Shown piece by piece: positions 1 through 64,000 of a DNA stretch of 64,000 bases. Under the pieces are notes generated by a model, which did not search any database, had not been told where the DNA came from, and saw nothing but the letters and a program-made list of their open reading frames with translations. Origin of the DNA: Chlorobaculum parvum NCIB 8327 (GTDB lineage: Bacteria; Bacteroidota; Chlorobiia; Chlorobiales; Chlorobiaceae); the NCBI RefSeq assembly GCF_000020505.1, contig NC_011027.1, positions 2,225,250-2,289,249 of the forward strand, written 5' to 3'. The position numbers were made by a program, and so were the translations under genes. Position 1 is the first letter of the stretch. Every line of letters begins with the position of its first letter.

Positions 1-275
1 TTGTTGAACACCAGTCGATAGCCTGATCCCAGTACCCCCATCTTCTCGGCCACAACGCGCGCGGTGAGCAAGATCTGCCCGGCAATCTCCGAATCGCTAT
101 CGGTCAGCTCACTCAGCGACGAGATGTGCTCCAGCGGAATGATGAGAATATGAACCGGCGCAACCGGATTGAGATCGTGGAACGCAGCCACGTGGTCATT
201 TTTGTAGATCAGGTTGGCCGGAATATGACCGGCAGCGATCTTGCAGAAAATGCAGTCGGGGTCGTAACGTGACAT
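1..275 (-). CDS. HIT family (histidine triad) protein, 3' end cut by window
   Basis: The reverse strand reads MSRYDPDCIFCKIAAG, the typical amino end of HIT-family nucleotide hydrolases, with the zinc-type CxxC (CIFC) and the conserved FHDLNPVAPVHILIIP strand. The start ATG at 275 follows a good ribosome site (AGGACG). Only about 91 residues are present; the catalytic HxHxH motif would lie beyond base 1. Members hydrolyse nucleoside phosphoramidates and dinucleotides in the cytoplasm. The family is clear from the N-terminal pattern; the substrate cannot be told. Confidence 0.85.
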   Translation of the reverse strand, partial: MSRYDPDCIFCKIAAGHIPANLIYKNDHVAAFHDLNPVAPVHILIIPLEHISSLSELTDSDSEIAGQILLTARVVAEKMGVLGSGYRLVFN

Positions 276-322
276 AAGCTCGTCCTTTTTTAGTTCTTGG
301 TTAACCGGGCACAGTGCCACCG

Positions 323-826
323 CTACTCTTTGAGGATGACCGACAGCGTGGCATTGCCTCCGGAAGCGATAAGCACCACGGTAAGCTCACCTTTCAACCC
401 GGTCACGCTGCCCCGGTCGCCCTCCTTTTCAGGAACGATGAGCGAAGAGGTCTCGAATCCGGCCTCTTTCAGCGCATCAACGAACGCTTTGACCGAATTT
501 GAAGGGATGCCGTCGATGGCCATATCCCAGCTTCTACCCTCTGGCGTCTCGGTTCTGATGATCTTCCGGATCGTGCCGGCTGCAAAATGGGGCACCTCGG
601 CAGGCATCTCCGACGGCCAGGGCTGAACTTTATCGGTGATTTCGAAAGAACGATCACCGGAATCGATGGTCACATCGGACTCGGTCGAATCGGCAGGAGC
701 CGGTGCAGCCGCAGGCGCAACAGGCGGCGTCTCGGACTCCGTCTTGTGACCGCAGGCTCCGAGAAGGCCCGCAAGAGTGATGAGCGCGATGCGCCCTGTG
801 AATCTGAAAAAACCCTGCCGGCTCAT
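323..826 (-). CDS. putative lipoprotein of unknown function
   Basis: I do not recognise a family. The start at 826 gives a lipoprotein signal: a basic start, a hydrophobic stretch and the lipobox LGAC with Cys25. An in-frame ATG at 877 would add 17 residues in front. After the Cys comes a low-complexity Pro/Ala linker (about residues 30-50), then a soluble domain of about 110 residues with alternating hydrophobic strands and a C-terminal beta-rich end. It is probably anchored in the inner or outer membrane facing the periplasm. It lies alone between the HIT gene and a divergent lipoprotein gene. Confidence 0.7.
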   Translation of the reverse strand: MSRQGFFRFTGRIALITLAGLLGACGHKTESETPPVAPAAAPAPADSTESDVTIDSGDRSFEITDKVQPWPSEMPAEVPHFAAGTIRKIIRTETPEGRSWDMAIDGIPSNSVKAFVDALKEAGFETSSLIVPEKEGDRGSVTGLKGELTVVLIASGGNATLSVILKE

Positions 827-1015
827 GATCGGTGGTGATTGGTGGCTGATAACCGTTTCTCTTCTGCAAATGTACAAAAAAAGAGGGCTGGCCGTAGCAA
901 CTCAGGAGTAGCATAACGGCGTTACGATCACTACATTACCATCGTAAGCCCGTTAACCTACTTTTCGAGAGATGCGTTCCGGAAAGCGCCCCTTAAACAA
1001 TCAAGCAAACGAACG

Positions 1016-1687
1016 ATGAACAGACACACTTTAGTTTCGATGCTGTCGCTCTTTTTTGTCACCCTGCTCATGGTCGGCTGCAACGCCAACACAAGCGGCC
1101 CGGTCACCGACATCGACGGCAACACCTACGACACCGTCAAAATCGGCAACAAGGTCTGGATGACCGAAAACCTGAAGGTCACCCGCTACCGGAACGGCGA
1201 CCCCATCCCGGAGGTAGCCGATGCTGCCAAGTGGCCGAAGCTCGAAAGCGGCGCGCGATGCAGCTATGAAAACAACCCCGAAAACGGCAAAACCTTCGGC
1301 TTTCTCTACAACTGGTTCGCGGTCAACGACCCGCGAGGCCTCGCACCCGAAGGCTGGCACGTCGCCACCGACGAGGAGTGGCAGGCTTTAGCCGATGCGG
1401 TCGGCGGAGCTGAACAGGCAGGCAAAGTCCTGAAATCTTCGGAAAAATGGGAAGGCTCGACCGACGACGAAACTGAAAGCAACGGCTTCGACGCTTTGCC
1501 CTCCGGCGCTCGCCGCGACGCCGACGGAGGTTTTCTGATGCTCGGCAAATTCGCCCGTTTCTGGACAAGCTCTCAAGCCCCCAACGGCAAACCCTACGGC
1601 CGAGCCCTCGGTTTTTACGACAATACCCTGCGCGGCGGCGAAGTAGGCCCGAACAACGGCTTTGCCGTCCGGTGTGTGAAGGATTGA
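1016..1687 (+). CDS. lipoprotein with Fibrobacter succinogenes major paralogous domain
   Basis: The 223-residue product has a lipoprotein signal ending at Cys22. The rest matches the Fib_succ_major (TIGR02145-type) repeat unit: VKIGNKVWMTENLKV near residue 40, YNWFAV about residue 100, GWHVATDEEW about residue 115, a GFDALPSG motif about 160, FWTSS, and the closing GFAVRCVKD. The family is common in Bacteroidetes, Fibrobacteres and Chlorobi as surface lipoproteins; its biochemical role is not known. It is a single-domain copy, transcribed alone and ending near an inverted repeat shared with the converging sdh operon. Confidence 0.85.
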   Translation: MNRHTLVSMLSLFFVTLLMVGCNANTSGPVTDIDGNTYDTVKIGNKVWMTENLKVTRYRNGDPIPEVADAAKWPKLESGARCSYENNPENGKTFGFLYNWFAVNDPRGLAPEGWHVATDEEWQALADAVGGAEQAGKVLKSSEKWEGSTDDETESNGFDALPSGARRDADGGFLMLGKFARFWTSSQAPNGKPYGRALGFYDNTLRGGEVGPNNGFAVRCVKD

Positions 1688-1704
1688 ATACGGGAGCTTT
1701 TCGT

Positions 1705-1731
1705 GAGGCGACTGCTTACGGTTGTCGCCTC
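1705..1731. terminator. inverted repeat between convergent genes
   Basis: GAGGCGAC (1705-1712) pairs with GTCGCCTC (1724-1731) around an 11-base loop. It sits between the stop of the lipoprotein gene and the converging stop of sdhB, where a terminator is expected. No T tract follows on either strand, so rho-independent action is uncertain. Confidence 0.5.
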
Positions 1732-1768
1732 CTGAAGGGGATTGATCTGCCACAATCAAAAATCCCCT

Positions 1769-2542
1769 CTAAATCGTAAATCCTCCGTTCTTCTCCTTCT
1801 CGGCGGCGAGTTTGGCGGCGAGGAATTCGCGGTTGAGGCGGGTGATGTTGGCGATTTTGATCTCTTTGGGACATTCCGCTTCGCAGGCGTAGGTGTTGCT
1901 GCAGAAACCGAAACCGAGGCTGTCCATGGCGGCAACCATCTGCTGGACGCGGCGCTCTGCTTCGATGCGGCCTTGCGGAAGGAGGGCGAGGTGGGAGACT
2001 TTGGCGCCGACGAAGAGCATCGGCGAGGCGTTGGGGCAGGCGGCCACGCAGGCTCCGCAGCCGATGCAGGCGGCGGCGTCGAAGGCCGAGTCGGCATTGG
2101 GTTTGGGCACGGGGATGGCGTTGGCGTCGGGCACACCACCGGAGTTGATCGAGATGTAGCCTCCGGCCTGGATGATGGTGTCGAGCGCGCTGCGATCCAC
2201 GATCAAATCTTTAACGACAGGAAACGCGCCGCAGCGCCACGGTTCGACGTAGATGGTCTCGCCGTCGCGGAAAGAGCGCATGTGGAGCTGACAGGTGGTC
2301 GCGCCCCTGATCGGGCCGTGCGGGCGCCCGTTGATATAGAGGCTGCACGTGCCGCAGATGCCTTCGCGGCAGTCGTGGTCGAAGGCGACCGGGTCTTCGC
2401 CCTTGCCGATAAGCTGCTGGTTGAGCTGGTCGAGCATCTCGAAGAACGAGCTGTCGGGTGAGACCGCATCGACCTTGTAGGTCACCATGCCGCCTTTATC
2501 CGTGGCGTTTTTCTGTCGCCAGATTTTGAGGGTGAACTTCAT
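1769..2542 (-). CDS. sdhB: succinate dehydrogenase/fumarate reductase iron-sulfur subunit
   Basis: SdhB/FrdB carries electrons between the flavoprotein and the membrane quinone site. The 257-residue protein shows a plant-ferredoxin [2Fe-2S] site (Cys58, Cys63, Cys66 and Cys84) and a ferredoxin-type CxxCxxC (Cys159, 162, 165, plus Cys169), with a last CEAECP motif for the remaining clusters. I chose the ATG at 2542 (MKFTLKIW) because an upstream extension to 2644 reads inside sdhA and has no family similarity. It is the last gene of sdhC-sdhA-sdhB, 8 bases after sdhA. In green sulfur bacteria the enzyme is expected to reduce fumarate in the reductive TCA cycle. Confidence 0.93.
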
Positions 2543-2550
2543 GGGCAGCG

Positions 2551-4491
<1,941 letters not shown>

Positions 4492-4519
4492 CGGCAATCG
4501 GTCTCCATGCGGCGCGGCG

Positions 4520-5188
4520 TTAGTTGAAAAGGGTGAAGCGCAACGGAATCGCCATGAAGCCGCCCGCAATAATCATCGCATACAAGGCGCTCGCCCCCTT
4601 GATGAGCGGCGTGTAGCGCGGATGGTTCAGGCCGAGCGTCTGGGCAGCAGCCTGAAGCGCATGGTTCAGGTGAAATCCAAGCACGAGAAACGAAACCAGG
4701 TAGATCGCAGAGTAGGTCGGATCGGAAAACAAAAGCACCGCGCGGTGATAAAAGTCGTGCCGCTCGATGCCAGGAGGCGGAGCGACGATGCCGAGCTTGA
4801 TGAAGTAGAAATCGATCAGATGGAGCGCGAGGAAAAGCAGCACGATCATGCCGGTGTGCATCATGTACTTCGAGAAGGGCGAAGTTTCGGAAAGGCTCCG
4901 GTGCTGGTAGCGAATCGGGCGCGACTTGCGGTTGCGGATGCTGACAATCACCCCGAAAGCGATGTGCAGCGCGAAGCCGCCGAAGAGAACCAGCTCCATC
5001 ATCCGTATCACCGGATTGGTGCCCATGAAGCCCGCTGCTGCCGAAAAAGCCACGCCTCCGTCATCGGCCAGCAACAGCAGGTTGATGCCAAGATGCAAGG
5101 AAAGAAACACGAGCAGAAACACTCCCGCAACTGCCATAATCACCTTGCTGGCAATGGACGACAATGCTCTCTGCCCGGTGGTATCCAT
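4520..5188 (-). CDS. sdhC: succinate dehydrogenase/fumarate reductase cytochrome b subunit
   Basis: The 222-residue membrane subunit anchors SdhAB and binds haem and menaquinone. It has five hydrophobic segments (about residues 14-38, 60-82, 108-130, 155-178 and 190-215), as in the single-anchor B. subtilis/Wolinella type (b558 family). Candidate haem-ligand histidines lie in HLGINL, LHIAFG, HTGMI, LHLIDF and HLNHAL. The start at 5188 ([11 protein letters not shown]) gives the family length. It is the first gene of the sdhCAB operon. Confidence 0.9.
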
Positions 5189-5283
5189 AAATCGTGAAGT
5201 TCGGTGACAGAAGACAGGCCACACAACCTGTGAAACGCTTCCAAAAGCTAACGTCCTCCTCCCGAAATGACAAGCCGAATCGT

Positions 5284-5937
5284 CTATTTTATCTCGAAAG
5301 AAGGAATTACGGCAACAGCCCGCACGGGGCTCGCTTCCGCACCGGAGATGGGCAACGGCAGCACCGAAAGGAGGAAATCGCTGTCGCCAAGCTGGTCGAG
5401 CGCAGTGAGATTTTCGATGAGGAGGAGCCCAGAACCAAGTAGACAGCGATGGATGGGCAGCGCTTCCGAATCCGGATCGTCGAACGATGGCGCATCGATG
5501 CCGACGCCCTTCAGCCCAAGCCCGGCAAGCCACGTCGCCGCTTCCGACGAGAGTACCGGATAGTTCCGGTCGTACTCCGCCGTTCCCCAGAATCGGCTCC
5601 AGCCAACGTGCAGCAGGAGAAAGTCAGCCTTTTCGATGCTTGGTTGGATGACACGCAGTTGATCGAGCGAAACGAGACCGGAGGACGCCCCCCGCAGATC
5701 GAGCAGCGCACCCTTGCCGATGAAGCGCTCCACCGACATCCGGTCGAGCGAAGCAGCGCCCTCGAAAAGGTGCGCCGGAGCATCAAGGTGCGTGCCGGTG
5801 TGCGACGAGAGTTGCATCCAGCGCTCGCCGAAGCCATCGCGCCCTACCGTGCAGAGATCGGAAAACTCCGGCGCAGGCGTTCCCGGCCACACCGGCATGG
5901 CGGGCGAAATCGGATGGCTCAGATCAACGATGCGCAT
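5284..5937 (-). CDS. cyclase family protein (kynurenine formamidase-like metal hydrolase)
   Basis: The 217-residue protein has the signature of the PF04199 cyclase/arylformamidase family: DLSHPISPAMPVWPG at the start and the metal-binding HTGTHLDAPAH at about residues 46-56. Later GVGIDAPSFDDP matches the family's second conserved block. Members hydrolyse amide or lactam bonds with Zn or Mn in the cytoplasm. No tryptophan-degradation genes are nearby, so the substrate is open. It stands 23 bases upstream of the PagL-like gene's stop, possibly cotranscribed with it. Confidence 0.85.
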   Translation of the reverse strand: MRIVDLSHPISPAMPVWPGTPAPEFSDLCTVGRDGFGERWMQLSSHTGTHLDAPAHLFEGAASLDRMSVERFIGKGALLDLRGASSGLVSLDQLRVIQPSIEKADFLLLHVGWSRFWGTAEYDRNYPVLSSEAATWLAGLGLKGVGIDAPSFDDPDSEALPIHRCLLGSGLLLIENLTALDQLGDSDFLLSVLPLPISGAEASPVRAVAVIPSFEIK

Positions 5938-5959
5938 GACGTTTCGGCCCGCCTGTCCG

Positions 5960-6538
5960 TCAGTACAGCAGCGAATAGCTCAGCACCAAAGCGTTGGTGT
6001 TGATGCCGCGGTTCGGCTGGCTGGTGCCGGCATTCGAAATGTGGCGAAAACGGTAGCCCAGCGTCAGGGCGTCGTGATCGGAGAGATCGAACCGCGCGCC
6101 GAGGCCGAACTGGTTCAAAAAGTTGAAGCCACCGTCACCCTGCTCGGCGCTGTCGATGCTCAGGTACATCGGCCCGGAACCCACCTCGGCCACAACTTTG
6201 ACCGACGGAGCAATCGGGTGCAGATAGCGGAAAAAGACATTGAGGCCAGTCTCGACACCTGACTCCGGCTCGAAAACCGGATTGCAGAACGGTTCGAGCG
6301 CGAGCTGAAGCGTGCCTTTGCTCTCCTGCATGCCGAACACGGAGTTCATGTCGAAGCCGACTCGCACAAAAATAGGCATGACCTTGTTGGTGGCATCGGT
6401 AAACTTCATATGCCCCCAGGCGTAACCCGAACCGAAGCCGATTTCATCGACGTGAACGCCCTCGGCCTTAACGTGAGAGGGAAACGACATGAGTACGAGC
6501 ATCAGAACGCTTAAAACATGAAACAACTGCTTTTTCAT
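5960..6538 (-). CDS. PagL-like lipid A deacylase / acyloxyacyl hydrolase family outer-membrane protein
   Basis: The 192-residue product has a cleavable signal peptide (about residues 1-25, ending HVKA) followed by alternating amphipathic strands and a C-terminal aromatic residue (LSYSLLY), typical of a small outer-membrane beta-barrel. The pattern YRFRHISNAGTSQPNRGIN is the PagL catalytic block: His166 and Ser168 match the known His/Ser pair. The third catalytic residue, Glu twelve positions after the Ser in PagL, is Asn180 here. It may remove ester-linked 3-hydroxyacyl chains from lipid A, but that change leaves activity uncertain. Confidence 0.75.
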   Translation of the reverse strand: MKKQLFHVLSVLMLVLMSFPSHVKAEGVHVDEIGFGSGYAWGHMKFTDATNKVMPIFVRVGFDMNSVFGMQESKGTLQLALEPFCNPVFEPESGVETGLNVFFRYLHPIAPSVKVVAEVGSGPMYLSIDSAEQGDGGFNFLNQFGLGARFDLSDHDALTLGYRFRHISNAGTSQPNRGINTNALVLSYSLLY

Positions 6539-6592
6539 GATGAGATGGTTTACGGTTGAAAGATAAAAGCTGCGGCGAAGCTATGGCGCTGA

Positions 6593-7378
6593 CTACCGAT
6601 CGTCAACGACCTGACGGTCCGCCACGAAGCTGACCACCGACTCGATGGCCCGTTGGCGCTCGCAATCACAGAAAATCTGATGATCGGTTTTTTCGAACCA
6701 GATAATCGACTTCTGCTCCGGCGGCGTAGCGATGGCCCGATAGATGATCTCGGCGCTCTCGGGTCGAACGACGGTTTCATGCCTGGCATGAAGAATCAGC
6801 GCCGGCTTCAGGACACGGTTCATGACACGCTCGGTCTCTTGAATCAGCTCGAACATCGACAGAATCGTTCGCGTCGGCGCCCAGTCGTATTGCTCTGGCA
6901 TCAGGGCGTTGGCAGGATCGGCAAAGGTCGGGAAGAAGCCCCAGCGATCAACCACACGGCTGACCAAGGGAGCAAAAAAATGCAGCGGGCGACCCGGGGC
7001 GAGCAAAGAGACAAGCCTGATTGGCGGGGTGGCAAGCACGATCGAATCAACCAGCTCAGGTTGGCGTTCGGCAAGCTGCAAGGCAAGCAGCGCCCCCATG
7101 CTGTGGCCGATCACCACAACTTTGCCTCCGTGTCCGGCAAGTTTTTTGAGCTCCGCCTCGGTATCGGCAACCCAATCCTGCCAGGTCACGCCGCGCAAAT
7201 CATCAGGCGACGCGCCACCGTGCCCCCGAAGCAACGGCGCGGAAAGGCTGAGGCCGAGTCTTTCGAGCGGCTCGAACAGCGACCTGACGCTTTCGAGGTT
7301 TGCCGTAAAGCCGTGAATGATCAATACACCCGATAATCGCCTGTCCTCACACTCATTCATACCTCTGGGATCTGTCAT
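6593..7378 (-). CDS. alpha/beta hydrolase (carboxylesterase / monoacylglycerol lipase-like)
   Basis: The 261-residue protein shows the alpha/beta hydrolase layout of the Est30/monoglyceride-lipase group: LIIHGFTAN oxyanion region near residue 20, nucleophile motif GHSMGAL near residue 92, and a C-terminal His in KTDHQIF near 232. The acidic residue expected after strand 7 (usually D in ARxDxVV) appears as Glu in HARHETVV, a conservative change. It probably hydrolyses short or medium acyl esters in the cytoplasm. A second in-frame ATG lies at 7360. No operon partner is obvious. Confidence 0.82.
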   Translation of the reverse strand: MTDPRGMNECEDRRLSGVLIIHGFTANLESVRSLFEPLERLGLSLSAPLLRGHGGASPDDLRGVTWQDWVADTEAELKKLAGHGGKVVVIGHSMGALLALQLAERQPELVDSIVLATPPIRLVSLLAPGRPLHFFAPLVSRVVDRWGFFPTFADPANALMPEQYDWAPTRTILSMFELIQETERVMNRVLKPALILHARHETVVRPESAEIIYRAIATPPEQKSIIWFEKTDHQIFCDCERQRAIESVVSFVADRQVVDDR

Positions 7379-7569
7379 GCAAAGGAACGTCTATTTGCCA
7401 AAAAATTCATGCCATAACCCGCTCTCAAGCCGCGCGAAGAGAAGATCATGACCAGAAATATAAAAGCAGCTCATGAATATTTTTTTCAAATAGCTATTTT
7501 TTACCTACGCGACAGACCCCGTCGAGTGATCACACGCGGCTCATCCGGTCAACAGAAAAACGCCAAGCC

Positions 7570-8085
7570 ATGATGATATTCAAGCGGTTTCCTCTTCTTC
7601 TGCTCGCTCTGTTTCTTGCCCTCGGAGCCTGCTCGACCTCGAAAGGGCCTTACACTTCACGGCGATACGTCCCCGGAATCTCACCCGAGGAGGCGTACCG
7701 GCTGGGCAAGCTCAAGAACACCCCCTATCTTATCGACAACAAGCTCTACGTCCCCATGAGCTTTGAGCAGGTGTATGCCTACGAAGAGACCGGCATCGCG
7801 TCGTGGTACGGCCGGGAAACGCTTGAAAAAAACAACAGCCAGCCGACCGCTTACGGCGAAATCTTCGACCCCGGCCAGCCCAGCGCCGCGCACAAATACC
7901 TGCCACTCCCCATGCTCGTCAGGGTCACCAACCTCGACAACAACCGCTCGATTATCGTTCGCGTCAACGACCGCGGCCCGTTCGTCGATGGCCGCGTGAT
8001 CGACCTGAGCGCCCAAGCCGCCAAAGAGCTTGGCTTCTATGAAAAAGGGACAGCCAGGGTAAAGATCGAATCCGTTTACCGATAG
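7570..8085 (+). CDS. rlpA: RlpA-family septal ring lipoprotein / lytic transglycosylase
   Basis: The 171-residue lipoprotein has a signal with lipobox ending at Cys21, then a linker, then the double-psi beta-barrel domain (about residues 75-170). Conserved blocks GIASWYGRE, TAYGEIFDP, LPMLVRVTNLDN, and VRVNDRGPFVDGRVIDLS are all present, including the Asp of NDRGPF. Family members cleave denuded glycan strands at the septum. There is no SPOR domain, which some RlpA proteins carry. It is preceded by about 190 A+T-rich bases and ends 3 bases from a converging acetyltransferase gene. Confidence 0.88.
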   Translation: MMIFKRFPLLLLALFLALGACSTSKGPYTSRRYVPGISPEEAYRLGKLKNTPYLIDNKLYVPMSFEQVYAYEETGIASWYGRETLEKNNSQPTAYGEIFDPGQPSAAHKYLPLPMLVRVTNLDNNRSIIVRVNDRGPFVDGRVIDLSAQAAKELGFYEKGTARVKIESVYR

Positions 8086-8088
8086 CGA

Positions 8089-8610
8089 TTAGCCGCACGG
8101 CCCGGAGACCATGAAGGCTTCGTGAAATGAAACAGTGCCCGTTGGTTCCGGCCCATCGAACACAAGCGCAAAAAAGACCTCCGGCGGCACGCCCTCATGC
8201 CCCAGTCCCTCTGGGTTGACGAAACCGAACTGACGGTAGTATTCGGGATGCCCAACCAGGCAGCACCCCGTTGCCCCAATCGCTTGCAACCGTTCGAGAC
8301 CTTCGCGGATCAGCGCCTTGCCGATACCCTGCCGCTGGAAATCCGGCAGCACGGAGACCGGCCCGAGGCCATACCAGCCAGCCGTGCCATCCGACATGAC
8401 AACCGGCGAAAAGGCGATGTGCCCGACCACGCGCCCATCAAGCTCTGCCACCAGCGAAATGGTCAGCGCCCCGGCGTTGCGGAGCGCTTCGATGACAAAC
8501 TGCGCGGTGTGATTGCTGACCTCCAGCGTTGCGAAAGCAGCGATGGTGAGGGCGGTGATAGCCTCAACATCGCCGGGCATTTCGGGTCTGATGACCAAAG
8601 ATGAGTGCAT
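8089..8610 (-). CDS. GNAT family N-acetyltransferase
   Basis: The 173-residue protein begins IRPEMPGDVEAI and carries the acetyl-CoA binding motif A, VLPDFQRQGIGKALI (about residues 88-102), followed by GHPEYYRQFGF, a block typical of the YhbS-like subgroup. It transfers an acetyl group from acetyl-CoA to an unknown amine. Converging with rlpA with almost no gap, it is probably a single gene. Confidence 0.85.
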   Translation of the reverse strand: MHSSLVIRPEMPGDVEAITALTIAAFATLEVSNHTAQFVIEALRNAGALTISLVAELDGRVVGHIAFSPVVMSDGTAGWYGLGPVSVLPDFQRQGIGKALIREGLERLQAIGATGCCLVGHPEYYRQFGFVNPEGLGHEGVPPEVFFALVFDGPEPTGTVSFHEAFMVSGPCG

Positions 8611-8661
8611 GGCAACTCAGAAATTCAGGCTTTCGCCCATTAAAAAGACAAATCCATCAGG

Positions 8662-9570
8662 TCATCCCCTCCGGTGCGTGCCGCCCTGCATCAGCACCAG
8701 CTCGCCTTTGGCGATACCCGAGAGCCTCGACATCTGGTCGCACTTGATGCGAAGGATGAAAAAGAGTCGCTCGTCGGCGTCGTCGAGCAGGGTCTCGAAA
8801 TTACCCTGCCCTTTCGAAACAATCAGATCCGCCTCGTCGAACAGGCGACGGAACTCGTCCGAAACCGCTTCGAGCAGCGTACCGGGATAGACGCTGCCGG
8901 AGGAGATCACCGTGGCCACCTTGTCGAGACCGGCGTAACGTGCGTCAGCCATCACCGCGTCGTTGATGACCGGGCGCTCGCGCACCGCGCAGGTGACGTC
9001 GAGTTGCGGGAAGTGCCGCCTGATCTCTTCGATGAAGAGCCGGTCGAAGACGATCTCACCGGCGTTGTCGCAAATGTAGAGCAAGCGCTTCGCCGATTGC
9101 AGATGCGACAAGAATGCCTCGAAATCGAAGCGCCCGAACGTCCGCTCACCGATGGTTCGCACCTCATGTTCGACATCGAGCGAGCCGTGCCGTTTTGCGC
9201 CGAAATCGATGATATTGCCCGCCGCGGCAACCCGAACGGCCTCCTCCAGCGGTTTGGGGGAGTCGAGAATTCTGGCGCGAAACTCGTCGGCGAACGCCAG
9301 CGCGACATCGTTCGAGCGCTGCTTGATGTCACAGTACGGATCGAAATCCGCATCGCGGCCCGACAGCGCAATCGCATCGTCCGTGGCGCTCCGGATCACA
9401 TGCTGCACCACGATCCCCTCACCATTGCTCTCAAGCAACTGCTGCATCGAATGCTCGAACAGCGCCTTGCCCTGCCCATCTTCCATGCCGGTAATCTTCG
9501 TCAGCGAAAGCAACTGCTCAAAAAGGCACGGATAACACTCTACGGGGATCGATCTATTTTTGCTGTTCAT
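8662..9570 (-). CDS. DUF89/ARMT1-like damage-control phosphatase family protein
   Basis: The 302-residue protein starts with an N-terminal CYPCLFEQL (CxxC) motif seen in the prokaryotic DUF89 branch. The core includes YICDNAGEIVFDRL, VISSGSVYPGTLL, ADLIVSKGQGNFETL and a closing KCDQMSR block, covering the metal and phosphate residues of the family (Asp-Asn, Lys-Gly-Gln-Gly-Asn). Members are metal-dependent phosphatases that remove damaged sugar or cofactor phosphates. The start at 9570 (MNSKNRSIPVE) is preferred because an extension to 9633 reads through A+T-rich upstream sequence. It diverges from the orphan gene at 9729. Confidence 0.8.
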   Translation of the reverse strand: MNSKNRSIPVECYPCLFEQLLSLTKITGMEDGQGKALFEHSMQQLLESNGEGIVVQHVIRSATDDAIALSGRDADFDPYCDIKQRSNDVALAFADEFRARILDSPKPLEEAVRVAAAGNIIDFGAKRHGSLDVEHEVRTIGERTFGRFDFEAFLSHLQSAKRLLYICDNAGEIVFDRLFIEEIRRHFPQLDVTCAVRERPVINDAVMADARYAGLDKVATVISSGSVYPGTLLEAVSDEFRRLFDEADLIVSKGQGNFETLLDDADERLFFILRIKCDQMSRLSGIAKGELVLMQGGTHRRG

Positions 9571-9728
9571 GCAATGAAAAGTGTTGTTTTTTGTTAAAAA
9601 TACTTTAAAAGATAAATAAAAGCACGAAAACAAGCTTTTTATACGCTACTTTAGAAAGGGTGATATCTCACCAAAACAGAGTCCATAAAGGTTCACGCGT
9701 TTTTCGGTCAAACTAAAACTTTACTACC

Positions 9729-10472
9729 ATGGCACTCATTCAAACAGGCGCTATCGACCGTTTTGCTGTTACAGCAAAGAAAAAGGCTATCGAGTCATTT
9801 GCCTCTCTGAAAGGAATTTCCACCTTCTCGGAATTAAGCGAACTTTCACGAACCTCTACCCCAAAATCGTTTGAGTACACACAGTCGCCTGAGCCCAGAG
9901 GCCTTGCGTTAAAAAATATAAAGCTGACAGAAGGATTCAACGGATTTCTCGGGAATGTGTTCAGTTCCAAAAACAATGTGTACTTCGTGGCTTGGGCCTG
10001 GGATTTGAGCGGAGAGCCCATATGCCAGTACCCGGGAGCAGATGCAGACCCCAAAAGCGTCATCATCCCCATGAGAGTTGGCAAGGTTCGGGAGTTTATC
10101 GGCGAAGGTATCAATCTGTTTCCAAAACGCACCATTACCGGCGGCATGGCTATCCGGATACAGTTATGGGAGTCCGATGAGGAGACGAGGAAGTTTGGAA
10201 AAGCTATGACGGAAACCGCTGAGGCTATCAATAACTCTTCTTTGTCATCACTGATCTCGGCAATCGCGCTGGCGGGACCAAGTGCTGGAGCTTTGACCCT
10301 TATCAAAAACGCGGCAGTTGAATTAGGCAATGCTATAGGAACAATCCTGAAGTCAAATGGCGATGATTACGTTGATTTCTTTGAAGGCTACTACCCAAGT
10401 GACAAGGAATGGGCAGCTGAACACGAGGCGCACTCAGGCAACTCGTCAGTCATCACGCTGGCCAAGTATTAA
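9729..10472 (+). CDS. hypothetical protein, orphan of unknown function
   Basis: I do not recognise this 247-residue protein. It has no signal peptide. An N-terminal polar helix (about 1-45) is followed by a beta-rich region (about 60-150) with YFVAWAWDLSG and a motif IPMRVGKVREFIGEG. Then come a hydrophobic Ala/Gly/Leu-rich stretch (about 170-205, SLISAIALAGPSAGALTLI) and an acidic aromatic tail (DDYVDFFEGYYPSD). The base composition is visibly more A+T-rich than its neighbours, suggesting recent acquisition. It is flanked by a divergent DUF89 gene and a strong terminator, so it is monocistronic. Confidence 0.65.
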   Translation: MALIQTGAIDRFAVTAKKKAIESFASLKGISTFSELSELSRTSTPKSFEYTQSPEPRGLALKNIKLTEGFNGFLGNVFSSKNNVYFVAWAWDLSGEPICQYPGADADPKSVIIPMRVGKVREFIGEGINLFPKRTITGGMAIRIQLWESDEETRKFGKAMTETAEAINNSSLSSLISAIALAGPSAGALTLIKNAAVELGNAIGTILKSNGDDYVDFFEGYYPSDKEWAAEHEAHSGNSSVITLAKY

Positions 10473-10488
10473 AGAAATACAAAATGAG

Positions 10489-10522
10489 GGGGAAGAACTG
10501 CTGTCTTCCCCTTCGTCCTTTT
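10489..10522 (+). terminator. rho-independent terminator after the orphan gene
   Basis: GGGGAAGA (10489-10496) pairs with TCTTCCCC (10504-10511) over a 7-base loop, followed by a T-rich tail ending TCCTTTT. It lies 16 bases after the stop at 10472 and just before the converging exchanger gene's stop. Confidence 0.8.
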
Positions 10523-10525
10523 CCC

Positions 10526-11500
10526 TCACCCGATTGCCGTCATCAGCAGATAAGCTGTGTAGGTAACGTAGCAACCAAGCAGCACGGCGCCACCGAGTCT
10601 GGTGATGCGCCCGGTTCCCGCGCCGCGGAAACCGTAGCCGAGCACGAAAAGCGATACGGTCAACAGCGACATCACCAGCACATCGCGGTGAAATGAGGTC
10701 GCACCTATGGCTGCGGGATGGATCACTCCGGCAATGCCGGCAACGATCAGGGTGTTGAACAGGTTCGAGCCGAGCACGTTGCCAAGGGCCAGATCGTCCT
10801 CCCCCTTGCGCGCGGCCACCACTGAAGAGGCAAGCTCCGGCAGCGAGGTGCCGATGGCCACCACCGTCAGGCCGATCACCAGATTGCTCACACCCAGCCC
10901 CTCGGCAATCCCGACCGCGCCCCAGACCAGCATCCGTGAACTGACCAGCAACAGCACGAAGCCTGCAACGATCAGGAAAAACGACTTGCCGATCGGCATT
11001 TCATGCAGCTCAAGCTCCTGCTCCATCTCCTCGCCAAACTCGTCGGTCGATTTCGTGATGCCCTCCCAGATCGACCAGCCGGTAAACAGGGCGAACATGA
11101 GCAGCAAAATGATCCCGTCATGCCGATCAAGAACACCGTCGGAAAGGAAATAAGCGGTGATGGCCGTTACGACGGTCAGGATCGGCAGCTCCTTTCGTAG
11201 AATTCTGGACTGCACGGCAATCGGGTTGATGAGCGCCGTCACGCCGAGGATAAGCGCGATATTGGTGATGTTGGAGCCCAGTGCGTTACCCAGCGCGAGG
11301 TCCGAATTGCCTTGCATGGAGGAGAGCGTCGATACGGCAATTTCGGGAGCCGACGTGCCGAAACCGATGATGAGCATACCGATAAGCAGCGGAGGAAGCC
11401 TGAAATAGCGCGCGGCGGCGGCGGAGCCATCAACAAAAAGCCCCGCACTCCAGACCAGCACAACGAGCCCGATAACAACCGAAAGTGAAAACAGCAGCAT
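10526..11500 (-). CDS. calcium/sodium antiporter (CaCA family, YrbG-like)
   Basis: The 324-residue membrane protein contains the two inverted alpha-repeats of cation/Ca2+ exchangers. The first is GTSAPEIAVS...GNALGSNITNI (about residues 45-80) and the second GTSLPELASS...GNVLGSNLFNT (about 210-245). About ten hydrophobic helices are visible, with an acidic cytoplasmic loop between the halves (EEMEQELELHE). It should exchange Ca2+ for Na+ or H+ across the cytoplasmic membrane. The start at 11500 (MLLFSLSVV) matches family members; the reading frame runs open far upstream only as a shadow of the next gene. Confidence 0.9.
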   Translation of the reverse strand: MLLFSLSVVIGLVVLVWSAGLFVDGSAAAARYFRLPPLLIGMLIIGFGTSAPEIAVSTLSSMQGNSDLALGNALGSNITNIALILGVTALINPIAVQSRILRKELPILTVVTAITAYFLSDGVLDRHDGIILLLMFALFTGWSIWEGITKSTDEFGEEMEQELELHEMPIGKSFFLIVAGFVLLLVSSRMLVWGAVGIAEGLGVSNLVIGLTVVAIGTSLPELASSVVAARKGEDDLALGNVLGSNLFNTLIVAGIAGVIHPAAIGATSFHRDVLVMSLLTVSLFVLGYGFRGAGTGRITRLGGAVLLGCYVTYTAYLLMTAIG

Positions 11501-11580
11501 AAACAACAGATCAATGGATTGGCAATGGCGGAAGATACAACACTGAAGCGGAAAGACAGAAAGCAGAGGCGCTGGCAGTG

Positions 11581-12912
11581 TTATTTCGAAGTGTCTTGCT
11601 GATCCTGACCGAAGATGCGCCCGAGAAAACATTTTCTCACCCGGCAGCCGTAGAGCAGTTCGAACAGGACGGACACCGCAATAAAGGCAAGAAACACCGG
11701 AACCGCTCTGGGGGAGGCTGACGATGCCTGCACAAGCAGCGCAACCAACGCTGCCAAACAGAGGAGCAATCCGGCCACGAAAACAGCTCCGTTCCCGCCG
11801 ATCTCCTTGCGGAGCCTGAACGCACTGGCGTTGATGAGCGCAAAAATGAGCAGGAAGCTCGCACTCGCGATCACGGCGATTTCGGTCAGCGAAATCGCAT
11901 TGGCAATCACGAGGCTGATTGCGGCGGTCATCACCACGCCCATCACCGGCTCGTTCCACGCCTGCCGGTCGAAAATCTCCGGAAGCTCGCCGTCCCGCGC
12001 CAGAAAATAGCCGAGCCGCGCATTGCCGTAAATCGTGGCGTTGATCGCTGAAAAGGTTGCCAGCAGCGCCGCCACGGAAACGATCACGAACCCGGTCTGC
12101 CCCAGCGCCGGTTTGGCAGCCACGGCAAGCGCGTAATCCTTCGCACGCATGAGCTGCGCCTCCGGCACCGCCTGCACGGTCACGAATCCGATCAGCACGT
12201 AGAGCACAATCACCACAACCACCGAGATGTAAAACGCCAGCGGCAGGTTCCGTTCCGGATTGGTGATCTCCTCTGAAGCGTTCGCGATCAGCTCGAACCC
12301 CTCGTAGGCGACGAAAATGACCATGCCTGCCATGAAGATCGACGGCACGGCTCCGGGCGCGGGAAGGGTAACGGGCGCACTGGCAAGCGCTGGAAGACTG
12401 AAGCCGAGAATGACCAGCAACAGCAGCAGCTTGAGCGCCACAATCGCCGTCTCGGATTTGCTGACGAACGACGCGCTGACCAGATTGATGAGCGTCGGCA
12501 AAACGATGGCGATGCTGATGAGCGCGTGCCGGAAAAGGCTCGAATGAATTTGCGGGAAAAAGGTTCCGGCGTACGACGCAAACGCCGCGGCATAGAGCGC
12601 GATGGTCACGAGATAGCTCAACCACAGCATCAGGTTGACACTGCCCGACGCGATGTTGCTGCCAAACGCCTGATCGACAAAAAGCACTGTGCCACCCCGG
12701 CTCTGGAACCGCACGGAGAGCTTCGCGTAGGCATACGAAGTCAGCAGCGCGATGATGCCCGAAAAGAGGAAGGCGATGGGCGTGGCCTTCCGCGCAAGCG
12801 ACACCGCCTCCCCGAGCACGGCGAAGATTCCGCCGCCCACCATGCCGCCGATGCCAATGGCAATTGCGCCGACAAGGCCGACGGCTTTTTTGTTTTTGCT
12901 CTCCCCGGCCAT
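11581..12912 (-). CDS. APC family amino acid permease
   Basis: The protein (443 residues from the ATG at 12912) has about twelve hydrophobic segments. It begins with the APC-superfamily signature GAIAIGIGGMVGGGIFAVLG in TM1, and later shows VAYEGFELIANASEEITNPERNLP (TM6 to loop), which fits amino acid/polyamine permeases. The frame continues upstream to a TTG at 12993, overlapping the methyltransferase stop; I prefer the ATG. Substrate cannot be predicted. It lies just downstream of the methyltransferase gene on the same strand and may be cotranscribed. Confidence 0.87.
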   Translation of the reverse strand: MAGESKNKKAVGLVGAIAIGIGGMVGGGIFAVLGEAVSLARKATPIAFLFSGIIALLTSYAYAKLSVRFQSRGGTVLFVDQAFGSNIASGSVNLMLWLSYLVTIALYAAAFASYAGTFFPQIHSSLFRHALISIAIVLPTLINLVSASFVSKSETAIVALKLLLLLVILGFSLPALASAPVTLPAPGAVPSIFMAGMVIFVAYEGFELIANASEEITNPERNLPLAFYISVVVVIVLYVLIGFVTVQAVPEAQLMRAKDYALAVAAKPALGQTGFVIVSVAALLATFSAINATIYGNARLGYFLARDGELPEIFDRQAWNEPVMGVVMTAAISLVIANAISLTEIAVIASASFLLIFALINASAFRLRKEIGGNGAVFVAGLLLCLAALVALLVQASSASPRAVPVFLAFIAVSVLFELLYGCRVRKCFLGRIFGQDQQDTSK

Positions 12913-12979
12913 CACCTCATGCAACCGGACAAACCGCTGACCTTTAATCTTGTCATGAAATTCGTGTTTTACGTCCGGC

Positions 12980-13771
12980 TCATTTCTTCGCAATCAATCG
13001 TCCCCGGCCAACCTTGCCGGCTACCGAAGCGTCGCGCCAGAGGGTGATCCCCTGCTCGACCGCGTCGTACATCTCCTGGCCGTAGTTGTCGACAATCGCC
13101 TGACGGAAGTCATTCTGCACCATGTCGAGGTAGCCCTGAATCGACGGCGCAAAGCTGGCCGAGAGGTCTTCCTTTTCGATGACCGTCAGCCCGGCGGCTT
13201 CGGCGAGCGCGGCGTAGCCGTCGAGCGTCTCCATGTACGGGAACACCATGAAGGTGTTGAGCGCCTGCCACTCGTCGTCGGACATCGGGCCAGTCTCCAG
13301 CCAATCGGTGAAGGCGAGCGTGCCGCCCGGCTTCAGCACGCGGGCGCACTCCTCGATGAGCCGCTGCTTGTCGGTGATGTAGCACCAGGCGTCCTGCCCC
13401 CACACCATGTCGAAGGTTCCGGCCTGAAACGGCATATCGAGCGCGTTGCCCAAACGGTAATCGATCTTGTCCGACAACCCTGCCTCCTCGGTGCGACGCC
13501 GGGCCTCTTCATCCATCCGACGGGTTGCGTCGAGGCCGGTCACGCGGCAGCCGTACTTTTTGGCGAGATACCGAGCCGGGCCACCGAGTGCACTGCAGAC
13601 GTCGAGAAGGTGCGAGTCCTCGCCGACCCCGGCTTTTTCAGCAAGCAGGTCGGTTTCCGCTTCTGAGCCGACGTGAATCTGCTCGCCCATCAGCATCTCC
13701 CAGAGAATACCGCCCGCGCCGTCATACACTTCGTTGACGCTTCCGATCGTGACATCGAGTTTTCTGGTCAT
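12980..13771 (-). CDS. SAM-dependent methyltransferase, class I (UbiE/GSMT-like)
   Basis: The 263-residue protein has the Rossmann methyltransferase motifs in order: LLDVCSALGGPARYLA (motif I, about residue 55), VTGLDATRRM (acidic loop), LGNALDMPF, and a VLKPGGTLAFTDW post-motif III block. The region resembles glycine/sarcosine and phosphoethanolamine methyltransferases, so a small amine or quinone-like acceptor is possible, but I cannot assign it. The start at 13771 has a strong ribosome site (AGAGAGG). It follows the radical-SAM gene on the same strand, separated by a REP-like repeat. Confidence 0.85.
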   Translation of the reverse strand: MTRKLDVTIGSVNEVYDGAGGILWEMLMGEQIHVGSEAETDLLAEKAGVGEDSHLLDVCSALGGPARYLAKKYGCRVTGLDATRRMDEEARRRTEEAGLSDKIDYRLGNALDMPFQAGTFDMVWGQDAWCYITDKQRLIEECARVLKPGGTLAFTDWLETGPMSDDEWQALNTFMVFPYMETLDGYAALAEAAGLTVIEKEDLSASFAPSIQGYLDMVQNDFRQAIVDNYGQEMYDAVEQGITLWRDASVAGKVGRGRLIAKK

Positions 13772-13847
13772 CTGAACCTCTCTTTCCTGATTGTTGAAGT
13801 TATTCCAATTCCAGCTCATTCATGCATCAATAAAATGCTGTTTCCTC

Positions 13848-13918
13848 GTCATTCCCGCGCAGGCGGGAAACCAGAAACTGGAGCACATGGATTCCCGCTT
13901 TCGCGGGGATGACGGACC
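13848..13918. repeat. REP-like palindromic element (GTCATTCCCGC type)
   Basis: GTCATTCCCGCG at 13848-13859 is repeated in inverse as CGCGGGGATGAC ending near 13913. Inside are two smaller palindromes: TTCCCGCgcagGCGGGAA at the left and ATTCCCGC...GCGGGGAT at the right. Translated on the minus strand it gives the VIPAKAGI string typical of dispersed elements in many bacteria. It may act as an mRNA-stabilising hairpin between the radical-SAM and methyltransferase genes. Confidence 0.8.
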
Positions 13919-13966
13919 GAAATGCCAAGAGCCCCATGATGATGCATAGTTGTTTTAGAAATGAAA

Positions 13967-15046
13967 TCAGTCTGATGATTGCCCTGAGCGGATCAGCCAG
14001 CACTTCGGATCGAGGCCGTCCGCGTCGCCGTTGTAGTGGTAGGCACTGGCCCGGCAGCCCCAGCAATGGGCGTTATTGACGCACGAATCGCAGGGCGCGG
14101 GCAGGTTGTGGACATCGTGCAGAGCGGCGTGCACGAGCGTGTCGCGATGCCGGGCGACGATGTCGCGGAACGGCATCTCGCGAATGTTGGCCACGCCGTC
14201 GCGGATGACCGAGCATGGCGTGACGTCGCCGGTAAAGGTGACGGTAGCCATCGTGCCGCAGTAGTATTTGTCGGTATCCATCGCCGCGATGGAGATTTTG
14301 TCGTCGCCGTAGTTGATGCGGTCGCGCTCGGTATAGACCCGCTGTACCTCGTCGAGGCCCGGCTCCAGCGAGCGCCACTCCGCGCCCATGCCGGCGGGAT
14401 TGAACATGGTGAGGCAGGTGCGCAGCCCCTTCTCGCGGAACCACCAGCGCATGGTCTTGATCGCGTCGTCCGGGCCTTGCAACGACGTGTAGGTGATGCA
14501 GTTAATCATCATGTCGGCAGGCTTGCCGAGCGAGAGCAGGTTGTCCACCCCTTCGACGATGGCATCGATGAAGTGCGGATTGCCGCCGCGATGCAGCTTC
14601 GCATAAACCTCGGGCGTGATGGAATCGACGTGCACCGACACGAAGCCCCCCTCGCTCACCTCGTGCACTTTGGCGGCAACATCTTTGCTTTTCAGCGGCA
14701 AACCGCTCGTCCAGACGTTGTTCACCAGCCCCAGCGACTGCGCGTACTGCATCAGCTCATACCAGTCCGGACGCACGAGCGGATCGCCGCCGAGCCAGTC
14801 GATGGCGCGGATTTCCAGCGCGGCCGCATCACGGAGCAGGCCACGGATTTCATCGGAGTTCAGCCCGTTGCGTTCGCGCGGCGTCGATCCGGCATAGCAG
14901 AAAATGCACCCCTGCTGGCAGGCGTCGGTCGTTTCGATTTGCAGTGCGTAGAGTCGCTTCTCGTCGAAATAGCGCTTCTGCTCCTCCTCGCGCCCGACAG
15001 CCAGGCCGCCGTACCGGTTCAGATGATCGTTGATACAGGATGCCAT
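13967..15046 (-). CDS. radical SAM/SPASM-domain protein of unknown function
   Basis: The 359-residue protein has the radical-SAM [4Fe-4S] motif CQQGCIFC at about residues 43-50, the GGDPLVRPDW (GGE-like) SAM-contact motif near 85, and a C-terminal cysteine-rich SPASM-type block. That block includes YYCGTM, TPCSVI, CDSC...HCWGCRA and a final PKCW, which should hold auxiliary clusters. Such enzymes mature peptides or build cofactors (PqqE, NirJ and MoaA relatives). No precursor peptide is recognisable nearby. The ribosome site (GGGAG) upstream of the ATG at 15046 lies in a strong hairpin. A methyltransferase follows and a flavoprotein precedes it. Confidence 0.88.
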   Translation of the reverse strand: MASCINDHLNRYGGLAVGREEEQKRYFDEKRLYALQIETTDACQQGCIFCYAGSTPRERNGLNSDEIRGLLRDAAALEIRAIDWLGGDPLVRPDWYELMQYAQSLGLVNNVWTSGLPLKSKDVAAKVHEVSEGGFVSVHVDSITPEVYAKLHRGGNPHFIDAIVEGVDNLLSLGKPADMMINCITYTSLQGPDDAIKTMRWWFREKGLRTCLTMFNPAGMGAEWRSLEPGLDEVQRVYTERDRINYGDDKISIAAMDTDKYYCGTMATVTFTGDVTPCSVIRDGVANIREMPFRDIVARHRDTLVHAALHDVHNLPAPCDSCVNNAHCWGCRASAYHYNGDADGLDPKCWLIRSGQSSD

Positions 15047-15052
15047 AACGCA

Positions 15053-15103
15053 AAGCTCCCGGTCTTGTGATTACAGTTCGTAACTACAAAACCGGGAGAG
15101 CTT
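15053..15103 (-). promoter_or_regulatory. leader hairpin sequestering the radical-SAM gene's ribosome site
   Basis: AAGCTCCCGGTCTTGT (15053-15068) is the inverse of the arm at 15086-15103 except for a two-base bulge and one wobble. The 17-base loop contains a further TTAC/GTAA pairing. On the minus-strand transcript the left arm carries the GGGAG ribosome site of the gene starting at 15046, so the folded form would block initiation. A terminator is less likely, as no U run follows. Confidence 0.6.
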
Positions 15104-15156
15104 GTTGCAGGTTCCCGACTTGATGGCGAGCGACCAAAATGCGAGTCACGCTACGT

Positions 15157-16509
15157 TTACGCCCGCAACTTCCGCGCCACGTTTTCGGCGGCTTTCAGCA
15201 GCGGATAGCCGGTCGGCGGGCCAGTCAGGAGCGGGTGGGTGCCGAATTGCAAGGTCAGCACTTCGTGGATGGTCATCTTGTTTTCGATAATCACCCCGAT
15301 CACGTTAATCAGCTCGCCCGCGCTCGCGCCGCCCATCACCGAGCCACCGAGCACCAGGCCGGACTCACGGTTGACGATCAGCTTCACCCACTGGCTGTGC
15401 ACGTTCGGCAGCGACTTCGGATGCTTGTCGATGCCCTGCGCAAAAGCGCTGACGATGTCGAAGCCGCGCTCGATGGCCACCTGCTCGGTCACGCCAGCGG
15501 CGGCAAAGGTGGTTCCGCCGATCGCGGTCGAAAAGATCGACATCGTGCCGCCGAAGGTGCGCAGGCGGGAGAGCTTGTAGAGGTTCATTCCGGCGATACG
15601 CGCCTCCGAGCAGGCCGTCGAGGCGAGCATCAAACCCTTGACGATGCGGGTGAAGAAGCTGAACTTCTCGGCGCAATCACCGACGGCGAAAATATCCTTG
15701 TCCTCGGTGCGCATGTACTCGTCCACGCGGATCGCATCAAGTTCGTTGAGCTTGATTCCGGCATCGGCGGCCAGCGTCGTGTTGGGCAGGTAGCCGGTCG
15801 AAAGCACCACCAGATCGGCTTCCAGCACTTCGCCGCCTTCGAGCCGCACAGCGGACACCGCGCCATCGCCCTCGATCCGCTCGACCTTGCAGCCAAGCCG
15901 GAGCTTCACCCCTTCATCGGCGAGAATCTCCTCGGCGCGCACCGAAAGCTCCTCGTCAAAAGCCATCTGCAACAGATGCGGCAACAGCTCGACCAGCGTG
16001 ATGTCGAACCCCTTCTTGCTCAGCTCGTCGGCGATCTCGACGCCGATAAAGCCACCGCCGATAATCACCACCTTCTTGCTCTTCTCCAGCGCGTGCTGCA
16101 CCTGTTCGAGATAGTGAGAATCCTTGGGAATCGTGAACACATTCTCAAGCCCGGTGCCCGGCAGCCACTCCGGCACCTTCGGCACCGACCCGGTCGCAAT
16201 CACCAGCTTGTCCCACGAAATGACCGTGCCCGACGAAGTCGTCGCAGTTTTCGACTCCTTGTCGATGCTCTTCACCTCGTCGATCATCAGCTCCACGCCA
16301 GCCTCGGTAATGTGACCGGTCGGAATAATATCCTGATCGACCCCTTTCAGCGTTCCGTAGATGTAGGGAATTCCGCAAGGCACGACGGCATCCTGCTCCT
16401 TTCGCACGATCATCACCTCTTTATCGGGATAAAACGCCCGAGCCGTCGTAGCAGCCACAATACCTGCAGCACTGCCGCCAATCACCAGAATATCAACCTG
16501 TTTCTGCAT
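15157..16509 (-). CDS. FAD-dependent pyridine nucleotide-disulfide oxidoreductase (CoA-disulfide reductase/NADH oxidase-like)
   Basis: The 450-residue flavoprotein has an FAD-binding ILVIGGSAAGIVAA at the start, a single redox Cys in VVPCGIPYIYG (about residue 45), the NAD(P)H fold VVIIGGGFIGVEIADEL near 150, an FAVGDCAE flavin motif near 285, and a C-terminal dimerisation domain. A single Cys, instead of CxxxxC, marks the CoA-disulfide reductase/NADH oxidase/NADH-dependent persulfide reductase group. In a sulfide oxidiser a role with low-molecular-weight thiols or sulfane sulfur is plausible but inferred. It lies 110 bases upstream of the radical-SAM gene. Confidence 0.88.
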   Translation of the reverse strand: MQKQVDILVIGGSAAGIVAATTARAFYPDKEVMIVRKEQDAVVPCGIPYIYGTLKGVDQDIIPTGHITEAGVELMIDEVKSIDKESKTATTSSGTVISWDKLVIATGSVPKVPEWLPGTGLENVFTIPKDSHYLEQVQHALEKSKKVVIIGGGFIGVEIADELSKKGFDITLVELLPHLLQMAFDEELSVRAEEILADEGVKLRLGCKVERIEGDGAVSAVRLEGGEVLEADLVVLSTGYLPNTTLAADAGIKLNELDAIRVDEYMRTEDKDIFAVGDCAEKFSFFTRIVKGLMLASTACSEARIAGMNLYKLSRLRTFGGTMSIFSTAIGGTTFAAAGVTEQVAIERGFDIVSAFAQGIDKHPKSLPNVHSQWVKLIVNRESGLVLGGSVMGGASAGELINVIGVIIENKMTIHEVLTLQFGTHPLLTGPPTGYPLLKAAENVARKLRA

Positions 16510-16699
16510 TATTTTTTATAGGGGTTTATTGGATGAACAATTCGTCAGCCAAGATATTCGATTAACCCCCTTAAACAAGAGCAAAGCGCAGATATTTCAC
16601 ACGGAGGTGACATGGAAGGAGAGCTGGTGTCCGAGTAAGGAATCGCAGAGTGCCATGGCTGTCGACGATTGCCGGAGGTCAACAGACCAGGCCAGCGAA

Positions 16700-17050
16700 T
16701 CACCAGATTCCGGGAATCAGGCGGTAGCGGGTTTGCCGGGCGTAGTCGGGATAACCCTCCAGCTCGGCGTGTACCGTGCGGTCTTCGAGCCGGGTTCGCA
16801 CGATCAGCAGGAGAGTCAGAAACAGGGAGAGAAGCAACGCAGAGCGTGAGCCGAGGGCTGCGGGCATGGCGAAGAGCAGCACGATGGTAATCACCTGCTG
16901 ATGACGCGCTTCGTCGATCTTCACGACCTGCGCCAGCTTCAGACGCTCCGCCAGCAAAGCCGGATCATGGCGCAACAAATAACGGGTCGTCACCACCACA
17001 AAACGCAGCCAAACGATGACAGGATGGAGTGTTTGGCTTTGCTTGTTCAT
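16700..17050 (-). pseudogene. internally deleted isoprenylcysteine methyltransferase-like membrane protein
   Basis: The 116-residue frame starts with a block (LLRHDPALLAERLK) that resembles the first third of bacterial ICMT/isoprenylcysteine carboxyl methyltransferase relatives. It jumps to their C-terminal end: a hydrophobic helix with MPAALGSRSALL, LLLIVRTRLEDRTVHAELEGY, then YRLIPGIW. The central part with the RHPxYxG SAM-site motif is missing (normal proteins are about 200 residues). Thus it is probably a remnant with a deletion of some 80 codons; the reading frame stayed open. Flanking DNA has no other gene. Confidence 0.6.
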
Positions 17051-17562
17051 CGTTGGAATGTGCTGACTAGGCAGCTCAAAGTGTCAACGTTTATTACTCT
17101 GACGCTGACCAATTTCAGCGGATCTATCAACGTGACCAAGAAGCATATTATCAAAACAAACTGCGGATTTCTATCCGAAGTCCAGCCGCTTCTCTCCCGA
17201 GGCCTGCAACGCAACCAAACCGCTTTACCTGCTGGGATGATCGTTAATAAAAGATGGCGTATTGCTCTCTCTGAAATGGTGAGGCCGTAAAGGTGGATTT
17301 TAGTCAATACAAACCAACAACAACCGGAGCGGGTTCCAGAAGAACAATTGGGATGGGTTCCAGATCAGAACAGCACTGAAAACCAACAATCCTGTAAGCA
17401 TCTGTAAAACGCCTAACAGTGAGGGATACCTGTAAACGTAAGAGCAACTAGTCTCTCCACTGATAAACATAAGACCTGCGGAATATGCAGGAACCCGGGA
17501 AGTTCATCTATCGTTCTATCAAGTACTTTACAGTTTTTGAATGTCTGTAAAAACTTTGAAGC
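17051..17562. other. non-coding gap with short repeats
   Basis: No convincing gene is visible in these 512 bases. GGGTTCCAGA occurs twice in direct orientation (17331-17340 and 17355-17364). The heptamer CTGTAAA occurs at 17402, 17430 and 17545, with an inverse copy (TTTACAG) at 17527 and a variant CTGTAAG at 17392. These lie upstream of the META-domain lipoprotein gene and may include its promoter or a binding site, which I cannot pin down. Confidence 0.5.
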
Positions 17563-18582
17563 ATGAAACGAAACTCTCACCTTTCATCCGCTTTCCTCTG
17601 GGCTTTTTTTCTGGCCTCGTTTTCGCTCTTCATGACCTCCTGCACCACCAAAACACAAGAGAGCAGCAAAGAAACAACCGAAGGGAAAGAAGCTGCGCCC
17701 GTCGAGGAAAAAACTGCTGAAAATGAGAATCCTCATCCTCTGGCAGGCTCAAAATGGCGTCTTGTTGAATTCACGTCGATGGATGACGCTCAAGGGGTTC
17801 AACGCCCGAGCGATCCGCTGCTCTATACCATGGAACTCAAGGCGGACAGCACGGTTCACATGCGCCTGAACTGTAATGTCGCAAACGGCACCTGGAAGTT
17901 CGAGCCCTCTGCCGATCCGTCGAATGGCAGTTTTGAATTCGGGCCACTCGCAACGACAAAAGCGCTGTGCCCGCCGCCGAGCATGGACGAGCTGGTTGCA
18001 TCACAGGCGCAATGGGTGCGCGGTTACCTGCTGAACGATGGCAAGCTCTACCTGAGCCTCATGGCTGACGGCGGAATTTTCACCTGGGAGCCACAGGTTG
18101 AAGCCCCGTATCTGGCGAAAGCTGATGCGGCAATCGAACAGGCAGTTTTGCAGGCCTCTCCCGATTATAAAAAAGATGTTATCGGCAATGCCAAAGCCAC
18201 CTATGTCTACAGCCTTGTTGATCTCAACGATGACGGCACAGATGAAGCGATCGTCTACCTGATGGGCTCCATTTTCTGCGGTACAGGCGGCTGCAACATG
18301 ATGGTGTTTACCAAAGGGGATGACGGATACCGGCTTGTCAACGACTTTTCATTAGCTCGAACTCCCGTGGTTATCTCTCCGGCCATGAACAACGGCTGGA
18401 ATGACATCTGGAAGATGGAATCGGGCGGCGGAGAACCGTCAAACTATGTCCGGTATGCCTTCAACGGCAAGAAGTACACCGAGAAAGAACGCAAAGGAAC
18501 CGAAAGCATTCCCGAAGGCGTCGTCTGTCTGGCGGGAGATTTCGACTTTCAGAAAGGGATTCCGCTCGAACCAATTGACTGA
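17563..18582 (+). CDS. lipoprotein with META (HslJ-like) domain
   Basis: The 339-residue protein has a lipoprotein signal ending at Cys27, a polar Glu/Lys/Thr-rich linker to about residue 60, then a META/HslJ-like beta domain (about 62-170) beginning LAGSKWRLVEF and with NCNVANGTW and a CPPPSMDEL loop. A second domain (about 190-335) starts with a helix and holds VDLNDDGTDEAIVYL, like the calcium-loop motif of VCBS/FG-GAP repeats, and Cys-rich SIFCGTGGCNMMVF. It probably faces the periplasm; function unknown. It ends 30 bases before a bidirectional terminator. Confidence 0.8.
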   Translation: MKRNSHLSSAFLWAFFLASFSLFMTSCTTKTQESSKETTEGKEAAPVEEKTAENENPHPLAGSKWRLVEFTSMDDAQGVQRPSDPLLYTMELKADSTVHMRLNCNVANGTWKFEPSADPSNGSFEFGPLATTKALCPPPSMDELVASQAQWVRGYLLNDGKLYLSLMADGGIFTWEPQVEAPYLAKADAAIEQAVLQASPDYKKDVIGNAKATYVYSLVDLNDDGTDEAIVYLMGSIFCGTGGCNMMVFTKGDDGYRLVNDFSLARTPVVISPAMNNGWNDIWKMESGGGEPSNYVRYAFNGKKYTEKERKGTESIPEGVVCLAGDFDFQKGIPLEPID

Positions 18583-18612
18583 GAGGCAAAAAGACCGGGG
18601 GGGTTGAAATGA

Positions 18613-18647
18613 AAAAAGCCGGACATGCAGCACACATCCGGCTTTTT
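18613..18647. terminator. bidirectional rho-independent terminator
   Basis: AAAAAGCCGGA (18613-18623) pairs with TCCGGCTTTTT (18637-18647) across a 13-base loop, giving an A tract before and a T tract after the stem. It serves the META lipoprotein gene on one side and the transaldolase gene on the other. Confidence 0.9.
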
Positions 18648-18669
18648 AAACATATGATGCCTCTGCGCC

Positions 18670-19338
18670 TTACGGCTTCATCACCCCGGCATCTTCCATG
18701 AATTTCTCCAGCCCCTTGTCGGTCAGCGGGTGGTTGGCGAGCTGTTTGATGACGCTGTACGGGATGGTGGCGATGTCGGCGCCGACCATTGCCGATTCGA
18801 CGACGTGCAGCGGGTTGCGGACGCTGGCAACGATCACTTCGGTGAGGTAGCCGTAGTTGTCGTAAATCGTGACGATCTGCTTGACCAGCTCCATGCCGTT
18901 AGTGCTGATGTCGTCGAGACGTCCGACGAACGGGCTGACGAAGTCCGCTCCGGCTTTGGCGGCGAGCAGTGCTTGCGTTGGCGAAAAGACCAGCGTGGCG
19001 TTGGTCTTGATGCCGTTGGACGAGAAGTGCTTGATCGCCTTGAGGCCTTCGACCGTGAGCGGGCACTTGATGACCACATTCTCGTGAATAGCTGCAAGCT
19101 CCTCGCCCTGGGCGATCATCTCCTCTGCTTTGAGCGTGGTGACCTCGGCGCTGACCGGGCCATCGACGATGTCGCAGATTTTCTTGATGTGCGCCTTGAA
19201 GTCGGCGTAGGTGAAGTTGGCCGGATCCTTGACAATTTTGGCGATCAGCGACGGATTGGTCGTGACGCCGTCGAGCACGCCAAGTTCATTGGCTGCTTTG
19301 ATTTCGTCGAGACTGGCGGTGTCGATAAAGAATTTCAT
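18670..19338 (-). CDS. tal: transaldolase, short (TalC/fructose-6-phosphate aldolase-like) type
   Basis: The 222-residue protein is of the short transaldolase class: [13 protein letters not shown] start, [10 protein letters not shown] near 23-32, Schiff-base Lys91 in [28 protein letters not shown] and [10 protein letters not shown]. It transfers dihydroxyacetone units between sugar phosphates in the non-oxidative pentose phosphate pathway, needed here to make ribose and erythrose phosphates. It follows the deoxyhypusine-synthase homologue by 9 bases and is probably cotranscribed. Confidence 0.93.
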
Positions 19339-19347
19339 AAAACCTCC

Positions 19348-20400
19348 TCAGGCGTTGACGGGTTTTGCGTCGAGCATGGCGTTGAAGTTGCGCTCCGGGC
19401 GGCCTTCCCAGTTGCGTTTGTGATAGGCGTATCCGGCGATGAGCGGCATGGCAACGGTGGCTTCGGCGAAGACCATCTGCTCGTAGACGGTATCGACCTT
19501 GCCCCACGAGCTGGCCTCCTTGAGCGTCGAGCCGGAGAGCGCGCCGTCACGTTCGTCGGCCACGGTGATCTGCACGGCGTAGGTGTGCATCGAAACATCT
19601 TCGTAGCCAAGTACCTCAGCCGCAACAACGATATCCTGCGTAAAGTTCTTCGGCACGCCGCCACCGATCATGAAGATGCCGGTCTTGTCGTTCTCGATCT
19701 TGATTTTGGTCAGCTCGCGGAAGTCCTTGACCGAGTCGATGGAGACGTGGTTGTCGGGGTTGTTCCACTGATGGTGCACCAGGCCGAAACCGGCGGAGCA
19801 GTCCGAGAAGGCCGGGCAGAAGATCGGCACGCCTTTCTCGTAAGCCTTGTAAACGATGGAGTTCTTGTCGAGCCCCTTCTCTTCGATGTATTTGCCCATC
19901 TCGACGATGAATTCGCGCGACGAGTAAGCGCCAGGCTGCATCGAGTTGGCGATGATCGCCATGGTGTCGTCGCAGACTCGAAGTTCGTCCTCGTCGATGT
20001 AGGTATCGTAGATGCGGTCGATGGCCAGCTCGCGCAGCTCGGAGTCGTCTGCGAACTGCGAGCCTTTCCAGTGCTTGAAGCCGAGCGCCTCGAAGAAGTC
20101 CTGATCGACGATGTTCGCGCCGGTCGAGACGATGGCGTCAACCATGTTGTGTTCGAGCATGTCGATGATGACCTGCTTCAGACCGGCGCTGATGAGCGAA
20201 CCTGCGAGGGTAAGGATGACGGCGCACTCCTTGTCTTTCTGCATCAGATCGACGATGGAGGCTGCGCGGGCCAGGTTACGGGCCTGGAACGCCATGTCGG
20301 CCATCTCCTCGACCATCGGCACGACGTTGTGTTTGGTGATGCCGATGTGCTTGATTGGCTCTTTCAGAAATCCGGCTTTCTGCATCGAACGCTCTTCCAT
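19348..20400 (-). CDS. deoxyhypusine synthase family protein (possible homospermidine synthase)
   Basis: The 350-residue protein matches deoxyhypusine synthase. The active-site lysine block SSWGKVD is present (Lys301), with NAD-binding segments TLAGSLISAG, STGANIVDQD, CPAFSDCSAG and GGGVPKNF. Bacteria have no eIF5A, the eukaryotic and archaeal substrate, so a role in polyamine synthesis (spermidine to homospermidine by aminobutyl transfer) is a reasonable alternative. The start at 20400 has an AGGAGA ribosome site; the frame is open to 20487. It heads a two-gene unit with transaldolase. Confidence 0.88.
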   Translation of the reverse strand: MEERSMQKAGFLKEPIKHIGITKHNVVPMVEEMADMAFQARNLARAASIVDLMQKDKECAVILTLAGSLISAGLKQVIIDMLEHNMVDAIVSTGANIVDQDFFEALGFKHWKGSQFADDSELRELAIDRIYDTYIDEDELRVCDDTMAIIANSMQPGAYSSREFIVEMGKYIEEKGLDKNSIVYKAYEKGVPIFCPAFSDCSAGFGLVHHQWNNPDNHVSIDSVKDFRELTKIKIENDKTGIFMIGGGVPKNFTQDIVVAAEVLGYEDVSMHTYAVQITVADERDGALSGSTLKEASSWGKVDTVYEQMVFAEATVAMPLIAGYAYHKRNWEGRPERNFNAMLDAKPVNA

Positions 20401-20488
20401 AGGTGTCTCCTGTACTATTTTAAATGCTTCTGTTTGATTTTGATACTGGACTGAAAAGTCGGGGAGGATTTGGTGTCTGACCATCACT

Positions 20489-20580
20489 CCCCCCGTCCCG
20501 AAAGCTTTCGGGACGGGGCAACATGAATGTAAGAAGGCTGAATGTCCAGAGGGCTAAAGCCCTCCTGAATGTAAAACAGG
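20489..20580. repeat. repeat copy 1 with 28-base perfect palindrome
   Basis: CCCCGTCCCGAAAG at 20491-20504 is exactly complementary to CTTTCGGGACGGGG at 20505-20518. It continues with CATGAATGTAAGAAGGCTGAATGTCC, then AGGGCTAAAGCCCT and CCTGAATGT. The same order of motifs, diverged, occurs inverted at 20961-21050, on the other side of the SRP RNA gene. Confidence 0.8.
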
Positions 20581-20679
20581 ACTCTGCGTGCTTCATCACT
20601 CAACCCATCAGTTTATCTATTTCGATCCCGATTTCAATTTCGGTCGGAATCTGTTTGCCGATTTTTCACAATAAAAAAA

Positions 20680-20782
20680 GGAGAGCAAGCTGACTATATC
20701 ACACACTCACATTACCGGATGCTGCTTCCTTCCGGACCTGACATGGTTGGGTAAGAGAATGCTGTATAGGACTTACTCTCCT
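20680..20782 (-). ncRNA. ffs: signal recognition particle RNA, small bacterial type (4.5S)
   Basis: The minus strand contains GTCAGGTCCGGAAGGAAGCAGC (complement at about 20720-20741), the universal SRP domain IV with its GGAA tetraloop and symmetric loop. The molecule begins AGGAGAGTAAG and ends CTTGCTCTCC, closing the helix, and is followed by seven T (20673-20679) as a terminator. It forms the signal recognition particle with Ffh for cotranslational membrane targeting. Length of about 103 bases fits the short bacterial form. Exact ends are set by the terminal pairing. Confidence 0.95.
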
Positions 20783-20845
20783 AAATCTGCTATGTTCTTG
20801 TTTTTAACAGCGCCGATCAGACGGCCCGAGTAAAAACAGGCCTCT

Positions 20846-20873
20846 AATATAGCGCTCTGAAGTTAAAATACAA
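20846..20873 (-). promoter_or_regulatory. probable sigma-70-type promoter for the SRP RNA
   Basis: On the minus strand, TTGTAT (20868-20873) and TATATT (20846-20851) are separated by 16 bases, a good match to a vegetative promoter. The mature RNA starts about 60 bases downstream, so the transcript would carry a leader removed by processing, or another start is used. Confidence 0.5.
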
Positions 20874-20960
20874 AAACAAAGCTTTTTTCTTTGTGGCAAC
20901 TGTTATAACTTCGTAACCGTCCCGGAGAATCGCCTCCGGGAGCTTTGGATGGGGCGCAAA

Positions 20961-21050
20961 AACAGGCTCTCACATTCAGGAGGGTTTAACCTTGTGGACA
21001 TTCAGAACTCTTACATTCACAATGCCCCGACTTTCAAGCCGGGGGCATTG
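20961..21050. repeat. repeat copy 2, inverted relative to copy 1
   Basis: ACATTCAGGAGGG at 20972-20984, then GGACATTCAG, CTTACATTCA, and the hairpin TGCCCCGACTTTCAAGCCGGGGGCA at 21023-21047 follow in the reverse order of the copy at 20489-20580. The alignment is clear by eye but diverged. The element ends about 60 bases before trpS. Confidence 0.7.
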
Positions 21051-21105
21051 AGCGCCACCATAACTATAGAGATTCCCTGCAAAACAGGAGCAACAAACCC
21101 GACCC

Positions 21106-22140
21106 ATGTCGACACAAAGGATTTTAAGCGGGATGCGGCCTACCGGCAAACTGCACCTCGGCCACTACTCAGGAGCACTTGAAAACTGGATCGCGCAGCA
21201 AAACCTTCTCCAGCCCGACGGAAGCCGGGCTTACGAGACCTGCTTTCTGATCGCCGACTACCACAGCCTGACCACTTCGCTCGACACCTCGATGATCTAC
21301 GAGCACTCGCTCGACATGCTGGTTGACTGGCTGGCGGCGGGCGTCGATCCGGAGAAAAGCCCGGTGTTCCGTCAGTCCCAGGTCAAGGAGCACGCCGAGC
21401 TGTTCCTGCTCTTTTCGATGCTCATCACCACCGCGCGGCTCGAACGCAACCCGACGCTCAAGGAGCAGGTGCGCGACCTGAACATGGACTCGCTGGTCTA
21501 CGGCCACCTCGGCTATCCGGTGCTGCAGGCGGCGGACATCCTGCTCTACAAGGGCAATGTGGTGCCGGTGGGCGAAGATCAGATTCCGCACGTCGAGATC
21601 ACCCGCGAGATCGCCCGCAAGTTCAACAGCCACTACCAGCACCCGGAGCTTGGCGACGTGTTCCCCGAACCCGCGCCGAAGATCACGAAGTTCGCGCGTC
21701 TGGTTGGTCTGGACGGCAAGGCGAAGATGTCGAAATCGCTTGGCAACACGATTTTGCTCTCGGACGGCCCTGACGAGGTGCTCGCGAAGATGCGCCCCGC
21801 CGTGACCGACACGCAGAAGGTACGCCGCAACGATCCGGGCCGCCCGGAAGTGTGCCTGGTTTACAGCTACCACCAGAAGTTCACTGGCGAGGCGCAGCTG
21901 GCCGAAATCGAGGCGGGGTGCCGCTCCGGAGCGCTCGGCTGCGTCGATTGCAAAAAGATGTGCGCGGCAAACATCTCGGCGGAGCTGGCTCCGATCCTCG
22001 AACGGCGCAAGCACTACGAAGAGCGCCCGGAGATGGTCAAGGAGATTCTGCACGAAGGCGAAAGGAAAGCGCGAAAGATCGCCGGAGAAACCATGAAAGA
22101 GGTGAGAGAGGCGATGAGCCTCGGGGAGAGCAACGCATGA
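21106..22140 (+). CDS. trpS: tryptophan-tRNA ligase
   Basis: The 344-residue class I synthetase has the HIGH-type motif in MRPTGKLHLGHYSGAL (residues 10-25), the VPVGEDQIPHVEITRE block typical of TrpRS, and KMSKSLGN near residue 205. It charges tRNA-Trp. A small cysteine cluster (about residues 270-290, GCVDCKKMC) appears in many bacterial TrpRS and may bind metal. Its stop overlaps the start of the HAD gene (ATGA), showing translational coupling. Confidence 0.95.
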   Translation: MSTQRILSGMRPTGKLHLGHYSGALENWIAQQNLLQPDGSRAYETCFLIADYHSLTTSLDTSMIYEHSLDMLVDWLAAGVDPEKSPVFRQSQVKEHAELFLLFSMLITTARLERNPTLKEQVRDLNMDSLVYGHLGYPVLQAADILLYKGNVVPVGEDQIPHVEITREIARKFNSHYQHPELGDVFPEPAPKITKFARLVGLDGKAKMSKSLGNTILLSDGPDEVLAKMRPAVTDTQKVRRNDPGRPEVCLVYSYHQKFTGEAQLAEIEAGCRSGALGCVDCKKMCAANISAELAPILERRKHYEERPEMVKEILHEGERKARKIAGETMKEVREAMSLGESNA

Positions 22141-22844
22141 AGATGACACCTGCAAACAACAGTCCGAAAGCCTTCATTTTCGATATGGATGGCGTGCTGG
22201 TCGATAACATGAGAATGCACGCCCAGTCGTGGGTCGATCTGTTCGCGGACTACGGCCTGTCGGGCCTCGATCCGGAGCGCTACCTCGTCGAAACCGCGGG
22301 CATGAAGGGCCTCGACGTTTTGCGCTACTTCCTTGATCCGTCGATTTCGCCCGAAGAGGCCGACAAGCTGACCGAGCTGAAGGATATTCTTTACCGCGTG
22401 ATGAACCGCAATGACATCGTGGCGATGCCGGGCCTCGAACCGTTTCTGGAACGCGCGGCAAACGCTGGCGTCCGACTCGGCATCGGCACCGGCGCGGGGC
22501 CGAAAAACATCGACTACGTGCTCGGCCTGACCGGCCTGACGCCACGCTTCGAGGCAGTGGTCGGCGCGCACATGGTCAAGCACGGCAAGCCCCATCCGGA
22601 GACCTTCCTGCAGGTCGCCGAGCGGCTCGGAGCCGATCCGGCCAACTGCATCGTTTTCGAGGACGCCCTGCCCGGCGCGGAAGCCGCTGCCGCCGCAGGC
22701 ATGAGCTGCGTGGCGGTCACGACGACCAACGCCCCCGAAGCGTTCGCCGCGTTCGACAACGTCATCACGACCATCGACCATTTCAACGGCCTCCTGCCCG
22801 AAACGCTGCTGGAGCTTAGCAGCACCGCTAAAACCATGTCTTAA
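22137..22844 (+). CDS. HAD family phosphatase, subfamily IA (beta-phosphoglucomutase-like)
   Basis: The 235-residue protein has the HAD motif I FIFDMDGVLVDN (about residues 13-24), motif II GIGTGAG, Lys in KHGKPHPETFL (motif III) and IVFEDALPGAEAA (motif IV). The cap helices lie between I and II. It hydrolyses or transfers phosphate on a small metabolite of unknown identity. The ATG at 22137 overlaps the trpS stop and has GGGGAG 8 bases upstream. argS follows 12 bases after its stop, so all three are likely cotranscribed. Confidence 0.88.
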   Translation: MKMTPANNSPKAFIFDMDGVLVDNMRMHAQSWVDLFADYGLSGLDPERYLVETAGMKGLDVLRYFLDPSISPEEADKLTELKDILYRVMNRNDIVAMPGLEPFLERAANAGVRLGIGTGAGPKNIDYVLGLTGLTPRFEAVVGAHMVKHGKPHPETFLQVAERLGADPANCIVFEDALPGAEAAAAAGMSCVAVTTTNAPEAFAAFDNVITTIDHFNGLLPETLLELSSTAKTMS

Positions 22845-22856
22845 CGATCCATACCG

Positions 22857-24512
22857 ATGCGAGCCTTTTTCCTCCCCTTCATTCAGGACGCCCTGCACAA
22901 AGCGGGCATCGAGACCGACAAGGAGATTCAGATCGACAAGCCGAACGACAAGAAGTTCGGCGACTTCTCGACCAACATCGCCTTCCTGCTGGCCAAGGAG
23001 GCCCGGAAAAATCCGCGAGAGTTGGCGACGCAGTTGATCGGCCTGTTCGCCTTTCCGGAAGGCACGGTGACCAAAACCGAGGTGGCGGGGCCGGGCTTCA
23101 TCAACTTCCATCTCGCCCCGGCCTTCTTCATGCGCTCGGCTCAGGAAGTCCTGACGCAGGGCGAGAAGTTCGGCTGCACGGAGTCAGGCAAGGGACAGAA
23201 AGCGATTGTCGAGTACGTCAGCGCCAACCCGACCGGGCCGCTCACCATCGGGCGCGGACGCGGTGGTGTGCTGGGCGACTGCATCGCCAACCTGCTCGAA
23301 ACGCAGGGCTACGAGGTGACGCGCGAGTACTACTTCAACGACGCCGGACGCCAGATGCAGATTCTGGCCGAGTCGGTGCGCTACCGCTACCTCGAAAAGT
23401 GCGGGCAGACGGTCGAGTTCCCGGAGACGCACTACCAGGGCGACTACATCGGTGAGATCGCCGGGACGCTCTTCATCGAGCACAGCGACGAACTGGCCTC
23501 ATCCGATGAACTTGGCATCTTCAAGGAGACGGCCGAAGCGGTCATCTTCAGCTCCATCCGCAGAACGCTTGAGCGCATCGGCATCACGCATGACTCGTTC
23601 TTCAACGAGCACACACTCTATCAGTGGAACGAGGGGGAAGCATCCGGCAACCAGAAGGTGATCGATGCGCTCGAAGCAAAAGACTTCATCGGACGGTATG
23701 ACGGCGCGACCTGGTTTATGACCACCAAGCTCGGCCAGGAGAAGGACAAGGTGCTCATCAAATCCTCCGGCGACCCAAGCTACCGCCTGCCCGACATCGC
23801 CTACCACGTCACCAAGTTCGAGCGCGGCTTCGACCTCATGGTGAACGTCTTCGGCGCGGATCACATCGACGAGTATCCCGACGTGCTCGAAGCGCTGAAA
23901 ATTCTCGGCTACGACGCCTCCAAGGTCAAGATCGCCATCAACCAGTTCGTCACCACCACCGTCGGTGGCCAGACGGTCAAGATGTCCACCCGCAAGGGCA
24001 ACGCCGACCTGCTCGACGACCTCATCGAGGATGTCGGTGCGGACGCCACGCGCCTCTTCTTCATCATGCGCAGCAAGGATTCGCACCTGAACTTCGATGT
24101 CGAGCTGGCTAAAAAGCAGTCGAAAGACAACCCTGTCTTCTACCTCCAGTACGCCCACGCAAGGATTTGCAGCCTCGTGCGTCTTGCCGAAAAAGAGGTC
24201 GGCTTCGACGAAGCTGCGGCCACTGGCGCTAGCCTGCCGCTGCTCGACAGCGAACCGGAGATCGACCTCGCCTCCGCGCTGCTCGACTTCCCGGATGTCA
24301 TCCAATCCTGCCTGCGCCTGCTCGAACCGCAGAAGATGGTCGAGTACCTGCACACGGTCGCCGAGCGCTACCACAAGTTCTATCAGGAGTGCCCGATCCT
24401 GAAAGCGGACGAAAACATCCGCACGGCGCGGCTTGAGCTGTCACTCACGGTGCGTCAGGTGCTGCGCAACGGCTTCAGAATTCTGGGAATTTCCGCGCCG
24501 GAATCGATGTAA
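22857..24512 (+). CDS. argS: arginine-tRNA ligase
   Basis: The 551-residue enzyme charges tRNA-Arg. It has an N-terminal Add-1 domain (about 1-90), a catalytic core with [19 protein letters not shown], a KMSTRKGN loop near residue 375, and a C-terminal helical anticodon-binding domain from about 430 with the DALRxxLxxx-like [20 protein letters not shown]. The usual HIGH motif (HVGH) reads TIGR at residues 130-133, so both histidines are replaced. The domain order and length are otherwise normal. It ends the trpS-HAD-argS group. Confidence 0.93.
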
Positions 24513-24535
24513 GGAGACGGGACGAAAAGGCGGGC

Positions 24536-25123
24536 TCAGGAACGATAGAGCCCGTGCTCCGCAATGTAGTGGTTGATCGATGGGGGGACAAGCTGGGAAA
24601 CCGGCTGCCCGGCTGCGACAAGCCGCCGGATCTCTGTAGCGGAAACCGGCATATCGAAATCGATACGGCGTACCGGCAAGTGAAGTGCTTCCGCATCATG
24701 CTGGCAATTTTCATAGCCTTCACGCCCGAAATAGACGATCTGGCAGAGCCTGGGAATTTCCGATGCAGCCTTCCACTGGCCCATCTGCCGGTAACTGTCC
24801 TCACCTACCAGCAGCAGCAATTCATCGTCGGGATAGAGATCGGCGATATGGCGAAGCAGATCGACCGTGTACGAAGGCCCATCCGTCTCCAGTTCCCACG
24901 AGCTTGATTCGGCAAACCGGCCTGCGGCGTTGACTTCATCCGTCAGAAGCCGGGCCATCGAGACCCGGTCGTCATCCGAAGCGTGAGCGCCGGTTTTGAA
25001 GGGATTTCGCGATACCGAAACAATGAGTCGGTCAAGCCGAAGCAGCTCCCTCGCAAACAGGCACATGGCCAGATGGCCGTTGTGTGGAGGGTCGAAACTT
25101 CCGCCGAAAATCCCAGTTCGCAC
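24536..25123 (-). CDS. nadD: nicotinate-nucleotide adenylyltransferase
   Basis: NadD adenylates nicotinate mononucleotide in NAD synthesis. The 195-residue protein has the nucleotidyltransferase motif GIFGGSFDPPHNGHL at residues 4-18 and the second motif MPVSATEIR near residue 160 (the ISSTxIR block). The start codon is GTG at 25123, overlapping the TAG stop of bamD by one base. The length is typical. Confidence 0.92.
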   Translation of the reverse strand: MRTGIFGGSFDPPHNGHLAMCLFARELLRLDRLIVSVSRNPFKTGAHASDDDRVSMARLLTDEVNAAGRFAESSSWELETDGPSYTVDLLRHIADLYPDDELLLLVGEDSYRQMGQWKAASEIPRLCQIVYFGREGYENCQHDAEALHLPVRRIDFDMPVSATEIRRLVAAGQPVSQLVPPSINHYIAEHGLYRS

Positions 25124-26052
25124 TACTTCGATTCAGGATTGCGCGCCTCGGAGAAGTGCTCCATAACCTTCTTGTAGGAAGCCTCAACCTCTTTGCTGTT
25201 ATCGGGATACAGCTGCTGAAAGCGCTCGATGGTCTGGCGGGCCTCAAACCACTTGTTGCGCCTGATGTTTGTATCGACCTTGCCAAGCCATGCCGACTTG
25301 ACCCACTTCGTATCGGGATACTGATTGATGACAACATCGAAGTAAATATCGGCTGCGCGGTACTTTTTCAGCCTGACATACTGAAGGGCAATCGAATAGC
25401 GGTTATGCGCAAGTTTGTCCCTCAGCTTCAGTATAGCCGATTTACTGTAGCTGGCTGGCGCTCCATTCGAAAGCTGAGCCATCGCCTCGTCGTATTTGGC
25501 TTTGTACGAAGCGTTTGTCGGATTGACCTTCAGCAGCTCTTTGTACAGTTCTGCATCGCTTTGCGCCTGGGCTGAATCATCGAGCGGATATTCATCCAGA
25601 TAGGTGGAGAACTCGTTGATCGCCTTGACCGTGTACTCCTGATCGAGCTCATAAAAAGGGGAGAGCTGCTCGTACGACTTGGCAAGCTCGAACTGAGCAC
25701 TCTTTGCAAAAGGAGAGTCCGGGGTCTGCTGCAACAGGCGGCGATACATGTCCGCAGCAAGCAGGTACTGCTTCTTCTGGTAATAGGAATTGGCCAGCGA
25801 ATGGAGGACGTCATCTTCCAGATTGGTCGCCCGGGTCGAAAAGAGCAGGGATTCAAGCACGACAATGGCTTTGTCATACTTTTTTCTGTCAATCAGCTCC
25901 GTAGCCCGCTGGTATTGGCTTTCAGCCTGAGAAACTGTTGAAACCTGCTCGGCCGGCAACTTCGAGGAAGAACAGGCAGATAAACTTATGGCGATACAAA
26001 AGAGACCTGGCAGAATCTTGCGTAACGGCTTTCTCTTAACCGATTGAGACAT
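25123..26052 (-). CDS. bamD: BamD-like outer-membrane assembly lipoprotein (TPR)
   Basis: The 309-residue lipoprotein has a signal ending at Cys27 (LSAC), then about five TPR-like helix pairs, including YDKAIVVLESLLF, ANSYYQKKQYLLAADMYRRLL and FSTYLDEYPLDDSAQ, and a final YKKVMEHFSEAR. This arrangement is that of BamD/YfiO, which helps the BAM complex insert outer-membrane beta-barrels. The ribosome site AAGGGAG precedes the ATG by 6 bases. nadD overlaps its stop. Confidence 0.85.
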   Translation of the reverse strand: MSQSVKRKPLRKILPGLFCIAISLSACSSSKLPAEQVSTVSQAESQYQRATELIDRKKYDKAIVVLESLLFSTRATNLEDDVLHSLANSYYQKKQYLLAADMYRRLLQQTPDSPFAKSAQFELAKSYEQLSPFYELDQEYTVKAINEFSTYLDEYPLDDSAQAQSDAELYKELLKVNPTNASYKAKYDEAMAQLSNGAPASYSKSAILKLRDKLAHNRYSIALQYVRLKKYRAADIYFDVVINQYPDTKWVKSAWLGKVDTNIRRNKWFEARQTIERFQQLYPDNSKEVEASYKKVMEHFSEARNPESK

Positions 26053-26312
26053 AACGACTCCCTTAGAGCAAATGAATGAATGACAAACAGGTTGGCTGTG
26101 CTTTCCAACCGACAGGCGACCGGCACCCGGGAAAATTCATACCGAAGCGAAGCTGGAAAACGTGAACAGGGGCGCAGCGGCGTTCTGTCAGGACTCGGCC
26201 ATTGACGGCATACCGAAGCTGTCGAGACAGTTCCAGGCTCCGTCTGAAAGAAAATCCGGCAAATCTCCTTCGATGATCGAGAGCAAAAACAGGTACCATT
26301 CATGCCGGGTTG

Positions 26313-26385
26313 TGGAGCTTAGGGGAGTCGAACCCCTGACCTTCTCATTGCGAACGAGACGCTCTACCAACTGAGCTAAAGCCCC
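26313..26385 (-). tRNA. tRNA-Ala (anticodon CGC)
   Basis: The reverse strand folds as a 73-base cloverleaf: acceptor GGGGCTT with AAGCTCC, D arm GCTC-GAGC, anticodon stem TCTCG/TGAGA with loop TTCGCAA (anticodon CGC, reading GCG), and T arm AGGGG-TTCGACT-CCCCT. A G3-U70 wobble pair, the alanine identity element, is present. CCA is not encoded. It is transcribed on its own between the ATP synthase operon and bamD. Confidence 0.95.
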
Positions 26386-26450
26386 GGAATGCAATCACAT
26401 GCTGTGACCATTGCATCAAGCTAACCAATATATTTTTTTAGCAGCACAAA

Positions 26451-26478
26451 AAAAAGCCTGCTCGATGGCAGGCTTTTT
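26451..26478 (-). terminator. rho-independent terminator after atpH
   Basis: AAAAAGCCTGC (26451-26461) pairs with GCAGGCTTTTT (26468-26478) over a 6-base loop. On the minus strand it follows the atpH stop at 26499 and ends with a U run. It closes the ATP synthase operon before tRNA-Ala. Confidence 0.9.
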
Positions 26479-26498
26479 CAAACTCTTTCTTTCAGATC

Positions 26499-27044
26499 TC
26501 AGGCCGGCTCGGCAATGAGCGAGGACTTGAGAAGCTGAAGCTGATGCTGGATACTTCCATCGAGAATCGTATCACCGATCTTGACAGTCACGCCACCGAT
26601 GAGTTTTTCATCAAGGGACATCTTGGCCCGAATTTTTTTGCCGGTACGGATCGAAAGACCATTAACCAGTTCCTTGGCCTGTTCGTCACTGAGTTTGACG
26701 GCGCTTTTCACATCGGCGTTGATCACACCGTTACGCTCGTCAAGCAGTGAGCTAAATTCAGTAATCACGGTCGGCAGAAGATTTGCGCGCTTCTTGTGAG
26801 CGAGCAGCTTGATGAAAATCATCGTCTTTTCACCAACCTCTTTGCCGAAGATTTCTTCGAGAATGCGTGATTTGAGATCGACATTGATCAGCGGGCTTCT
26901 CAGTGCCAGCAATAATTCACGGCTGCCGCTGAGAACCTCCTGGATTTTCAACAGGTCTTCGGTGACCGTATCCAGAAAATTGGCCTCAATGGCCACCTCG
27001 AGCAAAGCCAATGCGTATCTGCGGCTTGCAATTGCACTTGACAT
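26499..27044 (-). CDS. atpH: F1F0 ATP synthase delta subunit
   Basis: The 181-residue delta subunit links F1 to the peripheral stalk. The N-terminal helical domain (RRYALALLEVA near residue 8) and C-terminal GGVTVKIGDTILDGSIQHQLQLL are characteristic. It is last of the operon, 15 bases after atpF, and is followed directly by a terminator; the usual next genes, atpA and atpG, are absent here. Confidence 0.93.
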   Translation of the reverse strand: MSSAIASRRYALALLEVAIEANFLDTVTEDLLKIQEVLSGSRELLLALRSPLINVDLKSRILEEIFGKEVGEKTMIFIKLLAHKKRANLLPTVITEFSSLLDERNGVINADVKSAVKLSDEQAKELVNGLSIRTGKKIRAKMSLDEKLIGGVTVKIGDTILDGSIQHQLQLLKSSLIAEPA

Positions 27045-27059
27045 AGTTCCGAATGTTTA

Positions 27060-27587
27060 TCAGTTACGCTTGGCTGCCATTTCATTGATCATGTCGTTGA
27101 CCACGGCCTTCTGCTTGTCAGCATCGAGCGTGGTACGAATGATCTTCTCGGCACCCTTCACCGCCATATCGGCGACCTCGTTGCGGAGCACGTCGAGTGC
27201 ACGACGCTTCTCCTGCTCGATCTCCTCTTTTGCGGCGGCGATCATCTTCTGGGACTCGACCTGCGCCTTCTCGGTCAGCTCGGAGCGAACCTTGTCGGCA
27301 TACTCTTTGCCTTCCCGGATGATTTTGTCGGCCTCTGCATCTGCCTTGGCCAGCATTTCCTTGTTTTTCTTCAGAATGGATTCGGCTTCCTCTTTGGCCG
27401 TGTGTGCACGGTCAATGGCTGACTGAATTCCCTTTTCGCGCTCTTCGAGCATCGAAACGATCGGTCCCCATGCAATTTTTTTCAGAATGACCAGCACGAT
27501 CACAAAGGTGACGGCAGTCCAGAAGATAAGACCCGGATTCGGAGAGAGAAGCCCGCCACTGAGAAGAATAATCCCTGACGTTAACAT
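27060..27587 (-). CDS. atpF: F1F0 ATP synthase b subunit
   Basis: The 175-residue b subunit forms the peripheral stalk. It has one membrane helix (about residues 17-37, [20 protein letters not shown]) followed by a long charged coiled-coil to the C terminus. Only one b-type gene is present in the operon, so a homodimeric stalk is likely. It lies between atpE and atpH. Confidence 0.93.
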
Positions 27588-27675
27588 GAACGCTGTTCTT
27601 TAACAGATTGATAAAATCCGTCTGCAGCCTTTCAAAAAAGCACCGCAGACGGCTTAAGCTTTTGGCAACGCTGTA

Positions 27676-27903
27676 TTACTTCAAGGCGAGAAGCACGCAG
27701 ATAACCTCACCGAACAGTGCGACACCTTCGATAAGAGCAGCCGCGATGATCATCGTGGTACGAATATCAGAGGTAGCCTCAGGCTGACGGGCGGTGCCTT
27801 CAGCTGCGGAAGCAGCGATATTGCCGATGCCAAGACCTGCACCGATAACTGCCAGACCGGCGCCGACACCGGCACCCAAGTAACCCAAACCCATTCCTTC
27901 CAT
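27676..27903 (-). CDS. atpE: F1F0 ATP synthase c subunit
   Basis: The 75-residue proteolipid is two membrane helices: the first with the GxGxG-type glycine repeat (about 10-30), a polar loop ARQPE, and the second with the ion-binding Glu59 in ALIEGVALFG. The residues after Glu59 (GVAL) lack the Ser/Thr and Tyr of sodium-binding c rings, which points to proton coupling. A GGAGG ribosome site precedes the start. Confidence 0.95.
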   Translation of the reverse strand: MEGMGLGYLGAGVGAGLAVIGAGLGIGNIAASAAEGTARQPEATSDIRTTMIIAAALIEGVALFGEVICVLLALK

Positions 27904-28034
27904 CTTTAAATTGCCTCCGTGGATGTTTTGTTTTAAAAGTGAATGCTACTCTTTGTAGCGGTTCAAAAAGAAAAAATTCTGTGTTGACTGATAGCCGCTC
28001 GTGTCAGGAGTCAGGCGAACCTGCCAAGCCCGGC

Positions 28035-29087
28035 TCAGTGATGACCGGAAGCTTCAAGCTCGTGGCTGTCATGGCTCTCATGAGCCGTAGCCAGACCGAT
28101 GAACAGCGCCGAGAGCATCGTGAAAACAAATGCCTGCAGGAATGCAACAAATATTTCAAGCAGATAGATGAAGATCGCGAACGGAACCGATACGGCAGCC
28201 GCCACAATATAGCTTTCCAGAATGAAGCTGATAAAAATAAGACTGAGAATGATGATGTGACCTGCGGTCATGTTCGCGAAAAGACGAATGGTCAGTGCGA
28301 CCGGTTTCGTGAACTGTCCGATGATTTCGATCGGAATCATAATGATCCAGAGCGACCAGTGCGTGCCCGCCGTCAAATGTTTGACATATCCTCCGACGCC
28401 AAGCTCCTTGAAAGCAGCAATCTGGGTGATAAAGAAGGTGAAAATCGAAAGGGCAAGAGTAACGTTGATATTGCCGGTAGCAGTAGCACCGTAGGGAATC
28501 AGACCGAGAAGGTTACAAACGAGGATAAAGAAAAACACTGAGATGAGATACGGAAGGTGCTTCTCGTAACCGTGCCCGATATTCGATTTGGCGACATCGA
28601 GGCGGATAAAATCAACGAGCGCCTCCATGACGTTGGCAATACCGCTGGGAGCCTGCTTGACCGATATTTTTTTGACTCCGGCACCGGCAGCCGCACCGAC
28701 AAGGATCAGAATAACGGCTGCGACCCACATCATCACCACATGCTTGGTGATCGAAATATCGAGTGAGCCGAGCTGAAGATGCGGAAGTTCGATTTCGCCG
28801 AAAGGCTCGAAGGCAAGCACATTGCTATCCTGAACGTGATGCATGATCACATCACCGGCCTTCTCCTCATGCCCTTCGACAGCCGATTCATGAGCGGTTT
28901 CGACGTGAGTCCCTGCTGCATTATGTACTTCTACCGGAGCGTGAACCTCGGCAGGAGCGGCAGCTGCGGGCAGCGATTCATGAGCAGACATATCTTCCTG
29001 CACCGGATTGGCGCACACGAGACTGTTCAGACTCAGGAGAACAGGCACAATCAGTGCCAGAATTTTCGAATTCGCTTTAACTCGCAT
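28035..29087 (-). CDS. atpB: F1F0 ATP synthase a subunit with extended N terminus
   Basis: The a subunit supplies the proton half-channels. The 350 residues include a cleavable-looking signal sequence (about 1-26, SLVCA), a His/Glu/Ala-rich soluble stretch (about 27-100), then at least five membrane helices. The essential Arg is Arg268 in [16 protein letters not shown]. The C terminus is His-rich (ending ASGHH). Long a subunits with a signal sequence occur in Bacteroidetes/Chlorobi. Downstream comes atpE. Confidence 0.93.
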
Positions 29088-29096
29088 ACCGGCTTG

Positions 29097-29489
29097 TCAG
29101 TTTCTTGCAGCGTTTTTTTTCTGTTGGTTTTTTTTCTGATAAGCGAGAACCTCGATTACCAGATACATGCAGTAGAAGGTGATGAAGGATACGACAAAAT
29201 CGATGGGCTTGACGAGACCAAGCAGATTGATGACCAGCACCAGCGCCATGACCACCAGAAGCCTGAGTGCAACTCCGCCGAACACGACCAGCGTGAAAAC
29301 CTTGGATTCCTTCTCAAAAGCATATTCAAAGAGCAGATAGCCTACCAGGCTATTGAGGATAACCATGAGCCAGGCAACGAAAACCGAGCCCATGTCGACC
29401 GGGTAACTTGCAGCTCCCCAGTACACAACCCCCCATAAAATGACGGACAAGATAAATAACTTTATAAGAAAATCAAACAACGGCTTCAT
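29097..29489 (-). CDS. small membrane protein of the ATP synthase operon
   Basis: The 130-residue protein has four hydrophobic segments (about residues 8-25, 35-52, 64-88 and 96-115) and a Lys/Asn-rich tail (YQKKNQQKKNAARN). I do not recognise a family with certainty; its place between atpZ and atpB and its size resemble the AtpI/UncI assembly factors. Its start overlaps the upstream stop by four bases (ATGA), so they are translationally coupled. It probably helps assemble the c ring or supply Mg2+/Ca2+, by analogy with AtpI/AtpZ. Confidence 0.75.
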   Translation of the reverse strand: MKPLFDFLIKLFILSVILWGVVYWGAASYPVDMGSVFVAWLMVILNSLVGYLLFEYAFEKESKVFTLVVFGGVALRLLVVMALVLVINLLGLVKPIDFVVSFITFYCMYLVIEVLAYQKKNQQKKNAARN

Positions 29490-29782
29490 ATCCGTAGATC
29501 CTTTTCATGATTTCCGCGTTGCTGCTGGTTGAGGTCATGGTTGCGATTGGCTTTCCGGACGATCTTCATGAGCACAAGTCCCATGCCGACCATCCCGACA
29601 AGCACTCCGGCAAGCATCAGCAGCGGCGAGGTGCCGAGTTTCGAATCGCCCCAGTAACCGAGGAACACGAAAAAAGCGAAACTTGCCGCAATCTGCACGC
29701 CGACGCCAAGATAATCCGACATCGCCCTGACCGATCTGCCAAACTGGTCGGGGAATTTATCCTTTTTTCTGTCATAAACCAT
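29486..29782 (-). CDS. atpZ: AtpZ/AtpI-family protein
   Basis: The 98-residue protein has two membrane helices (about 24-45 and 54-74) in the pattern YLGVGVQIAASFAFFVFLGYWGDSKLGTSPLLMLAGVLVG, which is the PF09527 (ATPase_gene1/AtpZ) signature. The start at 29782 has a perfect GGGGAGG ribosome site 6-7 bases upstream, better than the ATG at 29806. AtpZ works with AtpI in c-ring assembly and divalent cation transport. It heads the operon. Confidence 0.85.
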   Translation of the reverse strand: MVYDRKKDKFPDQFGRSVRAMSDYLGVGVQIAASFAFFVFLGYWGDSKLGTSPLLMLAGVLVGMVGMGLVLMKIVRKANRNHDLNQQQRGNHEKDLRI

Positions 29783-29834
29783 CACAATCCTCCCCTTTGC
29801 CATCAAAACGAAAACTGAAACCCGCCGATCGCCG

Positions 29835-30821
29835 TCAGGAACGGGAATCCGTCATCACGTCGCGATATACATTCCAGGTCGATTCGACGAGCGTATCGAG
29901 ATCGCTGTACTGTGGCATCCAGCCCAGCAGTTCACGCGCCTTGGCCGAAGTGGCCACAAGTACCGGCGGATCCCCCGGCCTGCGCTCCACCACCCGGGCA
30001 GGAATCGGCTGGCCGGTGATGCAGCGGGAAGCGTCGAGCATCTCGAAAACAGTCACCCCGGTCTCGCTGCCAAGATTGACCGAAAGACTACTCCCGGTCT
30101 GGAGGACCTTTTCGAACGCCAACACATGAGCAACCGCCAGATCGTTGACGTGGATGTAATCACGAATACAGGTTCCATCCCGCGTATCGTAATCATCGCC
30201 GAACACCAGCAACTCCTTGCGCATTCCCACGGCAGTCTCCATAACGAGCGGCAGCAGATTGGCCGTGGTCAGCTCAAACCCCCTGACCCTTCCGCGGACG
30301 TCGTAGCCCGCGGCATTGAAATACCTGACCGAGGCGAATTTCAAGCCTTTCAGCTGGTCGTACCACTCCAGCATCCGCTCGATCTCGAGCTTGGTAAAGC
30401 CGTAGTAGTTGGTCGGATCTTTGGGATGATTTTCGTCTATCGGCAGATAAGCCGGATTACCGAAAATGGCTGCGGATGAAGAGAAGAGAAAGCAGCGAAT
30501 TCCGCTTGCCGCTGCTGCGTTGATCACCGAAACGGCACCGCAGATATTGGTTGTCGAAAACTTCTCGGGCTTGACCATCGACTCGCCCGCCGCTTTCAGG
30601 CCCGCCAGGTGCACGCAACCGTCAAAGCCGCGCTCCATGACTGACGAAACCGCTTCGGTATCGAGAATATCACCGAAAACAAACTCCGCCTCCTCGAACA
30701 GGTTCATTTCACGACCCGTCGAAAGATTGTCGAACACCGTCACCTGGTAGCCACGATCGAGAAACTCACGAGCCACATGACTACCGATATAACCAGCACC
30801 GCCGATAACGAGAATCTTCAT
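29835..30821 (-). CDS. galE: UDP-glucose 4-epimerase
   Basis: The 328-residue extended SDR enzyme has an NAD-binding VIGGAGYIGSHVA start, SSSAAIFG near residue 120, and the catalytic YYGFTK (Tyr-x3-Lys) near 148. The GTCIRDYIHVNDLA and RPGDPP blocks are those of GalE. It interconverts UDP-glucose and UDP-galactose for LPS and exopolysaccharide. It is transcribed divergently from pgeF over a 207-base gap. Confidence 0.93.
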   Translation of the reverse strand: MKILVIGGAGYIGSHVAREFLDRGYQVTVFDNLSTGREMNLFEEAEFVFGDILDTEAVSSVMERGFDGCVHLAGLKAAGESMVKPEKFSTTNICGAVSVINAAAASGIRCFLFSSSAAIFGNPAYLPIDENHPKDPTNYYGFTKLEIERMLEWYDQLKGLKFASVRYFNAAGYDVRGRVRGFELTTANLLPLVMETAVGMRKELLVFGDDYDTRDGTCIRDYIHVNDLAVAHVLAFEKVLQTGSSLSVNLGSETGVTVFEMLDASRCITGQPIPARVVERRPGDPPVLVATSAKARELLGWMPQYSDLDTLVESTWNVYRDVMTDSRS

Positions 30822-31028
30822 AGCCGGAACGCAAGGTTGTGAGTTTCGGGAAAGCCAAAGATAACACTTCCTGACGGAAAAAGAGCGGAAAGATCATGCC
30901 GGGAAAAGCCCTGCACTGCATCCTCATGCTCGCTTGGAACTGCCTGATGAAATGCACAACTTCAAATCAGAGGCTGATACTCATTACAGCGCCTGAACCA
31001 ACTCCTGCAAACCATCGAGCAAAAAATC

Positions 31029-31805
31029 ATGCCTAAGAGCTCTGGAATAACTCCGCTTCGACCATCAATTTTCAACGGCATTGCGGGGCTTGTGGCGCTT
31101 CAGACGACCCGCATGGGAGGCATGAGTGCTGCGCCGATGGAGTCGCTGAATTTCGGGACGCATGTCGGAGACGATCCGGAGTGTGTGCGGGAGAATGAGC
31201 AGCGGCTTTGCGCTTTTCTGGGGATCAGCCCCGGGAGCATCGTGACGACCGGGCAGGTGCATGGCACGGAGATTGCCATCGTCACAAAACCGGGCAAGCT
31301 CGATGGATATGACGCGCTTATCACCAATACCCCTGGAATCTTCGTCGGTATCCTGACCGCCGATTGCTATCCGATTTTGATCCACGACCGCCGGACGGGA
31401 GCCTGCGGCGCAGCACATGCAGGATGGCAGGGCACGGCAGGTCGCATCGCCGAAAAGACGGTCGAAGCCATGAGCGAAGCATTCGGAAGCCGTCCGGAGG
31501 ATTGCCTCGCCTGGGTCGGCACCGGCATTTCAAGCGAACGCTACGAAATAGGCGCGGAAGTAGCGGCCCGTTTCGAGCACAGCTACTTCAAGCCATCGCC
31601 ATCCGGCGAAGGGCGGAAACTGCTCGATCTCTCGGCGGCGAACCGCGACCAGCTTCTCGAAGCGGGCATCCCGCCGTCGCAGGTGCAGTGCTCGGAGTTC
31701 TGCTCATACCGGGACGCCGACCGATTCTTCTCCTACCGCCGAGACAACGGCAAAACCGGTCGGATGCTCGCGCTGATCGGGCTCAGGACCTCTTCAACCC
31801 CCTGA
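31029..31805 (+). CDS. pgeF: peptidoglycan editing factor / YfiH-type laccase-domain protein
   Basis: The 258-residue protein has the three conserved histidine/cysteine motifs of the YfiH/PgeF family: TTGQVHGTEIAI, ILTADCYPILI and AHAGWQGTAG, with the C-terminal CSYRDADRFFSYRRD. Members remove wrong L-Ser from peptidoglycan precursors in E. coli, while others act on purine nucleosides (FAMIN-like). The C-terminal end overlaps the last 23 bases of a small minus-strand gene. Confidence 0.9.
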   Translation: MPKSSGITPLRPSIFNGIAGLVALQTTRMGGMSAAPMESLNFGTHVGDDPECVRENEQRLCAFLGISPGSIVTTGQVHGTEIAIVTKPGKLDGYDALITNTPGIFVGILTADCYPILIHDRRTGACGAAHAGWQGTAGRIAEKTVEAMSEAFGSRPEDCLAWVGTGISSERYEIGAEVAARFEHSYFKPSPSGEGRKLLDLSAANRDQLLEAGIPPSQVQCSEFCSYRDADRFFSYRRDNGKTGRMLALIGLRTSSTP

Positions 31806-31989
31806 CGGCCACCAGCATGGTGCCGAGTTTTTCTTCGAGGGCCTGAAGGGCGGCGATGTCGTCCGGGTTGAGGTCATCCGATACGACATCGTAGGTGGAG
31901 AACGAAAGCAGGGTTTTGCCGAGCTTCTGTTCGAGGGAACGAATCTCTTCGAGTTGCTCAGAGGTGAGTTTGGACAGGCTGGATAACAT
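31783..31989 (-). CDS. small conserved hypothetical protein
   Basis: The 68-residue protein, MLSSLSKLTSEQLEEIRSLE then KLGKTLLSFSTYDV, is acidic and mainly helical with no signal. The pattern 'EQKLGKTLLSFS' and 'EEKLGTMLVAVRG' repeats, so the second half (about residues 47-66) looks like a copy of the first. The ribosome site AAGGAGA 6 bases upstream is strong, so it is real. It converges with and overlaps pgeF by 23 bases. Function unknown. Confidence 0.7.
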   Translation of the reverse strand: MLSSLSKLTSEQLEEIRSLEQKLGKTLLSFSTYDVVSDDLNPDDIAALQALEEKLGTMLVAVRGLKRS

Positions 31990-32087
31990 GATGCATCTCC
32001 TTATTATGCGCCGGGTGACGCCGTTAAACGATTCTGAGGGAATCCAGAGAACATCCCGCCCTGAAGAGCGGTGAATTTATTGGCCTC

Positions 32088-32110
32088 GCTGTTGGTTAAC
32101 AGCTCTTTTT
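32088..32110 (+). terminator. small stem-loop with T run upstream of bchU
   Basis: GCTGTT (32088-32093) pairs with AACAGC (32098-32103) over a 4-base loop, followed by TCTTTTT. It would end transcripts from upstream on the plus strand, or act as an attenuator if the bchU promoter lies before it. Confidence 0.5.
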
Positions 32111-32195
32111 GGTCTAAATTGGCAATTCTAAATAAAGTGCGCCGGCACTTCCGTTTTTTACCCGTCTCTTATTCTAATAAAGACAATTATCGACA

Positions 32196-33213
32196 ATGAG
32201 CAACAATGACCTCCTGAACTACTACCACAGGGCCAACGAGCTGGTCTTCAAGGGCCTCATCGAGTTCAGCTGCATGAAAGCCGCTATCGAACTTGACCTT
32301 TTCAGCCACATGGCCGAAGGGCCCAAGGACCTCGCAACGCTGGCTGCCGATACCGCTTCGGTGCCGCCCCGTCTCGAAATGCTCCTTGAGACACTCCGCC
32401 AGATGCGCGTCATTAAACTTGAGGATGGAAAGTGGTCATTGACCGAGTTCGCAGAAGTACATGTTCTCCCCGAACCCGAAAGAGCCGAACCTGCATCAGA
32501 CCCCGGTTGCCAAGGCGATGGCGTTCCTTGCCGATGATTTCTACATGGGCCTTGCCGACGCCGTTAGGGGCCAGAAGAACTTCAAGGGCCAGGTGCCCTA
32601 TCCGCCGGTTACCCGCGAAGATAACCTCTACTTCGAGGAAATTCACCGCAGTAATGCAAAGTTCGCTATCCAGCTCCTGCTCGAAGAGGCCAAGCTCGAC
32701 GGCGTCAAGAAGATGATCGACGTCGGCGGCGGCATCGGCGACATCTCCGCTGCCATGCTCAAGCACTTCCCGGAACTCGATTCGACGATTCTGAACCTGC
32801 CCGGCGCCATCGATCTGGTCAATGAAAACGCCGCCGAGAAGGGCGTAGCCGATCGTCTTCGCGGCATCGCCGTCGATATTTACAAAGAGGACTACCCGGA
32901 AACCGACGCGGTCATGTTCTGCCGTATCCTCTACTCGGCAAACGAGCAGCTCTCGACCATCATGTGCAAAAAGGCGTTTGACGCCATGCAGTCCGGCGGT
33001 CGTCTGCTGATTCTCGACATGGTGATCGACGATCCGGAAAACCCGAACTTCGACTACCTGAGCCACTACATCCTCGGCGCTGGAATGCCTTTCTCGGTGC
33101 TCGGCTTCAAGGAGCAGGCCCGCTACAAGGAGATTCTCGAAAGCCTCGGCTACAAGGATGTCACCATGGTGCGCAAGTACGACCACCTGCTCGTTCAGGC
33201 TGTGAAGCCGTAA
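32196..33213 (+). pseudogene. bchU: BchU, C-20 bacteriochlorophyllide methyltransferase, broken by a one-base frameshift
   Basis: BchU methylates C-20 of the chlorin in chlorosome pigments, making BChl c instead of d. Reading from 32196 the protein is BchU-like through LTEFAE (codon 87). It then leaves frame and ends after 113 codons in unrelated residues. The family sequence resumes one frame over from TAC-ATG at 32458-32461 (YMFSPNPKEPNLHQ, MIDVGGGIG SAM motif I, KYDHLLVQAVKP end). Removing one base from GAAG (32454-32457) restores one 338-codon frame. The O-methyltransferase fold is split, so no active enzyme is expected. This fits strain NCIB 8327, known to make BChl d through a bchU frameshift. 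Confidence 0.93.
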
Positions 33214-33255
33214 GAGCTCGGAGGGCAAGAGATTCCATTACTTGATCCTTCGCTG

Positions 33256-33283
33256 AAAAGGCTGCCTCATCGGGCAGCCTTTT
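33256..33283 (+). terminator. rho-independent terminator after bchU
   Basis: AAAAGGCTGCC (33256-33266) pairs with GGCAGCCTTTT (33273-33283) over a 6-base loop, giving a T run. It lies about 40 bases after the bchU stop. Confidence 0.85.
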
Positions 33284-33336
33284 CTCGTTAGATGATGGGG
33301 ACAAAGGAACCATTTCCTGGATGCCCAAGAGCAATA

Positions 33337-33357
33337 GGGCAGGCGCGAGACCTGCCC
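33337..33357. repeat. GGGCAGG...CCTGCCC palindrome of a dispersed type
   Basis: GGGCAGG (33337-33343) and CCTGCCC (33351-33357) flank CGCGAGA. The surrounding sequence translates as AGARPAPT, a string seen in dispersed intergenic repeats of many bacteria. It lies between the bchU terminator and the end of the CoA-transferase gene; nothing else is visible in 33284-33410. Confidence 0.5.
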
Positions 33358-33410
33358 CTACAAAACCACCAATCAACGGCAGCGCGGCAAATTCCCCCAA
33401 TTATCCATTA

Positions 33411-34709
33411 TCAATTGTCAACCGGACAGTTGCTCTTCCGTCCGTAAAGCTCGTGCGCCTGGCGGAGGATCTCTTCGCGGAAGTCGGGGTGGGCGATGGT
33501 GGCCATCGCTTCTGCTCGCTGGCGGAGGTTTTTGCCGTGCAGGTTGACGATGCCGTATTCGGTCACGACGTACTGCACGTGCGCCCGCGTCGTCACCACG
33601 CCCGCGCCGGGCTTGAGCTGCGTCACGATGCGCGATTCGCCCTTGCGGGTGGTTGCGGGCAGCGCAATGATTGGCTTGCCGCCGGGGGAAAGCGCCGCGC
33701 CGCGGATGAAGTCCATCTGGCCACCGACGCCTGAAAAGTGGCGGTGGCCGATGGAGTCAGCACACACCTGGCCGGTCATGTCGATCTCGATCGCACTGTT
33801 GATGGCTGTCACCTTTGGGTTTTTGCGAATCTCCTTCGTGTCGTTCACGTAGTCCGAGCCGAACATCTCGACCAGCGGGTTGTCGTCCACAAAATCGTAG
33901 AGTTTGCGGCTGCCGATAAGAAAGCTCGCCACGATGATCTCGTTGTGCGTCCTCTTGTGGCGGCCGGTGATGACCCCCTTTTCAACCAGATCGACCACGC
34001 CGTCGGAAAACATCTCCGAGTGGATGCCCAGATCCTTGTGGTTCGTCAGCGCGGCAAGCGTCGCGTCGGGAATCGCGCCGATGCCCATCTGCAGAGTCGC
34101 ACCGTCCTCGACAATCGAGGCGATGTGCTGGCCGATCTGGCGCTCGACGTCGGTCAGTTCGTGCGGAGGAATCTCCGGCAGCGGATCCTCAACCTCGACC
34201 AGCGCGTGAATCTTGCTGACGTGCAGCAGCCCTTCGCCGTGCGTGCGCGGCATGTGGGGGTTGATCTGCGCAATGACGTGTTTAGCGGTGTGCACGGCGG
34301 CCCTGGCCGCATCGACTGACACACCGAGCGAGCAGTAACCGTGCCGATCGGGCGGGGAGACGTGCACCAGCGCCACATCGAGCGGCATGACGTTGTCGTA
34401 GAACAGCGCAGGCACGTCGCTCAGGAAAATCGGAATCGCGTCGGCATAGCCACACTGCACGGAAGAACGAACGTTCCGGCCAACGAAAAAGGCGTTGAGC
34501 CTGAAGCTTTGCTGGTACTCGGGCCTGACGTAGGCCGCGTCGCCCTCGGTGTGCAGACTGACGATCTCGACGTCACGCAACTCATCGGCCCGGCCAACCA
34601 TCGCGGCGACCAGTCGCTGCGGCGTTGCGGCCGCGGTATGAATGAACACTCGGTCGCCCGATTTGATCGCCATGACGGCCTCTTCGGCAGATATTGTCCG
34701 GTAGGACAT
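33411..34709 (-). CDS. acetyl-CoA hydrolase/transferase family (4-hydroxybutyrate CoA-transferase-like)
   Basis: The 432-residue enzyme belongs to the class I CoA-transferase group of acetyl-CoA hydrolase/4-hydroxybutyrate CoA-transferase (Cat1/Cat2-like). The catalytic Glu is in LGIHSEMFSDGV. GIGAIPDATL and the closing GIVNLHGKNLRQRAEAM blocks are conserved. It moves CoA between acyl acids, perhaps acetate and succinate or butyrate. The start has an AGGAGAG site. Which acid it uses cannot be told here; it stands alone before ftsZ. Confidence 0.88.
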   Translation of the reverse strand: MSYRTISAEEAVMAIKSGDRVFIHTAAATPQRLVAAMVGRADELRDVEIVSLHTEGDAAYVRPEYQQSFRLNAFFVGRNVRSSVQCGYADAIPIFLSDVPALFYDNVMPLDVALVHVSPPDRHGYCSLGVSVDAARAAVHTAKHVIAQINPHMPRTHGEGLLHVSKIHALVEVEDPLPEIPPHELTDVERQIGQHIASIVEDGATLQMGIGAIPDATLAALTNHKDLGIHSEMFSDGVVDLVEKGVITGRHKRTHNEIIVASFLIGSRKLYDFVDDNPLVEMFGSDYVNDTKEIRKNPKVTAINSAIEIDMTGQVCADSIGHRHFSGVGGQMDFIRGAALSPGGKPIIALPATTRKGESRIVTQLKPGAGVVTTRAHVQYVVTEYGIVNLHGKNLRQRAEAMATIAHPDFREEILRQAHELYGRKSNCPVDN

Positions 34710-34855
34710 AAACGCACTCTCCTTGTTGAACTGGTTGCGGGCATTCCGCTCCTCGGCCAGCCTGACGCGGCTACGAAAAGGCGGATGCCCCGGAAATGTT
34801 TTAATGAACGCCTTGCTTCTGAAACGAATGAGAAAACAATGGTTTCAGGGTAGGG

Positions 34856-34885
34856 CCGGGAAAAGCGGCCTCGCCCTTTTCCCGG
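34856..34885 (-). terminator. hairpin after ftsZ
   Basis: CCGGGAAAAG (34856-34865) is complementary to CTTTTCCCGG (34876-34885). It lies 7 bases past the ftsZ stop, at the end of the dcw cluster transcript. No U tract follows, so it may act in mRNA stability rather than as a terminator. Confidence 0.5.
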
Positions 34886-34891
34886 TATGCC

Positions 34892-36184
34892 TTACGGCAG
34901 GGGAGAGTTGTTTTTCCGGCGCAGATAGGCCGGGGTATCGGTCGAACCTTTCTCAATCTGTTCGTTATCGCCGCTTTCGGGCGTAAACGGCGCCTTGCTT
35001 TCCGAAGATTCCCCGGTACGGCCGATGTCGAAAGGCTCCGTAATGGAGAGGTTTCTGCGGATATAGGCCGGAATTTTGCGATCTTCAACCGCCTGTTCGG
35101 GCATCCCGACGGCGGCCGGATGGGTCGGGCGGCCAAACCCCTGCGCCGACGGCGGCTTGGGCACCGAAGCCTCCTTTCGGCCAGGCGCCGATGGCTGCTG
35201 CTCATGTGACGGCTCCACTCTTTTGAAACCGGTGACGATCACCGTCACGCGAATCTCACCGCTAACCTGCGGTTCGTCGACGTAGCCGTTGATGATTTTT
35301 GCCTCGCTACCGACCTGCTCCTCGATGTAGTTCATGGCCTCGGCAATGTCGCGCATGGTCACGTCGCCGGTGATGTTCACCAGCACCCCCTTGGCGCCGC
35401 GCATCGCGACCCCCTCCATCAGCGGGCTGGTGACGGCATCCGATGCAGCCTTCAGGGCGCGACGCTCTCCGGCAGCAGCTGCCGAGCCCATGACCGCATC
35501 TCCCGCGCTCTGCATGATGCTGCGGACATCGGCAAAATCAACATTGACGTGTCCGTGGTGGGTGATGATATCGGCAATGCCCTTGACCGCACGGAACAGC
35601 ACGTCGTTGGCCATGTTGTAGGCCTCGGTAGCGCTGACCCCTTCATCGGCGATGCTCAGGATTTTCTCGTTTTCGACGATGATGAGCGTATCGATATACT
35701 TGCGCAGCTCGGTGATTCCCCCATCAGCGATGCGTGCCTTGATCTGCCCCTCGAAGCTGAACGGGCGGGTAACCACACCGATGGTGAGAATGCCCATGTT
35801 GCGGGCGATAGAGGCCACGATCGGGGCCGCGCCGGTGCCGGTGCCCTTGCCCATGCCCGCGGCGATAAAGACCAGATCCGCGCCGCGAAGTTGGGTCGCG
35901 ATCAGTTCACGGTCGTCCTCGGCAGCCAGCCGACCTTTACCCGGGTCGGCTCCTGCGCCGAGCCCGTTGGTTGCCTTCTTGCCTATCTGCACCCGTACCG
36001 GGGCTTTCGAGTTCAGAAGCGCCTGCCGGTCGGTATTGAAGACAACGAATTCGGTGCCGCTGATCTTCCTGTCAATCATGTTGTTGACCGCGTTGCCGCC
36101 GCAACCGCCGACACCGACAATCTTGATGTTGACTCCGCTGCCCTGATCGGCGTCGAACAGGCCCGGATCGAGTTCAAATGCCAT
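34892..36184 (-). CDS. ftsZ: cell division GTPase FtsZ
   Basis: FtsZ is the tubulin-like ring protein. The 430 residues show [17 protein letters not shown] near 20, the tubulin signature [13 protein letters not shown] near 110, the T7 loop [11 protein letters not shown] near 205 and the C-terminal flexible tail. Two similar conserved tail peptides occur: IPAYIRR (371-377) and PAYLRR (418-423), where most FtsZ proteins have one. FtsA/ZipA-type partners bind this tail. It is the last gene of the dcw cluster, 51 bases after ftsA. Confidence 0.96.
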
Positions 36185-36235
36185 ACTATTCTATCCCTTG
36201 TTTATCCTGCCACTGCAGGATGCATTCTATGCTGA

Positions 36236-37561
36236 CTATAACTGATCCCAGAACTTCTTGAGCCGATCGACAAACTTGTTGCCCGCAGGTTGTTGCGACT
36301 CCTGAGAAGGGTCGGCCCCTGCGGCCGCCGAATCTGACTGCGGTAAATCGCAAGCTGCCGCTTGCTGACCGGCAGACGAAGGCTCGGCCATACCGTGCTC
36401 CTGATACAGACTGTTTTCGAGCGAATGAGCCACCAGCCCCATGACGGTTGCATACATCGGATTGTTGACCGCATCCTTGATGCCGCCAGACACCCCTTCG
36501 GGATAGCCGGTACGCACATCGAGGCCAAGAATATCCCTGGCCAGCTCCACGGTGCCCGGCAAAAGCGAGCCCCCGCCGGTGATGATCGCTCCCGCGTTCA
36601 GATACTCGTAGTAGCCCGAGCGCTTGATGATGTCGCGCACAAGCTCGAAAATCTCCATCATGCGCGCTTCGATAATGACCGTGAGCGAACTTTTCGGCAA
36701 GGATTTGCGTGGCCGTCCCTCGATGCCATCGATCGTAATTTCCTCATCCTCTTCGAGCAGCTTCGTCCAGGCGCAGCCGTAGCGGATCTTGACATCTTCG
36801 GCCACGTCGTTGAGCGCCTTGACGCCGAAGGCCACATCGTGCGTCACGTCGTTGGCGGCCACCTTGATCACCTCGGAGTAGCGGATCGCGCCGTCGATGT
36901 AGATGGCAACCTCGGTCGTGCCACCGCCGATGTCGATCACCACCGTACCGCTCCGCTTCTCACTCTCCTTCATCACGGCCAGCCCTGAAGCGACCGGCTC
37001 GAAGGTCATGGCATTGACTTCGAGGCCCGCCTTCTCGATACACTGCTTGATGTTGCGGATCTTGGTGCGAAGCCCGACAACGATATAGGCGCTGCCGCGC
37101 ATGATCATACCGGCCATGCCGATCGGATCGAGCACCCCCTCCTGGTCATCGACGATGAACTCCTGCGGAATAACGTGGATGATTTCGTGGTCGATGTCGA
37201 GATAGCGGATGTTGGTCTTGGCCTTTTCGAGGAAGCGCCGCACATCGGACTCGTTGACGATGCCCGACTGGTTGACGCTGACTTCGGAGTTACTGTAGAT
37301 GCAGTGGACATGCGCGCCGGAAATACCGACATTCACGCCTTTGATTTTGATTGAGGACTCGCGCTCGGCATCGGCTACCGCCTTGCTGATGGCATCGACG
37401 GTTTTGTTGATGTTAACGACTGTGGCCCGCTGCAACCCCTCGGAGTTGGCGCGCCCCTTGCCGAGAACGTTGAGCTTGCCGAGATCATCCTTTTCCGCGA
37501 CAACGACGCAAACCTTGGTAGTACCTATATCGAGACCGATTACAATATTGCTCTTGAGCAT
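36236..37561 (-). CDS. ftsA: cell division protein FtsA
   Basis: FtsA is the actin-like membrane anchor of FtsZ. The 441-residue product shows VIGLDIGTTKVCVVV (phosphate 1), VIDIGGGTTEVAIY (phosphate 2) and AIITGGGSLLPG (adenosine) motifs, the 1C domain insertion after residue 80, a Ser/Ala/Pro/Gln-rich linker near residue 400, and a C-terminal amphipathic helix FVDRLKKFWDQL for membrane binding. I used the ATG at 37561; an upstream TTG at 37579 is also in frame. It lies between ftsQ (196 bases upstream) and ftsZ. Confidence 0.94.
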   Translation of the reverse strand: MLKSNIVIGLDIGTTKVCVVVAEKDDLGKLNVLGKGRANSEGLQRATVVNINKTVDAISKAVADAERESSIKIKGVNVGISGAHVHCIYSNSEVSVNQSGIVNESDVRRFLEKAKTNIRYLDIDHEIIHVIPQEFIVDDQEGVLDPIGMAGMIMRGSAYIVVGLRTKIRNIKQCIEKAGLEVNAMTFEPVASGLAVMKESEKRSGTVVIDIGGGTTEVAIYIDGAIRYSEVIKVAANDVTHDVAFGVKALNDVAEDVKIRYGCAWTKLLEEDEEITIDGIEGRPRKSLPKSSLTVIIEARMMEIFELVRDIIKRSGYYEYLNAGAIITGGGSLLPGTVELARDILGLDVRTGYPEGVSGGIKDAVNNPMYATVMGLVAHSLENSLYQEHGMAEPSSAGQQAAACDLPQSDSAAAGADPSQESQQPAGNKFVDRLKKFWDQL

Positions 37562-37757
37562 GAGGCGTTCTATGTTCAATGTTGGGCATCGCTATTGCTT
37601 TGTTCCAAAACACGATAACCGCGTTAGTCAGGACAAGTCGGGTACGCTCAGGGCTCTTCGTGCCATCCACCTTGGGCTCAGGCTTCTCACGAAAATGAAG
37701 AGAGAATCCCTGAAGTTCATCGGTATGTCGAGCGCCTTCCGATAATGCGGGCGGGGT

Positions 37758-38651
37758 CTATGGCGCTGCAGGCTCTGCCTCAGACTCCGGTTCGCTGGCG
37801 AACACCCTGTCCCGGAAACGAAGATCGACCGACTCGTAACAATCTATACCTTTTTTGGCTACAACCTGTTGCCAGAATATCTCGAATTTTTTCAATTTTT
37901 CCTTGAAATTCCCCGCATTGCCGACAACAAACCGAATGGGAGAACCAGCTACGGAAAACCAGGTACGGTTGTCTGGCGCGAGATGAATTTCCGAAAGCAG
38001 CAGGCCCGCATGAGGTGCTGCAGCAAACGCATCAATCAAGACGAACAGCAGTTGGCGATCACCCTCATTCAGGCGATTCACACCTCTGCCGGGGGCTGAG
38101 CCAAGACGCCCGGCACCCGACACCTTCACCAGACGGTGAAAGCGGCTCGAAACCCCTTCATCGGGAAGCACGAACCCTTCAGTATCGATAACGCGGTAAT
38201 GCTCACCCTCGACAAGCAGTGCTGCCGGTCGGCGCTCTTCGATAACCACCCGCAGGATGCCGTTCAGCTCCTTGCTGACTGTCATGCTCCCGATCCAGGG
38301 CTCGGAAGAGAGCGCCCGGCGAACATCGTCGATTCTGACCTCTTCAAGCGGCCGGTTCCTGAAACGCGCAAGCCGCTTATCCAGATCGGATGCAGGGATG
38401 AGGCTTGCGCCGCTGACGACCACCCGTTCGACGGCGACGCCCTGCTTCCACTGGGTCGCGTACCAGGCCAGTGCGGCGACGGCCATGAGCAACAGCACGA
38501 CCATAATCATGATGACCGGCGTAGCGCCGAACAGGCGACGGAGCTTGCCTGAGCGGGGCGCCGAGTGGTCTGCTTCGGGCAGCTCGGGCTCGTTGCCGGG
38601 CAGCTCGTTCAGCGGCTCCTCATGCCAGCGTTCATGCTCCTGGTTTTCCAT
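37758..38651 (-). CDS. ftsQ: cell division protein FtsQ
   Basis: The 297-residue bitopic protein bridges early and late divisome parts. It has an acidic cytoplasmic N terminus, one membrane helix (about residues 45-65), then a POTRA domain (VERVVVSGASLIP from about residue 73) and the beta domain with VIEERRPAALL and VIDTEGFVLP. The assignment rests on the layout and the place between murC and ftsA. It ends with an acidic Ala/Pro/Glu tail. Confidence 0.85.
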   Translation of the reverse strand: MENQEHERWHEEPLNELPGNEPELPEADHSAPRSGKLRRLFGATPVIMIMVVLLLMAVAALAWYATQWKQGVAVERVVVSGASLIPASDLDKRLARFRNRPLEEVRIDDVRRALSSEPWIGSMTVSKELNGILRVVIEERRPAALLVEGEHYRVIDTEGFVLPDEGVSSRFHRLVKVSGAGRLGSAPGRGVNRLNEGDRQLLFVLIDAFAAAPHAGLLLSEIHLAPDNRTWFSVAGSPIRFVVGNAGNFKEKLKKFEIFWQQVVAKKGIDCYESVDLRFRDRVFASEPESEAEPAAP

Positions 38652-38681
38652 CGCTGCACTCTCCGTTATCGCCGGGCAGGC

Positions 38682-40097
38682 TCATCCGGCCGCTCCGGTT
38701 GCGGTTCCTTCATCGGCACACATTGATGCAAATCGCGTGGCCAGGTGGGTGATGTCGCCTGCGCCCATGAAAAGGATCAGCGTATCGGGCCCGGCCTCCT
38801 GCCGGAGTGAGTCGAGCAGTTGCTCGCTGTCCGGCTCGAACGTCACCTCCTTCGCACCGGCCTTGCGCGCCGCCTCGGCGACAAGCTCGCCGGTCACGCC
38901 CGGGAAATCTTCGGTGCGCTCCCGCGACGGGTAGATGCCAGCCACGTAGATCGCGTCGGCCCGCGAAAGCGCCCAGCCGAACTCGACGGCGAACTCCGAG
39001 GTACGGGAGTAGAGATGTGGCTGAAACACCGCCACGATGCGATGCTCTTTCCATCCATGCCGCGCAGCCTTGACGGTCGCCTTGACCTCGGAGGGGTGGT
39101 GCGCGTAATCGTCGACGACAAGCAACCCGTTCCCGCCTTTGAACTTCATCTGGAAACGGCGGCGCATTCCGGTGTAGGCGCCGAGTCCGGCGATGATCTT
39201 TTCCGGCGGCAGGCCGATTTCAAGACCGACCGAAAAGGCTGCCAGCGCGTTGAGCACGTTGTGGCGCCCCGGCACACCGAGCCGCACGCCGGGATAGCTC
39301 TCGCCGAACGCCTCGACTGTAAAAACGCTACCGCCCTCACAGGCTTCGAGGTCCGAAGCCATCACATCGGCAGGCTCTTCGATGCCGAAGGTGGTGTAAC
39401 GGCGGTTCAGGCGCGAAATCAGGCTCCGGATTTCCGGCCAGTCCACGCAGCAGATCACGCGGCCGTAAAACGGCACCTTGTTGGCGAACGCCGCGAAGCT
39501 GTCGCGCAGGTTGTCCATCGTGCCGTAGGTGTCCATGTGCTCCGATTCGAGGCTGTTGACAACGGCGATGGTGGGGGTGAGCTTCAGAAATGCCCGGTCG
39601 TACTCGTCGGCCTCGATCACCATGTGCCGCCCCTCGCCGACCACCGTGCTGCCCTTCAGGTAGTCCGACACGCCACCGATCATTACGGTCGGGGACTGCC
39701 CGGATTCGAGCAGCATGGTCGCGATCATGGCCGTGGTGGTGGTCTTGCCGTGGGTGCCGGAGACGCAGATGCCGACTTTGTAGCGCATCAGCTCGCCAAG
39801 CATCTCGTCGCGCTTGATGACCGGAATGCCCTGCTTCTCAGCGGCCTGAATCTCCACATTGCTCTCGGGGCGCACAGCCGAGGAGTAGACCACCACATCG
39901 CTCATGCCGACATGTTCGGCCTCATGGCCCTGCCACACGACAGCGCCAAGCTCGCGCAGCTTGTCGATCACCTCGCCCGAAGCCAGGTCGGAGCCGCTGA
40001 CCGAAAAGCCCGATTTCAGCAACAGTTCGGCGATGGCACTCATGCCCGCCCCACCGATGCCGACGATATGCACATTCCTCGTTCTGCCCAGCTCCAT
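38682..40097 (-). CDS. murC: UDP-N-acetylmuramate-L-alanine ligase
   Basis: MurC adds the first L-Ala to UDP-MurNAc. The 471-residue Mur ligase has [17 protein letters not shown] at the start, the ATP loop [11 protein letters not shown] near residue 108, [10 protein letters not shown], and [11 protein letters not shown] and VDDYAHHP blocks. The ATG at 40097 has GGGAG 5 bases upstream and is better placed than the GTG at 40109. It is between murG and ftsQ. Confidence 0.95.
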
Positions 40098-40112
40098 AGT
40101 GACTCCCACTCC

Positions 40113-41207
40113 TTACGATTTTGATAGCGCAATGATTCTTCCCGCCAGCTCGGCTGCCGCTCCCGGATACCCCTCGCTTCTCGACGCATGGCCCATCCGG
40201 TCAAGCCGCTCGGAGTCACCGAGGAGATCGAGAATCGTTTCCAGCGACGCATCGTCGGCAAGATTGGTATCCTCGATCATAATCGCCGCTCCGGCGTTGA
40301 CGAGCGCGCGCGCATTGTGGCGCTGGTGATCGGCAGCCGCATACGGGTAGGGCGCAAGCACCGACGGCTTGCCGAGATTGGTCAATTCAGCGAGGCTCGA
40401 CGCGCCTGCCCGGCAGAGTACCAGATCGGCTGCGCCGTACGCCTTGCCCATCTCCTGAATGTACGGCCCGATCCAGCGCGTTGACGAAGACGAAACCTCC
40501 GCCGTTACCCGCTCTGCATCGAGCGAGCCGGTCTGCCAGATCAGATTGATTTTGCCCTCCAGCCTCCCACAGAAACGAAGCAGCGCGTTGTTGATCGCCC
40601 GTGCCCCGCGACTGCCGCCGAACACCAGTAGCGTGGGCAGATCGCCCCGGAGACCGAAAAAGTCGAGACATGCCTGACGCGGCTCGGCGGGGAACTCGCG
40701 CGCCGGATTGCCCGTCACGAACACATTCTTGCTGTCGCCGAAAAACTTGCGGCTCTCGGCGAACGACAGGTGCACCTCCGACGCCATCCGGGCAAGCATA
40801 CGGGTGGTCACGCCCGGAAAAGCGTTCTGCTCCTGAATGAGCGTTTTGCAGCCCGAAAGCTGCGCGGCAAGCAGCAACGGAGCACTGACGTAACCGCCCG
40901 TGCCGACAACTACGTTGGGCGTCTCTTTACGGATGATCGAAAAAGCCTGCATGAGCGATGAGCCGAAATCCTTCAGCACCCCAACGTTCGCCGCGAGGTC
41001 GCGCAGCGAGCGCCCGCGCTTCAGCCCCCGAACCGGCAGGAGGTGCAACGGATAGCCGAGGCGCGGCACCTCGGTGGCTTCAATACCGGCCGGAGTACCC
41101 GCGAAGGAGATTTCGACGCCGGGCACGACCTTCTTCAGCTCGGAAGCCATCGCGACGCCGGGGTAGAGATGGCCGCCGGTTCCGCCTCCGGCAAACAGCA
41201 CCTTCAT
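40113..41207 (-). CDS. murG: UDP-GlcNAc:lipid I N-acetylglucosaminyltransferase MurG
   Basis: MurG makes lipid II at the inner face of the membrane. The 364-residue protein has FAGGGTGGHLYPG (residues 5-17), the GTGGYVSAPL second glycine loop, FGGSRGARAIN and the UDP-GlcNAc contact RAGASSLAEL near residue 268. The start overlaps the ftsW stop by four bases (ATGA). Length is typical. Confidence 0.95.
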   Translation of the reverse strand: MKVLFAGGGTGGHLYPGVAMASELKKVVPGVEISFAGTPAGIEATEVPRLGYPLHLLPVRGLKRGRSLRDLAANVGVLKDFGSSLMQAFSIIRKETPNVVVGTGGYVSAPLLLAAQLSGCKTLIQEQNAFPGVTTRMLARMASEVHLSFAESRKFFGDSKNVFVTGNPAREFPAEPRQACLDFFGLRGDLPTLLVFGGSRGARAINNALLRFCGRLEGKINLIWQTGSLDAERVTAEVSSSSTRWIGPYIQEMGKAYGAADLVLCRAGASSLAELTNLGKPSVLAPYPYAAADHQRHNARALVNAGAAIMIEDTNLADDASLETILDLLGDSERLDRMGHASRSEGYPGAAAELAGRIIALSKS

Positions 41208-42412
41208 GACCGCCCTCCCTTCGAATCGAGCAAGGCCTCGGCCCGCTGCACCGTTTCGACCTTTTTCCGGTACCGCGAAATACTCACCAGCATCCCGATG
41301 CCGAGCGAATTGAACAGCAGCGCCGTGCCGCCGTAACTGATGAATGGCAGCGCAACGCCGGTCGTCGGCAACAGGTGACTGGCAACTGCGATGTTGATGA
41401 ACGCATACAGAACGATGGCGATGGTGACGCCTGTGGCCACGTACCGACCATACAGGTCGGGAGCGTGCTTGGCGATGATGATGCCGCAGGCAAGCAGGCC
41501 TGCGAAAAGCAGGAGCACCACCAGCGCGCCAATAAAGCCGTACTCCTCGCCGATGACCACGAAAACGAAGTCGTTGTAGGAGAGAGGCAGGTACAGTTCG
41601 CGCTGCTTGCTGGCCCCGAGGCCGAGGCCGAGCAGGCCGCCATTGCCTAGGCCGAGCAACGCCTGCCTGACCTGATAGCTCAACTGATCCTCTCCGCCGC
41701 CAAATGCCACCAGACGGGCCACGCGATACGGCGCGGCAATCGCGAACGCCGCCGCGATCGGAATCAGCGCCGCGCCCGTAGCCAGGAGGTGCTTGATTCT
41801 GATGCCGCCGATAAACATCAGCGTGAAACCGATCAGCGCAATCAGCGAGGAGGTGCTGAAGTTCGGCTCAAGCGCAACCAGAACAACCACAGTCATCAGC
41901 AGAATCAGCATCGGATAGTAACCGGTGTGCAAATCCCTGATATAGTTTCGCTTTTCGGCAAGCAACCGCGAAAAGTGCAGGATGATCGCGTACTTGGCAA
42001 GATCGGAAGCCTGGAACTTCAGCGGCCCGAAGCCGAGCCATCGGGCCGCACCATGAATAACACCGACAAGTTTGAGCACCAGCAGCATGGCCAGCGCCAC
42101 GATGCTGAGGAACAACAAAGCTTTGCTGGCCTTCATGAACAGATGGTAGTCGATATGGCCGACCGCAAAGATCACGCCAAGCCCCAGCACGGCAAAGGTG
42201 AGCTGACGCCAGAGGAAGTATTGCGGATCGGCGAACTTCTTTTCAGCCCAGCCCGCGCCGCTGCTGTAAACCACCACAATGCCGATACACATCAGCACCA
42301 CCACGATGAAGAGCAGCAGCTTACCCGCAAAAGCATCCCCGTTACCCGGCTGTGCCGGAAGCAGCTCCGGTGTTCCGCCGGACAAGTCCGGCATGGTCAG
42401 AAACTTCAGCAT
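41204..42412 (-). CDS. ftsW: FtsW, septal SEDS peptidoglycan polymerase
   Basis: FtsW polymerises lipid II at the septum with FtsI. The 402 residues include about ten membrane helices, the catalytic-loop block HGAARWLGFGPLKFQASDLAKYAII (the QPSE/K-like motif), and PFISYGGTALLFN near the C terminus, typical of SEDS proteins. Its start overlaps the murD end by 7 bases and its end overlaps murG. Confidence 0.93.
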   Translation of the reverse strand: MLKFLTMPDLSGGTPELLPAQPGNGDAFAGKLLLFIVVVLMCIGIVVVYSSGAGWAEKKFADPQYFLWRQLTFAVLGLGVIFAVGHIDYHLFMKASKALLFLSIVALAMLLVLKLVGVIHGAARWLGFGPLKFQASDLAKYAIILHFSRLLAEKRNYIRDLHTGYYPMLILLMTVVVLVALEPNFSTSSLIALIGFTLMFIGGIRIKHLLATGAALIPIAAAFAIAAPYRVARLVAFGGGEDQLSYQVRQALLGLGNGGLLGLGLGASKQRELYLPLSYNDFVFVVIGEEYGFIGALVVLLLFAGLLACGIIIAKHAPDLYGRYVATGVTIAIVLYAFINIAVASHLLPTTGVALPFISYGGTALLFNSLGIGMLVSISRYRKKVETVQRAEALLDSKGGRS

Positions 42413-43809
42413 GATGCCATCTCCCGTACCGATTGCTTGAACTGCCTGCCCCGATCCTCGAAATCGCTGAACATGTCGAAGCTTGAACAGGCAGGCGAAA
42501 AGAGCACGCTCCCGCCGGGTCGGGCCGACTGGCGGGCCAGCTCGACAGCCTCGTGAAGCGATGCGGCCTCGAAGACCGGCACAACGCCACGAAACGCCTC
42601 CGCAATCTTGCCGCGCGACTCGCCGATAGCCACGATGCAGGAGACCTTCTCCTTCACCAGCTCGGCGATGGATGCGTAGTCGTTGCCCTTGTCGCGCCCG
42701 CCAGCAATGAGCACCATGCCAGCCGGAACGGTCTGGAGAGCCTGACGCATGGCATTGACATTGGTGGCTTTGGAGTCGTTGATCCAGTCCACGCCGCAGA
42801 ACGAGCCGACAAACTCCTGCCTGTGCTCGACGCCACCGAACTCCGAGAGGCTCCGGCGCACCGCGTCGTCCCGAACACCTGCCGCGCGGGCGGCCGCCAC
42901 TGACGAGAGCACGTTGTACAGGTTATGCTCGCCGCGAAACCCTGGCTTCATGACCTCATCGACCGGCATGAATTGCTCCGTCAGGCCCGCCGTCCGGATA
43001 ACAATCCAGCCGTCAGCCACCGAAACAAAGTCCTCCGAAACACCCTCAAACGACTCGGCCTTCAGGCCGGTGCGCACCACCTTGAACGGCCACGGCCCGT
43101 CACCCTCGAAATGGGCGCGCAGCAGTGGATCGTCGTGGTTGTAAATCAGCGTATCTCCGGCCTGCTGCGATGCGTGAATGCGGAACTTCGCCCTGGCGTA
43201 GGCGTGAATGTCGCCGCCGTAGCGATCCATGTGGTCGGGCGTGATGTTGGTCAGCACGGCAATGTTTGGCCGGAACGAGCTGCACCCTTCGAGCTGGTAG
43301 CTGCTCAGCTCCAGCACGGCGATGTCGTCCGGCTCCATGCCGGAAACCTCCGACGAAAAGGGCGTGCCGATGTTGCCCACGCTGAACGCGCGGTAGCCTT
43401 GCTGCTCGCCATCAGCCTCGCAGATACGGTGAATGAGCGTAGCCGTGGTGGTCTTCCCGTCCGTACCGGTGATGCCGATAATGCGCGCCCGGCAGAACCA
43501 CGAGGCCAGCTCGATCTCGCTGACCACGGAAATGCCGCGAGCCTCCATCTCCCGGATGACCGGAGCAGTACGCGGAATACCGGGGCTCACCACGCACAAT
43601 TCCGCCTCGAACACCCGCTCCGAGTGCCCGCCCTCTTCGAACGGCACGCCAAGCGCCCGCATTTGCTCCGCAGCTTCGGCTTTGACGGTGCCAAACTCGC
43701 TGACCAGCGGACGCGCTCCGGCACTGGCAAGCAGGCCAGCTGCAGCCACTCCGCTTTTTCCGGCGCCGATAACCGACACCGCCACTCCTTTCAGCGCTTC
43801 CGGATTCAC
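42406..43809 (-). CDS. murD: UDP-N-acetylmuramoylalanine-D-glutamate ligase
   Basis: MurD adds D-Glu to UDP-MurNAc-L-Ala. The 467-residue protein shows GAGKSGVAAAGLL at the N terminus, ATP loop GITGTDGKTTTATLI near residue 120, LELSSYQLEG, NITPDHMDRYGG, and NDSKATNVNAMRQAL near residue 325. Its start lies 1 base after the mraY stop; ftsW overlaps its end by 7 bases. Confidence 0.95.
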   Translation of the reverse strand: MNPEALKGVAVSVIGAGKSGVAAAGLLASAGARPLVSEFGTVKAEAAEQMRALGVPFEEGGHSERVFEAELCVVSPGIPRTAPVIREMEARGISVVSEIELASWFCRARIIGITGTDGKTTTATLIHRICEADGEQQGYRAFSVGNIGTPFSSEVSGMEPDDIAVLELSSYQLEGCSSFRPNIAVLTNITPDHMDRYGGDIHAYARAKFRIHASQQAGDTLIYNHDDPLLRAHFEGDGPWPFKVVRTGLKAESFEGVSEDFVSVADGWIVIRTAGLTEQFMPVDEVMKPGFRGEHNLYNVLSSVAAARAAGVRDDAVRRSLSEFGGVEHRQEFVGSFCGVDWINDSKATNVNAMRQALQTVPAGMVLIAGGRDKGNDYASIAELVKEKVSCIVAIGESRGKIAEAFRGVVPVFEAASLHEAVELARQSARPGGSVLFSPACSSFDMFSDFEDRGRQFKQSVREMASC

Positions 43810-43810
43810 G

Positions 43811-44917
43811 TTATCGTAGTTTCAGGGTCATGAGGCTTGTCAAAAACAACAGGATCGAGATGATCCAGAAGCGGATAACAATCTTCTGCTCCGGCCATCC
43901 CTTCAGCTGGAAATGGTGGTGCAGGGGAGCCATCAGAAAGATGCGACGCCCCTCTTTGAACCGCCATTTGGTGAACTTGAACCAGGCCACCTGCATGGAG
44001 ACCGACAAGGTCTCGATGAAAAAGATTCCGGCCAGCACCGGCAGGAGCAGCTCCTGCTTGATCATGAGCGCGATCACCGCAATGGCGCTGCCGAGGGCGA
44101 GCGACCCCGTGTCGCCCATGAAGACCTCCGCCGGATTCGAGTTGAACCACAGAAAGCCCACGCACGCCATGACAATCGCCATGCTGACCACGGCGATCTC
44201 ACCGGCCCCGGAGATGAACGGAATGCTCAGATACCCCGCATAGACGGCATTGCCGCCAAGGTACGCAAAGAGACCGAGAGCCATCGTCACGATCGCTGCG
44301 TTACCCGCCGCCAGACCGTCGAGGCCATCGGTCAGGTTCACCGCGTTTGAGACCGCCGTGATGATGAAGATCACCACCGGAATGTAGAAGATGCCGTAAT
44401 CAACGGAGAAATTTTTCAGGAAGGGCACGCTCGTCTTGGAGAGCAGCACCGAAAAAGCGGGATCGTTCCAGGTGTAGAAGCCGACGACCAGCCCGAGTGC
44501 GACCTGCCCGACCAGCTTGTACTTTCCGGCAAGTCCACCCTTGATCTTCAGCACAACCTTGCGGTAGTCGTCGATAAAGCCGATCAGCCCCATCCAGAGC
44601 ACCGCAAGCATGATCAGCCACACATGCGGGTCATCGACCTTGGCCCAGAGCAGCGCCGAAATTTCAACCGCCAGAATGATGAGCAGGCCGCCCATCGTCG
44701 GGACATCCTTTTTCTTGCGATGCTCCTCCGGAGCCTCCTCCTTGACCGGTTCGAGGAAGTGGGATTTAAGGAAACGGATGAACGACGGCCCGGCAAAAAC
44801 GGTAATCAGAAGAGCGGTGATGGCAGCCGCACTTGCCCTGAAGGTCAGGTATTCGATCACCCGCATTCCCGGCGGGTTGAACATTTCGTTGATGTATCGA
44901 AGAAAATAGTAGAGCAT
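43811..44917 (-). CDS. mraY: phospho-N-acetylmuramoyl-pentapeptide transferase
   Basis: MraY transfers phospho-MurNAc-pentapeptide to undecaprenyl phosphate, giving lipid I. The 368-residue protein has about ten helices and the catalytic motifs GFIDDYRKV (Asp-Asp), [26 protein letters not shown] and the membrane-proximal [11 protein letters not shown] charged loop ([17 protein letters not shown]) lies near residue 60. It stands 3 bases after murF. Confidence 0.95.
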
Positions 44918-44920
44918 TGG

Positions 44921-46354
44921 TCAGTCAGATACTTCCTTGATTGGGGTCATTCGTTTCACAAGCGCTTCGGCAGCCAGTTCGAGCTTCATGCCACGTGAGC
45001 CTTTGAAGAGCACCGCGTCGCCCGGCCTGACGTAGTCGCCGAGGAAGGCATCAAGATCATCCATGGTCTCAAAATGGCCAAGGCAGCGCTCTTGCGCATT
45101 CTGGCAACAGGAACCGGCAAGCGGCCCGATAGTGACGCAACCGTCGATTGGCAGCTGGCGAATATAGTTGCCGATCGATTCATGTTCAAGCGCCGCGTTG
45201 CCGCCCAGTTCGAGCATGTCGCCAATCACAGCGAGCTTCCGGCCCGAGCAGTCGAGACTGGCAAGCGTGTCGAGCGCCAGACGCACCGAGTCGGGATTGG
45301 CGTTGTAGGTGTCGTTGAGCACCACCACGCCGCCCGCCTCCAGCAATTCCATGCGTTTCCAGCCGCTCGCGGGCATCAGTTCGCCGAGACCGCTGGCGAT
45401 CTGTTCGGGCGCGAGGCCGAAGTGTGCGCCGACCGCCGCCGCGGCCACGGCATTGGTGACGTTGTGGCGGCCAATGAAGTTCATCGCAACCGGCTGGCGG
45501 ATTCCAGCTTCGGAACAGAGCGTGAACGCGATGCGGCCCACCCGGTCGCTGCCGACCTCTTCGGCCCACCACGCACACGGCTCGCCCGGCACAGCTCCAT
45601 AACAGATTTTGCGCGACAGCGACGCACCTGCGGCAGCAAGACGATGGTCGTCGAGATTGACGAAAGCCGTGCCGCCGCTCACTTCGAGATAATCGAACAG
45701 CTCTGCCTCGGCTTTGGCCACGCCGTCGAGGGAGCCGAAAAATTCGAGATGCTCGTGACCGATGTTGGTCAACAGCCCGTGGGTCGGCCGCGCTATCGAG
45801 GCGAGAAAAGCCATTTCACCGGGGTGGTTGATGCCCATTTCGATGACCGCCATCTCGGTATCGCGGCGCAATTGGAACAGGGTCAGCGGCACGCCGAGAT
45901 GGTTGTTGTAGTTGCCCTGCGTCACCCGCACCTTGAAGGCGGTGGAGAGCACCGCGGCCACCATCTCCTTGGTGGTGGTCTTGCCGTTGCTGCCGCCGAT
46001 GCCGATCACCGGAATGTCGAAGCGCTCCCGATAGGCCGTAGCGAGCTGCTGAAAGGCTGCGACCGGATCGTCGGCAACCAGAAAGCGGCGGCCTTCGCCC
46101 CGATGCTCCGAGCCATGCTGGCTGAACCATTCGCTCGAGACCACCGCCCACGACGCGCCGTTGGCGAACACCGCGCCGACAAAGCGGTGGCCGTCGGTGC
46201 GCTCGCCCGGAAGGGCTACAAACACCGCGCCCTCGACCACCTTGCGAGAATCGATCACCACCACCGGATCGACGAGTTGATACCGCTCATCGACATCCGA
46301 GGCCTCGATCCGGCCTGCACGGTTGAAATCGCTGTAGATCAGCGCCCCTTTCAT
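44921..46354 (-). CDS. murF: UDP-N-acetylmuramoyl-tripeptide-D-alanyl-D-alanine ligase
   Basis: MurF adds D-Ala-D-Ala. The 477-residue protein has GIGGSNGKTTTKEMVAAVL (ATP loop near residue 118), LTNIGHEHLEFFG, and DTYNANPDSVRLAL near residue 345, typical of MurF. Its start overlaps the murE end by four bases (46351-46354). No ddl gene follows in this cluster. Confidence 0.94.
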   Translation of the reverse strand: MKGALIYSDFNRAGRIEASDVDERYQLVDPVVVIDSRKVVEGAVFVALPGERTDGHRFVGAVFANGASWAVVSSEWFSQHGSEHRGEGRRFLVADDPVAAFQQLATAYRERFDIPVIGIGGSNGKTTTKEMVAAVLSTAFKVRVTQGNYNNHLGVPLTLFQLRRDTEMAVIEMGINHPGEMAFLASIARPTHGLLTNIGHEHLEFFGSLDGVAKAEAELFDYLEVSGGTAFVNLDDHRLAAAGASLSRKICYGAVPGEPCAWWAEEVGSDRVGRIAFTLCSEAGIRQPVAMNFIGRHNVTNAVAAAAVGAHFGLAPEQIASGLGELMPASGWKRMELLEAGGVVVLNDTYNANPDSVRLALDTLASLDCSGRKLAVIGDMLELGGNAALEHESIGNYIRQLPIDGCVTIGPLAGSCCQNAQERCLGHFETMDDLDAFLGDYVRPGDAVLFKGSRGMKLELAAEALVKRMTPIKEVSD

Positions 46355-47904
46355 GACTGCTCCTTTACTTCCCTTTCAAAATGCACTTCGGCAAAACAGG
46401 CCGCAAGCGTTTCACGGTCGGAAAAATGGTGTTTCCGGCCCGCCACCTCCTGATACTCTTCATGACCTTTGCCGGCCACCAGCAGAATGTCACCGGTGCC
46501 GAGACCTTCTACCGCCCGCCGGATGGCTTCAGCGCGATCGGAAATTCTGAGATGCACCCGGCCCGCCATGCCCGCCTCGACCTCGTCGAGAATCAATTCG
46601 GGATTTTCATCCCTCGGGTTGTCGGAAGTCAGAATAACCCGGTCGGCAAGCTCGGCAGCGATGCGGCCCATCTCGGGGCGCTTCTTCCGATCGCGATTGC
46701 CTCCGCAGCCGAACACCACCGAGAGCTTCGAGCCGGAGGGCGTCACCGCACGCAGGGTTTCGAGCGCCTTCTGCAGCGCATCGGGCGTATGGGCGTAATC
46801 GACCACGCCGCAGCGGGAACGGTCGGCGCTCCAGATCCGCTCCATCCGCCCCGGCACGGCCTCCGATTCGGCAAGCCCGGCAAGCGCCTTGGCGGGATCA
46901 AGACCGAGACTGATGCCCACCGCGAAGGCTTCGAGCATATTCATCACATTGTACTCGCCCGGAAGTGGCACTTGCATGGTGGCCGACTGGGCGCCAAAAG
47001 TGACTTCAGCCGTCGAACCTTCAACCGTCGAAGCAGAGATGAACGCCCGAAAACGGTGATCCGAATCGCAGAGCGATGAATTCCCGGAAAGCGAGCAACA
47101 GTAAAGGTAATCATTCGGAAGCCCGGCGGCCATGAAACCAGCCTGCGGGTCGTCCGCATTGAGAACGGCGAAGCCATCATCAGTCAGGCGGCTGAACAAG
47201 AGGCGCTTGGCTGCTGCATACTCCTCCATCGTTTCGTGGAAATCGAGATGCTCCGGTGTGAGGTTGGTAAACACGGCTGACCTGAAGCGCAGGCCGTGCA
47301 CGCGGTCAAGCACAAGCGCGTGGGAGGAGACCTCCATCACAGCCGCGCAGCAACCGGCATCGACCATCTGCCGGAAAAGCGCATGCAGGCCGTTCGGCTC
47401 CGGAGTGGTGCGTTCGAGTTCGATGTCGCGATTGCCGATGCGGCAAAGCCCCGTACCGATGTACCCGGCGGGAATGCCCGCAGCGTTGAGCATCGAGCTG
47501 ATGAGCCGCGCGGTGGTGGTTTTGCCGTTCGTGCCGGTCACGCCGATCAGCATGAGCTGGTCAGAGGCGTTGCCGTAGCAGTTTTTCGACAGCTCGGCGA
47601 GCGCCTTGCGGCTCTCGGTGACGCGCAGGTAGCAGACGCCGTCACGCAGTTCGGCGGGGTACGCCTCGCAGACAATCGCAACCGCTCCGGCCTCGATGGC
47701 GCTGTCGATATGCAGATGCCCGTCGGTGATGAAGCCGCGTACGGCCACGAAGATGGAACCCGGCCCGATCTGCCGCGAGTCACTGCTCACGCCGGAAACC
47801 GGCCGGTCAGACGCGCACGCGCCCCGGCGATCGACCAGACCGCCAAGTCCGTCGATCAGCTCACCGAGCTTCGCGCAAGCGCTTCCGTTCCCCGTGTCAC
47901 TCAT
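46351..47904 (-). CDS. murE: UDP-MurNAc-tripeptide synthetase, meso-diaminopimelate type
   Basis: MurE adds the third residue. The 517-residue protein has the ATP loop GVTGTNGKTTTARL near residue 115, NLTPEHLDFHETMEEY, and the DAP-recognition TSDNPRDENP block near residue 410; the DNPR motif is found in meso-DAP-adding MurE. The ATG at 47904 overlaps the ftsI stop by one base; a GTG at 47907 is directly in front. Confidence 0.94.
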   Translation of the reverse strand: MSDTGNGSACAKLGELIDGLGGLVDRRGACASDRPVSGVSSDSRQIGPGSIFVAVRGFITDGHLHIDSAIEAGAVAIVCEAYPAELRDGVCYLRVTESRKALAELSKNCYGNASDQLMLIGVTGTNGKTTTARLISSMLNAAGIPAGYIGTGLCRIGNRDIELERTTPEPNGLHALFRQMVDAGCCAAVMEVSSHALVLDRVHGLRFRSAVFTNLTPEHLDFHETMEEYAAAKRLLFSRLTDDGFAVLNADDPQAGFMAAGLPNDYLYCCSLSGNSSLCDSDHRFRAFISASTVEGSTAEVTFGAQSATMQVPLPGEYNVMNMLEAFAVGISLGLDPAKALAGLAESEAVPGRMERIWSADRSRCGVVDYAHTPDALQKALETLRAVTPSGSKLSVVFGCGGNRDRKKRPEMGRIAAELADRVILTSDNPRDENPELILDEVEAGMAGRVHLRISDRAEAIRRAVEGLGTGDILLVAGKGHEEYQEVAGRKHHFSDRETLAACFAEVHFEREVKEQS

Positions 47905-49862
47905 CACTTTTCTTTCTTTTTCCGCTCCAGATGCACCGTCACCCGTGACTCTTTGCGAACCTTCGTGCCAGGCGCCACGCTCTGGGAGGTCACGTACCCG
48001 TCATCATCTCCGGTTCTGCCCATCGAAAGTCCGTGCCATTCGAGCAGTTTCGAGGCTTCGTTCCCGCTGAGCCCTTGCAGCACGGGCACCGCCACGGTCG
48101 CAATGCCGTCCAGCCGGGACCGCTCCGGCGACTTCAGCTCCAGGCGGCGCTGCATTTCGGGTGAACAGGCCAGCGCCCGCCCACAGACTCTCGAAAAAAC
48201 CGGTGCAGCAACAGCGGATGCATAATACGCCGTCTTCGGCTCATCGACAACGATAATCGCCGCATATTGAGGGTTTTCAGCCGGAAAATACCCCACGAAC
48301 GACGAGAGATAATGGCTCCAGCCATGATAGCTCCCGTTATAAAATTTCTGCGCCGTTCCGGTCTTGCCAGCCACCGCAACCCCTTCGATGGCTGCAGACT
48401 GGCCGGTGCCCTCTTCAACCACAGGACGGAAATACTCTCTGGTTATGTAACGCGCGGATTCTGGCTCCAGCGCCTGCACCACTTTTTTCGGCTCGTTCTC
48501 CATAACGACCCGGCCGTCAGGATCGATAATACGCCTGACGATATAGGGGCGCATCCGGGCTCCGTCATTGGCCAGCGTCGCATAGGCCTGAAGCACCTGC
48601 AGCGGCGTGGCCATAACCTGATAGCCATAACCCATCCACGGCAGGGTCAGCTTGCCCCAGTCGGAAACCGGCTTGAGCAGCCCGCTCGATTCGCCAATAA
48701 GTCCGACGCCGGTTTTCTTGCCGAAACCAAGAGCCGTGGCATAGTGATAGAAATTCTCCGGCCCGAGCTGCAGGGCGGTGCTCGCAGCCACGACGTTACT
48801 CGACTCCGTGATCGCCTTCCGGAAGGGAATCAGCCCGAGAGGCTCATGATCTCTGACCGGTTTTCCATGAATCATCAGCAGCCCTTCGTGCCCGTCCACC
48901 ACGTGCGAAGCCTTCCAGTGAAGCACCTCGGTCGCACCGGCCGCCATGACGAGCTTGAAGGTGGAGCCCGGTTCGAACATATCGGTAACCGCCCGGTTAC
49001 GCATTCTGGCGAAGGTCACGCCTTTGCGAGAGTTCATGTCGAAGGTCGGGTAGTTGGCCATGGCCAGAATCTCGCCGCTGCGGACATCCATCACGATGCC
49101 CATGGCTGCGGTGGCCTGCTGCTCGTTGACCGCCCGCATGATCTCATCCTCGACAATGGCCTGAATATCCGCATCAATGGTCAGCTCCACACTGTTCCCG
49201 CCGAGCGGAGGCACCTGCTCAACATCGGGCGCCGGGTAAAGCTCACCGATTGCCGAACGGTAGAAAACCCTTGAGCCCTCGCCGCCCCGAAGCCGCTTTT
49301 CGAAGCTCTTTTCCAGACCGCTGACGCCAAGGTTGTCACGATCGGTCAGGCCGATGAGCTGGGCCGCGACGTTAAGGTAATGGCGCTGCTGCTCGCGTCT
49401 GAAATCGATCCCTTTCAGTCCTGCGGTCATCAGACCGGCAGCTTTCGTAACCGGCACGTTGCGCTCCATCCAGACAAAGCGCCGTTTGCGCTTCAGCTTT
49501 TTAAGGTAGTAGTAGCTGCTCTTGCCGAAATTCTGAGAAAAAAGCCTCGCAACCTGCGACCGGTCTTTGATGCGGGAGGGATCGGCAGCAAAGGATATGG
49601 TCTCGACACTTTCGGCAAGCGGTCGCCCGTGACGGTCAAGAATGCTCCCTCTGCGCCCATGCTCATCGATTTTTCTTACATACTGCCGGCTTGCCTTTTC
49701 TCGGTATTTGCCGACATCAAGCACCTGAATCCGGAGCAGCTGCATCACGATTGCCGTAAAAAAGACAAGCATGAGCACCCCGATGATGCCAAGACGCAGG
49801 CCGAAATCCCGGTCACCGGAGCCCGCAGCATGCTGCTGCTGTATCCCTTGCTCTTCGTTCAT
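47904..49862 (-). CDS. ftsI: FtsI/PBP3-type class B penicillin-binding protein with PASTA domain
   Basis: FtsI is the septal transpeptidase. The 652-residue protein has an N-terminal membrane helix (about 22-44), the PBP dimer domain, then SxxK (Ser300-Lys303 in EPGSTFK), SxN (Ser354-Asn356) and KTG (Lys500) motifs. A C-terminal PASTA-like domain (about 590-650) resembles Gram-positive and Bacteroidetes/Chlorobi FtsI/SpoVD more than E. coli FtsI. An upstream TTG at 49886 is in frame. It lies between ftsL and murE. Confidence 0.92.
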   Translation of the reverse strand: MNEEQGIQQQHAAGSGDRDFGLRLGIIGVLMLVFFTAIVMQLLRIQVLDVGKYREKASRQYVRKIDEHGRRGSILDRHGRPLAESVETISFAADPSRIKDRSQVARLFSQNFGKSSYYYLKKLKRKRRFVWMERNVPVTKAAGLMTAGLKGIDFRREQQRHYLNVAAQLIGLTDRDNLGVSGLEKSFEKRLRGGEGSRVFYRSAIGELYPAPDVEQVPPLGGNSVELTIDADIQAIVEDEIMRAVNEQQATAAMGIVMDVRSGEILAMANYPTFDMNSRKGVTFARMRNRAVTDMFEPGSTFKLVMAAGATEVLHWKASHVVDGHEGLLMIHGKPVRDHEPLGLIPFRKAITESSNVVAASTALQLGPENFYHYATALGFGKKTGVGLIGESSGLLKPVSDWGKLTLPWMGYGYQVMATPLQVLQAYATLANDGARMRPYIVRRIIDPDGRVVMENEPKKVVQALEPESARYITREYFRPVVEEGTGQSAAIEGVAVAGKTGTAQKFYNGSYHGWSHYLSSFVGYFPAENPQYAAIIVVDEPKTAYYASAVAAPVFSRVCGRALACSPEMQRRLELKSPERSRLDGIATVAVPVLQGLSGNEASKLLEWHGLSMGRTGDDDGYVTSQSVAPGTKVRKESRVTVHLERKKKEK

Positions 49863-49882
49863 GCAATTATCACCGTCACGCG

Positions 49883-50350
49883 TCAAGGCTTGAGTTCCAC
49901 CGGAGGCACGGGTGACGCGCTGAGGCCGAGCTGCTGTGCATAGCCGGTAATGTTCCGGATGCTCTGCAACTGCCGGATCTCAAGCGCCTGTGCTGTGGTG
50001 ATGCTGGTGCTGATCCGCAACTGCTCGCGGAGCCGCTCGTTACGCAGGGCCAGATCGTTGATGGCCAGCGTACTGCCGATCTGGAAGAGAAAAATCCCTG
50101 TTACCGCCAAAAGATACAGAAAGCTCCTCAGGCGCAGGATTGCACCGAGATTGAACGCCGTCGAAGACAGCTTCGGCGAAGTCGACGGAACCGGTTCGGA
50201 CTCGTAGCCACTGAACGGCTGCCGTTCACCGAGCACATCTACACCAGCGAACTCGTACCCTCCAAAGCTATCACGCTTCTCATCTAAAAATGCTTTCGCT
50301 TTACCCGCAAGGGCGGTAAACGAGCTTCCGGCACGCCTCAAAACGCTCAT
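49883..50350 (-). CDS. ftsL: FtsL-like cell division protein
   Basis: The 155-residue protein has a cytoplasmic N-terminal region of about 75 residues, one membrane helix (about 76-96), and a coiled-coil (ALRNERLREQLRI to LEIRQLQSI). That topology with its position between rsmH and ftsI is the classic FtsL pattern; sequence identity between FtsL proteins is always weak. It forms a complex with FtsB and FtsQ. The long N terminus is unusual for FtsL. Confidence 0.7.
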   Translation of the reverse strand: MSVLRRAGSSFTALAGKAKAFLDEKRDSFGGYEFAGVDVLGERQPFSGYESEPVPSTSPKLSSTAFNLGAILRLRSFLYLLAVTGIFLFQIGSTLAINDLALRNERLREQLRISTSITTAQALEIRQLQSIRNITGYAQQLGLSASPVPPVELKP

Positions 50351-50370
50351 GGGACACCTCCTTGTCAGGG

Positions 50371-51339
50371 TTAAAGTTTTTGAATAACCCGGAGACGCGC
50401 ACTTCGCGCTCTCGGATTCCGACTGACTTCGGCCTCACCGGCCTGCACCGATTTTCTGGTCACCAGTTCAGCTTCGGCCGGCTTGAGCGGCTCTCGCAAC
50501 GGGAGGCCTTTCGGACCCCAGTCCGCCGTGCAACGGGCGCTGAAAAAACGCTTGACGATCCGGTCTTCGAGAGAGTGGTAACTGATCACCGCAAAACGCC
50601 CACCGGGCGAAAGCACGGCAAAGCCGTCTTCAAGCGCCTGCTGAAGAACACCGAGTTCATCGTTGACCTCGATCCGCAGCGCCTGGTAAATCCTCGAAAG
50701 GGTCTTGATTGGGGAGTCCTTTCGCGGGCAGGCCCGGCGAACCACCTCGGCAAGCCCTCCGGTGGTCGTGATAGGAGCAACGCTTCTGGCGCTCACCACG
50801 GCTCTGGCAATCCGGCCGCCATGCGCTTCCTCGCCATACCTGAAAAACAACCGCGCCAATGCCTGCTCTTCATAATCGTTGACAATGTCGGCGGCCGTCA
50901 GCGGGCCGTCCGGATCCATCCTCATATCGAGCGGGCCGTCCCTGAGATAGCTGAAACCCCGGACAGGTGTATCGATCTGGAATGATGAAACCCCGAGGTC
51001 GAGCAGCAACCCCATGACTTCCAGACCCTCTCCGGGGCCACGCTTAACCGGAGCAAGCAGCTCCCGGACCATGCTGAAGTTGCCTCTGAGCAGTATCGCC
51101 TTGTCGCCGAAATCCTGAAGCTTCTGCCCGGCGGCTTCAAGCGCGTAGCTGTCCTGATCGATGCCCACCAAAAGCGACTCGCCATCGAGCGCGTCAAGCC
51201 GCCGGAGCAGCTCCAGCGAATGCCCGCCGCCGCCAAGCGTTCCGTCGATGTAGATCCCCGGCCGCGTGACAAGGAGCGAAGTGGTCGCATCGGCCAGAAC
51301 CGGCTCATGATACTCCTGATTTCCCATCACCTTTGACAT
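50371..51339 (-). CDS. rsmH: 16S rRNA (cytosine1402-N4)-methyltransferase
   Basis: RsmH methylates N4 of C1402 in 16S rRNA. The roughly 320-residue protein shows YHEPVLADA near the start, the SAM loop [42 protein letters not shown], and [15 protein letters not shown] near the end. In-frame ATGs at 51339 and 51327 are possible starts; both overlap the mraZ end (by 35 or 23 bases). Second gene of the dcw cluster. Confidence 0.93.
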
Positions 51340-51799
51340 ATCGGTTGGCAAGCCCGGAGAAACTTCCCGCGTTATCGGCCAGAAGCTGTGTGAGTCTGTC
51401 CGGATTCCAGACGATCATCTTCGCGTTGGCGCCAATCACGACCGCCTCACGCTCAATTCCTGCATGGTCAAGCATCTCGCGAGAAAGCGCGATTCTTCCG
51501 GAGCGATCGAGTTCAAGCTGGTCGAGGCGGGCATAGATCATGGTGGTCAGCAGGCGCTCTTCAGGATTGAAATCGGAAAGCTTGAGTAGCTGGTGCTCCT
51601 TTTCATTCCAGACCGCCGGTTCGTAGAGTTCGAGCGAGCCGTCATCAGCTTTAAAGACATAGAGCACCTCATGCCGCTTCGCTTTTTCCGCACTCTCCTC
51701 ATCCTTCTGGCGAAGGAATTTTCGACGAAACCTGGCCGGAATCAGAAGCCGGCCCTTGTCGTCAACGGTGTGCTGCTCTCTACCGATGAATCCGGGCAT
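51305..51799 (-). CDS. mraZ: transcriptional regulator/division protein MraZ
   Basis: MraZ is the AbrB-like regulator of the dcw cluster. The 164 residues contain two SpoVT/AbrB-like units with [16 protein letters not shown] (about residues 13-28) and [13 protein letters not shown] (about 95-110). The ATG at 51799 has GGGGAG 5 bases upstream, and the TGGG boxes it should bind sit there. It is the first gene of the cluster. Confidence 0.93.
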
Positions 51800-51804
51800 A
51801 ATCT

Positions 51805-51834
51805 CCCCACTTTTTCCCACTTTCCCCACTTTAA
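51805..51834 (-). promoter_or_regulatory. MraZ-box array upstream of mraZ
   Basis: The minus strand reads AAAGTGGGG, AAAGTGGG and AAAAGTGGGG in tandem, giving three GTGGG cores at 51825-51829, 51816-51820 and 51806-51810, 9 and 10 bases apart. TGGG repeats at about one helical turn are the reported MraZ operator type. The innermost box overlaps the mraZ ribosome site. Confidence 0.75.
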
Positions 51835-51916
51835 ATGTAGGCAATCGAAAGTTTAAAAAAAATAGTACACTCAAGTCTGGAGAGGCAAAAAACAGTAATA
51901 AAGCAGAAACAGTGCG

Positions 51917-52432
51917 ATGCCATCCAAGTACCGCGAAACCGTCATCGACGGCTACAACCTGATTCACAAACTCCGCGACATCGCGCCCGGCGAACCGATG
52001 GCCTCCATGCGGGAACGGCTTGAAGCGATGCTCACGCGCTACCGGCAGAAAAGCCGCCGCCACGTTACCGTGGTCTATGACGGCGGTGGCGGGCCGAGGG
52101 CTCATTCGTCGCGCGGCAGCATCGAGGTCACCTACAGCGGTTCGCTCAAATCCGCTGACCGCTGGATCATCGACCATGCCCGCTCGCTGGAGCCTCGCCC
52201 CGGCATGATGCTGGTGGTCAGCTCCGATCGTGAAATCCAGCGGCACGCCACCGCATGGGGCGCCCGCTGCATCGATTCCGAAACCTTTATCGAGGAGCTG
52301 GCGGCGATGGGCATCACCACGAATGGTGATGGAGGTCCGTCCCGCAAGGCCGGAGAGCAAAGCACCAGTTCAGCCCCGCTGTCCGACAAAGAGGTGGACT
52401 ACTGGCTCAGGATGTTCGACAGGAAAAAATGA
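51917..52432 (+). CDS. NYN-domain nuclease (YacP/Rae1-like)
   Basis: The 171-residue protein begins VIDGYNLIHKL with the NYN/PIN-like fold's first Asp. VTVVYDGGGG, SADRWIIDHAR and LVVSSDREIQRHA follow with the other acidic residues. In B. subtilis, Rae1/YacP is a ribosome-associated endoribonuclease. A short Ser/Gly linker precedes the C-terminal helix SDKEVDYWLRMFD. It diverges from mraZ and is followed by aroH-like chorismate mutase. Confidence 0.85.
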   Translation: MPSKYRETVIDGYNLIHKLRDIAPGEPMASMRERLEAMLTRYRQKSRRHVTVVYDGGGGPRAHSSRGSIEVTYSGSLKSADRWIIDHARSLEPRPGMMLVVSSDREIQRHATAWGARCIDSETFIEELAAMGITTNGDGGPSRKAGEQSTSSAPLSDKEVDYWLRMFDRKK

Positions 52433-52595
52433 GGCGCACAAACCGCCACCATTTCTTTTGACAATTTATTATACTTAATGGCACCTTGACCGTTTGTGCA
52501 TGGCCGCGCCTTTGGCGAAACTGCGAGGCAGCTACTGTGCTCAGGGCGACCCTTTGAACTTATTTTTACGCATCCCCTTAACCGACGACCGAATC

Positions 52596-52913
52596 ATGTC
52601 CGATAGCAGTGCAATGAACAACGATCACTGGCGGGAGCTTGAAGAATGGAGAGGAAAAATCGATGAAATCGACCGGCAGTTAGTCCCGCTGCTCTGCCAA
52701 CGCCTGCAATTCGCAGGGAACATCAGCGCCGTCAAATCGAGGATCGGAGAAACCGTGCTCCAGCCTGAACGCGAAAAAGAGGTGTTTGCCAACGTCCTGA
52801 AGCAGGCCGATTCACCCCTGATGAGCCAGGCACTCGAAAAGATCTACCACAGCATCCTCAATGAATCGCGCGTGTTCCAGCAGGAGAGCCAGCAGAATCC
52901 AGCCTCCCGATAA
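52596..52913 (+). CDS. chorismate mutase, AroQ type
   Basis: The 105-residue helical protein has the AroQ pattern: EWRGKIDEIDRQLVPLLCQRLQF (Arg and Asp/Glu residues), VLQPEREKEVFANVL with the Arg/Lys pair, and IYHSILNESRVFQ at the end. It converts chorismate to prephenate for Phe/Tyr. A start at 52596 (MSDSSAMNND) is likely, though a frame open to 52494 exists. It lies 17 bases before mltG. Confidence 0.85.
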   Translation: MSDSSAMNNDHWRELEEWRGKIDEIDRQLVPLLCQRLQFAGNISAVKSRIGETVLQPEREKEVFANVLKQADSPLMSQALEKIYHSILNESRVFQQESQQNPASR

Positions 52914-52930
52914 GACTCCACGTCTTTGTT

Positions 52931-53983
52931 ATGCCTCGCCAATCCAAGCCCTTCCGTTCAGCCATTGTCCGTGCGATGCTTGCCGTTCCGCTCATCGTCG
53001 TTGCACTGTTTGTGCTGGTTCCCGGGCTGAACTCCGTTCGGCAACATGAAGCCGAGCCGCGGATCGCTGTGCATCGCGGCGACAGCTTCCGGCAAATTGT
53101 CGAATCGCTGCATGACGCCGGAGCCGTCCGGTTCCGCTGGCCGCTCCTGGCCGCCGGAGTGCTGAACCCAAAGCTGCGCAACATCAAGCCGGGCCGCTAC
53201 ACCGTGCCCCGGAACTTGTCCTCCGTCGCGCTCCTCGATTATCTTCATTCGCGTCCGCAGGATGAAGTGCGCCTCATGATCCCCAACGGCGTGGAACAGA
53301 CGCAGATCGCTTCGATCATCGCCGGGGGGCTCGACATCGATTCGACCGCGTTCATGGCAGCAACACGCGACCCGAAGCTGCTCCAGTCGCTCGGCATTGA
53401 AGGGCGCAGCACCGAAGGGTACCTGTTCCCCGGCACCTACAACTTCCCTTGGGCAAGCACGCCCGACGAGGTAGTAACCTTCCTCACCAGACAGTTCAGA
53501 TCGTTTTACTCCGACAGCCTGCAACAACGGGCCAAAAGCGCCGGACTTGACGAAAACCGGCTGCTCACGCTGGCCTCCATCGTCGAAGCCGAAACGCCGC
53601 TCGATGAGGAAAAGCCGGTCGTGGCGAGCGTTTATCTGAACCGCCTGAAACGAAACATGCGCCTGCAGGCCGACCCGACCGTGCAGTACGCCATTCCCGG
53701 CCCGGCCCGGCGCCTGCTGTTCAAGGACCTCGAAATCGACTCTCCGTACAACACCTACCGTAATGCCGGACTGCCGCCCGGCCCGATCTGCAACCCCGGC
53801 CCGGCCTCGATCAACGCCGTGCTGAACCCGGCCAGAACGAACTACCTCTACTTCGTGGCCACAGGGCGCGGAGGTCACGCCTTTGCATCCACGCTGGCAG
53901 GACACGCCCAGAACGTCCAGCACTACCGCAGCGTTCGGGCAAAACTCCTCAGGGAGCAAGCCCAGGAAGCCGATCAGCGCTGA
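52931..53983 (+). CDS. mltG: endolytic murein transglycosylase MltG
   Basis: MltG cuts nascent glycan strands at the membrane. The 350-residue protein has one N-terminal membrane helix (about 12-32), a LysM-like segment (RGDSFRQIVESLHDAG), then the YceG domain with catalytic Glu219 in ASIVEAET, LQADPTVQYAI and SPYNTYRNAGLPPGPICNPG. It begins 17 bases after the chorismate mutase stop. Confidence 0.9.
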   Translation: MPRQSKPFRSAIVRAMLAVPLIVVALFVLVPGLNSVRQHEAEPRIAVHRGDSFRQIVESLHDAGAVRFRWPLLAAGVLNPKLRNIKPGRYTVPRNLSSVALLDYLHSRPQDEVRLMIPNGVEQTQIASIIAGGLDIDSTAFMAATRDPKLLQSLGIEGRSTEGYLFPGTYNFPWASTPDEVVTFLTRQFRSFYSDSLQQRAKSAGLDENRLLTLASIVEAETPLDEEKPVVASVYLNRLKRNMRLQADPTVQYAIPGPARRLLFKDLEIDSPYNTYRNAGLPPGPICNPGPASINAVLNPARTNYLYFVATGRGGHAFASTLAGHAQNVQHYRSVRAKLLREQAQEADQR

Positions 53984-54136
53984 CCAACGGCCGTTATGCC
54001 GCAGAACGCAGATATTTGAGCACTGCCCAACACTGCAATCGGGTCGTGTAATAGGTTTTTAAAGGTGTCCTAATGTATATTCACGTTTACGAAAACTTCA
54101 CCGTCCCACGAATCCACCAACCAACATCACAGGGAA

Positions 54137-55330
54137 ATGCAGAAAAAGACGTTGTCTGACATATCGTTACAGGGAAAACGGGTCTTGATGCGTGTTGATT
54201 TTAACGTTCCGCTCGATCAGGACAGGAACATCACCGACGACAAAAGAATTGTCGGGGCGCTGCCTTCGATCCGCAAGGTTATCGAAGAGGGCGGACGGCT
54301 GATCCTGATGTCGCACCTCGGCAGACCCAAAGGCAAAGTCAATCCCGCATTCTCCCTGGCACCGGCGGCAAAGCGTCTTTCGGAGCTGCTCGGTATGCCG
54401 GTGACGATGGCAAATGACTGCATCGGCACTGAAGTGATGCAGGAGGTGCTCGCCCTGCAGGATGGCGAAGTGATGATGCTTGAAAACCTCCGGTTCCATC
54501 CCGAAGAGGAGGCAAACGATCCGGATTTCGCCCGCGAGCTGGCATCGATGGGCGAAATCTACGTGAACGATGCGTTCGGAACGGCCCACCGCGCCCACGC
54601 TTCGACCGAAGGCATCACCCACTACGTGCCGACCGCCGTGGCCGGCTACCTTATCGAAAAGGAGCTGCGCTACCTCGGCACGGCACTCAACGATGCAAAA
54701 CGACCGTTCGTGGCCATTCTCGGCGGCGCCAAGATTTCCGGCAAGATCGACGTGCTCGAACACCTGTTCGACAAGGTCGATACCGTGCTGGTAGGCGGCG
54801 CGATGGTCTTCACCTTTTTCAAGGCGCAGGGACTGCCGGTCGGCAACTCGCTGGTGGAAGACAACAAAATCGAGCTGGCCATCTCTCTGCTTGAAAAGGC
54901 CAAAGAGAAGGGCGTTCGCCTGATCCTTCCGGAAGATGTGGTGGTCGCTGCCGAAATCTCGGCTGACGCCGCCTCGCGAGTCGAACCGGTTACGACGATC
55001 TCGGACGGCATGAGCGGCCTCGACATCGGCCCGGCAACCATCGAAACCTACGCCAAAGAGATTCTCGGCGCCAAAACCGTGCTCTGGAACGGCCCGATGG
55101 GTGTGTTCGAAATCGACCAGTTCGCCAAAGGCACCTTCGCCGTCGCCCAGGCGCTTGCCGATGCAACCGATGCCGGCGCCATCACCATCATCGGCGGTGG
55201 AGACTCGGCGGCGGCCATCGCCAAAGCGGGTCTGTCCGACAAGGTGACCCACGTCTCGACCGGCGGCGGAGCCAGCCTCGAATTCCTCGAAGGCAAGGAG
55301 CTTCCCGGCATCGCGGCGCTGAACGATTAA
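54137..55330 (+). CDS. pgk: phosphoglycerate kinase
   Basis: The 397-residue enzyme interconverts 1,3-bisphosphoglycerate and 3-phosphoglycerate; in this autotroph it works mainly in gluconeogenic sugar synthesis. [13 protein letters not shown] near residue 15, MSHLGRPKG near 59, [24 protein letters not shown], and GGGDSAAAI near the end are all in place. A 150-base gap precedes it. Confidence 0.96.
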
Positions 55331-55386
55331 CCCCTGACGCGCATTGTTGGTGACGGAAGCAAATTCCGAACCGTACGAACAATCTT

Positions 55387-55439
55387 GGGCGCTTCTGAAA
55401 AACAGCTTGATGCAGAGCAACAGGTTTTCAGAAGCGCCC
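55387..55439. repeat. 15-base perfect inverted repeat between pgk and the rhomboid gene
   Basis: GGGCGCTTCTGAAAA (55387-55401) is the exact inverse of TTTTCAGAAGCGCCC (55425-55439), with a 23-base loop. It lies 57 bases past the pgk stop and about 20 before the rhomboid start. There is no T run after it; it may be a transcript-end hairpin or a binding site. Confidence 0.75.
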
Positions 55440-55458
55440 TCATTGCAAACTCTGCTGA

Positions 55459-56286
55459 ATGACCCGATACGACCAGCCATACATGCCCGGCGGCTTTCAG
55501 GTAATGCCCCCGGCGATCAAGACCCTCATCATCGCCAACGTGGCGATCTTCCTGTTCCAGCAATCCCAGATCGGCCCGCTGCTTACGATCGTCGGCGCGC
55601 TCTGGCCCATCGGCTCCCACAACCTTCAGGGCTACTCGTTCCAGCTCTGGCAGCCGATCACCTATCTGTTCCTGCACGGAAGCTTCACCCATATCTTCTT
55701 CAACATGTTCGCCCTGTGGATGTTCGGAACGGAGATCGAGAACTACTGGGGCACGAAAACCTTCGTCACCTACTACTTCATCTGCGGGATCGGAGCGGCC
55801 TTCATCAACCTGCTGGCCACCATGGGCTCGCCCTATCCCACCATCGGCGCTTCGGGAGCCATTTTCGGCGTGCTGCTGGCCTTTGCCATGATGTTTCCCG
55901 ACCGCTACATCTTCCTGTACTTCCTGCTTCCGATCAAGACTAAGTACTTTGTCGCCGGTTATGCCCTGATCGAATTCATGTCGGGCCTCGGTAACCGGAC
56001 GATGGGCAGTGGCAGTGAAGTCGCCCACTTCGCGCATCTCGGCGGCATGCTCGTCGGCTTCATCTACATCACCATCAGGCGAAACGAGTGGACGCTCAAA
56101 CGCTTGATGAAGAACGTTTCCCTCCCGAAAAAACCGAAAGGGCCGACGCTCTGGAAAGGGGGAAAAGGGAACGAAGAGGTTTCGGAAGCCGAAATCGACC
56201 GGATTCTCGACAAGATTTCGAGCAGAGGCTACGAATCCCTGACGGAGGAAGAAAAACGCAAGCTTCTCAACGCAGGCAAACGCTGA
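55459..56286 (+). CDS. rhomboid family intramembrane serine protease
   Basis: The 275-residue protein has six or seven membrane helices with the catalytic pair: Ser132 in GASGAIFG and His193 in AHFAHLGG. HGSFTHIFFNMFALWMFG is the conserved L1-TM2 block. The C-terminal hydrophilic tail (about 205-275) is basic then acidic, with EAEIDRILDKISSRGYESLTEEEKRKLL, a helix common in this rhomboid subfamily. Substrate unknown. A DUF1232 gene follows 42 bases later. Confidence 0.92.
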   Translation: MTRYDQPYMPGGFQVMPPAIKTLIIANVAIFLFQQSQIGPLLTIVGALWPIGSHNLQGYSFQLWQPITYLFLHGSFTHIFFNMFALWMFGTEIENYWGTKTFVTYYFICGIGAAFINLLATMGSPYPTIGASGAIFGVLLAFAMMFPDRYIFLYFLLPIKTKYFVAGYALIEFMSGLGNRTMGSGSEVAHFAHLGGMLVGFIYITIRRNEWTLKRLMKNVSLPKKPKGPTLWKGGKGNEEVSEAEIDRILDKISSRGYESLTEEEKRKLLNAGKR

Positions 56287-56328
56287 CCCGCCGGCAGCGG
56301 CTGCCTGAGAAATCGGCACGAGCAGACC

Positions 56329-56847
56329 ATGAAACAGAAGAAAGAGAACCGCTTTTTCGAGCGTGCCCGCCAAAAGGCCGAAGAAACCATTCGTGACCCT
56401 GAAAAGCTCAGGGGCGTCATCGATTCGGCTGTGCAGATGGCCTCGAATCCCGGTGCTTCATCGAAGTTCAGCGAGCTTTCTGACAAGTTCCAGACGCTGA
56501 TCCGGCTTGTACGCGCCTACCTGAGCCGTGAATACCACATCGTTCCCTGGCAGACGCTCATCCTTGCCGTCACGGCCCTCATCTACTTCGTGAACCCCTT
56601 CGATCTGATAACCGACTTCATTCCGCTGGTCGGCTTCATCGACGACGCCGCCGTGCTCACCGCCGTACTCGCCTCGATCAACCACGATCTCAACGCCTTC
56701 CTCGAATGGGAAAAGGGCAGTTCCACCGGAGAAGATGAACCGATGCCAAAAGTGGTCGATGCGGACTACGAAGAGGTGGAGGAAGAGGAACCGGAGAGCG
56801 CTTCGGAAACAGCCGAGACGATTTCTGACGAAGCCGAGAAAGCGTAA
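56329..56847 (+). CDS. YkvA-like DUF1232 membrane protein
   Basis: The 172-residue protein has a basic N terminus, a helical stretch, and the DUF1232 core with ALIYFVNPFDLITDFIPLVGFIDDAAVL at about residues 80-108 (the NPxDLIPDF motif). The C terminus (about 130-172) is highly acidic (EEVEEEEPESASE). Function is not known; members occur with membrane and transport genes. It lies between the rhomboid and macrodomain genes on the same strand. Confidence 0.85.
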   Translation: MKQKKENRFFERARQKAEETIRDPEKLRGVIDSAVQMASNPGASSKFSELSDKFQTLIRLVRAYLSREYHIVPWQTLILAVTALIYFVNPFDLITDFIPLVGFIDDAAVLTAVLASINHDLNAFLEWEKGSSTGEDEPMPKVVDADYEEVEEEEPESASETAETISDEAEKA

Positions 56848-56895
56848 AACAACGCCTGACAGCGGCGTTTCGAACCAACCGAACCCGGTCGAACC

Positions 56896-57414
56896 ATGCG
56901 GCAATCCGCTCTGATCCATCCCATCAAGGCCGACATCACCACGTTGAAGGTCGACGCTATCGTCAACGCGGCCAATTCGAGTCTGCTCGGTGGTGGCGGA
57001 GTCGATGGAGCGATCCATCGCGCCGCAGGCCCGGAGCTGCTCGAAGCGTGCCGTGCACTTGGCGGATGCCCGACCGGCGAGGCGAGGATCACGAAGGGCT
57101 ATCGACTGCCCGCCAGCTATGTCATCCACACCGTTGGCCCGGTCTGGCATGGCGACAGCCACAACGAAGCCGAGCTGCTCACCTCCTGTTACCGCAACGC
57201 CCTGAAACTTGCCATCGAGCACCAGTGCCACACCATTGCATTCCCCTCCATCAGCACCGGAGCGTATGGCTTCCCCATCGAACAGGCCGCCGCCATCGCA
57301 ACGGCAACCGTGCACGAAGTTCTGGCGGAAGAAACCACCATCGATGAGGTGCTCTTCTGCTGCTTTTCCGACCGCGATCTGGAGGTTTATCGCCAAGCCC
57401 TCGCAGAGCGGTAA
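56896..57414 (+). CDS. macrodomain protein, O-acetyl-ADP-ribose deacetylase (YmdB-like)
   Basis: The 172-residue protein is a MacroD-type macrodomain: DITTLKVDAIVNAANSSLLGGGGVDGAIHRAAG (Asn-Ala-Ala-Asn and GGGVDGAI phosphate loops), GEARITKGYRL, VIHTVGPVW, and the second loop SISTGAYGFPIEQAA. It should remove acetyl from O-acetyl-ADP-ribose or ADP-ribose from acidic residues. It is last of the plus-strand run and ends before the small secreted protein's terminator. Confidence 0.93.
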   Translation: MRQSALIHPIKADITTLKVDAIVNAANSSLLGGGGVDGAIHRAAGPELLEACRALGGCPTGEARITKGYRLPASYVIHTVGPVWHGDSHNEAELLTSCYRNALKLAIEHQCHTIAFPSISTGAYGFPIEQAAAIATATVHEVLAEETTIDEVLFCCFSDRDLEVYRQALAER

Positions 57415-57441
57415 GCGCCCGTCAAGAGCAGAAAAACAAAA

Positions 57442-57461
57442 CCCCCGACTTGAATCGGGGG
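57442..57461 (-). terminator. rho-independent terminator after the small secreted protein
   Basis: CCCCCGA (57442-57448) pairs with TCGGGGG (57455-57461) over a 6-base loop. On the minus strand a T-rich tail (TTTTGTTTTTC) follows. It lies 28 bases past the stop at 57490. Confidence 0.85.
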
Positions 57462-57489
57462 AATTAATGCTTTGCTTGTCCTCCGCTGT

Positions 57490-57744
57490 TTACGGAGTAT
57501 TCGGTCCATTGGGAGAGTCCAGACCGCTGCCATCCGAAATACCGTCGCCAGACTGAGGTGCAGAACCGAAGGGGCCGCTGGGGTCGGAAGCAGGATCGCC
57601 GGGCGGATCATCGTTCTGATCACCGATAGTCAACACCTCGCCCGTATTCGGATTCGGAATTGCGATCCCGCCGCCAGCCATCGCCGACGAAACTCCGGCA
57701 AGGCTAAACAGCGCGACAATACCGACCACGATGAATCGTTTCAT
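57490..57744 (-). CDS. small secreted Gly/Pro/Asp-rich protein
   Basis: The 84-residue precursor has a clear signal peptide (residues 1-23, cleavage after AMA). The mature part of about 61 residues is rich in Gly, Pro, Asp and Ser (GGGIAIPNPNTGEVL then DPPGDPASDPSGPFG), without cysteine. The start at 57744 has AAGGAGA upstream. I do not know a family. It is a periplasmic or secreted peptide-like product, transcribed alone with its own terminator. Confidence 0.65.
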   Translation of the reverse strand: MKRFIVVGIVALFSLAGVSSAMAGGGIAIPNPNTGEVLTIGDQNDDPPGDPASDPSGPFGSAPQSGDGISDGSGLDSPNGPNTP

Positions 57745-58036
57745 GACTTTCTCCTTTTTTGGGGTTACCGATACCGAGTGCTTTTCAAGCATTCAGCATA
57801 GGTAAGTTAGGCAATGAAAACGATTGGGAGAAGAGGGGAATTATATCCGCTGATATTTGCAATACAACACTTTTCTTGCACTAAAAACGCAAGAGTTCTG
57901 AACGGGTTTTTGCACTATAAAACCCTGGTGCTTCTCAGAAAATACCGGCTACAAAGTCCCCTGACCACTTTTATTCATTGATAATTAATCCGATAAAGAG
58001 CAGAAAAAGAACCACGGATGAGTCAACAATTACCCG

Positions 58037-59476
58037 TCACCCCTCCCGCTCAAAACAGGCAACCGTCTCGATGTGATTCGTTTGCGGGAACATGTCAACC
58101 GGCTGGGCTGACGTCATCCGGTAGCCTCGGGCGGCGATCTCTTTGCCGTCGCGGGCGAGGTTGTCGGGGTTGCAGCTTACGTAGACGATGCGCTCGGGCT
58201 GAAGCTTGAGCATGGTGTCGAGCGCTTTGGGGTGCATTCCGGCGCGCGGGGGGTCGGTGACGATGATGCGGGGTTTGGCGTAGGGTTCGAGCGCCTCCTG
58301 CATGGCATGGAAGTTCTTGAGATCGGCCTGGAAGAAGACCGTGTTCGAGAGGCCGTTCAGCTCTGCGTTCATCTGCGCATCGCGGACGGCGCTTTCGACC
58401 ACTTCGATGCCGATCGCCTGCTTGCAGTGGCGGGCGAGGTAGAGCGTGATGGTGCCGGTGCCGCAGTAGAGGTCGTAAACGGTGTCCTCCGGCGTGATGC
58501 TGCCGACGGCGATGATCTGGTCGTAGAGCGTTTCGGCCTGGCGGGTGTTGGTCTGGAAGAAGGAGTTGGCCGAAATCCTGAAGTCGAGGTCACCGAGCCG
58601 TTCGGTGACGTAGCCGTCGCCGCTGATGACGTACTCCTGCTCTCCGGTGGCGACGGTGTTTTTACGCGTGGTGACGTTGTTGAGCAGGGTCATCTGCTGC
58701 TCCGGCATGGCCACTTCGAGCCGCTCCTTCAGCGCTTGCATGAGCTCCGCGTCATGCCACGAGGTGACGATGTTGACCATGAGCTGGTCATGGCGCTCGC
58801 TGTAGCGGAGCATGAGGTTGCGCAGGTAGCCTTCGTGTGCCTTGGCCGCATAGGGCGCGAGGCCGCGTTCGAGGGCGAAGTCACGCACGACGTTCAGCAC
58901 CCGATTCATGCACTCTTTGGCGAGGTAGCAGGTGTCGAGGTCGAGCACCTTTTCGAAGTTGCCCGGCGCGTGGAAGCCGAGGGCGAAGGTTTTGGGCTTC
59001 GACAGCTCGTCGCTATCGATCTCGCTTTGGAGCAGGTAGCGCATGTTGGAGCAGGAGAACTCCACCTTGTTGCGGTAGTGCAGCGCGTCGGGTGCGGCGA
59101 GCACCGGCAGCACGTCGGGGTTCTCGAAGCCGCCGATATGCACGAGCGAGTCGGTCACCTTTTTGTGCTTGTAGCGGAGCTGCGCCTCGTAGCCGACGTG
59201 CATCCACTTGCATCCGCCGCAGGAGCCGAAAACCGGGCAGACCGGCTCGACGCGATCCGGCGACGGCGACAGCACTTCGATGGCACGCGCCTCGAGGTAG
59301 CGCGACTTGACCTTGTAAACCTGCGCCGAAACGCGGTCGCCAGGCGCGAGAATGCCGGAAACCATCACACCCATCCCCTCGGCGGTTTTGCCGAAGCACT
59401 TGTCGCGCTCGGCGTGGTCGATGATGGTGAGTTCGATGATGTCGCCTTTTCTGTAGCGGATTTCCTGTTGTTCCAA
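58037..59476 (-). CDS. rlmD: 23S rRNA (uracil-5-)-methyltransferase, RumA/RlmD family
   Basis: The 479-residue enzyme methylates C5 of a uridine in RNA with SAM. It has an N-terminal TRAM domain (about 5-65), the [4Fe-4S] cysteines in CPVFGSCGGCKW (about 80-91), and the methyltransferase core with VYDLYCGTGTITLYLA. The active-site Cys is in YVSCNPDNLARD near the end, and VTDPPRAGMHPKAL is also conserved. RlmD or RlmC-type specificity (U1939 or U747) is not distinguished by sequence alone. The ROK gene is upstream. Confidence 0.9.
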   Translation of the reverse strand: MEQQEIRYRKGDIIELTIIDHAERDKCFGKTAEGMGVMVSGILAPGDRVSAQVYKVKSRYLEARAIEVLSPSPDRVEPVCPVFGSCGGCKWMHVGYEAQLRYKHKKVTDSLVHIGGFENPDVLPVLAAPDALHYRNKVEFSCSNMRYLLQSEIDSDELSKPKTFALGFHAPGNFEKVLDLDTCYLAKECMNRVLNVVRDFALERGLAPYAAKAHEGYLRNLMLRYSERHDQLMVNIVTSWHDAELMQALKERLEVAMPEQQMTLLNNVTTRKNTVATGEQEYVISGDGYVTERLGDLDFRISANSFFQTNTRQAETLYDQIIAVGSITPEDTVYDLYCGTGTITLYLARHCKQAIGIEVVESAVRDAQMNAELNGLSNTVFFQADLKNFHAMQEALEPYAKPRIIVTDPPRAGMHPKALDTMLKLQPERIVYVSCNPDNLARDGKEIAARGYRMTSAQPVDMFPQTNHIETVACFEREG

Positions 59477-59494
59477 TGGAGTTCGATGAAAAGA

Positions 59495-60414
59495 TTATCG
59501 TGAATGCAATGGCGGCCCCGCGAGCAGCGCAGCGCCGAAGACCCCCGCGCTGTCACCAAGCAAGGGCGGCAGGAGCGGAATGTCGAACGAGTGGTTGAAG
59601 ACGTTTTTGGCAATCGCCTCGCGCGCTTCCGGGGTGTAGAGCTGGCGGATGTTGCCCACGCCGCCGCCGATGATGACGAGGTCCGGATCGAGAATATTGA
59701 TGACCGCTGCGAGCGCCACGCCGAATTTCGAAACCAGCCGGTCGATGGTCTGCCGCGCGTAGTCGTCGTGACCCGTCGAGGTGGCGATCTCTTTCAGCGA
59801 GGCTTTGCGACCGCTGAGGAGCGCGTAGTGGCGTTCGAGCGCCGGGCCGGAGATGACCGTTTCGACGCAGCCGCGCCGTCCGCAGTAGCATTTCGCCTGT
59901 TCACCCGGCACCGGGTTGTGGCCCCACTCTCCGGCGATGCCGTGCGCGCCGCGCACCACCTGCCCGTCGCGGACGATGCCGCCCCCACGCCGGTGCCGAG
60001 GATGATGCCGAACGCTGTCGCGCCGGGCCGCGCCATCTCGTCGCGCCCCGCACCGAGCATCGACTCGGCGAGCGCGAAGCAGTTGGCGTCGTTGTCGATC
60101 ACCACCTCCATCCGGAGCGCCTCGCGCAGATCGCGCAAGAGCGGCATGCCGTTCAGGCAGACGGTGTTCGAGTTGCTGATAACCCCGTCGCTGCCGTCGG
60201 CTCGTCCGGGTGTGCCGATGCCGATCCGCTCCGGCAGGTCGAGTCCAGCCTTCTCGGCCATCGTTTCGACGAGGCTTTTGATCTGCATCAGGATGTGGCC
60301 GTACCCCTCTTCCTGCTCCGTCGAAATGCGGTGGCGCACGACGGGGCGCAACTCGCTGTCGAGGATCACCCCCTCGATCTTGGTACCGCCGAGATCGATT
60401 CCCCAGCGATTCAT
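59495..60414 (-). pseudogene. ROK family sugar kinase broken by a one-base frameshift
   Basis: Read from 60414 the frame is a normal ROK kinase: WGIDLGGTKIEGVIL at the start and NDANCFALAE. At GTGVG (about codon 143) it leaves frame. The family sequence resumes one frame over with VVRGAHGIAGEWGHNP and the zinc-binding KCYCGRRGCVE, and ends LAAVINILDPDLVIIGGG and FGAALL. The G5 run (59982-59986 as C5) is one short of the six needed for GVGGGIV. Corrected length is 306 residues, typical for ROK. A glucokinase or N-acetylmannosamine-type substrate is possible. The start overlaps the PAP2 stop by four bases. Confidence 0.88.
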
Positions 60415-61007
60415 TCTACGCCTCCATTCAGCATCGCCCGCCGGTGCACCACGTTCTTGACGACCCAGGCAAATGCAGTGTAGATCAGGGCCGCGCTGGC
60501 GAGGCCGATCACGATGCCACCAAGCACGTCACCCGGATAGTGCACGCCGATGTAAATTCGCGAAAAGGCAACCATCGCTGCGTAAATGATCATCGTCACC
60601 GTGAAGAGTTTGTCGATCAGCTTGCCTTTCCAGAAGAAGATCCAGATGAGCGCTGCAATAGCGGTCGAGTTGGCCGCGTGGGATGAAGCGAACGACCAGG
60701 AGTGGGTTTGATCGACAAGGAGTCGCACCCCTTCGAGGGCGAAGCAGGGGCGCACGCGCTGGAACAAAGGCTTGAAGATCCCGGACGCGGTGTAGTCGGC
60801 AATACCGACCGAAAGCAGGAGAAGGAGCACGATCCAGAAACCGTCGCGCCCCTTCCTGAGCACGATGAAAAGCGCCGTCAGCCAGAGAATGTGACCGGAA
60901 AACTTAGGCTTGGTCAGAAACAGCATCAGGTCGTCCAGCGCCGGGTGAGCCAGGGTATGGTTCAGGAGCTGGAAAAGCCACGCATCCACCTGTTCGAGAC
61001 CGCCCAT
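60411..61007 (-). CDS. PAP2 family membrane phosphatase
   Basis: The 198-residue membrane protein has about five helices and the three motifs of PAP2/BacA-independent lipid phosphatases: KPLFQRVRP, SFASSHA and SRIYIGVHYPGD with catalytic His and Asp. It probably dephosphorylates undecaprenyl pyrophosphate or phosphatidic acid at the outer face. It is downstream of yidC by 6 bases; the ROK start overlaps its stop. Confidence 0.88.
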   Translation of the reverse strand: MGGLEQVDAWLFQLLNHTLAHPALDDLMLFLTKPKFSGHILWLTALFIVLRKGRDGFWIVLLLLLSVGIADYTASGIFKPLFQRVRPCFALEGVRLLVDQTHSWSFASSHAANSTAIAALIWIFFWKGKLIDKLFTVTMIIYAAMVAFSRIYIGVHYPGDVLGGIVIGLASAALIYTAFAWVVKNVVHRRAMLNGGVE

Positions 61008-61013
61008 TGCCGG

Positions 61014-62777
61014 TTACTTTTTCTTGCCTCCCTTTTTCGCGCCCTTCGACGGGCTGGCCGAAGCGGCAACCTGCATGGCAGCGGCGGCTTTGTCCTCGTC
61101 GGAGACCGTGGCGTTGATGTAGGCCTGCTGGGCGATGCTGAAGACGTTGAACATCAGGTAGTACAGGGCCAAGCCGGACGGCATGTTGTTGAAGAACAGC
61201 AGCATCATGGCCGGGAACATCCAGATCATGATCTTCATCTGATCGTTGGTCTGGGTAGTCGGCGTAATCTTCTGCTGGAAGAACACGGTCACGGCCATCA
61301 GAATCGGCATCAGGGCGATGTGGTCACCGTAGAGCGGAAGCTTGAAGCCGAAGTCGAGAATCGAGTCCGGCACGGAGAGATCCTTCACCCAGAGAAAGCC
61401 GTGCTGGCGAAGCTGGATCGAAGAACGGAAGACGTAGAACATGGCGAACAGCAGCGGCATCTGAATCACGGTCGGCAGACAGCCACCGAGCGGATTGACG
61501 CCAGCCTCTTTGTAGATGCGCCCAAGCTCGCTCTGCAACTTTGCCGGATCGTTTTTGTACTTCTCCTGGATCTCCTTCATCATCGGCTGCAGGGCCGACA
61601 TCTTCTTCATCGACTTGGTCGAGGCCAGGGAGAGCGGCCAGGTCACCGTCTTGATGAGGAAAGCGAAGATGATGATGATGAGACCGTAGTTGGTCACATA
61701 CTTGTTCATCCAGTTGAAGATCGGCAGGATGAGGTATTCGGCGAATGGGCGGGTGAGCCAGTCCCAGCCGAAGTCCATGATCTTTTCAAGATCGACGTGC
61801 AGCGAACGCACGGTGTTGTAGTCGAGCGGGCCGACGTAGAGGCGATACCGATCCGTCACAGAGTTCTGACCAGCCGGAATCATCATTTTCAGGGCAGCCG
61901 TGTAGTTCTCAAAATCGACACCGTCCTTTTTGGTGCCCTGCAGAAAGACGCCTTCGGTTTCGCGCTCAGGAATCATCGCCGCGACGAAGTACTTGTTCCT
62001 GACAGCCACCCACTCGGCCTTGCCGGACTCCTCCTCCTGATAGCGCTTCTTGGAATCCTTCGCGTCGAGCTTGAGCAATCCACCGCCGAGGTAGGCGCTT
62101 GAAATCGCGTTGTGCGATTCGTCCGCAGTGTCCTTTTCGGAATAGACAAGACCACCGTCCCAATCGAGCTGATACTCGTTACCAGCCAGAGTCGAGCCGA
62201 ATCCGTTGAGCTTGAGGTCGTAATCGATCACGTAGCTGTCGCCGGTGAAGGTGTAGGTCACCTGCATGCTGCGGCTGGCATCGACATCGAGCACAAAGCT
62301 GACCGACAGCTTCTCCTTGCCGGTGACCGTTTCCGATTTTTTCGTATCGAGGCTCCGGAAATAGAGGTCACGGGTATCAATGCGCTTGCCATCGTTGCTC
62401 AGGAAGAGCATGGAGAGCGCGCCCTTGTTCTTCTCCGAAATCAGGTTGAAGGGCTTGCCGTTCACATCGAGATGCTTCTTGAGCACCATGGATTTGAGCG
62501 TCGCGCCTTTGGATGAAAGCTCCGCCGTGAACAAATCGTTGTCGACAGTGATGATCTGTTCGGTGCCGGTGGAAGCCTTTGCAAATGAACCAAGGCTCTC
62601 GGCGGCAGTTTCGGGAGCCGCTGAGGCCGGTGCGTTCTCTGCGGCATCTTTCTGCACCATCTCGCGTGATGGCGGCACCGGGTCGAGCATCGTTTTCTGT
62701 TCGGGCTTCATGAACTGCAACCACACGATCATGATCACTGCAATCAGGGAAAAGCCTATCACCGAATTTCTATCCAT
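61014..62777 (-). CDS. yidC: membrane protein insertase YidC
   Basis: YidC inserts membrane proteins alone or with SecYEG. The 587 residues include an N-terminal signal-anchor ([20 protein letters not shown]), a large periplasmic beta domain (about 60-340), and the C-terminal five-helix insertase with [19 protein letters not shown] and [20 protein letters not shown]. The tail is Lys-rich. Its start overlaps the yidD stop by one base. Confidence 0.95.
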
Positions 62778-63109
62778 TACTTCGAATCTTTTGTATTAGC
62801 CGCGGATTTCCCGGCTCGGGGAGGAACAGGGTCATAGCCGCCTTTTGAAAAAGGATTGCACCGCAACACCCTCCAGACGGTCAGCCAGGAGGCATAAAAA
62901 AAATTGTGCTGACGGTACGCCTCGATGGCATAACGAGAACAGGTGGGCTGGAATCGGCAGGACGGACCCAGTAAAGGGGAAATGAAGGTCTGGTAAAAAC
63001 GTATCAGAAGAATCGGCACGGCATTGACAACCCGGCCAACAGCGCTGAGGCTTCTTTTTGTCCAATGTGTCCGTTCTTCATCCATTGTGCTCGATCCGGC
63101 CGTCGTCAT
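62777..63109 (-). CDS. yidD: membrane protein insertion efficiency factor YidD
   Basis: The 110-residue protein has one N-terminal amphipathic/hydrophobic stretch, then the YidD core with [31 protein letters not shown] and [15 protein letters not shown]. It helps YidC-dependent insertion. The ATG at 63109 overlaps the rnpA stop as ATGA; a second ATG at 63085 could also serve. Confidence 0.9.
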
Positions 63110-63537
63110 AACTGAGCCAGCCTTTTGGTAACCATAGTATTCAGCATCCTGCGGATTTCGGTCCGGAATTCTGCAAGCGGCGGCACGCTGTCGGCACGCC
63201 CCCGATACAAAAACGCCAGTAGCACCTGACAAGGAACGCCATCCGCTTCAGATACAGTCAACCCGGACAATGCTTTTTTTTCAAGCCGGTATGCCTCTCG
63301 CATCAATCGCTTGATCCGGTTCCGGTCCACGGCTCTCGGCACAAGCTTCTTGCCAACCGTGAACAGCACCCTGACGGGCGTACAACCGGTACGATCTCCC
63401 TGCCGGGAACAGGTATAAAACATCAGGAGAGGACCGCCTTTCAGGCGGTTGCCCTCATTGAACAGAGGTGAAATCGTGGATTTTCCACGAAGGATCTCAC
63501 GTCTCGGAAGAGCATGGGCTCGTTGTTCCGAAAGCAT
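63106..63537 (-). CDS. rnpA: ribonuclease P protein component
   Basis: RnpA is the protein subunit of RNase P, which matures tRNA 5' ends. The 143-residue protein has the RNR motif [19 protein letters not shown] and [14 protein letters not shown] use the ATG at 63537; a TTG at 63549 is also in frame. It follows rpmH, as in nearly all bacteria. Confidence 0.92.
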
Positions 63538-63597
63538 GCCGACATGCAAGCGGTAGGGTCCGGAAACGAAACATCAGCTCCATTCCGGACCAGCTTG

Positions 63598-63759
63598 TTA
63601 ACGCTTCGAAGCGCTCATTGAGCTGCTGACCGACAGCGAGTGACGGCCTTTGGCCCTTCTGGACGAAATAACCCTGCGGCCGTTCTTGGTCGCCATTCTC
63701 TGCCTGAATCCGTGCTTATTCCTTCTCTTCCTGTTGCTCGGCTGAAATGTCCTTTTCAT
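63598..63759 (-). CDS. rpmH: 50S ribosomal protein L34
   Basis: The 53-residue basic protein [20 protein letters not shown] continues [20 protein letters not shown], the near-universal L34 sequence, with a short extra Ser-rich C terminus ([13 protein letters not shown]). It is the first gene of the rpmH-rnpA-yidD-yidC run, next to the presumed origin. Confidence 0.97.
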
Positions 63760-63779
63760 ACCCTCAAAACTCCTCTCAA

Positions 63780-64000
63780 ATGATTGATTAAAATAACAGG
63801 ACTCTTAATTTATCATTTTACTCGATGATTAGCAAGAATCGGACGCGATCAATTATCTATCAACATCCCCAAATCAACAATCTTTCCACAATGTGGACAA
63901 CTTGTTGATAAAAAAAACTTCGACCACCAAATCCCCTGCAAAACCTGAACCTTCAAGAAATCAACACATGTTGATAACTTTTTAGCCTTTTTCCAATAAA
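63780..64000. other. probable replication origin / dnaA promoter region (partial)
   Basis: This A+T-rich, gene-free tract upstream of rpmH has DnaA-box-like 9-mers of the TTATCAACA type. TGTTGATAA occurs at 63903-63911 and 63969-63977, near matches lie at 63857-63865 and about 63872, and TGTGGACAA is at 63892-63900. The palindrome TCAACACATGTTGA covers 63961-63974. With rpmH leftward, dnaA is expected to start rightward beyond base 64000. The window may end at the numbering origin of the chromosome. Confidence 0.6.

Follow-up and report, generated by a model that had tools for sequence, protein, structure and literature searches.

Why does bchU, the gene for the bacteriochlorophyllide C-20 methyltransferase, read in two frames in this stretch of DNA? 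Within the window, i.e. the whole 64,000-nucleotide stretch analysed, the gene runs for 1,018 bases from an ATG at 32196 to a TAA at 33211-33213, a multiple of three plus one. The first frame begins MSNNDLLNYYHRANELV..., reads as far as LTEFAE and then goes out of frame, meeting a stop at 32535-32537 after 113 residues. On the same strand, the 3′ part of the gene is open in a different frame, in which an ATG at 32461 begins an open stretch of 250 residues. At 32451-32463 the sequence is GCAGAAGTACATG, in agreement with the earlier note, which had placed the frame break at GCAGAAG-TAC-ATG and had called the gene bchU. The elements of the locus are as follows:

32196-33213, + strand: bchU, the bacteriochlorophyllide C-20 methyltransferase gene, with one extra base (both fragments match TIGR02716 and PDB 1x19; with the frame restored, the protein is 98% identical to that of the nearest relative).
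32454-32457, + strand: GAAG, where the extra base lies; a codon of three bases, GAG, GAC or GAT, stands here in relatives (alignment).
32196-32537, + strand: first open frame, truncated, 113 amino acids, comprising the dimerisation domain and an out-of-frame tail (frame, structure and domain matches).
32461-33213, + strand: downstream open frame, a predicted ORF of 250 amino acids from the internal ATG, comprising the methyltransferase domain (frame, structure and domain matches).

The answer in which we place very high confidence is that bchU recently gained a single base, that its product is without the methyltransferase domain, that the cells make bacteriochlorophyll (BChl) d and not BChl c, and that the lesion is the one already known from strain NCIB 8327.

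The identity of the gene follows from both of its fragments. The 5′ fragment matches residues 22-118 and the 3′ fragment residues 110-359 of PDB 1x19, the product of Chlorobaculum tepidum bchU (recorded as a CrtF-related protein); the C. tepidum gene is the same gene, but it is intact and makes BChl c. Against the NCBIfam BchU profile TIGR02716, the 3′ fragment scores 479.7 bits (profile positions 69-306) and so clears the curated cut-off (276.1 bits), and the 5′ fragment scores 112 bits (positions 1-74). The dimerisation domain (PF08100) is found in the 5′ fragment and the methyltransferase domain (PF00891) in the 3′ fragment, in different frames that part at 32454-32457. A working enzyme has these two domains in one open frame, and this bchU does not: it is a broken gene of the BchU family, not a working one. 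Since the break falls where the dimerisation domain gives way to the methyltransferase domain, the truncated product lacks the catalytic domain. The two fragments match a single solved protein from end to end, and no other bchU found in the 98 Chlorobiales genomes is frameshifted within its match; therefore, the break is not a chance effect of reading frames.

Which base is the additional one? Deleting any one of positions 32454, 32455, 32456 and 32457 yields 338 codons followed by a single terminal stop, which bears out the earlier proposal that one base lost from this interval restores BchU. The residue at the joint is then E, or K if 32454 is the base removed. By frame alone, there are 96 positions in 32441-32537 whose single-base loss would reopen the gene; the four-base interval rests on homology, because Chlorobaculum relatives have FA[E/D]YMFS at the joint. 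An alignment with 11 Chlorobaculum relatives shows the extra base (GAAG) in the window only, all others having GAG, GAC or GAT with no variation in length. The change was probably GAG to GAAG in codon 87. A doubled A is the simplest event, since GAG is the codon seen most often in the relatives, and GAA followed by an inserted G would look identical. The site is neither a homopolymer nor a GC-rich run and contains no repeat, and a scan of the bchU region for promoters and terminators gave nothing bearing on the lesion.

How old is the break, and how widespread? The Chlorobiales survey covered 98 genomes, one per species, and bchU was matched in 80 of them. No frameshift or stop was found within the matched stretch of any other bchU in these 98 genomes, some copies being partial and at least several of these lying at contig ends. 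Of the 80 genomes with bchU, this one alone has the gene in two frames on a single contig; in one further genome (G014) the gene is split over two contigs. The frame-restored protein is 97% identical to that of G019. The ratio dN/dS between the frame-restored gene and its three nearest relatives is 0.035-0.044, low in both halves, and lies inside, or close to the lower end of, the range given by pairs of intact genes (0.035-0.121). The frame-restored gene holds neither a second lesion nor a further stop. A dN/dS as low as that between intact genes, together with the lack of a second lesion, marks the insertion as recent; judged from these sequence comparisons, the bchU break is young.

Does the break nevertheless leave some active BchU, made by ribosomal frameshifting or by restart at the ATG at 32461? 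An in-frame ATG directly after the lesion does open the entire methyltransferase domain, but a product started there would be without the dimerisation domain, and the internal ATG is unlikely to give an active enzyme. The other Chlorobiales homologues lie in one frame, which argues against conserved recoding, and a conserved recoding signal was rejected on this ground. NCIB 8327 is moreover described, in the title of a reference in PMC10158934, as a producer of BChl d. Residual BchU activity by either route is thus very improbable.

In the reading preferred here, i.e. a recent one-base insertion that inactivates bchU, the insertion in codon 87 would shift the frame and bring translation to an end at residue 113. 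Such a protein would keep the N-terminal dimerisation domain and miss the methyltransferase domain. The C-20 of the chlorin ring would consequently be left unmethylated, and the chlorosomes would be filled with BChl d in place of BChl c. A compensating frame change nearby would restore BchU and BChl c, and cells carrying it would be favoured in dim light. BChl d rather than c is also the pigment that the earlier note had expected, and the expectation is sustained by the loss of the methyltransferase domain and by the relevant passages of PMC7242693 and PMC10158934.

Is the lesion new? The window takes up the last 64 kb of a single contig of 2,289,249 bases. All 328 residues of this genome's HemB agree with PDB 1w1z/2c1h, the enzyme of Chlorobium vibrioforme. 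That organism is now named Chlorobaculum parvum, and the taxonomy lists NCIB 8327 as its only strain. For this lesion, the BChl d pigment, the revertant and the effect on growth are taken from the literature. Strain 8327d reportedly carries a single-nucleotide insertion, and its BChl c revertant, 8327c, is said to have arisen via a second, frame-restoring frameshift; BChl c producers are likewise said to grow faster at low light. If the revertant is a second frameshift, as reported, reversion need not equal loss of the same base. The review PMC7242693 states that inactivation of bchU in C. tepidum leads to BChl d; for a bchU frameshift in a strain that makes BChl d by nature it refers to Maresca et al. 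(2004). The reference title in PMC10158934 names NCIB 8327 as a BChl d producer, and a passage of that paper, citing Saga et al. (2003), tells of a BChl c substrain in an NCIB 8327 culture, with a c/d ratio that rises in low light. A C. tepidum bchU mutant grew more slowly under all light conditions tested, according to a passage in PMC3415949 that cites Maresca et al.

The earlier note had brought in the lesion of NCIB 8327 as a precedent. A published bchU frameshift does stand behind this claim (a passage of PMC7242693), but not as a separate case: the window is almost certainly NCIB 8327 and hence holds the published lesion, not a parallel one. The break is therefore almost certainly the bchU lesion already published for NCIB 8327 itself. 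The bchU of Chlorobium vibrioforme 8327d or NCIB 8327 is likewise frameshifted in a natural BChl d producer (Maresca et al., 2004, J Bacteriol 186:2558, as cited in PMC7242693); strain and lesion are most probably identical to those here, with no known difference. The bchU mutants made in the laboratory in C. tepidum and C. limnaeum share with it the loss of C-20 methylation and the blue-shifted antenna, and the C. limnaeum mutant yields BChl f, not d (as a passage of PMC3415949 has it).

Could the extra base instead be an error of sequencing or assembly, the real gene being intact? The difference amounts to one base, the rest of bchU is without decay, and the other frameshift of the window, at a run of G, makes an error conceivable. 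The bchU site, however, is neither a homopolymer nor a GC-rich run, a bchU frameshift has been independently published for a natural BChl d strain (a passage of PMC7242693), and production of BChl d is ascribed to NCIB 8327 (the reference title in PMC10158934). Given the reported phenotype and the independent publication, an error at bchU has very little probability.

It has also to be asked whether the site is a switch, a contingency locus at which a base is often gained and lost so that natural populations can turn from BChl d to BChl c antennae and back. The BChl c substrain on record in an NCIB 8327 culture (a passage of PMC10158934) would fit, but the site offers neither a repeat nor a homopolymer on which slippage could act, relatives are invariant in length there, and the revertant reportedly carries a second change and not loss of the first. 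Such a switch is hardly to be expected, and a contingency locus was rejected as the best reading of a site without a repeat.

The young insertion ties one base to the pigment, to the colour of the antenna and to competitiveness in dim light, and the lesion contributed to the identification of BchU as the C-20 methyltransferase. Added here are the uniqueness of the break in the order among the genomes searched, the youth of the lesion and the clean absence of bchU from some lineages.

Scanning the window against two relatives, as a control for frameshifts, revealed a second frameshifted gene, for a ROK-family sugar kinase (59498-60414, - strand), broken near 59983-59986. The site reads GTGGGGGCGGC and is one base short at a run of G, G015 and G019 having one base more. 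The kinase gene lies in one frame in the 20 other Chlorobaculum genomes searched, and its frameshift could be a real mutation or a sequencing error.

In the window, bchU is flanked by a YfiH-like gene (31029-31805) and an acetyl-CoA hydrolase-like gene (33411-34709). In the sister genus Chlorobium, at least five genomes that are near-complete have the chlorosome protein CsmA and no bchU match: G066 (locus L093), G030 (L094), G070 (L096), G052 (L097) and G032 (L098). No remnant of bchU was found between the YfiH-like and acetyl-CoA hydrolase-like genes of the bchU-less genomes, where the two genes adjoin. The same empty site occurs in G034, yet this genome carries bchU elsewhere, so that loss should not be read from an empty site by itself. 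In the genomes searched, bchU is missing more often than it is frameshifted, and the frameshift is peculiar to this strain. On gene content, the five bchU-less Chlorobium genomes are candidate natural producers of C-20-unmethylated pigments. Duplication is seen as well: contig C115 of G079 (Chlorobiaceae) bears two full-length copies of bchU (L015 and L050), about 4.5 kb apart.
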